A stretch of 37,133 bases of DNA from Erysipelothrix sp. (GTDB taxonomy: Bacteria > Bacillota_I > Bacilli_A > Erysipelotrichales > Erysipelotrichaceae): assembly GCA_012512595.1 (NCBI GenBank), contig JAAZDW010000025.1, positions 1 through 37,133 on the forward strand. The letters are read 5' to 3'. Shown piece after piece: positions 1-37,133 of this stretch. The translations under genes and the position numbers were made by a program. Within the stretch, counting starts at the first letter, position 1, and every line of letters begins with the position of its first letter. Below the pieces are notes generated by a model. That model did no database searches. It saw only the letters and a program-made list of their open reading frames with translations, and was not told where the DNA came from.

Positions 1-58
1 AGGTCGCCAGACAAATAAACCAGGTTTAGGAAAAACTTATCTAGAAAGGGAAGAATAA
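1..58 (+). CDS. glmU: GlmU C-terminal end (partial)
   Basis: An open frame from base 2 to the TAA at 56-58 gives an 18-residue tail beginning GRQTNKPG. This resembles the extreme C-terminus of GlmU, the bifunctional glucosamine-1-phosphate acetyltransferase/UDP-GlcNAc uridylyltransferase, where an R-Q-x-N-K motif follows the left-handed beta-helix. The position directly before prs is also the Bacillus arrangement (glmU-prs). Only 18 codons are visible, so the call rests on a short motif plus synteny. Confidence 0.6.
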   Translation, partial: GRQTNKPGLGKTYLEREE

Positions 59-62
59 TAGA

Positions 63-1034
63 ATGAATAATGAAATTATTGTTTTCGCACTAACAAGTAG
101 TATTAAATTAGCCGATGAAATTTGTGACCATTTAGATATTAGACGAGGAAAATGTAAGGTAACTCATTTTAGTGATGGGGAAATCTTAGTCGAACCCGAA
201 GAATCAGTTCGCGGTAAGCATGTTTTTATTGTCCAATCAACAAATGCGCCAACAAGTTCGACCGTAATGGAGGTATTAATTGCCTTAGATGCTTGTAAAA
301 GAGCGTCAGCTGATGAAGTAACAGTTGTCATGCCATATTATGGATATGCTAGACAAGATCGTAAAGCTAGAGCACGTCAGCCTATTTCGGCTAGATTAAT
401 GGCTGATTTATATGAAGCAAGTGGAGCAGATCGAATGGTAACTATTGACTTACATGCCCCACAGATTCAAGGATTCTTTAAAATCCCTACTGATGACCTC
501 TCAATAGTTTCAATGTTTGGTCAGTATTATAGAAATAAATGCCAAACGGGAGAAATTGAAGGCGAAATCGTTATTGTTTCACCAGACCACGGTGGGGCTG
601 CAAGAGCAAGAAAACTTGCTGATACAATACCCAACTCAACTGTGGCAATTATTGACAAACGCCGAACTAAGCCAAATGAGGCTGAAGCTATTAATTTAAT
701 TGGTTCTGTCGAGAACAAAACAGCGATTATTATTGATGATATAATTGATACAGGTGGCTCAATGATGAGCGGGATTGACATGCTTTATAAAAATGGGGCA
801 AAAAAAGTTTTTGCCGCCTGCTCTCACGGAGTTCTTTCAGGCAATGCGATAAATAATATTAAAGAATCAAAAATTAGCGAATTGGTGGTATCTAATTCAA
901 TCGAACTTCCAGAAGCTGCACTAGGTGTTGAAAAGATTAAGCAGATTTCTGTTGCTTATATGTTGGCTAAAACTATCGAAGCAATAAAAGACACAACTCC
1001 AGTAAGTAATATTTACAGTTTATTTAATGACTAA
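63..1034 (+). CDS. prs: Ribose-phosphate pyrophosphokinase (PRPP synthetase)
   Basis: This cytosolic enzyme makes 5-phosphoribosyl-1-pyrophosphate from ribose-5-phosphate and ATP, feeding purine, pyrimidine, NAD, His and Trp synthesis. The 323 residues match the family length of about 315-320. Visible motifs are PYYGYARQDRK near residue 97, the flexible-loop region with DHGGAARARK near 173, and the PRPP-binding loop IIDDIIDTGGSM near 225-236. The ATG at 63 follows an AAAGGGA ribosome-binding sequence at 45-51, inside the glmU tail. The gene starts 4 bases after the glmU stop, so the two are probably co-transcribed, and it ends at a strong hairpin terminator. Nothing unusual was seen. Confidence 0.97.
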   Translation: MNNEIIVFALTSSIKLADEICDHLDIRRGKCKVTHFSDGEILVEPEESVRGKHVFIVQSTNAPTSSTVMEVLIALDACKRASADEVTVVMPYYGYARQDRKARARQPISARLMADLYEASGADRMVTIDLHAPQIQGFFKIPTDDLSIVSMFGQYYRNKCQTGEIEGEIVIVSPDHGGAARARKLADTIPNSTVAIIDKRRTKPNEAEAINLIGSVENKTAIIIDDIIDTGGSMMSGIDMLYKNGAKKVFAACSHGVLSGNAINNIKESKISELVVSNSIELPEAALGVEKIKQISVAYMLAKTIEAIKDTTPVSNIYSLFND

Positions 1035-1050
1035 GCTATAAAAAACAATT

Positions 1051-1100
1051 AAAAAGACACTTTAAATGTTGGTAATCTCAACATTTAAAGTGTCTTTTTT
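1051..1100. terminator. Bidirectional Rho-independent terminator, 21-bp perfect stem
   Basis: The arms at 1051-1071 and 1079-1099 are perfect reverse complements around a 7-base loop. The stem carries five A on its left edge and six T on its right edge, so it gives a U-tract on either strand. It lies between the convergent ends of prs (plus) and orf217 (minus) and can terminate both. Confidence 0.93.
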
Positions 1101-1102
1101 GT

Positions 1103-1756
1103 TTATCTAATTCTGTAATATAAAGTAAAGTTATCAAGTTCATGTAAAACAATGTTAATTGCTGACTTGTAAGGTAAGGCCGAAATATATAGTTCTCGAT
1201 ATGAAATTTCGCCAATATTATTAAGCCAAACAAAGCTTGCACTGAAATCTCTAACAAAGGTATTTAATTTTAATAATAAAGTTGTTAAGTCTTGATCAGA
1301 ATTTATTTTATCTTTAATTTCTTGATAGACTGTAAGAATTTCAGCTTTTTTATCAATAAAGATCAAACTAGCCTCAAGCAATAGCCCAACTAAGACAACT
1401 GATTCTGCAAATGAAGCCCCGACAGAGATTGAAGAGTTGATATAAATGTTATCGCGCTTAAACCAAAGACCATAAATAGCTCCAACCTCAGAAATGCTTA
1501 CCGCAACACGATCACTCCCATTGATATCCATTTCAAGGGCTAAAACATTTGGTTTTGAAATAGTCGACATTCCTAGAGCTAGGTTTCCTTCTTTAAATTT
1601 CAGTTTTTTTTCTAAGTAGGCAACCAAGGCTAGAGAAATTTGACTAAGATCTTTTCCTTCGTCAAAATTAATTGAATGTTTTTCTCGGTAAGCTTTTGTG
1701 AATTTGTCTTCTGTATAAAGAAGTTTGTCAATCGCATCATATCTGATTTTTTCCAT
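1103..1756 (-). CDS. Uncharacterised 217-aa protein, last gene of the add operon
   Basis: I do not recognise this protein. It has 217 residues and no signal peptide. One stretch near residues 110-130 is moderately hydrophobic (GASFAESVVLVGLLLEA), but it looks like a buried helix rather than a clear membrane segment. The N-terminal 60 residues are charged and helical, and the remainder alternates strand-like and helical segments. The start is well fixed: GGAGGGATAAT lies directly upstream of the ATG at 1756. It begins 21 bases after the addA stop on the same strand and ends at the shared terminator, so it is very likely the promoter-distal gene of yigZ-addB-addA-orf217. Its position suggests, but does not show, a link with DNA repair. 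Confidence 0.8.
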   Translation of the reverse strand: MEKIRYDAIDKLLYTEDKFTKAYREKHSINFDEGKDLSQISLALVAYLEKKLKFKEGNLALGMSTISKPNVLALEMDINGSDRVAVSISEVGAIYGLWFKRDNIYINSSISVGASFAESVVLVGLLLEASLIFIDKKAEILTVYQEIKDKINSDQDLTTLLLKLNTFVRDFSASFVWLNNIGEISYRELYISALPYKSAINIVLHELDNFTLYYRIR

Positions 1757-1777
1757 ATTATCCCTCCATGTAATTAC

Positions 1778-4700
1778 TTATTTTATTAATATAAATTTAT
1801 CTAAATGCGTACTGTAAAGATAAAGTTCGATAGTTCTATCTTTAAACTGTGGTTTAATCGCTTGCTTATAAAAGTTGAGTTGATCTTGATATCTTTCTAT
1901 AAGTTCACTATCATTTTCGACTGTATCGGTCTTAAAGTCTACTATATAAACATTATCCTTTGTTTCTACAAGATAGTCAATAATACCACGCTGATACTGT
2001 TCTTCTAAATAACTGATAAATGGAAACTCTTTATGCACAGTTTCTTGGTTTAATTTAATAAAGAAGGGATTGCTGTTTAAAGTTATCAACTTATCTATAT
2101 AGTAGTCATTGATATTAGGACTAACTTTTTTAATCATTTCTCTAGTCCACTGTGTATTTGGCAATTTTTCAATTGCATTATGAATAGTACTTCCGACTTC
2201 AAAACCTTTTTCTTCTTTGCTTAAATCTAATGGTCTTATTGGCCAAATGTATCCGATTGGCTTGACAAGACTTTCGCTTGGCGCAAGTTTATTGACACTA
2301 GCGATAATTTGTTGTTTTTTTGGAAGAATTTGGTATTCAAAAGATTTTTCCATGTTTACAATTAGTGTTTTTGTTGGATGATTTTGATGAATAGCATTAA
2401 TCCAACCGGTATAGCCTATACCGTTATAAATATGACTATAGTCAAAGTCTAAGTATTGTTTTTCTTTGTCTTGTTTAAAAGTATCAATAATATACATTCT
2501 GTTTTGCGCACGCGTAAGCGCAACATACAATTTTCGCATCTCTTCCTCGAGGTCTTCTTTTTTCTCTAAAAACCTAATTAGAAAGTTAGCGAGATTATCT
2601 TTAATAATTCTTTTTGGAAGATAAGTGGTTTTTAATGCGAGTCCTAAATCACCATTAATAACATAATTTGACTGACTGTTAATGCTCTTATTTGAGGATT
2701 TACTCCACATAAAGACTGTATCAAATTGCAATCCCTTTGAACCATGGACGGTCATTACATTGACGACATTATCTTCGCTACTAATCGAGCTAGCCTCAGA
2801 AGTTTTTTCTTGTTTCATTAGTTCAATTTCTAATAAAAACCCATAGATTCCACTTTTGTCTTTTTGATAGTTTAGAGCACTTTCATAAAATAGGTCTAAG
2901 TTAGTCCGGCTTTGATTTGAAATTTTTGTTTCATAAAAATTATTGATTTCAAAAATATGATTGATTATATCAGTCAAGTGAAGGGTGTTTTGATTATTGT
3001 GGAAGGTATGTATTTGTCTTAGGATACTTTTGTCTAAGCTATCGGCTACTTTAAACATATCTTTGTAAGTAAGAAAATGAGTTGCAATTTGGTTGTCAGT
3101 AAAGCCGTAAAGATTAACTAAAATTGCTGTAAGTGCAATTTTGTCATTGGGGTCTAATATCAATTTTAAATAAGCGTGGACTATAGAAACACCAAAAGAA
3201 TCATAAAAACCATCAGGCATGGCAATGAAGTATGGGATATTTGCCCTATCAAAGGCATCGCGTAAAAAGTCTTTACTTTTGTGTGCTTCAACTAAAACAG
3301 TATACTTATTCCATTTTTTATCTTGATCTTCATTATATAAAGTAACGATTTGATTAGCAATATATTCAGCCTTGAATTGATTGTTATTCAAGTTATAATC
3401 TTCATCAAAATCTTCGTAAGCCTCTTGTTGGGTATTAATTAGGTGCAACTGTACCGCTAGACTATCCTTGTTTTGATCTATAGTTCCTGTTGTAACAAAG
3501 TCTTGCTTACTGTAGGAGCTATTAAAAGTATCCAAATTCATAATATGTGAAAAAATATGGTTATTGAAATTAACAATATCATTTTTTGACCTGAAATTAT
3601 TGCTTAAAAAGATTGTTTGGTGATTATCGGTATTGCCCATCTCAATTAAACCTTGCATTAAACTTGGTTTAGCACCTCTAAAACGATATATCGATTGTTT
3701 AACATCGCCAACTCTAAAGATATTATCTTTTCTTCCAACTAATTCGATTATCTCGTTTTGTAAGATATTTGTATCCTGAAATTCATCAATCAAAATATCT
3801 TTGATTTCTGATTGCAGGGTTTTTGCAATTTCATTATTATTGAGGGTAAGTAGTCGATAAGTTAAAATTTCCATGTCATCAAAGGTAATCCCATTTTCAG
3901 CCTTTATATAAGACTCATATTGAAAATTATACATTTTAGTAATATCAACAATATTCTTTGCAAGCTCTTTATTATGCGCTAAGTCATCCAGTAAAGTCTT
4001 TTCATCATAAAGCATTACAACAGCATCATTTAAAACCTTAAAGTATTGTTCGCGAACTGCTTGATAGTCTTCTTGTTTGCTTATGGTTCTATTTTTAAGT
4101 TTTGCGATATTTTCAATAGTCGCTTTATAATCATGATAATTTTGATTTGAGATTGCTGTTTCTAATATTTTAAGATAACTGATAACTTCACTAATCCAAG
4201 TTTTTTGCAATTCTGTATTGGCCTGTTCTTTTAAACTATCAATTAAGCGGTCTAGTTGATAGGCTAATTTTTTAATTTGGTTGTATATATTTTGATTATA
4301 AGCCCAAAATATTTCTAAAAAACTTTCTGGTAACTTATCAAGTGAGGAGTAGGTATCATATATAATAATTGAATCATCTAGCCACCCATTTGGGTTTGGT
4401 TTACTAAAGGAGGTTTCTGAAAGACTTAATACCATATCCTTAAGGCTATCAAAATTCATAGCTGAACTAGTAAGGGTGTAGAGTGTGTCTTGAATAACTT
4501 CACTATCATAATTTGCAATTACATAATCAAAAGCATCATTTTTTACCTTAGCAATTGTTGGCTCGTCTAAGATATTATTTAAAGATTGAGGGTCAATCTG
4601 TAGTACATAATAATAATCTTTAAGTATTGATAAACAAAAAGAGTGAATCGTTGATATCTTAGCTGATGGTAGAAGAGTAATTTGTGTTTTTAAGTATTCG

Positions 4701-4942
4701 TCATCAGGATTGTCAAGGTAGGCCTTAGATAGGGCTTGGAGAAGTCGGTTTTTCATTTCTGCAGCCGCCGCTTCGGTAAAAGTAAGCGCAACAATTTGGT
4801 CAACACTTACTCTATCATTAATGATTCTTTTCATCAATCGCTGTACTAAGACCGCAGTTTTTCCAGCCCCAGCACTTGCGGATACAGTAATGTTTAAATC
4901 AGTTAAATTAATTGCTTTTAATTGTTCACTAGTCCACTTCAT
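1778..4942 (-). CDS. addA: ATP-dependent helicase/nuclease subunit A
   Basis: AddA is the motor and nuclease subunit of the AddAB enzyme that resects double-strand breaks for RecA loading. Superfamily 1A helicase motifs are complete: Walker A ASAGAGKT at residues 22-29, motif Ia TFTEAAAAEM, motif II IDEFQDT near 385, motif IV-like NNFRSK, motif V MTVHGSKGLQFD near 732, and motif VI ALTRAQNRM. The C-terminal RecB-family nuclease domain shows GSTIHNAIE, then D in GIIDYLVE, the catalytic D-x-K in IVDFKTD near 1000, and a downstream Q-x3-Y. At 1054 residues it is clearly shorter than Bacillus AddA (about 1230). It overlaps the end of addB by 14 bases, which indicates translational coupling. Confidence 0.96.
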   Translation of the reverse strand: MKWTSEQLKAINLTDLNITVSASAGAGKTAVLVQRLMKRIINDRVSVDQIVALTFTEAAAAEMKNRLLQALSKAYLDNPDDEYLKTQITLLPSAKISTIHSFCLSILKDYYYVLQIDPQSLNNILDEPTIAKVKNDAFDYVIANYDSEVIQDTLYTLTSSAMNFDSLKDMVLSLSETSFSKPNPNGWLDDSIIIYDTYSSLDKLPESFLEIFWAYNQNIYNQIKKLAYQLDRLIDSLKEQANTELQKTWISEVISYLKILETAISNQNYHDYKATIENIAKLKNRTISKQEDYQAVREQYFKVLNDAVVMLYDEKTLLDDLAHNKELAKNIVDITKMYNFQYESYIKAENGITFDDMEILTYRLLTLNNNEIAKTLQSEIKDILIDEFQDTNILQNEIIELVGRKDNIFRVGDVKQSIYRFRGAKPSLMQGLIEMGNTDNHQTIFLSNNFRSKNDIVNFNNHIFSHIMNLDTFNSSYSKQDFVTTGTIDQNKDSLAVQLHLINTQQEAYEDFDEDYNLNNNQFKAEYIANQIVTLYNEDQDKKWNKYTVLVEAHKSKDFLRDAFDRANIPYFIAMPDGFYDSFGVSIVHAYLKLILDPNDKIALTAILVNLYGFTDNQIATHFLTYKDMFKVADSLDKSILRQIHTFHNNQNTLHLTDIINHIFEINNFYETKISNQSRTNLDLFYESALNYQKDKSGIYGFLLEIELMKQEKTSEASSISSEDNVVNVMTVHGSKGLQFDTVFMWSKSSNKSINSQSNYVINGDLGLALKTTYLPKRIIKDNLANFLIRFLEKKEDLEEEMRKLYVALTRAQNRMYIIDTFKQDKEKQYLDFDYSHIYNGIGYTGWINAIHQNHPTKTLIVNMEKSFEYQILPKKQQIIASVNKLAPSESLVKPIGYIWPIRPLDLSKEEKGFEVGSTIHNAIEKLPNTQWTREMIKKVSPNINDYYIDKLITLNSNPFFIKLNQETVHKEFPFISYLEEQYQRGIIDYLVETKDNVYIVDFKTDTVENDSELIERYQDQLNFYKQAIKPQFKDRTIELYLYSTHLDKFILIK

Positions 4943-7532
4943 TTTCTATCTCCTTGTTTAGTTTTTGGTTTGGATAAATTTCCTGCTTAAAATTTTTGGT
5001 TGTCTTTGATTGACAAATACTTTGATACTCACAAAAAGCACAAGGGTTATTAATTGGTACACAATCAATAATTCCTTTCTTTAAATTGTTATGAATGTCA
5101 TCATAAATCTGATTAAGAATAGTTGTAACAGTTTCAAAGTTTTTTGGCTTTCCATAAACAGCTAAGCCGGACTTATTTTCTACTAAACCGCCGACATAAT
5201 CTTTACTTTCATAAAACTCGATTGGATCTTTAAAATGCCACCCAGCCAAGCGATTATTTTTTAAATAGTCGGCTTCAACCTCTACTTCTGAAGTAGGATA
5301 AAAGAAATCTTGAGATTTTTTAACTTCAGCATAGATCATTGATGTGTTTTGAGTGCGCATAGTGTGGTAAAAAGCCCCAGCTGGTTGTAGTTGATACTTT
5401 TCACTCATGACTAAAAGATAAGTGATGAGTTGTAACTGTAGGCCTTGCTTAAAGAGTTTTTCACTTAAGTTTTGAGGACTGCTTTTAAAATCGATAACCC
5501 GGATTGAATCAAGATATTGATCAGTTCGATCAACAAAACCTTTTAATTTAATTTTATTGTTTATTGTATATAAAAACTCTGCTTCAGCCTCAATTGGCTT
5601 AAACGTTGTATCGGCTTCGACTTTTTTTAAATGATCTAAGACATCAACTAATTGGCGAATTAATAATTCTTTAATCATTAACATTTTTTTGTCATTGGGA
5701 TAAAGCGTTTCTAGTGAGATTGAAAGTTGATTAATAAGACTAATAAGATCAATATCTTGTAGTGGTTTTTTATTTAAACTTAAATCAACAACAACTTGTT
5801 CCATAACTTCATGAATTATACTTCCTATGTAAGCATAGGACAAATCAGGGAGTTGTTGCGGGTATAGTTTTAATCCGCTTTTTAGAAAGTAGGAATAGTT
5901 ACAATTGTTATATTGTTCAAAAGATGAAATAGAACCAAATAACATCTCATCCTTAAAGAACAACTTTTTAGCGATGTCTTCATCTAATGTGTGACTTTTA
6001 AATTCAAAGGTATCATTCTCTATTAAAGGATAGCGTAGTGCAGTAGCTTTATTTTTCTTTGCATAATTAACCAGAGGAAATGAAGGTTCAATACCTTTTC
6101 CAGCATAAGAACTAAGCGGGTAAAAAATATAAATATTTTCTCCATTAAGGATTAAGTCTTGTTCTAAAAGTTGGTTACTAAATCTTTTTTCCTTGCTAGG
6201 GTATGTTAAATTGGCAACATATTTCTCGTCAATTACACCAGTTTTTTTATCAATAACGGGAAAGTTATTTGCGCTAGCGCCTAGAATTATTAGATCCTTT
6301 TTATCAAAGTAATAATGATTATTGCTTTGGCTAACTACAACATTATTTATATCAACATTATTTATACCAGGGTTTAATAGAAGATTTTGAAGAATTGGCC
6401 AAATGTTATTACCGGTATCTAAGACTTGCTTATTGTTAACTAATACTTGGCGTAATATTTTTAAATCGTCACTTTGACCCTGGTCTAAGAAATAGTTGAA
6501 GAGATTTTCAACTAATTGTAGTTTTGTATTATATTGTGCCAATTTAGTAATTGTGGGCTTAAGTTTGTCGATTATAACTTTTGAAGTTTCGCCTAATTGT
6601 TGATAATAGTCTAAATTACTCTTGTGGACAATATTATCTGTGAGCGGTTGGTATTTATATTCTAAAAGACTCTTTAAATCAAACTTAAAAAAGTCATTTA
6701 ACTTAATAAGACTTGTAATGTTTTCTAAGTTTAAGGGATTACTACTCAAAAACTCAACCACACTAGCTTTTGATTGATCTTCTATTAGTTTTAACAAACT
6801 TATAAAGTTAATAAAAAACGTTTTATTTTCGGTTTTGTTAACTAAGGTAAATTTTATATTATAACGCTTATAAACTTGTTTAATTAAAGGTAAATAATCG
6901 CTATTTAAAGCTATGACTTGGGCCCTTGACAAGTCTTTGTCAATAATCATTTGGGCGCTGGCTTCAACTTCGCTTCGTTTGTTGTTTGCATAGTAAAGTT
7001 TTATTTTGTTTAACTCTAATTCTTTTTGTGAATATTCTTTTATCTTATTTGCTTTTAATAAATTAACTACTTCTTTTAAGTAATTACTACTAAGTTTTTG
7101 CTTTGAAAGGTAAACATTTTCTAGTAATAAGGGGGTTATTATCAATTCTAAATCATTTAATGTTTTTATTTCATTTGGGACAATTTTATATATTGTCTCA
7201 AATATCAATTTTAAGTCTTGATCTTTAAGACTTGATGCTTCTAGATCATTAGGCTTAATATTATATAAGTACATATCAATATGAAAGTCTTTTATCGATT
7301 TAATAAAGGTTGAGTTTTCGACATATGAAAAAAGTACTTTTAATTGATCTTTTAGAGCTAGTATTTCAGCTTTCAAAATTGTGTCATAGTCATCTTCATA
7401 TTTTGGGACTAATTGATCAATAAATGCATTTAGCGGAAGTAGGGTTGTATTAACAACAAGATTATTATCTTTTAATAACTGTCTTGAGATACTATCGTGT
7501 TGATATTTTGGGGCAATAATCTTAATCATCAT
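4929..7532 (-). CDS. addB: ATP-dependent helicase/nuclease subunit B, short and without Walker A
   Basis: AddB is the second subunit of AddAB, with its own RecB-type nuclease and an iron-sulfur cluster. The cluster ligands are visible: a lone Cys near residue 545 (YNNCNYSYF) and C-x2-C-x5-C near 829 (CAFCEYQSIC). Nuclease motifs are GSIIHEVMEQ near 578 and VIDFKSS near 679. The N-terminus has no GxxGxGKT loop, and the whole protein is 867 residues against about 1165 in Bacillus, so this is a reduced, RexB-like form in which only AddA should hydrolyse ATP. AAGGAG lies 4 bases before the first ATG and 7 before the second (7529), so the second Met may be the true start. It overlaps yigZ by 11 bases. 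Confidence 0.92.
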   Translation of the reverse strand: MMIKIIAPKYQHDSISRQLLKDNNLVVNTTLLPLNAFIDQLVPKYEDDYDTILKAEILALKDQLKVLFSYVENSTFIKSIKDFHIDMYLYNIKPNDLEASSLKDQDLKLIFETIYKIVPNEIKTLNDLELIITPLLLENVYLSKQKLSSNYLKEVVNLLKANKIKEYSQKELELNKIKLYYANNKRSEVEASAQMIIDKDLSRAQVIALNSDYLPLIKQVYKRYNIKFTLVNKTENKTFFINFISLLKLIEDQSKASVVEFLSSNPLNLENITSLIKLNDFFKFDLKSLLEYKYQPLTDNIVHKSNLDYYQQLGETSKVIIDKLKPTITKLAQYNTKLQLVENLFNYFLDQGQSDDLKILRQVLVNNKQVLDTGNNIWPILQNLLLNPGINNVDINNVVVSQSNNHYYFDKKDLIILGASANNFPVIDKKTGVIDEKYVANLTYPSKEKRFSNQLLEQDLILNGENIYIFYPLSSYAGKGIEPSFPLVNYAKKNKATALRYPLIENDTFEFKSHTLDEDIAKKLFFKDEMLFGSISSFEQYNNCNYSYFLKSGLKLYPQQLPDLSYAYIGSIIHEVMEQVVVDLSLNKKPLQDIDLISLINQLSISLETLYPNDKKMLMIKELLIRQLVDVLDHLKKVEADTTFKPIEAEAEFLYTINNKIKLKGFVDRTDQYLDSIRVIDFKSSPQNLSEKLFKQGLQLQLITYLLVMSEKYQLQPAGAFYHTMRTQNTSMIYAEVKKSQDFFYPTSEVEVEADYLKNNRLAGWHFKDPIEFYESKDYVGGLVENKSGLAVYGKPKNFETVTTILNQIYDDIHNNLKKGIIDCVPINNPCAFCEYQSICQSKTTKNFKQEIYPNQKLNKEIENEVD

Positions 7533-8139
7533 GACTCTCCTTAACTTTTATTTCAATTTCTACATTTTCAAGTTTTTTGATTTCAGCTTGGCCACTGGTC
7601 ATTTCTTTTATCATATTAGTAAAGTTTTCATCATTATTCAAAAATATGAAACTTACTTGCATCTGGTAATCCTTTTCTAAAAGTTGTTTATCACTTAAAA
7701 GATGCTCAATTTGATCTGCGTATTTGTAGTCAACAATGACTTGATATTTGTCCATATTAACAACTTTATACAAGGTTGTGGAATTAAGGGCATCGTTAAC
7801 ACCTTTTGAGTAAGCTCTAATTAGCCCGCCGGCTCCAAGTTTAACGCCTCCATAGTATCGAACGACAACCGCAACAATTAGCTCCATATTTTTCTTTCTC
7901 AGTATTTCTAACATAGGAAGTCCGGCAGTTCCTGAAGGTTCTCCGTCATCATTAGAACTTTGAGTGTTTTCATCTATTAATACTGCCTGGCAATGATGGG
8001 TGGCTTTAGGGTGTTCTTTCTTTATTTGTGCGATGTAATCAATTGCTTCTTGCTGAGTATTTACTCTTTTTAAGTAGGTAATAAAACGTGATTTATTTAA
8101 AGTGAATTCATCTTCAACAATATCTTTAATTCTAAACAT
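7522..8139 (-). CDS. yigZ: YigZ/IMPACT family protein
   Basis: This is a 205-residue cytosolic protein of the YigZ/IMPACT (UPF0029) family. The molecular role of the bacterial members is poorly defined, and binding to nucleic acid or the translation machinery has been suggested. Family signatures are clear: KSRFITYLKRV near residue 16, HPKATHHCQAV near 44, SNDDGEPSGTAG near 61, and the hallmark RYYGGVKLGAGGLIRAYS near 93-110. A C-terminal ferredoxin-like UPF0029 domain follows. It is the first gene of the minus-strand operon and overlaps addB by 11 bases. A promoter-like sequence lies just upstream. Confidence 0.94.
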   Translation of the reverse strand: MFRIKDIVEDEFTLNKSRFITYLKRVNTQQEAIDYIAQIKKEHPKATHHCQAVLIDENTQSSNDDGEPSGTAGLPMLEILRKKNMELIVAVVVRYYGGVKLGAGGLIRAYSKGVNDALNSTTLYKVVNMDKYQVIVDYKYADQIEHLLSDKQLLEKDYQMQVSFIFLNNDENFTNMIKEMTSGQAEIKKLENVEIEIKVKESHDD

Positions 8140-8160
8140 AAAATCCCCTCACTTATTATC

Positions 8161-8189
8161 ATTATAACTTTATTCTAGTTTTATATAAA
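8161..8189 (-). promoter_or_regulatory. Candidate sigma-A promoter of the yigZ-addBA operon
   Basis: Read on the minus strand, TTTATA (8189-8184) and TATAAT (8166-8161) are separated by 17 bases. The -10 is perfect and the -35 is weak. It sits 22 bases upstream of the yigZ start, where a promoter for this four-gene operon is needed. Confidence 0.5.
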
Positions 8190-8271
8190 GGTGATATCCA
8201 ATTGATATGAAGTGGGTATAATTTTTGATACTAAGGCCTTAATGTAAATATGTTAAAAAAGTTGCCACTAT

Positions 8272-8303
8272 CAATTTCTGCAAGCTCGCTTGGTCAGAAA
8301 TTG
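8272..8303. other. Nested inverted repeat between divergent genes
   Basis: CAATTTCTG (8272-8280) pairs perfectly with CAGAAATTG (8295-8303), and inside them CAAG/CTTG closes a CTCG tetraloop with a two-base bulge. There is no T-tract, so it is not an ordinary terminator. It lies about 40 bases upstream of the -10 for the DUF3137 gene and could be an operator or a relic structure. Confidence 0.5.
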
Positions 8304-8339
8304 TTAACTAAGTAAGGAGCAAAGTTTATTAATTTATTG

Positions 8340-8345
8340 TATAAT
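8340..8345 (+). promoter_or_regulatory. Candidate -10 element for the DUF3137-lemA unit
   Basis: A perfect TATAAT lies 24 bases before the start codon at 8369, followed by the ribosome-binding sequence AAGGGG at 8355-8360. No good -35 is visible at 16-18 bases upstream, so this promoter may need help from a regulator. Confidence 0.4.
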
Positions 8346-8368
8346 AATATTAGTAAGGGGTTGTTTGA

Positions 8369-9286
8369 ATGATTTCAAATTTACAAAAGCGTTTAAACTT
8401 AAGTGATGAACAAAAATTGAAAATCGAAAAAGAACAAGCAGATGTTGTTTTTAACCATAAAATTATAATTGCCATCGTAGTTATATTTTTTATTAGTTTA
8501 ATTGCCCAAGCTATTACAAAAAAACCTTTTATTTTTTCGGGTCTCTTTTTTATAGTAGTGCTTTTAATTGCAGGCATTATTTTATATGAGAGAGAGAGAA
8601 AAGAATTCAGTCTTATTGTTAAAGATGTAATTATAAGAGGACTATTTCAAGAACAATTTAAAAATGTCGTATATCAACCAGAGAAGGGTTTAAGCGAAGC
8701 ATTTATTAAAGAGAGTGGTTTATATCAAATGGGTAACCGCTTTTATAGTGATGATCTGCTATCGGCAACTTATAAAGACGTCGGCTTTATTCAGTCAGAT
8801 GTTTTGATTCAGCAGGTCACTAGCAATGGTAAAACAACAACGACAACAACATTATTTAAAGGTCGTTGGTTAGTTTGTGACTTTATAAAAAACTTCGAAG
8901 GATACCATCAGATTAGGGCTAATGGATTCTTTAAAAACAAAAAACCTTTTAGATTCTTTGGGGATACATTAAGTGAGTTTGAATTTGAAGACCAAACATT
9001 CAATGATAACTATACGACCTATACTAGTGATAAACGGGAAGCCTATTATTTAATTAATCCAGGGTATATGCAAAGAATTGATAACTTATCAAATTTTATT
9101 AATAAAGAAGTTGTTTATGGCTTTCTTAATAACAAATTACATGTGGCCATCTATAATAATGAAGATGCCTTCGAACTAAAGGGCAATAAAATAAATGAGG
9201 ACTTTGTAAAAAGAATTGACGCTGATATTGAACTAATTAAATTGATTATTGATGAGTTGGACTTAGAGTTAGATATATTTAAATAA
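8369..9286 (+). CDS. DUF3137 membrane protein
   Basis: This is a 305-residue membrane protein of the DUF3137 family, whose function is unknown. Two membrane helices are visible at about residues 31-48 and 53-73, followed by a charged cytoplasmic-looking domain. The family signature is the C-terminal part with FEFEDQTFNDNY, then YYLINPGYMQRIDNLSNF, then VVYGFLNNKLHVAIYNNED near 225-270. Members of this family often sit beside lemA, as here, which supports the call. The ATG at 8369 has AAGGGG 8 bases upstream. lemA begins 18 bases after its stop, so the two are probably one transcript and may form a membrane pair. Confidence 0.85.
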   Translation: MISNLQKRLNLSDEQKLKIEKEQADVVFNHKIIIAIVVIFFISLIAQAITKKPFIFSGLFFIVVLLIAGIILYERERKEFSLIVKDVIIRGLFQEQFKNVVYQPEKGLSEAFIKESGLYQMGNRFYSDDLLSATYKDVGFIQSDVLIQQVTSNGKTTTTTTLFKGRWLVCDFIKNFEGYHQIRANGFFKNKKPFRFFGDTLSEFEFEDQTFNDNYTTYTSDKREAYYLINPGYMQRIDNLSNFINKEVVYGFLNNKLHVAIYNNEDAFELKGNKINEDFVKRIDADIELIKLIIDELDLELDIFK

Positions 9287-9304
9287 AATGTGGAGGAATA
9301 TATA

Positions 9305-9844
9305 ATGCGAGAAATTGTTATTGGCTTAGTAAGTGTTTTAGTTTTGATATTGATTTATTATGTTGTTGTTTACAACAAATTACAGCGTCTTTTAAACAAT
9401 GCAGAAGAAGCATCATCAGGAATAGATATTGCCTTAAATAAGCGTTTTGATTTAATTACAAACCTTGTTGAAGTAGTTAAGGGATACAGTAAACATGAAA
9501 GCGAAGTTTTTAGAGAAATAGCTGCCATTAGAAATAACCTAGTTAGTGCCCGCGATATTGCCAATGAACAAATGGAAGTGGCGGTTGGCAAATTAAGTGT
9601 CGTTGTTGAAAGCTATCCCCAACTGAAGGCAAGTGAACAGTATTTAAATCTTCAAAAAAACATGACTAATGTTGAAGAACACTTACAAGCATCTCGTCGT
9701 TTATATAATCGGAGTGTAACAGAATTAAATAATGTGATTAGACAATTTCCAACCAGTTTTATTGCTAAAAATCACGCGATTAATTCAAAAGACCTATTTG
9801 CAACAAGTGGAGATTATTCATCAAAGCCCGAACTAAACTTTTAA
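9305..9844 (+). CDS. lemA: LemA family protein
   Basis: This 179-residue LemA-family protein has one N-terminal membrane helix (residues 3-22) followed by a helical-bundle domain. Conserved family features are NNAEEASSGIDIALNKRFDLI near 31-51, LVEVVKGYSKHE near 53, YPQLKASEQYLNLQ near 109, and ASRRLYNRSVTELN-x-FP near 133-150. LemA proteins are small envelope proteins without an agreed biochemical role. I place the start at ATG 9305 because GGAGG at 9292-9296 is correctly spaced from it. An in-frame GTG at 9290 would overlap that ribosome-binding site. The neighbouring DUF3137 gene is a recurrent partner. Confidence 0.92.
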   Translation: MREIVIGLVSVLVLILIYYVVVYNKLQRLLNNAEEASSGIDIALNKRFDLITNLVEVVKGYSKHESEVFREIAAIRNNLVSARDIANEQMEVAVGKLSVVVESYPQLKASEQYLNLQKNMTNVEEHLQASRRLYNRSVTELNNVIRQFPTSFIAKNHAINSKDLFATSGDYSSKPELNF

Positions 9845-9857
9845 TCAGATTTACAAC

Positions 9858-9884
9858 TATCTTGAGATTGTTGTAATCAAGATA
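9858..9884. other. Hairpin downstream of lemA
   Basis: TATCTT (9858-9863) pairs with AAGATA (9879-9884), and GATT/AATC extends the stem inward past a two-base bulge. No T-tract follows. It could be a weak terminator or an RNA-stabilising stem between lemA and the mgtC-like gene. Confidence 0.35.
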
Positions 9885-9979
9885 TCAAAATGAATAATAA
9901 ATCGAAAATGTGTTAATATAAAAATAAGAAACAAATCTATCGAGATTATAAAATAATTAATTTTTAGAGGGTGATAAAA

Positions 9980-10669
9980 ATGAAGGTAATATTTTTTAGA
10001 TTACTATTAGCATTTGTGTTTTCAGCCATGATTGGCTATGAGCGTGAGGTAAGTGAAAGCAACGCGGGTTTAAAGACGCACATCTTAGTTGCAATCGGAG
10101 CAACGATTGTTGCCTTATTACAAATTGAAATTATCGGTTACGTCCGAGAGTTAGCTTTAGCAAACCCAGGTGGTCCGATTAACGTAACTTCAGATGCCTC
10201 AAGATTAATATCACAGGTTGTTAGTGGTATTGGGTTTTTAGGTGCTGGAGCAATTATTGTTACAAAAAGAAATATTTCAGGATTAACGACAGCTGCATCA
10301 ATTTGGACAGTTGCAAGTCTTGGGTTGGCAATTGGAATGGGTTTTTATCCGCTAGCGTTTATAGGTTTTCTGTTTGTATTACTAACACTATTTATATTTA
10401 AAAGAGTTTTACATTTTTCTAATCCATATCGAATCATCGTTAGATACGTTGGTGGAGCTCAGACGCTTATATCGATTAAAGAAGTTTTAAGTGATTTGTA
10501 TTTAGAATATGAACTTACTTCTTATCGTAGCGAGTTGTTTGCTGACCATGTGATTCATGAAAATGTTTTTAAGTTTAAAGATTTTAAAACTGAACCTTTT
10601 CAAGAACTTGTTTCAGAACTGTCTGTAATTCCAAACATTGTTAGTGTAGAAAGAACAAACCTTATCTAA
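9980..10669 (+). CDS. MgtC/SapB family membrane protein
   Basis: This is an integral membrane protein of the MgtC/SapB family, linked in other bacteria to survival at low Mg2+ or acid pH and to F-ATPase control. The first 150 residues hold four or five hydrophobic helices. Diagnostic motifs are IGYERE with GLKTHILVAIGA (near 17-40), RLISQVVSGIGFLGAGAI (near 72-90) and GLTTAASIWTVASLGLAIG (near 100-118). The C-terminal 75 residues form a small soluble domain. ATG 9980 is preferred over the in-frame GTG at 9971, because AGAGGGTGA (9966-9974) then serves as ribosome-binding site. No Mg2+-riboswitch-like leader was recognised in the 135 bases upstream. Confidence 0.92.
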   Translation: MKVIFFRLLLAFVFSAMIGYEREVSESNAGLKTHILVAIGATIVALLQIEIIGYVRELALANPGGPINVTSDASRLISQVVSGIGFLGAGAIIVTKRNISGLTTAASIWTVASLGLAIGMGFYPLAFIGFLFVLLTLFIFKRVLHFSNPYRIIVRYVGGAQTLISIKEVLSDLYLEYELTSYRSELFADHVIHENVFKFKDFKTEPFQELVSELSVIPNIVSVERTNLI

Positions 10670-10693
10670 AATTAATGTTATGCAAATAAAATA

Positions 10694-10744
10694 CAATAAA
10701 AACTTTTAAGTTTATACAAATATAAATTTAAAAGTTTTTTATTG
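10694..10744 (+). terminator. Terminator after the MgtC-like gene
   Basis: The segment starting CAATAAAAACTTTTAA at 10694 pairs with the segment ending at 10744, with one bulged T. An inner TTTATA/TATAAA stem closes on a four-base CAAA loop. The T-run inside the right arm fits a Rho-independent terminator about 25 bases after the stop codon. Confidence 0.75.
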
Positions 10745-10792
10745 TGACTATCACAAGCGATATAATAATGGTTGAATCTTAAAAGCTCTAAT

Positions 10793-10803
10793 TATGATAC
10801 AAT
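10793..10803 (+). promoter_or_regulatory. Candidate extended -10 promoter for the 567-aa membrane protein
   Basis: TATGATACAAT contains TGA followed by TACAAT (10798-10803), an extended -10. TTGAAT lies 20 bases upstream, too far to be a normal -35. A second TATAAT at 10761-10766 is an alternative. The long leader that follows carries an 11-bp AT-only inverted repeat (10812-10822 with 10835-10845). Confidence 0.4.
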
Positions 10804-10884
10804 TTAGTAGTAAATAATTAATGACAAATCGAAAATTAATTATTTTAAAGATTAGAAATGAGCAAATAGATAAAGAGGTAAAAT

Positions 10885-12588
10885 ATGAATAATTTTAGAA
10901 CGTTTATAAATAAACTCCAACAAGCAATACTTGGCTTTGCCCAACAAATAATGATTCTAGCTTTAGTTTTAGGGACAATTGGATTTTTAATATTTGAATT
11001 ACTTTTTAGCCAACCGATTAATTTAAATAATGGTTTTATGATATTAATCATTTTTGTGCTGATTTGGATGTTTATTATGACGCTACCCATAAATAGAAAA
11101 GATCAACAATCAAGACCACAATTTGATGATAGTGTAAAAACTAAAGGAAATCATAAACTAACGGTTACATTGGTCATGGTTTTATTAGCAACACTCTTAA
11201 TCGCGCTAAATGCCCTGACATCTAGGGTTCTAATGTCCAAGCAATATGCGAATTTGATTGGTGATATTGAAATGGTTGATTTTAAAGATATCTATAATGA
11301 AGACAATCTAATTGAATCATCATATATTGATAAAAATGCAGCTTTGATTGCCGCTGAAAAAAAGATTGGTGAGCTTGCTGACTTATCCTCGATTTATACT
11401 GTCGATGTTGATAACTTCTCAAAGATTAAGTATAAAGGAAAATTAGTTAGAATTGCACCACTAAAACATATTAACTATAATTATCGATTAAGAGAAAATA
11501 ATAAGGGTATTCCTTACTATGTCATGGTTGATGTTAGTGACAATAAAACAAGTGCTAAGGCTGAATTGATTAATATAGCTGACCACCCGATTAAATATTC
11601 ACCAAACGCAATGTTTTTTAAGTCTTTAAAAAGAGTCGCCTTTATGCACAATCCAACCCATACTTATGGGCGGGCAACCTTTGAGCTAGATGAAGGTGGT
11701 GTGCCATACTTTAGTATCCCAATTTTGGGCCATAAATTTTTTGGTGTCAATGGTGATTATTTGAAAAAAGTTTTACTCGTTAATGCAAGTACTGGAGACG
11801 CAGTTGAATATGAGCCGGAGGATGTACCAACGTGGGTTGATCGAGTTTATCCAACCAATCTAATGTTAAATCAAGCTTCTGACCACTTTACTTTAAAAAA
11901 TGGTTTTTGGGGACCAAAAGATATGATTTGGTCTAACCGGGTTGGTCTAAAGACAATAGATACACAAATTGATGATTACAACTATATTACAATTGATAAT
12001 GATATTTATATATTTACAGGTGTTAGACCACTTAGTGGAGAAGGAAGTTCTACAACAAGCATGCTTTATATGAATATTAAGACAGGCAAGGTAAAAGAAA
12101 TGAATCTGGCTGGGGTAAGTTTAAAGGCTGCTGAAATAGCTGCTACAGAAAGTGTTATTGAAAAAGGCTACACTGCAACAACTCCAAACCTTTTAGACAT
12201 TGCAGGTCATCCAACTTATGTTATGACTTTAAAAAGTGAATCGGGGACAAGTTATGGTTTTTCTATGATTAACTATACTGACTTAAACCTAAATGCTTTT
12301 GGCAATTCACTTTATGAAGTTAGAAAAAACTATTTGACAGTTATGGGCGGTAATTCCTCAGTTGTAAGTGATGATACAATCGAAGGTGAATATACTATTC
12401 AAGATATAAAAAGTGTCACCATCGAAGGCAACACTCAGTATTTTATTCGTTTTGGTGAAAAAGCAGAAGTTTATACTGCTGATATTAACTTAAATAGTTA
12501 CTTACCATTTATTATTGCAGGTGATAAAGTTAGTATCTCTACTCAAGGAAACGTAATTACTTATTTTGAAGTAGTAGAAATTGAATAA
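10885..12588 (+). CDS. Uncharacterised 567-aa membrane-anchored protein
   Basis: I cannot assign a family. Three hydrophobic helices are visible at about residues 15-40, 50-67 and 91-111. About 455 residues follow that should form one large domain on one side of the membrane. This part contains two strand-rich segments with a similar opening (GIPYYVMVDV near 210 and GVPYFSIPI near 271, the latter followed by VLLVNASTGDAVEY), which recall PepSY-like folds, plus a C-terminal beta-rich segment of about 60 residues. There is no cysteine or obvious catalytic motif. AGAGGT precedes the ATG at 10885. It is flanked by terminators on both sides, so it is monocistronic. A cell-envelope role is a guess. 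Confidence 0.85.
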   Translation: MNNFRTFINKLQQAILGFAQQIMILALVLGTIGFLIFELLFSQPINLNNGFMILIIFVLIWMFIMTLPINRKDQQSRPQFDDSVKTKGNHKLTVTLVMVLLATLLIALNALTSRVLMSKQYANLIGDIEMVDFKDIYNEDNLIESSYIDKNAALIAAEKKIGELADLSSIYTVDVDNFSKIKYKGKLVRIAPLKHINYNYRLRENNKGIPYYVMVDVSDNKTSAKAELINIADHPIKYSPNAMFFKSLKRVAFMHNPTHTYGRATFELDEGGVPYFSIPILGHKFFGVNGDYLKKVLLVNASTGDAVEYEPEDVPTWVDRVYPTNLMLNQASDHFTLKNGFWGPKDMIWSNRVGLKTIDTQIDDYNYITIDNDIYIFTGVRPLSGEGSSTTSMLYMNIKTGKVKEMNLAGVSLKAAEIAATESVIEKGYTATTPNLLDIAGHPTYVMTLKSESGTSYGFSMINYTDLNLNAFGNSLYEVRKNYLTVMGGNSSVVSDDTIEGEYTIQDIKSVTIEGNTQYFIRFGEKAEVYTADINLNSYLPFIIAGDKVSISTQGNVITYFEVVEIE

Positions 12589-12659
12589 TCTAGCAATTAG
12601 CCTTACTAATGATCCATGTTCTAGTCATTAGATTTTAACTAATGTAAATTTATTATTGA

Positions 12660-12699
12660 TGTGCCAAAACCTAAGTAATTGGGATTTGGCATATTTTTA
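12660..12699 (+). terminator. Terminator after the 567-aa gene
   Basis: TGCCAAA (12662-12668) pairs with TTTGGCA (12685-12691), extended by CC/GG across a small mismatch, and is followed by TATTTTTATTT. It is the only clear terminator between this gene and the convergent lysR-type gene. A weaker CTAATGA/TCATTAG hairpin lies at 12606-12631. Confidence 0.75.
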
Positions 12700-12755
12700 T
12701 TTCGAGTCAATAATTTTTTTTAGCGCAAATATAAAGTTTATAGTTATCTAGTCAA

Positions 12756-13634
12756 TTACTCTATGCATTTAAAAAACTCTTTAGCGGCAGGGGTTAAATT
12801 ATGATTTTTATCATATACCAGATTTATTGACCTGGTTAAGTCGGTATCTTTCAAGTCAAGAGTTTTAAGTAGTCCTAGTTTATTTTCATGTTGTACAGCT
12901 TTTTCCGACATAATTGAAATGCCAAGATTTTTCAAAACAGCTTCTTTTATCCCTTCTTGGTTACTAATTTTAAGTAAGACATTATCTTTAAAAAAATCCT
13001 TGCCAATTCTTTTGCATAAAAATTTGTACATGGAAGAGTTTTCACCTTTAAGTATGAAAGTTTCGTCATTAATATCACTAAAAGTTATGCTTGTTCTGTT
13101 AGCGAGTTTATGGTTTGAATTTACTATTACTTTTAAGTTATCTTTAAAAACTTCATGAATTACAAATCTTTCCTTAATTAAATCAATATAACCAGACAGA
13201 AAAGCAAACTCAATGGTATCATTTTCAAGTAAAGCAATTAACTTTTTCGAGCTAGAAATTGTGAAGTTTATTTGTATTTTAGGAAATTTTTCTCTAAAAG
13301 TCGCTAATATTTCGGGTATTAGATAAACGCCGATGAAATTTGTGGCACCAAAATTAATTGAACCTTCTTCTAAATTCTCGAGTTGTAAAATATGTTCTTT
13401 AGCCATAGAGTAAGTGTTAACTATTTCTTGCGCATAGCGTTTAAAATAAACTCCTTGTATTGTCAAATGATTTTTCTTACCGATTCGATTAAAGAGTGGC
13501 ACTCCAAGTTCATCTTCAAGGGTTTTTATTTGCTTACTGACAGCAGGTTGTGAACAATACAGTTGATTAGCTACTTCTGTAAAACTACCTAATTCTGTCA
13601 AAAGTAGAAATGTTTCTAAGCGTGTTATATCCAT
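12756..13634 (-). CDS. LysR-family transcriptional regulator
   Basis: This is a 292-residue LysR-type regulator. Residues 1-60 form the winged helix-turn-helix (METFLLL-like N-terminus, GSFTEVANQLYCSQPAVSKQIKTLE, PLFNRIGKKNHLT). Residues 88-290 form the periplasmic-binding-protein-like effector domain, with INFGATNFIGVYLIPEIL and FLSGYIDL. AAGGAGAT precedes the ATG. It is divergent from the DASS transporter gene, and the 208-base gap contains its own promoter and a palindromic LysR box, so it very probably controls that transporter operon in response to a transported or related metabolite. The effector is not known. Confidence 0.95.
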   Translation of the reverse strand: MDITRLETFLLLTELGSFTEVANQLYCSQPAVSKQIKTLEDELGVPLFNRIGKKNHLTIQGVYFKRYAQEIVNTYSMAKEHILQLENLEEGSINFGATNFIGVYLIPEILATFREKFPKIQINFTISSSKKLIALLENDTIEFAFLSGYIDLIKERFVIHEVFKDNLKVIVNSNHKLANRTSITFSDINDETFILKGENSSMYKFLCKRIGKDFFKDNVLLKISNQEGIKEAVLKNLGISIMSEKAVQHENKLGLLKTLDLKDTDLTRSINLVYDKNHNLTPAAKEFFKCIE

Positions 13635-13710
13635 ATTTAAATATCTCCTTCTGTTTGAGAGTATAAAACTAATAAAAACTACTTTAATGGTAATGAATCA
13701 GTCTGTTCTT

Positions 13711-13738
13711 ATTATAACTTAAAGTTATGATTAGTCAA
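13711..13738 (-). promoter_or_regulatory. Promoter of the LysR-type gene
   Basis: On the minus strand, TTGACT (13738-13733) and TATAAT (13716-13711) are separated by 16 bases, a near-consensus sigma-A promoter. The palindromic LysR box occupies the spacer and part of the -10, the classic arrangement for autorepression. Confidence 0.75.
13714..13728. promoter_or_regulatory. LysR box (T-N11-A palindrome)
   Basis: ATAACTTAAAGTTAT is a perfect 15-base palindrome around a central A and contains TAACTTAAAGTTA, the T-N11-A form of LysR-type recognition sites. It is centred about 64 bases upstream of the start expected from the plus-strand promoter at 13750-13778, the usual recognition-site position. 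It also overlaps the lysR-type gene's own promoter. Confidence 0.7.
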
Positions 13739-13749
13739 ACAAATAAGAA

Positions 13750-13778
13750 TTGTATTATAGATGGGTTTACCTTAATAT
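13750..13778 (+). promoter_or_regulatory. Candidate promoter of the transporter-ApgM operon
   Basis: TTGTAT (13750-13755) and TAATAT (13773-13778) are spaced by exactly 17 bases. Both hexamers deviate from consensus, as expected for an activator-dependent promoter. Confidence 0.5.
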
Positions 13779-13809
13779 AGATTTGTACAGGTCACACATA
13801 GTTGATCGA

Positions 13810-13828
13810 AACTTATTATTTATAAGTT
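13810..13828 (+). other. Leader hairpin next to the ribosome-binding site of the transporter gene
   Basis: AACTTAT (13810-13816) and ATAAGTT (13822-13828) form a 7-bp stem with a 5-base loop ending directly at AAGGAGG. The stem could influence ribosome access or mRNA stability. Confidence 0.35.
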
Positions 13829-13842
13829 AAGGAGGAAATTTA

Positions 13843-15306
13843 ATGAATGAAAAAAAAGTAAGCACCAAAAGAGAGGCGAATAAGACTGAGGCGTTAATGG
13901 CCAAATATGGCATATACGTATCATTAGCAGTACTACTAGTACTTTATTTTATGCCTCTCCCAAATGGTATGACAGAAGTAGGGCAAAAAAGTTTAGCGAT
14001 ATTCTTGTTTGCACTTATAATGTGGGTTACAAAACCAATACCTATCTATCTAACTTCACTGATTGCGATTTTAATATTACCGTTAACAGGTGCAGTTGAA
14101 TCTACAAAAGTTGCATTTGGAACACTTGGATTTGAAGTAATTTGGTTAATGGTTGCTGCCTTTGTGTTAACATCAGCGATGAATCAAACTAATCTAGGAA
14201 AACGTTTTGCGCTTAATATGGTCACTAAATATGGAAGAACACCAAAAGCTCTATTAGCAGTATTAGTAGTCGTTAACTTTGCCTTGGCCTTTTTTGTGCC
14301 ATCGACAACAGCACGTGCATCATTACTAGTACCAATTGTCTTAATTCTTCTGGAAATCTATCAAGCCTTACCAGGCGAAAGTAAATTTGGAAAACTATTA
14401 ATGTTACAAGGTGTTCAAAATAATCACTTTGCGACAAGTATGATTATGACTGCCACATCAGGACAAGTTATAGCTATTGGCTTTATTAATGAAATGACTG
14501 GTGCAAGTTTAGGCTATATGGATTGGTTGATTGGATCTATGCCTCAAGCGATCTTGACTGCAGTAGTAATGTTTATTATTGGTTTAAAAATATTTAAGCC
14601 AGAAACACTTGCTTCTGATATGAAAGCAGTTAATGGTCGAATGACTTCACAACTTGCAGAATTAGGGGCAATGACAACAAGAGAGAAAAAAGCTGCTGCT
14701 TATTTTGCTTTAACTTTATTCTTATGGGCTACCGGTGACTATCAAAAAGCACTTTTAGGCTTTGAATTAGGAACTACTCAAGTTGCGGTATTAAGTATGG
14801 TTCTAATGTTGATGCCAAAAATTGGTGTTATTGAATGGAAAGAAGCAAATATTAAATGGGACTTAATGTTGTTTTCTGCAGGAGCTTATGCAGTAGGGAA
14901 TGCCCTTAATGATTCAGGTGGAGCTACATGGGTAATTGATGGCTTGGTTAATAGAATTGGCTTAGATTTGCTGCCACATTCAGTGGTTGCTGTAGTGTTA
15001 ATATTTATTTCAGTGTTTAGTCATATTATCTTTACAAGTAAAACAGTTAGAACTACAATTTTAATACCGGCTACAGTTACACTTGCTGTTTCATTAGGAA
15101 TGGAGCCAGTTCCAATTGCCTTAGCGGTTGCATTTGGAATTGCTTATACAACAACACTACCACCACATTCAAAAGTAAATACTTTATACTTTAGTACAGG
15201 TTACTTCTCTGTTTTAGAGCAATTATTATTTGGACTGCTTGCTTCCTTTGTTGGTTCTGTAATGATTTCACTAGTCTACTTCCTGTGGTTACCGATAATA
15301 CTATAG
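13843..15306 (+). CDS. DASS/SLC13-family anion:Na+ symporter
   Basis: This 487-residue integral membrane protein belongs to the divalent anion:sodium symporter (DASS/SLC13) family, whose members carry dicarboxylates, citrate, sulfate or related anions. It has about a dozen hydrophobic helices. The re-entrant-loop motif equivalent to SNT is FVPSTTARASLLVPI (residues 151-165), with a helix-hairpin entry at ITKPIPIYLTSL-like VTKPIPIYLTSL (near 62). The C-terminal repeat has TTTLPPHSKVNTLYFSTGYF. AAGGAGG precedes the ATG. Thirty-nine bases separate it from the ApgM-like gene, implying a shared transcript, and a divergent LysR-type gene probably regulates it. The substrate cannot be told from sequence; the downstream phospho-enzyme makes an organic anion with a phosphate group possible. 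Confidence 0.92.
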   Translation: MNEKKVSTKREANKTEALMAKYGIYVSLAVLLVLYFMPLPNGMTEVGQKSLAIFLFALIMWVTKPIPIYLTSLIAILILPLTGAVESTKVAFGTLGFEVIWLMVAAFVLTSAMNQTNLGKRFALNMVTKYGRTPKALLAVLVVVNFALAFFVPSTTARASLLVPIVLILLEIYQALPGESKFGKLLMLQGVQNNHFATSMIMTATSGQVIAIGFINEMTGASLGYMDWLIGSMPQAILTAVVMFIIGLKIFKPETLASDMKAVNGRMTSQLAELGAMTTREKKAAAYFALTLFLWATGDYQKALLGFELGTTQVAVLSMVLMLMPKIGVIEWKEANIKWDLMLFSAGAYAVGNALNDSGGATWVIDGLVNRIGLDLLPHSVVAVVLIFISVFSHIIFTSKTVRTTILIPATVTLAVSLGMEPVPIALAVAFGIAYTTTLPPHSKVNTLYFSTGYFSVLEQLLFGLLASFVGSVMISLVYFLWLPIIL

Positions 15307-15345
15307 TATTCATAAATTAAGACATTTAAGAAAGGTAAGAAAATT

Positions 15346-16581
15346 ATGAAAAGAAAAGTTTTAATAGCTATAGCTGATGGGGTTGGAGATTTACCAATCA
15401 GTGAACTGGGTGGCTTAACTCCCCTAGAATATGCCAAAACACCTACTCTTGATAAACTCGCCGCTCAAGGGTCAAGCGGGATTATGGATTTAGTAAAAGC
15501 GGGAGTCCCAGTAGGGACAGATATGGGTCACTTAATGTTATTTGGTTATAAAACTACTGATTATCCGGGCCGCGGTCCAATTGAAGCTGCAGGGATTGGT
15601 TTAGAGCTTTTTAAAGGTGACGTTGCTTTTAGATGTAACTTTGCAACTATTGATGAAAAAGGCGAAGTCCTAGACCGTAGAGCTGGAAGAATTCGAGATA
15701 ATACGAGGGAAATAGCCCAAGCGATAAATGGTTTAGAAGTACAAGGCGTTAAAGTAATTTTTAAAGAAGCAACTGAACATCGAGCTGTCTTAATCTTACG
15801 GGGAGAAAATCTTAGTGATAATATTACAGATACAGACCCAAGATTGCCTGACAGAGGTTTATCTTATAAATTATCTGTCCCCCTAGATGATAGTGTCGCT
15901 GCAAAAAGAACAGCGGATATTTTAAATAAGGTTTTAGAAGAGTTTCATAAAATATTAGAAAATCATCCAGTTAATGTTGAGCGAAAAAAAGAAAACAAAT
16001 TTCCTGCGAATTTTATATTAACTAGAGGCGCAGGCCAAGTGCCAGATATTGATAAAATCACTAAAAGATTGGGCTTTAAAGGTGCTTGTGTGGCTTCCGA
16101 AAGTACTGTCTTAGGAGTTGCGAATCTTGCTGGTTATGATTTAATTGTACAAGAAGGAATGACGGGAAACCTTGATACAGATGTAAGGTTAAAAGCCGAT
16201 TTGGCGATCAAAGCTTTAGAAACAAATGATATTGTATTTGTGCACTTAAAAGCAACAGACCTTATGGGCCATGACAACAATCCAAAGGGTAAGGTTGTTG
16301 CAATAGAGAAATTTGAAGAAATGCTAACATATATAGTTGACAATAGATCTGATAACACAATGATTGCTTTAGCAGCAGATCATTCCACTCCATGTGAAAG
16401 AAAAGAACACTCTGGAGATCCAGTGCCAATCTTATTAAATGGACCAAGTATAAGATTGGATAGAAATGATAAGTATAATGAGATTGATTGCGCTTATGGC
16501 GGTATAGGGCGTATAACGGGTTCTGACTTTGCGAGTATAATCTTTGATTACTTAGAGGTCACCCCAAAACAAGGAAACTAA
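15346..16581 (+). CDS. ApgM-like 2,3-bisphosphoglycerate-independent phosphoglycerate mutase homologue
   Basis: This 411-residue cytosolic member of the alkaline phosphatase superfamily is of the archaeal-type ApgM group. Matching segments are IADGVGDLPISELGG (metal ligand Asp11), GRGPIEAAGIGL, DVAFRCNFATID and RRAGRIRDNT. C-terminal metal motifs are TDLMGHDNNP near 305 and ADHSTP near 345, with a further His in EHSGDPVP. In ApgM the nucleophile is Ser within a G-S-D-x-A-H-L motif; here the motif is GTDMGHLMLFGY, with Thr58 in that position. This could still be a mutase, but Thr nucleophiles are known in superfamily phosphodiesterases and phosphonoacetate hydrolase. Its placement behind a dedicated transporter argues for a catabolic substrate rather than core glycolysis. 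The family call is firm; the reaction is uncertain. Confidence 0.85.
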   Translation: MKRKVLIAIADGVGDLPISELGGLTPLEYAKTPTLDKLAAQGSSGIMDLVKAGVPVGTDMGHLMLFGYKTTDYPGRGPIEAAGIGLELFKGDVAFRCNFATIDEKGEVLDRRAGRIRDNTREIAQAINGLEVQGVKVIFKEATEHRAVLILRGENLSDNITDTDPRLPDRGLSYKLSVPLDDSVAAKRTADILNKVLEEFHKILENHPVNVERKKENKFPANFILTRGAGQVPDIDKITKRLGFKGACVASESTVLGVANLAGYDLIVQEGMTGNLDTDVRLKADLAIKALETNDIVFVHLKATDLMGHDNNPKGKVVAIEKFEEMLTYIVDNRSDNTMIALAADHSTPCERKEHSGDPVPILLNGPSIRLDRNDKYNEIDCAYGGIGRITGSDFASIIFDYLEVTPKQGN

Positions 16582-16588
16582 AATTAAT

Positions 16589-16633
16589 AAAATCGTAACT
16601 AAATAGTCAATCTATTAAAGGTTACGATTTTTT
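16589..16633 (+). terminator. Terminator after the ApgM-like gene
   Basis: AAAATCGTAAC (16589-16599) and GTTACGATTTT (16621-16631) are perfect complements, with an inner ATAG/CTAT stem, and the right arm ends in six T. Confidence 0.88.
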
Positions 16634-16687
16634 ACATCTTGATAATGTTATCTAGTTTTTAAACAAGGTGATACTTTTAAACAAATT

Positions 16688-16728
16688 ATTAAAATATTCA
16701 TATTTTAATGTAAAGAGAAATTTACGTT
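16688..16728. promoter_or_regulatory. Two overlapping inverted repeats upstream of the ABC/two-component operon
   Basis: ATTAAAATAT (16688-16697) and ATATTTTAAT (16700-16709) are perfect inverted repeats around TC. Overlapping its right edge, AATGTAAA (16707-16714) and TTTACGTT (16721-16728) form a second inverted repeat, 7 of 8 matched, around GAGAAA. They lie about 50 bases upstream of the -35 box and are candidate regulator sites, possibly for the response regulator encoded in the operon. Confidence 0.4.
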
Positions 16729-16776
16729 GATAATAAAAGATGCAGTTATTTATGTGTGGAATAGGTGAAATCTGGC

Positions 16777-16805
16777 TTGACATCGCTTACATTAGAAGGT
16801 ATAAT
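16777..16805 (+). promoter_or_regulatory. Perfect consensus sigma-A promoter
   Basis: TTGACA (16777-16782) and TATAAT (16800-16805) with a 17-base spacer match the vegetative consensus at every position. The promoter lies 53 bases before the substrate-binding-protein gene and should drive the long operon that follows. Such a strong promoter is often kept in check by a repressor. Confidence 0.92.
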
Positions 16806-16858
16806 CAGAGTATGTTAAGGTTTTGTAAAGAAACCATTAAGAGAGGGAGGACAATAAA

Positions 16859-17998
16859 ATGTCTAAAAAATTAATTACTTCGCTTCTTGCTATGTTTTTA
16901 GTCTTATCATTAGTTACCGCTTGTGGAACTAAAGATGACGATGAAAAGCAACCAGATCAAGAAGTGGTCATGACTCATGAGGAATTAGTAGAGGCTGCAA
17001 AAGCTGAAGGTAAAGTTGTTGTATATTCAACTACTTCAAGAATTGCGGGAGCAGCAGAGAAATTTACAGCAAAATATGGGATAGAAGTTGAATCATCAAA
17101 TTTAAAAGATGGGGAACTTATTGAAAAGGTTTCACGTGAGGTTTCAGGAAATATTCAAGGTGCAGACTTAGTTCTAGCACAAGATAGTGGACGTGTTGCT
17201 GGTCAATTAATTAATCCAGGATACTTAGTGAACTATGTTCCAGAAAGCTTTAAGGATATTATTCCAGAGCATTATCATTCACCATTAGCATTCCAATTAG
17301 TTAATAAAGTATTTATTTTCAATAGTGAAAAAGGCGATGACCCAGTAATTGATAACGTTTGGGAATTAACAGAGCCACAATGGAATGGTCTAGTACAATT
17401 TAAAGATCCTAACCAAGAAGGTGTTAACTCTAACTTCCTGACGATGGTTACTTCTAAAGAATGGTCAGATAAATTAGCTGAAGCTTATAAAGATCATTTT
17501 GGAAAAGAAATTGAATTAACTACAGACAATGCAGGATTTGAATGGTTAAAAATGTTCTTTAACAACGGTGTTGTTTTAGGTACAAGTGATACAAACATTT
17601 CAGAAAACGTTGGTATAAAAGGTCAAGCTCAAACAGGTATGGGATTATTTGTTTATTCTAAAACTCGTTTTGATGAAACTAAAAACCTTTCATTAGCGCC
17701 AATGACTAATATTAAACCATTCTCAGGATTCTATTATCCAATATATCTTCAATTAACAAGTAATGCTCAAAATACAGCAGCAGCAAAACTGCTTATTGAA
17801 TTTCTATTAACTGAAGAAGGATACGAACCATGGTCATCAAACGTTGGAGCATATTCAAGTAATCCAAATATTCCAATTAATGAAGGCGACCACCCACTAG
17901 CATTTTGGGAAGAAATCTTAGTATTAGAAGACCCAGATTTCCTATATGAAAATCGTAGTCAAGTTGAAGAGTTCGTAAATAAAGTTATTAATGAGTAA
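16859..17998 (+). CDS. ABC transporter substrate-binding lipoprotein (AfuA/FbpA-like)
   Basis: This 379-residue extracellular lipoprotein captures the ligand for the ABC transporter encoded next to it. A lysine-rich signal peptide ends in the lipobox LVTAC, with Cys22 the lipidated residue, followed by an acidic linker. The mature part resembles the iron/sugar-phosphate binding group of periplasmic-binding proteins: EAAKAEGKVVVYSTTS near 50, GADLVLAQDSG near 100, NVWELTEPQWNGLVQFKDP near 165, and AAKLLIEFLLTEEGYEPW near 310. Fe3+-binding members carry a Tyr pair; here GFYYPIY near 284 includes YY, but the context is not decisive. AfuA of Actinobacillus, from the same broad group, binds hexose phosphates. 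GGGAGGA precedes the ATG. Confidence 0.9.
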   Translation: MSKKLITSLLAMFLVLSLVTACGTKDDDEKQPDQEVVMTHEELVEAAKAEGKVVVYSTTSRIAGAAEKFTAKYGIEVESSNLKDGELIEKVSREVSGNIQGADLVLAQDSGRVAGQLINPGYLVNYVPESFKDIIPEHYHSPLAFQLVNKVFIFNSEKGDDPVIDNVWELTEPQWNGLVQFKDPNQEGVNSNFLTMVTSKEWSDKLAEAYKDHFGKEIELTTDNAGFEWLKMFFNNGVVLGTSDTNISENVGIKGQAQTGMGLFVYSKTRFDETKNLSLAPMTNIKPFSGFYYPIYLQLTSNAQNTAAAKLLIEFLLTEEGYEPWSSNVGAYSSNPNIPINEGDHPLAFWEEILVLEDPDFLYENRSQVEEFVNKVINE

Positions 17999-18019
17999 TA
18001 AGTAATAACTAATATATTT

Positions 18020-18053
18020 AACTATAAACCTTGAAAGAGGTTTATAGTTTTAG
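18020..18053 (+). terminator. Intercistronic hairpin, probable attenuator or mRNA stabiliser
   Basis: AACTATAAACCT (18020-18031) pairs perfectly over 12 bp with AGGTTTATAGTT (18038-18049) around a 6-base loop, followed only by TTAG. It sits between the binding-protein and permease genes. A partial stop here would yield more binding protein than membrane components, which is common for ABC importers. Confidence 0.7.
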
Positions 18054-18067
18054 ATAAGGGGTGTTTT

Positions 18068-19861
18068 ATGTCAATAAAGAATAGTTTGAAGGCTTATTTT
18101 AGTAAGCCACAAAATGTTATATTGGTCATGCTACTAGCCGTTTTATCATTCCTGACGATGTTCCCTTTATTATCTTTAATAAAAGATACAGTAACCGTAC
18201 ATCCATCAGAGTTGATGAGTATACCGGGATCGAGTGTTGGAGATTTAACGTCATTCCATTGGAAGAAAGTATTCTTCGATGGTGAAAATAGTAAAATCAT
18301 GTTTTATAAGCCATTGTGGAATACAATTAAAATATCAATTGGAAGTTCATTTTTGGCAATTACTTTAGGGGGTTCTGTGGCTTGGTTAATTACTAGGTCA
18401 AACCTTAAGTTTAAAAGTTTAATAAGTACGTTGTTTGTCCTTCCATATATAATGCCATCATGGACATTAGCTATGGCTTGGTTAAACTTCTTTAGAAATA
18501 GTCATATCGGTGGTGCGCCAGGATTATTTACAGCACTAACAGGGATCGCAACTCCAAATTGGTTTGCCTATGGTCCATTTCCAATAGTTATGGTATTGGG
18601 TCTACACTATGCGCCTTTTGCATATATCCTTGTAGGTGGAATTCTTAAAAATATGGATGCTAACTTAGAAGAAGCAGCAACCATTCTTAAGACAAGTCGT
18701 TTTAAAATAATGACTAGAATTACGATTCCAATTATAATGCCAGCAATACTATCAACATTCTTGTTGACGTTTTCGTCATCAATGAGTGCCTTTGCAGTAC
18801 CGGCCTTTTTGGGGACGCCAGTTAGATATCAGGTTTTAACTACGCAGTTGTATCGAACTCTAAATGGTTTAAACCCAGGCTATGGTTATATTATGGCAAT
18901 TGTCATGATTGTTATTGGTCTTGTCATTTTAATGTTTAACCAAAGATATGTTGGAAAGCGTAAATCATTTACAACAGTAACTGGTAAGAGTTCACAAATA
19001 TCACTAGTGGACTTAAGAAGGTTAAGAAATGTTATTTCATATGGTTTATTGACTTTCTTAATGTTGATAGCTGTTGTTCCGCTAATCACATTTGCGGTTG
19101 AATCATTTATCCTAGCACCAGGTGATTATTCTTGGTCTAACTTTACAACTCTATTTTGGACAGGCGAAGGCCGTTTTGATATAGGTGGTGGAGAACCAGG
19201 TGTTTTACGTAATAGATATATTTATTTAGGTTTATGGAATAGTATTAAACTTTCAGTAGTTGCATCACTAATTGCTGGTACTTTCGGAATTTTGACAGGC
19301 TATGCAGTTGTAAAAGGGAAAAATTCAAAACTTGCAGTATTTGTAAATAATTTAGCTTTCTTCCCATATTTAATGCCATCAATGGCTTTTGGTGCAATAT
19401 ACTTATCAATGTTTTCTAAGCGAAATCTATTTATACCTTCGCTCTATGGAACTTTCTTCTTGTTAGCCTTGGTTGGTTCAGTTAAATACCTGCCTTTTGC
19501 TTCAAGATCAGGAGTTAATGCGATGTTGCAGCTGAGTGATGAAATTGAAGAAGCCGCTATAATACAAGGAGTTAGTTGGAGAAAGAGGATGACAAAGATT
19601 ATCTTCCCAATTCAAAAATCAAGCTTCTTGTCCGGATATTTACTTCCGTTTATGTCGGCAATGAGGGAGTTATCATTGTTTATTTTGCTAATAACTCCGG
19701 CAAATCGAGTTCTAACTACAATGTTATTCCAATATAATGAAAAAGGTTGGAACCAATACGCAAATGCAATTAACCTAATGATTATTGCTATTGTATTAAT
19801 CTTTAATACCTTAGTTAATAAGTTTACAGGTGCTTCAATAGATAAGGGGATAGGTGGATAA
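18068..19861 (+). CDS. ABC transporter permease, two fused permease domains
   Basis: This 597-residue membrane protein contains two consecutive binding-protein-dependent permease domains of the FbpB/SfuB/AfuB type, about 12 membrane helices in all. Each half carries the EAA coupling loop that contacts the ATPase: EEAATILKTSRFKIMTRITIP near 205 and EEAAIIQGVSWRKRMTKIIFP near 497. The halves are separated by a charged linker near residues 295-320. The next gene's ATG follows its stop after one base, so permease and ATPase are translationally coupled. The fused architecture is typical of Fe3+, phosphonate and sugar-phosphate importers. Confidence 0.93.
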   Translation: MSIKNSLKAYFSKPQNVILVMLLAVLSFLTMFPLLSLIKDTVTVHPSELMSIPGSSVGDLTSFHWKKVFFDGENSKIMFYKPLWNTIKISIGSSFLAITLGGSVAWLITRSNLKFKSLISTLFVLPYIMPSWTLAMAWLNFFRNSHIGGAPGLFTALTGIATPNWFAYGPFPIVMVLGLHYAPFAYILVGGILKNMDANLEEAATILKTSRFKIMTRITIPIIMPAILSTFLLTFSSSMSAFAVPAFLGTPVRYQVLTTQLYRTLNGLNPGYGYIMAIVMIVIGLVILMFNQRYVGKRKSFTTVTGKSSQISLVDLRRLRNVISYGLLTFLMLIAVVPLITFAVESFILAPGDYSWSNFTTLFWTGEGRFDIGGGEPGVLRNRYIYLGLWNSIKLSVVASLIAGTFGILTGYAVVKGKNSKLAVFVNNLAFFPYLMPSMAFGAIYLSMFSKRNLFIPSLYGTFFLLALVGSVKYLPFASRSGVNAMLQLSDEIEEAAIIQGVSWRKRMTKIIFPIQKSSFLSGYLLPFMSAMRELSLFILLITPANRVLTTMLFQYNEKGWNQYANAINLMIIAIVLIFNTLVNKFTGASIDKGIGG

Positions 19862-19862
19862 A

Positions 19863-20984
19863 ATGCCAGAAATTATTTTAAAAAATGTAACAAAAAAGTT
19901 TGGTGACTTTGTTGCAGTCGATAATTTAAGTATGACAATAAAAGATGGGGACTTTATTACATTATTAGGTCCTTCAGGGTGTGGGAAAACTACAACACTA
20001 AGAATGATTGCAGGACTTGAAACTCCGACAGAAGGCGACATCCTAATTGATGGGAAAGTAGTTTTTTCAGCAGAACATGGAGTAAATGTAACTCCAGATA
20101 AGCGAAATGTTGGATTTTTGTTTCAAAACTATGCACTATGGCCACACATGACGGTATATCAAAATATATCATTTGGTCTAGAAAATATGAAATGGAATAA
20201 AGATCGAATTAAAGCGCGTGTTCAAGAAATAGTTGAAATGTTAGAAATTGAACAATTTCAAGAACGTTATCCAAATGAGTTATCAGGGGGTCAGCAACAA
20301 CGTGTTGCTATTGCTAGAACCCTAGCACCAGGACCTAAGGTATTATTTATGGATGAGCCGTTAAGTAACTTAGACGCTAAATTAAGAATGGATATGCGTA
20401 CAGAGTTAAAACGTCTTCACGTTGAAACTGGATCAACATTTGTTTATGTTACCCATGATCAATTAGAAGCGATGACGCTTTCAACAAAAATATGTTTATT
20501 AAAAGAAGGGGTTTTAAATCAATACGAACCACCTTTAGACATTTATAATCGTCCAATAAATACATTTGTCGCAGACTTTGTTGGTAATCCAACAATGAAC
20601 TTCATTGATGCGAAAGCTACTAATGTAAACTTTGATGAAATCAAAGTTGAGTTTAATGGAGTTAACACATTATTTCAACCAAGTGATGGCCAAGTAACAC
20701 TATCGGAAAATCAAGAAGTAATTCTTGGCGTTCGTCCAGAATATATAAAAATAAGTGAAAAAGGTAGTTTAGTTGGGAAAATATATTCAACCCTACCATC
20801 CGGACTTGAAACAGTTGTAAAAGTTGACTTTGAAGGTCTTATCTTAACAGTTGTTGTCTTTGGTGATGTTGACTTTATAGTTGATGAAGAATTAAGGTTT
20901 GACTTTACTGGAGATAGGTGTATATTATTTGATAAAGATACAAAGGAATTTATAACACAGGGGTCACTAACAGTAGTAACCTAA
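19863..20984 (+). CDS. ABC transporter ATP-binding protein (PotA/FbpC type)
   Basis: This 373-residue cytosolic ATPase energises the adjacent importer. All motifs are intact: Walker A GPSGCGKTT near residue 39, Q-loop FLFQNYALWPHM near 86, signature LSGGQQQRVAIARTL near 139, Walker B VLFMDEPLSNLD near 160, and the switch His in VTHDQLEAM near 198. The last 110 residues form a TOBE-like regulatory domain (ILGVRPEYIKI near 291). The aromatic before the Walker A region seen in many ABC proteins is Phe (KKFGDFVAVDNL). ATG 19863 is chosen because GGTGG (19853-19857) lies just upstream; an in-frame GTG at 19854 would sit inside that site. Confidence 0.95.
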   Translation: MPEIILKNVTKKFGDFVAVDNLSMTIKDGDFITLLGPSGCGKTTTLRMIAGLETPTEGDILIDGKVVFSAEHGVNVTPDKRNVGFLFQNYALWPHMTVYQNISFGLENMKWNKDRIKARVQEIVEMLEIEQFQERYPNELSGGQQQRVAIARTLAPGPKVLFMDEPLSNLDAKLRMDMRTELKRLHVETGSTFVYVTHDQLEAMTLSTKICLLKEGVLNQYEPPLDIYNRPINTFVADFVGNPTMNFIDAKATNVNFDEIKVEFNGVNTLFQPSDGQVTLSENQEVILGVRPEYIKISEKGSLVGKIYSTLPSGLETVVKVDFEGLILTVVVFGDVDFIVDEELRFDFTGDRCILFDKDTKEFITQGSLTVVT

Positions 20985-21002
20985 GTTAGAAGGAGAAACC
21001 CA

Positions 21003-21692
21003 ATGAATAAAATTTTAATAGTTGACGATGAAGCGCACATTGTTGAGTTTCTCCAACTAAATTTAGAAAGAAATGGTTGGCAAACAATAATTGCTAAAGA
21101 TGGTGAAGCTGCGATTCAAAAAGCTATAAAACACAAACCAGACTGTATTTTGTTAGATATCATGATGCCAAAGGTTAATGGCTTTGAAGTATGTCGCAGA
21201 ATAAAGGAAATTGAAGAGACAAAGTTAATACCAGTCATTATAATTACGGCAAAAAGTGAAGAAAGTGATATGGTTCTTGGTTTAAACCTTGGTGCAGACG
21301 ATTACATCGTCAAACCATTTAGATTGCGTGAACTTTTCGCAAGAATTGATGCAGTGACAAGAAGATTTCAAAACGCATCTAGCTCACAAACATCACTTGA
21401 TAAAACTATTGATATCGGTGACTTGAAAATTGACTTATCGCGCTATTCTGTAACAGTGGACAAAACACAAATCCATCTAACTCCAAATGAGTTTAATATT
21501 TTGCTTGAATTGGCTAATAATCTTAATAAACTTACTTCTCGTACCTGTCTTTTTGACTCTTTAGATTCAGATGAGACCAGCGATGAAAGTAGAACTATTG
21601 ATGTTCATATAAGCAATTTAAGAAAGAAAATTAAAAGTGATAAATTTTCAATTGAAACAATAAGGGGTAAAGGATTTATTTTAAATGGTTAG
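21003..21692 (+). CDS. Response regulator, OmpR/PhoB family
   Basis: This 229-residue DNA-binding response regulator has a receiver domain at residues 1-120, with acidic pair Asp8/Asp9, phospho-acceptor Asp52 in ILLDIMMP, Thr in IIITAKSEE near 83 and Lys in DYIVKPF near 104. A winged helix at 130-229 has LTPNEFNILLELA, the recognition helix in SRTIDVHISNLRKKI, and the wing IETIRGKGFIL. It lies 18 bases after the ATPase gene behind AGAAGGAGA and overlaps the kinase gene by 8 bases. A partner kinase and a transporter in one operon suggest it regulates this locus, possibly through the inverted repeats near 16688-16728. Confidence 0.95.
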   Translation: MNKILIVDDEAHIVEFLQLNLERNGWQTIIAKDGEAAIQKAIKHKPDCILLDIMMPKVNGFEVCRRIKEIEETKLIPVIIITAKSEESDMVLGLNLGADDYIVKPFRLRELFARIDAVTRRFQNASSSQTSLDKTIDIGDLKIDLSRYSVTVDKTQIHLTPNEFNILLELANNLNKLTSRTCLFDSLDSDETSDESRTIDVHISNLRKKIKSDKFSIETIRGKGFILNG

Positions 21693-22947
21693 CATTTATA
21701 AAATATCATTAAATGAGTATATATTTAGTGTTACAACAATAGCTGTAATCCTTACAATAACTTGTGTCTATTTGGTTTTTAAATTAGTAATTCAAACACA
21801 AAAATTAAATAAATTCCGTTATCGCCTAAAAGTCAAAAATGAACAAGCTTATGAAAATCTCCAATATGAACTACATCGAAGGCGTTTGAGCTTTGATCGA
21901 AACAATATTACAGCTAACTACATAAACTCTGTTTTTCAAACAATGGAAGATGGTTTTGTAGTATTTGATGAGAGTCAAAACATAATTTTAATCAATCCGA
22001 GTGCTATTAAACTTTTAAATGCAGATAAAGGTGTTTTCTTTAAAGCTGATAGCAAATTATATGGAGAAAAATTTCAAGAAATGACTAGGATTTGCCAAAA
22101 AGTATTAGAAACAGACACAAGTATCAGTGAAATTGTCAAATTTGATAATGATAAGTTTTATCGCTATACAGTTTCTAAAATTTTTGATAAGTATTCAGAT
22201 GGCAAATTTATGGGTTTATTAGTTTCGGTTACTGACATCAGTGAGACTGAACAAAGTGATCGTTTGAAAAAAGAGTTTATTGAAAATATTTCCCATGAAT
22301 TTAGAACACCAATGACGCTTATAACTGGATACATTGAGATGTTGCGGATGTGGCATGACTTAGAAGATGATGTAAGGGAACGCGCTTATGATGTCATTGA
22401 GTTTGAGACAACCAGATTAAATTCTTTAGTAGATGAATTAGTAACCTTATCAAAAGTAGATGGTGATTTCAAGCCAGAAACATCAATATTTGATGTAAAT
22501 AAAACACTGGCTTTATTGGTGGAATCACTAAGAGAATTTGAAAAAAAACGTAATGTACAATTAAATTTAATTAAGCACAAAGATGAAATATTGCTAAGTG
22601 TCAGTAAAAATTACTTTATTCAGGCGGTTTCAAATATTATTGAAAATGCAATAAAATATACTTACAAAAAAGATACAATTGAGATAAAAATATCTTTAGA
22701 AGAAGATTTATGTAAAATAGAAATTAAAGATAATGGCCCAGGAATTGATGAGGGACATTTGCATCGGATTTATGATCGTTTTTATAGATTAGAAAAGGAT
22801 AGAAATTCTGAAAGTGGTGGCAGCGGTTTAGGGCTTGCTATTAGTAAAGACATGATTACTTCAATGGATGGAAGTTTAAAAGTCATTAGTGAAGTAAATG
22901 TAGGGACAACTTTCATTATCGAAATTCCAATATTTAAAGGAGAATAA
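21685..22947 (+). CDS. PhoR-like sensor histidine kinase
   Basis: This is a 420-residue membrane histidine kinase. It has a single N-terminal membrane helix (about 13-36), a helical segment to 80, a PAS domain (about 83-190, starting VFQTMEDGFVVFDESQNI), and HisKA with phospho-acceptor His204 in NISHEFRTPMTLITGY. The catalytic domain has N-box NIIENAIKYT, G1 DNGPGIDEGH, F-box IYDRFYRL and G2 GGSGLGLAIS. Only about ten residues precede the membrane helix, so there is no extracellular sensor domain. The signal must be read in the cytoplasm by the PAS domain or through a membrane partner such as the ABC permease, as PhoR does with Pst. The start codon overlaps the regulator gene. Confidence 0.95.
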   Translation: MVSIYKISLNEYIFSVTTIAVILTITCVYLVFKLVIQTQKLNKFRYRLKVKNEQAYENLQYELHRRRLSFDRNNITANYINSVFQTMEDGFVVFDESQNIILINPSAIKLLNADKGVFFKADSKLYGEKFQEMTRICQKVLETDTSISEIVKFDNDKFYRYTVSKIFDKYSDGKFMGLLVSVTDISETEQSDRLKKEFIENISHEFRTPMTLITGYIEMLRMWHDLEDDVRERAYDVIEFETTRLNSLVDELVTLSKVDGDFKPETSIFDVNKTLALLVESLREFEKKRNVQLNLIKHKDEILLSVSKNYFIQAVSNIIENAIKYTYKKDTIEIKISLEEDLCKIEIKDNGPGIDEGHLHRIYDRFYRLEKDRNSESGGSGLGLAISKDMITSMDGSLKVISEVNVGTTFIIEIPIFKGE

Positions 22948-22950
22948 TTT

Positions 22951-23811
22951 ATGAATTTATTAATATTAACAGGTATGAGTGGTTCTGGTAAGAGTACTGC
23001 AATGAAGGCACTGGAGGATATCGGATACTATTGTATTGATAACTATCCACCATCATTGGTAAAATACATTCCAACAGTAGTTCAAGACTACCAAGAAAAA
23101 AGTCAAAATGTGGCAATTACCTTAGATATAAGAAGTTTTTTAGAGAAAGATGGAATGCATTCAATTTTTGAAGAACTTGAAGATACTGGCGTTTTATACA
23201 GAACCTTATTTCTAGATAGTAGTGATGATGTTTTATTAAGAAGATATAAAGAAACACGTAGAAATCATCCATTAATGGAAAAAAATCATTTGGACTTAGA
23301 AGGTGCAATTAAGTTAGAACGTGAATACATGAATGAGGTAAAGTACTCAAGCAACTATGTATTTGATACTTCGCATGACGGAACTGCTCAACTAAAGCAA
23401 AAAATAAGTCAAACATTTGGAGATGGAATCAAAGAAAAGTTAAGAGTTAACTTAGTCTCTTTTGGTTTCAAGTTTGGAATTCTTAAAGATGCAGACCTTA
23501 TATTTGATGTTCGTTGTCTAAAAAACCCATTTTATGTAGCTGAACTAAAAAATAAAACCGGCGAAAGTGAAGACGTAAGAGATTATGTTATGTCAACTGG
23601 AGCAGCGAAGGGTTTGTATAAACAAATTGAAGACTATTTAAACTATTCAATTCCACTATACCACTTGGAAGGTAAGTCCCAGCTAGTCGTAGGAATAGCA
23701 TGTACTGGTGGAAAACACCGTTCTGTTACCTTTGCTAAACTGCTCTCCCAATCATTAAAATTTGATAATGCAGTTGTCCAAGAACAACACCGAGATATTG
23801 ACAGGAAATAA
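22951..23811 (+). CDS. rapZ: RapZ/YvcJ nucleotide-binding protein
   Basis: This is a 286-residue cytosolic P-loop protein. Walker A GMSGSGKST is at residues 8-16 and a Walker B-like AITLDIRS near 47. The C-terminal RapZ domain has FGFKFGILKDADLIFDVRCLKNPF near 169-192 and the conserved GIACTGGKHRSVTFAKLL near 248-265. In E. coli RapZ binds RNA and senses glucosamine-6-phosphate to control GlmS; the Bacillus protein YvcJ hydrolyses nucleotides. In most Bacillota it sits with yvcK and whiA, but here it is 3 bases after a sensor kinase and directly abuts a phosphohexomutase gene (TAAATG junction). That context hints at hexose-phosphate or amino-sugar control. AAAGGAGA precedes the ATG. Confidence 0.95.
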   Translation: MNLLILTGMSGSGKSTAMKALEDIGYYCIDNYPPSLVKYIPTVVQDYQEKSQNVAITLDIRSFLEKDGMHSIFEELEDTGVLYRTLFLDSSDDVLLRRYKETRRNHPLMEKNHLDLEGAIKLEREYMNEVKYSSNYVFDTSHDGTAQLKQKISQTFGDGIKEKLRVNLVSFGFKFGILKDADLIFDVRCLKNPFYVAELKNKTGESEDVRDYVMSTGAAKGLYKQIEDYLNYSIPLYHLEGKSQLVVGIACTGGKHRSVTFAKLLSQSLKFDNAVVQEQHRDIDRK

Positions 23812-25215
23812 ATGATAAAAGAAAATAATGAAATTAAATTTGGGTTAGGTGGTTGGAGAGAAATTATTGGTGAGTCATTTACTAGGGATAATGTCCAAAA
23901 GATAGCCTACGCTGTCTTAGACCAAGTAGATGAAAAAGGTATAGTAGTTTCATATGACAGAAGATTTTTATCTAAAAATGCCGCTAAGTGGGTTTCTGAA
24001 GTAATGGTTGCTTATGATAAAAAAGTATTCTTAATAAACCGACCAATGCCAACACCAGTATTAATGTATACAGTAAAAGAAATGGGTGTCAACTGTGGTA
24101 TAGCAATTACCGCAAGTCATAACCCTGCAGAATATAATGGCATTAAGGTAATAACAAAAGGTGGCCTAGACGCCGATATTAGCTTAACAAATGAAATTGA
24201 GACAATAGCAAATAGTGTCGAAAAAGTAGACATAAAAAGCTTAATTACTGCTAAAAAAGCAGGTATTTATAAGGAAATTAATCCTGTTAATGATTATATA
24301 GATGCAGTCTTAGATTTAGTCGACAAGGATAATATCATCGATGGTAGATTTAAAATACTTTTAGACCCTATGTTTGGGGTTTCAAAACATGCGTTATCAA
24401 CTTTATTGTATTCATGTAGATGTGAGGTTGAAGTAATTAATGACAGTCATGATGCATTTTTTGGAGGAAAATTACCTTCGCCTAGTTTACACACCTTATC
24501 AAAGTTAAAAGAAATTGTTAGAAATGGTGATTATAACTTAGGTGTCGCAACCGATGGTGATGCTGATCGAATCGGAATTATTGATGAGAAGGGTAACTTT
24601 GTTCATCCTAGTATTTTAATCGCTCTAATTTATAAGTACTTACTTGAAGTTAAAAAGTTAAAAGGACCAGCCGTAAGAAACTTGACTACATCTCATTTAA
24701 TTGATGCTATTGCAAAAAAGCATAATGAAAAAGTGGTAGAAGTAAAAGTTGGATTTAAACATATATCAGAAAACATGTTAAAACATAAGGCTTTAATTGG
24801 TGGGGAATCTAGTGGTGGACTAACCGTTAGTGGCCACATCATGGGTAAGGATGGAATCTTTGCAGCTTTAATAATTTTAGAAATGTTGGCAACAACAAAA
24901 ATGACAATGAGCCAGCATGTCAATGCTTTATTTGAAGAGTATGGGGAATTCCATACATATGAAAAAAGTTTTAAAATAAAAGATGACCAAATTGAAGCTA
25001 CTAAAAACAGGCTTTCAAATTACATCGCATCAAAAGCAGAAGAATTTAAGATGTTTGATTTTGACGGAATTAAAATTGTCTATCCTGATGATAGTTGGAT
25101 TAGTGTTAGAGAATCCGGTACAGAGCCATTATATAGAATAATCGCCGAAGCAAAAACAAAAGAAAAAGCGAAAACATTAGTAGAAAAATATGAAAAGATA
25201 ATTTTTAATAAATAA
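23812..25215 (+). CDS. Phosphoglucomutase/phosphomannomutase family protein
   Basis: This 467-residue alpha-D-phosphohexomutase moves phosphate between C1 and C6 of a hexose. The four active-site loops are the catalytic Ser loop TASHNPAEYNG near residue 98-108 (Ser101), the metal loop ATDGDADRIG near 246-255, the sugar loop GGESSGG near 328-334, and the phosphate loop RESGTEPLYRI near 430-440. The sugar loop reads E-S-S rather than the E-x-S-G-H of GlmM, so glucose or mannose phosphate is more likely than glucosamine phosphate. The N-terminus reads FGLGGWREIIGE where relatives have FGTDGWRAIIG, so the usual Thr-Asp pair is replaced. The ATG directly follows the rapZ stop, and it is the last gene of the operon. 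Confidence 0.92.
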   Translation: MIKENNEIKFGLGGWREIIGESFTRDNVQKIAYAVLDQVDEKGIVVSYDRRFLSKNAAKWVSEVMVAYDKKVFLINRPMPTPVLMYTVKEMGVNCGIAITASHNPAEYNGIKVITKGGLDADISLTNEIETIANSVEKVDIKSLITAKKAGIYKEINPVNDYIDAVLDLVDKDNIIDGRFKILLDPMFGVSKHALSTLLYSCRCEVEVINDSHDAFFGGKLPSPSLHTLSKLKEIVRNGDYNLGVATDGDADRIGIIDEKGNFVHPSILIALIYKYLLEVKKLKGPAVRNLTTSHLIDAIAKKHNEKVVEVKVGFKHISENMLKHKALIGGESSGGLTVSGHIMGKDGIFAALIILEMLATTKMTMSQHVNALFEEYGEFHTYEKSFKIKDDQIEATKNRLSNYIASKAEEFKMFDFDGIKIVYPDDSWISVRESGTEPLYRIIAEAKTKEKAKTLVEKYEKIIFNK

Positions 25216-25292
25216 TAAATTGTTCTATAATTATTCCCATAATATAGTATAAAATATTAATTAAAACCTATATCGTTTAACGTCATAATAAA

Positions 25293-25317
25293 CTTGATTA
25301 AACACTGTTTAGTTAAG
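25293..25317. other. Hairpin between phosphohexomutase gene and pcrA
   Basis: An 11-bp stem with one mismatch and one wobble (25293-25303 with 25307-25317) closes on a 3-base loop. It is followed 6 bases later by a terminator-like hairpin. It may be part of the 3' end of the upstream mRNA or of a small RNA. Confidence 0.4.
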
Positions 25318-25321
25318 AATT

Positions 25322-25349
25322 ATAACCAATTATTCGATTAGGTTTTTTT
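25322..25349 (+). terminator. Terminator ahead of pcrA
   Basis: AACC-AAT (25324-25330) pairs with ATT-GGTT (25337-25344) with one bulged A and a 6-base loop, followed by a T-run to 25349. It would close the eight-kilobase operon that starts at 16777. Confidence 0.65.
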
Positions 25350-25439
25350 GTCTTTTTAATGTCCAAGTATAAATCAGAAAAGAATCAATCTTGTAATCAG
25401 TCTGCTGTAAAGATACGGGATGATAAATAGTTGGTTTTT

Positions 25440-25448
25440 TGTTATAAT
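25440..25448 (+). promoter_or_regulatory. Extended -10 promoter of the pcrA-ligA-gat run
   Basis: TGTTATAAT matches the extended -10 form TGn-TATAAT exactly. No good -35 was found 17 bases upstream, which extended -10 promoters tolerate. It lies 25 bases before the pcrA start. Confidence 0.6.
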
Positions 25449-25473
25449 AGTTAAAGCGAGGAGCTGAATATAT

Positions 25474-30681
<5,208 letters not shown>

Positions 30682-30694
30682 AGAGGAATAGATT

Positions 30695-30979
30695 ATGACA
30701 CAAAACAAAATCCAGAAATTAGCAAAATCATTAATGTTAGAAATCAAAGAGGAAGAAATGACAAGTGTAGTTAAGGAATTTGACATCTTTTTAAATCAAA
30801 TTGAACAATTAAACTTGATTGAGACTAAAAATGTTGATCCAATCAACTATCCTTTTGAAACACCAATTGAGATTTTGAGAGAGGACATTCCCCAAAGTGT
30901 ACTATCTATAGAAGATGTTTTAAAAAACACTGAGTACACAGATCAAGATATGGTTAAAATACCAACGGTGATAACATGA
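30695..30979 (+). CDS. gatC: Aspartyl/glutamyl-tRNA amidotransferase subunit C
   Basis: GatC is the small scaffold subunit of GatCAB, which converts Glu-tRNAGln and Asp-tRNAAsn to the amide forms. The 94 residues fit the family. An N-terminal helical pair (KIQKLAKSLMLEIKEEEM) is followed by an extended belt with PINYPFETPIEILREDIPQ and a C-terminal DMVKIPTV, the typical ending that precedes P-x-V/I. GAGAGGA precedes the ATG, and the stop overlaps the gatA start as ATGA. Confidence 0.93.
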   Translation: MTQNKIQKLAKSLMLEIKEEEMTSVVKEFDIFLNQIEQLNLIETKNVDPINYPFETPIEILREDIPQSVLSIEDVLKNTEYTDQDMVKIPTVIT

Positions 30980-32328
30980 AAATAAATGTAGACTTAGCTA
31001 AAAAAAGATTGCAAGATGCCCAGCATTTAAATGCAGTAGAAACAATGTGCAAAATTGAAAAAGACGATAATCCTGAGTTAAAACTATTTGATGTAGCGGT
31101 CGTCCTTAAAGATAATATTTCAACTAAAGGAGTTAAAACAACAGCTTCAAGTGATTTTTTGAAAGAGTATATCCCTGTTTTCGATGCCACAGTTGTTGAA
31201 AAACTAGTTGCTGCTGGTGCGACAATTATCGCCAAAACATCCATGGATGAATTTGCCATGGGCGGATTTGGAATGACGGCTGCAAATGGTCCAGTTTTAA
31301 ATCCCCATGATAACAGCCGAGTAGCTGGAGGTTCTAGTGCTGGTAGTGCTGCTTTAGTAGCAGCCAAAGTAGTAAAGGTCGCCCTTGGCACAGATACGGG
31401 TGACTCATGTAGAATACCGGCCTCTTACTGTGGGATTGTTGGATTTAAACCAACATATGGTAGAATTTCAAGATATGGAATCCTACCTTATGCAAGCTCA
31501 CTTGACCATGTTGGTATTTTTTCTAACAATGTTGCCAATTCTGCAAAACTATTAGAGAGTTTAGCAGGTTTTGATGAGCGGGATATGACAAGTTCAAGCA
31601 AGCCAGTAGAAAAATATAGTGAACACTTAAATATGGACTTATCAGAAATGACGGTAGGAATGATAGACAATGTTACTGGGGCTATTTCAAATAATGAGAT
31701 AAAAAAGGCCTTTGATAACTTAATAGAAAAATTAAATGAAAAAGGGATCAAAAGTAAAAACATTGAGTTTGACCAACAATTGTTTAAAAACCAAAACACA
31801 ATATATAAAATAATCGCAAATGCAGAAGCTGTTTCAAATCATTCCAATTTTAACGGCCTAGCTTTTGGTCAAAGAGTAATGGGAAACAACTTAGAAGAAA
31901 TCATGACTAAGTCTCGAAGTGAAAATATTGGCTTGCAGGCAAGGACAAGGTATCTTCTGGGTGGTTATAGTTTAGATATAAACAATATTGATAAAACTTT
32001 TATTCAAGCAAAGAAAGTCAGAAGACTCTTAGTTGACAATATTAACAAAGAACTTGAAACAACAGATTTCTTTATCGCCCCTGCATCTGCCCAGATTGCA
32101 CCAAAACTTAATGAAGAAAACAACGTAGATAATAATTCTGATGAACATTTAATCGCAAATAATTACATGGTAATGGATAATTTTACCGGAAACCCAGGGA
32201 TTGTTGTTCCAATGTGTAAGGTAGACAATATGCCAGTTGGAGTATATTTGAGCACTAAGGCTTTCAATGAAGTACAACTTTTAGCTTTAGCGAATTTAAT
32301 TGAAGAAATAGTAGGTGATTTATCATGA
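30976..32328 (+). CDS. gatA: Glutamyl-tRNA(Gln) amidotransferase subunit A
   Basis: GatA is the glutaminase of GatCAB and an amidase-signature enzyme. The Ser-cisSer-Lys triad can be placed as Lys45 (VVLKDNIS), Ser120 (VAGGSSAGSA) and Ser144 (GTDTGDSCRIPAS). The spacing from Lys to Ser and Ser to Ser is identical to that of staphylococcal GatA (Lys79, Ser154, Ser178), so the N-terminus is about 34 residues shorter and lacks the first helices. The usual Gly-Gly-Ser around the nucleophile is Gly-Asp-Ser. At 450 residues it is correspondingly short against about 485. It overlaps gatC and gatB by 4 bases each, giving tight coupling of the three subunits. Confidence 0.95.
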   Translation: MKINVDLAKKRLQDAQHLNAVETMCKIEKDDNPELKLFDVAVVLKDNISTKGVKTTASSDFLKEYIPVFDATVVEKLVAAGATIIAKTSMDEFAMGGFGMTAANGPVLNPHDNSRVAGGSSAGSAALVAAKVVKVALGTDTGDSCRIPASYCGIVGFKPTYGRISRYGILPYASSLDHVGIFSNNVANSAKLLESLAGFDERDMTSSSKPVEKYSEHLNMDLSEMTVGMIDNVTGAISNNEIKKAFDNLIEKLNEKGIKSKNIEFDQQLFKNQNTIYKIIANAEAVSNHSNFNGLAFGQRVMGNNLEEIMTKSRSENIGLQARTRYLLGGYSLDINNIDKTFIQAKKVRRLLVDNINKELETTDFFIAPASAQIAPKLNEENNVDNNSDEHLIANNYMVMDNFTGNPGIVVPMCKVDNMPVGVYLSTKAFNEVQLLALANLIEEIVGDLS

Positions 32329-33740
32329 ATTACGAAATAATTATTGGAATTGAAATGCATGTTGAATTAAAGACTAAAACAAAGATGTTTTCTCCAAGTC
32401 CAATTACATATGGTGAAAAACCAAACACCAGTGTTGGTGTAGTCGACATGGCATTTCCAGGGACACTACCAACTGTTAACAAGCAAGGAATTGTTTTAGC
32501 TTTAAGAGCTTGTATGGGGCTAAACTGCGAGATTGACTCACTTTTAAGGTTTGATAGAAAAAATTATTATTATTCAGATCTTCCTAAAGGTTTTCAAATT
32601 ACTCAACAATTTTTCCCAATAGGAAAAAATGGAAGTGTAGTCCTAGAAAATGGTAAAAAAGTTAGAGTAAACCGTCTTCACATTGAAGAAGACACAGCCA
32701 AACAATTTCATGGCACAAATGAGACTTTAATTGACTATAATCGCTCTGGTAATCCTTTAGTCGAAATAGTTAGTGAACCTGATATAAGTAATGCGAAGGA
32801 AGCTGTTGAATTTATAGAAAAAGTGAGTGAAACTTTAAAATACTTAGATGTCAGTAATGTCAGAATGGAAGAAGGTTCAATGCGTTGTGATGTTAACATT
32901 TCACTGCGCCCATTTGGATATGAAAAATTAGGCAGTAAAGTCGAAATCAAAAACTTGAACTCATTAAATAATATTTCAAAAGCCATTGAATATGAAATTG
33001 CTAGACAAGCGCAAATGTTAAATAATGGTAAAGTTATTTTAGAAGAAACACGTCGCTTTGATGAAGCTTCAATGACAACTATCTTAATGCGAATAAAGGA
33101 TGAAACTGTAGACTACAAGTATTTTGTAGAGCCAAATATTATTCCAATTCAATTAACCGATAATTTTATTAATGATGTAAAAGATAATCTTCCAGAACTA
33201 GCTAGTGCAAGACATAAAAGATACTTAGAAATCGGTATGAATGATTATGATGCAGACGTTATTATTAACAACAAAGATTTATCTGATTTCTTTGATGCTG
33301 TATTAATGCACACAAAGGAAATTAAAATGGCAGCAAACTGGATGATTAGTGAAGTGCTTGCAGTGGTCAACAAAGATAATTTAGAGATTACTGATCTACA
33401 ATTAAAACCTAAGGAATTGGCAGTTATGATAAATAGCGTTGTAGACAAAACAATATCAAGTAAACAAGCAAAAAGAGTCTTTAATGAAATTATTTTAGGA
33501 AAAGAAACAAAAAAGGTAATTTCTGACTTAGGCTTAGAGGTAATCAGAGACCAAGCTCAAATTTTAGCATTCATAGAAACAGCAATCGAAAACAATCCTC
33601 AATCAGTTGAAGATTTTAAGGCTGGTAGAGATCGTGCTCTAGGCTTTTTAATGGGCCAAGTTATGAAATTGAGCCAAGGTAAAGTTGATCCACAAATAAC
33701 GAATAAACTTATTAAACAACAATTGGAAAATATGCTATAA
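32325..33740 (+). CDS. gatB: Aspartyl/glutamyl-tRNA amidotransferase subunit B
   Basis: GatB is the kinase and transamidase subunit of GatCAB: it activates the misacylated tRNA carboxylate with ATP and transfers ammonia. The 471 residues match the family. Motifs are IGIEMHVELKTKTKMFS near residue 6-22, FDRKNYYYSDLPKGFQITQ near 74-92, HIEEDTAKQ near 117, DYNRSGNPLVEIVSEPD near 132-148, and MRCDVNISLRP near 178. The C-terminal tail domain that binds tRNA ends in QLENML. It starts by ATGA overlap with gatA. Confidence 0.97.
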   Translation: MNYEIIIGIEMHVELKTKTKMFSPSPITYGEKPNTSVGVVDMAFPGTLPTVNKQGIVLALRACMGLNCEIDSLLRFDRKNYYYSDLPKGFQITQQFFPIGKNGSVVLENGKKVRVNRLHIEEDTAKQFHGTNETLIDYNRSGNPLVEIVSEPDISNAKEAVEFIEKVSETLKYLDVSNVRMEEGSMRCDVNISLRPFGYEKLGSKVEIKNLNSLNNISKAIEYEIARQAQMLNNGKVILEETRRFDEASMTTILMRIKDETVDYKYFVEPNIIPIQLTDNFINDVKDNLPELASARHKRYLEIGMNDYDADVIINNKDLSDFFDAVLMHTKEIKMAANWMISEVLAVVNKDNLEITDLQLKPKELAVMINSVVDKTISSKQAKRVFNEIILGKETKKVISDLGLEVIRDQAQILAFIETAIENNPQSVEDFKAGRDRALGFLMGQVMKLSQGKVDPQITNKLIKQQLENML

Positions 33741-33749
33741 TTTATAACG

Positions 33750-33764
33750 TATGTAGTTTACATA
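33750..33764 (+). other. Short hairpin before the ribosome-binding site of orf209
   Basis: TATGTA and TACATA (33750-33755 and 33759-33764) form a 6-bp stem with a 3-base loop just before CGGAGGT. The stem is weak and may be incidental or may tune translation. Confidence 0.3.
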
Positions 33765-33777
33765 TCGGAGGTACTTA

Positions 33778-34407
33778 ATGAAAAAATCTAAAGGTCGTTT
33801 TAAAAGAATATTGGAATCCAAATTAACAACACTAGTTGCGGTAATAATATTACTGACACCTTTTCTTGTCTTTGGTTTCATTATATATAGAGATAGTTCT
33901 CAAACAGGAGAGCCAGTTTTGGGTAGCCGTTTTGAAACAGGCTTAAACCCTGCTATAACACAAGAACAACTTGATCAAGTTGAAAGTAAGTTAGTTGATG
34001 AATCTATTATTAGCAAAAAAGTAACTTTAAAAGTTGCTACACTAAGAATTTACTTAGAAGTTGATGTAGCAGTCAGCAAAGAAGATATGAAACTTTTGGC
34101 AGATGCTACCTATGAATCTGTCACAGAAGTCCTTGATGTTGAAACATATTTTACTCTAAGTGGAAATAAAAAACAGTATGACTTAGAAATCAATGTCTAT
34201 AATAATAGTGAAGATAGAGATTCAGAAGAGTTTGTTTATTATCAAATTGTCAAAACTTCCGGTATGGAACAATTGAATGGTGAATTTGTCACAGATGCTA
34301 CTGATCCTGAGTTTAAAGAAGAAGTACTAGAAAACTTAGCTGAAAAACTAAATCCAGATAAGGAAGAAGAACCAGCCGCAGAAGAGGAAGATACAGGTGG
34401 AGGATAG
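33778..34407 (+). CDS. Uncharacterised membrane-anchored 209-aa protein
   Basis: I do not recognise this protein. It has a strongly basic start, one membrane helix (about residues 17-37) and then a soluble domain of about 155 residues with alternating strands and helices. The last 20 residues are very acidic and glycine-rich (EEEPAAEEEDTGGG). There is no lipobox and no cysteine. The topology suggests an N-terminal anchor with the domain outside the cell. It occupies the slot between gatB and the RNA methyltransferase that holds a diacylglycerol kinase-like gene (dgkB/yerQ) in Bacillus, but it shows no kinase motif. CGGAGGT precedes the ATG, and it overlaps the next gene by 11 bases. Confidence 0.85.
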   Translation: MKKSKGRFKRILESKLTTLVAVIILLTPFLVFGFIIYRDSSQTGEPVLGSRFETGLNPAITQEQLDQVESKLVDESIISKKVTLKVATLRIYLEVDVAVSKEDMKLLADATYESVTEVLDVETYFTLSGNKKQYDLEINVYNNSEDRDSEEFVYYQIVKTSGMEQLNGEFVTDATDPEFKEEVLENLAEKLNPDKEEEPAAEEEDTGGG

Positions 34408-35689
34408 AAATATTCTCCCTTTTTTTAAGGGACAAGAAATAAAAAATGTCGAATGTATCGATATCTCAAATATGGGATTTGGCGTATTAAAGCCAAATAA
34501 TTTTACCGTCTTTGCCAAGGGCTTGATCATAGGGGAAAAGGCCGACCTAAAAATTGAAAAACTTTCAAAAAACTTTGCGATTGCATCGGTTTTAAACATC
34601 ATTAATAAGTCTGTAGATAGACGAGAAGTAACTATGCCCAATACAAAAGCTATTAACGCTTATAAATACTTACACATAAACTATCCAGCACAAATAAAGC
34701 TAAAAGAAAAACAATTATATGATTTGTTTGGATATAAGATAAAAGTATTAGCTAGCGATCAGGAATTTCATTATCGTAATAAAAGTAGTTTTACAATCAG
34801 CAATGGCAAATATAACATGTATGGAGATAACAACAAGCTTGTACCTGTTGATCAGTGTATTATCAGCCATAAGGAAATAAATAAGATTATGCCTTATGTA
34901 TTAGAAGCAATCAATAATAATAAAAAGGCAAAGATTAAAGAGGTTATTTTTAGATATAGCCAACACCAGGATGCTTTAATGATTATATTTGTAAGCGAAA
35001 TTGATAATTACTTTGCTAATAAAATTGCCCAGGAAATAGTTGGCTATAGCAGTAAAGTAAAATCAGTAATTTTAAATATGGGAACGTCAAATAATTACTT
35101 ATTTAATGAGACAGAAAAAACACTTTATGGTGATGACTATATTATTGATAGAATTTTCAATAAGCTCTTTAAAATTACAAGTAAGTCTTTTTATCAAGTA
35201 AACAATTACCAAACAGAAAAGCTATATCAAACAATTCTCGATTTTGGAAAGTTTACTTTAGAAGACAATATTTTAGATTTATATTGTGGAGTAGGCAGTA
35301 TTGCACTAACTCTATCAGATTATGTTAATCATATTTTAGGGGTAGAAATATTAAAGGAAGCTGTAGACTCTGCTAGAGAAAACATAGAATTAAACGACAT
35401 CCATAATGTTGATATTATAAGACAAGATTTAAATGATAATCTAAGTATTGAAGACAATATCGACTGTATTATAGTAGACCCTCCAAGAAGTGGACTTAGT
35501 CAAAATATTATAAAAAACATCTCCAATAGTAAAGTAAATAAACTCATTTATGTTTCATGTAATCCAACTACTCAAAAAAGAGATATTGATTTATTTATAA
35601 AAGCTGGCTATAAATTGAGTAAACAGCAAGCGGTTGATATGTTTTCAAATACAGAACATATAGAGAGTGTTGCTTTATTAGAAAAATAA
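34397..35689 (+). CDS. rlmCD: 23S rRNA (uracil-5-)-methyltransferase, RlmCD/TrmA family
   Basis: This SAM-dependent enzyme methylates C5 of uridine in rRNA (or tRNA). Residues 10-60 form a TRAM RNA-binding domain (GFGVLKPNNFTVFAKGLIIGEKADL). The Rossmann domain has LDLYCGVGSIALTLSD near 292 and DCIIVDPPRSGL near 355, and the nucleophile Cys lies in YVSCNPTTQKRD near 388. The four N-terminal iron-sulfur cysteines of E. coli RlmD are not visible. The start is GTG 34397 with AGAGGAAG at 34383-34390 upstream, and it overlaps the preceding gene by 11 bases. No ATG exists before the TRAM domain. An ATT at 34411, well spaced from GGTGGAGG, is an unusual alternative. Confidence 0.9.
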   Translation: MEDRNILPFFKGQEIKNVECIDISNMGFGVLKPNNFTVFAKGLIIGEKADLKIEKLSKNFAIASVLNIINKSVDRREVTMPNTKAINAYKYLHINYPAQIKLKEKQLYDLFGYKIKVLASDQEFHYRNKSSFTISNGKYNMYGDNNKLVPVDQCIISHKEINKIMPYVLEAINNNKKAKIKEVIFRYSQHQDALMIIFVSEIDNYFANKIAQEIVGYSSKVKSVILNMGTSNNYLFNETEKTLYGDDYIIDRIFNKLFKITSKSFYQVNNYQTEKLYQTILDFGKFTLEDNILDLYCGVGSIALTLSDYVNHILGVEILKEAVDSARENIELNDIHNVDIIRQDLNDNLSIEDNIDCIIVDPPRSGLSQNIIKNISNSKVNKLIYVSCNPTTQKRDIDLFIKAGYKLSKQQAVDMFSNTEHIESVALLEK

Positions 35690-35695
35690 GAATTG

Positions 35696-35746
35696 TTAAT
35701 ATATAATCAGAAGCTGAGAAGCTTCTTTATTATAATGTTTAGCCAT
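35696..35746 (-). pseudogene. Possible 5' relic of an insertion-sequence transposase gene
   Basis: On the minus strand, AAAGGAGAATCTAACATG opens a 16-codon frame reading MAKHYNKEASQLLIIY. The first eight residues look like the start of an IS3-family OrfA (M-x-K-x-Y-x-K-E), after which the frame ends abruptly in unrelated sequence. The bases at 35747-35840 upstream of it look like an insertion-sequence end with a weak promoter (TATAGT) but encode nothing. If real, almost all of the element has been lost. The match is short, so this is tentative. Confidence 0.35.
35709..35729 (+). terminator. Weak terminator after the RNA methyltransferase gene
   Basis: AGAAGCT (35709-35715) and AGCTTCT (35720-35726) form a 7-bp stem with a GAGA loop, followed by TTATTATAAT rather than a clean T-run. 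It is the only candidate to end the pcrA-to-rlmCD transcript. Confidence 0.45.
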
Positions 35747-35850
35747 GTTAGATTCTCCTTTCTCTCATTTTACTATATTGGAGAACTCTATGTTTAAACT
35801 ACCCACTTTTATTGCCAGCATCATACTATTAAGGTCTCATTTTTATTAAA

Positions 35851-35859
35851 TGATATAAT
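35851..35859 (+). promoter_or_regulatory. Extended -10 promoter of nudC
   Basis: TGATATAAT is an exact extended -10 element 43 bases before the nudC start. No -35 consensus is visible. The same nine bases occur before the next gene. Confidence 0.55.
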
Positions 35860-35902
35860 ATTATTAAGATAAAACAAGCAATGTTAAAGAAAGAGGGATA
35901 CC

Positions 35903-36736
35903 ATGATTCAAGATATTGAACCAAGAATATTTCAGAATCAATATAAAACCAAAAAAGCAGATCTAAAAGATCTATTTCTTGCCTACAAAGATGGAAGTGT
36001 TTTAGTAAAAGAAGATAAAGATAAGCTTTGGTATCCTTCGTTTTATGACTATGTGCAAATGTATCCAAATTTAATAAATAAGGCCCAGTTTTTATTTACA
36101 ATAGATGCGATAAATTACTACTTGGTAAATAGTGAGGACTTTGATGTTTTAGCAGGTTGGTCTTTTGTGAGTAGTAAAAAATTTAGAACAGAGACCAAGT
36201 TTTGGAGATCTTTTGCGGGAGTAGTTGGGCTCCAACTACAACGTTGGTATAGTAATCATAAGTATTGTAGTCGATGTAAGCATGATTTAAGTCACTCAAC
36301 TAAGGGAAGATTTTTAAAATGTGATAATTGTAAGTTTAAAGTTTATCCAACAATTGCTCCCTGTGTAATAGTTGGTGTCTATAATAAGGACCAACTACTA
36401 TTAACTAAGTATGTCGGCCGAGAGTACAGAAATTATGCCCTTGTCGCAGGTTTTGTTGAAGTTGGAGAAACACTAGAAGATACTGTAAAAAGGGAAGTTA
36501 TGGAAGAAGTAGGTCTTAAGGTTAAAAATATCCAATTCTATAAGAGTCAACCCTGGCCATTTACCGATACCCTTTTGGCAGGTTTCTTTGTTCAAGTGGA
36601 TGGTGCTGATAAAATTACACTTCAAAAAGATGAGCTATCTGTTGGAGTCTGGATCAAGCGCAAGGATATTCCAACTCAGATTTCAAACCTCAGTTTAACT
36701 GGGGAAATGATAGAAGTTTTTAGAACTTATAAATAA
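35903..36736 (+). CDS. nudC: NAD+ diphosphatase / deNADding Nudix hydrolase
   Basis: This is a 277-residue Nudix enzyme of the NudC type, which cleaves NADH/NAD+ to NMN and AMP and removes NAD caps from RNA 5' ends. A four-Cys zinc site is present (Cys122-x2-Cys125 and Cys140-x2-Cys143). The Nudix box runs from Gly183 to Leu205 and fits G-x5-E-x7-R-E-U-x-E-E-x-G-U. The NudC-specific SQPWPF motif follows at 215-220, which separates it from other Nudix families. AGAGGGAT precedes the ATG. It has its own promoter and is followed 42 bases later by a deaminase gene with a promoter of the same sequence, suggesting a loose nucleotide-salvage pair. Confidence 0.94.
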   Translation: MIQDIEPRIFQNQYKTKKADLKDLFLAYKDGSVLVKEDKDKLWYPSFYDYVQMYPNLINKAQFLFTIDAINYYLVNSEDFDVLAGWSFVSSKKFRTETKFWRSFAGVVGLQLQRWYSNHKYCSRCKHDLSHSTKGRFLKCDNCKFKVYPTIAPCVIVGVYNKDQLLLTKYVGREYRNYALVAGFVEVGETLEDTVKREVMEEVGLKVKNIQFYKSQPWPFTDTLLAGFFVQVDGADKITLQKDELSVGVWIKRKDIPTQISNLSLTGEMIEVFRTYK

Positions 36737-36741
36737 ATTAT

Positions 36742-36760
36742 TGATATAATTAAATATAAT
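36742..36760 (+). promoter_or_regulatory. Tandem -10 elements before the deaminase gene
   Basis: TGATATAAT (36742-36750) is an extended -10, and ten bases later a second TATAAT (36755-36760) follows. AAGGAG then precedes the start codon. The first element would give a short leader of about 20-25 bases. Confidence 0.5.
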
Positions 36761-36778
36761 AATAGAAGGAGCTAAAAT

Positions 36779-37133
36779 ATGCAGAGATTTGATGACAAAT
36801 ATTATATTAGAAAAGCGCTTGAATTGGCCTATCAAGCAAAGGTAAAAGGAGACTATCCTTTTGGGTCAATTTTGGTTGATGAATCGGGAATCATCATTAT
36901 GGAAGATGAAAATACTCAACTTACCCACAATGATATAACTGGACATCCAGAATTAAAAATAGCCCAAAGAGCTGCAGCTAAATATAACAAGGAATTTTTA
37001 AGTAAATGTACAATGTATAATTCAGCTGAACCATGCACAATGTGTACGGGTGCGATTTATTGGAGTGGAATAAAAAGAATTGTATTTGGAATAAGTAAAA
37101 AGCGGTTAAACGAGATTAGAAACACTAAAGAAG
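36779..37133 (+). CDS. Nucleoside/cytidine-type deaminase (partial, runs off the window)
   Basis: An open frame of 118 complete codons continues past the end. It belongs to the zinc-dependent cytidine/deoxycytidylate deaminase-like superfamily that includes guanine, cytosine and tRNA adenosine deaminases. The zinc and catalytic motif reads GHPELK (His-x-Glu) near residue 55, and the second motif is EPCTMCTGAIYW (P-C-x2-C) near 89. In TadA and GuaD the first motif is H-A-E; here it is H-P-E, a form seen in a separate nucleoside-deaminase group. PFGSILVD near 28 fits the family's first strand. The ATG follows AAGGAG. The substrate cannot be assigned. Confidence 0.88.
   Translation, partial: MQRFDDKYYIRKALELAYQAKVKGDYPFGSILVDESGIIIMEDENTQLTHNDITGHPELKIAQRAAAKYNKEFLSKCTMYNSAEPCTMCTGAIYWSGIKRIVFGISKKRLNEIRNTKE

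Follow-up and report, generated by a model that had tools for sequence, protein, structure and literature searches.

A recurrent LysR-DASS-ApgM cassette of Bacillota with threonine at the nucleophile position of its mutase-like enzyme: a candidate module for the uptake of phosphorylated acids

Introduction

Why should a bacterium that has a complete phosphoglycerate mutase elsewhere in its genome also carry a mutase-like enzyme behind an anion transporter, with threonine in the place of the nucleophile serine? The question is raised by two adjoining genes in a contig of 37,133 nucleotides from Erysipelothrix sp. (JAAZDW010000025.1), the whole of which was analysed here and is referred to as the window. 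A preliminary description of this DNA had proposed that the genes form a dedicated unit with its own regulator, peripheral to glycolysis, and that the enzyme may be a catabolic one acting on an imported anion, either phosphorylated or a phosphono-carboxylate.

Results

The operon consists of a DASS-family transporter gene (13843-15306, + strand, 487 aa) and an ApgM-type gene (15346-16581, + strand, 411 aa), separated by 39 bases. A LysR-type regulator gene (12756-13634, - strand; PF00126 and PF03466) is divergent to them and lies just outside the span covered by the preliminary description, whose picture of an ApgM gene closely behind a DASS gene with its own LysR was correct. In a profile search this LysR remained below every listed cut-off for named LysR equivalogs; its homologues hold the equivalent position in nearly all cassettes described below. 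The intergenic region (13635-13842) is the expected LysR operator, and contains a Shine-Dalgarno sequence, AAGGAGG, before the DASS start. A promoter-like site for lysR (13738-13711, - strand) is a consensus match of a kind found 21 times against 19 expected, which is no evidence of function.

Behind the ApgM gene we found a terminator-like hairpin (16589-16632, + strand) with a 12-bp outer stem followed by a U run, the RNA fold of which has an energy of -14.9 kcal/mol (z = -4.56; none of 200 shuffled sequences was as stable). It was not listed by a simple terminator scan, presumably because the rule used allows only loops of 3-8 bases. Given this hairpin, and a perfect -35/-10 consensus belonging to the next operon at 16777-16805, the LysR-DASS-ApgM unit probably ends at the ApgM gene. 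That next operon (16859-22947), preceded by a perfect sigma-70 promoter consensus, encodes an ABC transporter (binding protein, fused permease and ATPase) weakly like 2-aminoethylphosphonate transporter types, followed immediately by a PhoB/PhoR-like two-component system. These genes were considered as partners of the unit and rejected, given the intervening hairpin and promoter consensus and their absence from other cassettes. Elsewhere in the window, positions 10885-12588 encode a 567-aa membrane-anchored-looking protein without a Pfam match at 1e-5.

The ApgM-type protein scored above the cut-offs of both TIGR00306 (apgM; 427 bits, cut-off 320) and PRK04024 (phosphoglycerate mutase equivalog; 500 bits, cut-off 489). 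It remained below those of TIGR02535, the proposed homoserine kinase (276 bits, cut-off 446), with no thr genes adjoining, and of the PhpG phosphonoformyl transferase model NF038358 (267 bits, cut-off 545); the phosphonoacetate hydrolase family was absent from its Pfam and NCBIfam matches. Reading of the open reading frame confirmed that the metal ligands and family blocks are intact and that the nucleophile motif is G57-T58-D59-M60-G61-H62-L63, with Thr58 (ACA codon, 15517-15519, + strand, read directly from the sequence) for Ser and Gly61 for Ala/Ser. The AlphaFold model (pLDDT 86.8, with its lowest confidence in the metal site at 306-309 and 347-356) is closest to ApgM structures (2zkt, TM 0.85/0.91, E 2e-37), phosphopentomutase being the next-closest fold.

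Compared with the archaeal ApgM enzymes (PH0037, 2zkt; Thermoplasma, 3idd and 3kd8), the cassette proteins are alike in fold, length, metal ligands and substrate-site residues. They agree with 2zkt and 3idd at D11, H62, R76, E80, R96, N98, D110, R111, R112, R115, H145, R146, R227, K302, D305, H309, D345, H346 and H355, of which R111, R112, R115, H145, R227 and K302 are absent from the homoserine-kinase-type paralogues. In a profile comparison with GpmI of the same genome only the C-terminal metal-binding part could be aligned, and ligand roles were therefore assigned by homology with GpmI; the roles of metal and substrate residues given here are accordingly predictions by homology. What sets the cassette proteins apart from the archaeal enzymes is Thr for Ser and Gly for Ala/Ser three residues further on, a DASS gene adjoining in every case seen and a host with another mutase.

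Each of 29 distinct cassette proteins, that of the window included, has Thr58 and Gly61 and reads G-T-D-[ML]-G-H. An outlier of 44% identity (L107, genome G700), which also follows a LysR/DASS pair, reads G-T-D-W-G-H, bringing the total to 30/30. This invariance, extending to the outlier, indicates that the motif is due neither to chance nor to a sequencing error. In contrast, Ser is found at this position in 2zkt, 3idd and 3kd8 and in all nine non-cassette relatives (from Bacteroidota, including the thrA-apgM-thrC type, and from haloarchaeal, rhodococcal and gut contigs). ApgM matches in a phage collection, about 30% identical, have Ser in the three that were read. Threonine, which might have proved common in ApgM enzymes, was thus not found among the non-cassette relatives examined. 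In a tree the Thr proteins form one clade with support 99/92, the outgroup being a small sample from plasmid and phage collections in which a few branches are long; changes private to the clade include S58T, A/S61G, E252, N275 and R117. A shortened ApgM-like protein that has no usual nucleophile motif was seen behind an aminotransferase-like gene, possibly of the cobD/histidinol-phosphate type, in another genome (L054 1393-2355, G139), and is perhaps another repurposed ApgM.

About 29 Bacillota genomes carry the LysR/DASS/ApgM cassette, in gene neighbourhoods that bear no relation to each other, and it also occurs on mobilizable Macrococcus plasmids. A scan of 84,980 species genomes with narrow peptide patterns, which recovered only 5 of the 18 Paenibacillus-family units and is therefore no census, returned 14 close ApgM homologues, 55-60% identical and without exception from Bacillota: their sources are Paenibacillus, Brevibacillus, Facklamia, Erysipelotrichaceae MAGs and entries under the names Streptococcus and Carnobacterium. 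All 14 have a DASS gene directly upstream, and a divergent LysR gene is within reach except in L047 and L048 (short contig), so homologues with the G-T-D-x-G-H motif do co-occur with DASS and LysR genes, as the preliminary description had suggested should be checked. Within the Paenibacillus family, DASS is present in 18 of 105 genomes and followed by Thr-ApgM in each of the 18; within the window's own family, ApgM is present in 5 of 273 genomes, all five with DASS; and in a phylum sample DASS and ApgM were each found in 3 of 392 genomes, the same three. In the sampled Bacillota sets, every ApgM over cut-off was accompanied by DASS and every close DASS by ApgM. Flanking genes vary between cassettes, close relatives excepted, which identifies the LysR/DASS/ApgM unit itself as the conserved entity.

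Some copies deserve separate mention. Two Macrococcus plasmids, both mobilizable, carry the whole cassette (L055 5367-9059; L056 3544-7236), and in the first of them, a mecB plasmid, it lies about 6 kb from mecB. Nearly identical cassettes, with matching mutase scores, were found in records named Streptococcus sp. and Carnobacterium maltaromaticum (L038 and L040); one of these names may be wrong, or the unit may have been transferred recently. In L081, L082 and L102 (5432-6753, genome G502) the DASS gene is in two frames and ApgM is intact, as in a decaying or mis-sequenced copy. A scan of viral contigs with the DASS protein gave no match, and in the open-licence literature searched we found no paper joining DASS with this mutase and no description of the unit.

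The genome to which the window belongs (66% complete) encodes a full GpmI with the Ser motif MGNSEVGHN on another contig (C6), which answers the earlier question of a separate gpmI or gpmA; no second ApgM was found in it. GpmI was over cut-off in 14 of 15 other cassette genomes, two of which (G212 and G429) gave identical results and are probably the same genome, and GpmA was found in the remaining one, Facklamia. With a separate GpmI or GpmA in all 16 cassette genomes tested, Thr-ApgM is not the housekeeping mutase. Together with the DASS/LysR linkage, this supports the earlier view of a dedicated unit peripheral to glycolysis.

Known DASS proteins transport di- and tricarboxylates or sulfate. 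The window's transporter belongs to this family (235 bits against TIGR00785, cut-off 198.6), and the two SNT substrate/Na+ motifs of DASS cotransporters are absent from it; in their positions it has S154-T-T-A-R158 and S399-K-T-V-R403. STTAR and SKTV[RK] recur in every cassette homologue compared, as well as in a Klebsiella homologue described below, whereas CitT has SNTAR and SLSAH. The two Na+ sites are occupied in the exchanger LaINDY by Arg159 and His392, residues whose conservation is restricted to exchangers (PMC7553777). When aligned to 6wu1, the window's protein has Arg158 and Arg403 at the Na1 and Na2 surrogate positions, the second being Arg and not His, and it is therefore predicted from sequence to be an exchanger rather than a Na+ symporter. 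The second substrate motif also contains an invariant Lys400, and Asn145 stands at the position of LaINDY Glu146, both common to the cassette DASS proteins compared. These proteins thus share with LaINDY, CitT and plant DiT1 the family and basic residues at the two Na+ positions; they differ in having STTAR and SKTVR rather than SNxAR and SxxAH, in the more positive site created by Lys400 and Asn145, and in a partner gene that encodes a phospho-enzyme. Under the charge-compensation model for DASS (PMC7553777), a more positive site would suit a substrate more highly charged than a dicarboxylate.

Variants of the cassette offer hints to the substrate. Three genomes of the Paenibacillus family, of which two are close relatives, have an intact GAPDH paralogue (SCTTNC kept) and a chemoreceptor inserted in the cassette or following it, in two different layouts (L044 2421-8289; L090 7753-10559; L091 2034-4924); the paralogue is above the general GAPDH-I cut-off, and its best match is PRK07729, below the cut-off of that model. 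On plasmid pmk2 of Klebsiella sp. PL-2018 (L060 7924-11152), the gene after those for LysR and a DASS protein of 53% identity with the motifs STTAR/SKTVK encodes not ApgM but a small RHGE histidine phosphatase. This enzyme resembles phosphatases (CobC, PspA) more than a mutase and passes no cut-off, and its version of the unit was seen once; no DNA-level relative of the Klebsiella unit was found in E. coli genomes. The histidine-phosphatase superfamily is that of the other type of phosphoglycerate mutase, so that two unrelated superfamilies, each including both phosphoglycerate mutases and phosphatases, occupy the enzyme slot of the cassette. Together, the GAPDH neighbour and the Klebsiella enzyme point to a phosphoglycerate- or PEP-like acid as the substrate.

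Other variants are less easily placed. In the outlier unit (L107 3811-14549) a secreted-looking protein of 234 aa without a Pfam family is encoded between DASS and ApgM, a beta-CASP metallo-hydrolase lies behind the unit and, 1.4 kb past the end of the operon, there is a PhnDCE-like phosphonate/phosphite transporter. A glpX (FBPase) frame behind ApgM in L092 (3754-4554) was considered as a gluconeogenic partner and rejected as a 5'-truncated fragment: it begins at profile position 58 directly after the ApgM stop, lacking the first 57 positions, and is probably an insertion or deletion scar.

Discussion

We tentatively propose, as a reading with a real but not quite even chance of being right, that the cassette is a self-contained, horizontally moving module by which an external phosphorylated acid of the phosphoglycerate/PEP type is taken up and converted. 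In the many Firmicutes that carry it beside a normal mutase, the module is probably an accessory distinct from glycolysis. Judging from the divergent layout, LysR would sense the compound or its product and activate the DASS-ApgM operon. DASS would then import a highly charged anion, probably swapping it for an anion from inside the cell, phosphate for instance, rather than coupling its entry to Na+; such an exchange step is suggested by Arg158 and Arg403 at the Na+-surrogate positions and by the extra Lys400. ApgM, with two metal ions and Thr58 instead of Ser as phospho-acceptor, would either relocate the phosphate on the imported acid, from 2-phospho to 3-phospho, or remove it, and the carbon of the acid may enter lower glycolysis or gluconeogenesis. 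Several points weigh against this proposal. The GAPDH link is confined to three genomes, the Klebsiella enzyme is closer to phosphatases than to a mutase, and a PhnDCE-like transporter lies near the outlier unit. The exchanger prediction is by motif, and the DASS substrates known so far are di- and tricarboxylates or sulfate. A cell importing 2-PG, 3-PG or PEP could, strictly speaking, also manage with the mutase it already has, as the example of PgtP below suggests.

A precedent for such uptake is PgtP of Salmonella, a phosphoglycerate/PEP:phosphate antiporter which supports growth on PGA and PEP (PMC10715179). The proposed cassette function would resemble it in that 2-PG, 3-PG and PEP enter by exchange and under regulation; in contrast, PgtP is a major-facilitator protein under the control of a two-component system. 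The cassette adds an enzyme of its own, and we know of no dedicated mutase associated with PgtP. More specifically, and with greater reserve, it is possible that a DASS exchanger adapted to phosphorylated C3 acids (phosphoglycerates and PEP) and a Thr-dependent clade of phosphoglycerate mutases form a mobile cassette convergent with PgtP, the slot of which is open to two unrelated enzymes of mutase superfamilies.

Other functions would also fit part of these data. The Thr enzyme could be a phosphatase acting on an imported phospho-acid, the freed phosphate driving exchange in order to scavenge phosphorus or carbon; the Klebsiella slot holds an enzyme of the phosphatase branch, organophosphate:Pi antiport is the mode of PgtP, UhpT and GlpT (PMC10715179), and the DASS exchanger motifs are compatible with it. 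We nevertheless consider it unlikely, as a pure phosphatase would not need the ApgM substrate residues that hold glycerate for back-transfer, all of which are kept. Still less probable is the import and degradation of a phosphonate or phosphono-carboxylate, as raised by the preliminary description, which took Thr58 as a pointer to phosphodiesterase- or phosphonoacetate hydrolase-type activity. Thr is indeed the nucleophile of phosphonoacetate hydrolase and nucleotide phosphodiesterases, and phosphonate biosynthesis involves an ApgM relative, PhpG, against whose model the window's protein scores 267 bits (cut-off 545). The phosphonate transporter near the outlier unit keeps the idea alive, and the ABC operon of the window, weakly like 2-aminoethylphosphonate transporters, also speaks for it. 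However, each of the two ABC operons has the look of its own transcription unit and neither forms part of other cassettes, no match to the phosphonoacetate hydrolase family was obtained and both sequence and fold are those of ApgM. Moreover, Thr serves in a mutase as well: Thr85 is the phospho-acceptor of phosphopentomutase, and matches in our fold search name its T85 variants and phosphorylated structures. DeoB, of the same alkaline phosphatase superfamily, differs from the cassette enzyme in cap domain and substrate, and a separate deoB lies on contig C16 of the window's genome. Thr alone does not, therefore, imply hydrolysis, and this part of the earlier argument is not supported; what stands of the suggested catabolic enzyme for an imported anion is the dedicated, non-housekeeping unit. 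From the kept substrate residues and the GAPDH neighbour, we favour a phosphoglycerate-like substrate over a phosphonate.

It is also improbable that the enzyme phosphorylates a non-phosphorylated hydroxy acid imported by DASS, in the manner of the ApgM-type homoserine kinase proposed in Bacteroides (TIGR02535; PMC7311316). Paralogues of this type occur in thrA-apgM-thrC operons and are, like the cassette enzyme, tied to a specific pathway by gene order, and the di- and tricarboxylates carried by known DASS proteins would suit such a role. In contrast to the cassette enzyme, however, they keep Ser (G-S-E-V-A-N) and have lost R111, R112, R115, H145, R227 and K302, and the window's protein is far from the model (276 bits against 446). 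Finally, the enzyme passes the equivalog cut-off of PRK04024 and might be a second glycolytic mutase that happens to be carried along with an unrelated anion transporter, its Thr being a neutral change. This seems very improbable to us, given that GpmI or GpmA turned up in each of the genomes tested, that neither ApgM without DASS nor close DASS without ApgM was found in the sampled Bacillota sets, and that Thr and Gly are invariant over 30 sequences, which argues against neutral drift.

The Thr clade constitutes a natural test of the change from Ser to Thr as nucleophile in the alkaline phosphatase superfamily, and the presence of the cassette on a mobilizable mecB plasmid of Macrococcus indicates that the unit moves between hosts. 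If the proposed function is correct, the DASS family would gain a new class of substrates, phosphorylated acids, and a clade annotated as phosphoglycerate mutase would be part of a module for nutrient uptake rather than of glycolytic housekeeping.
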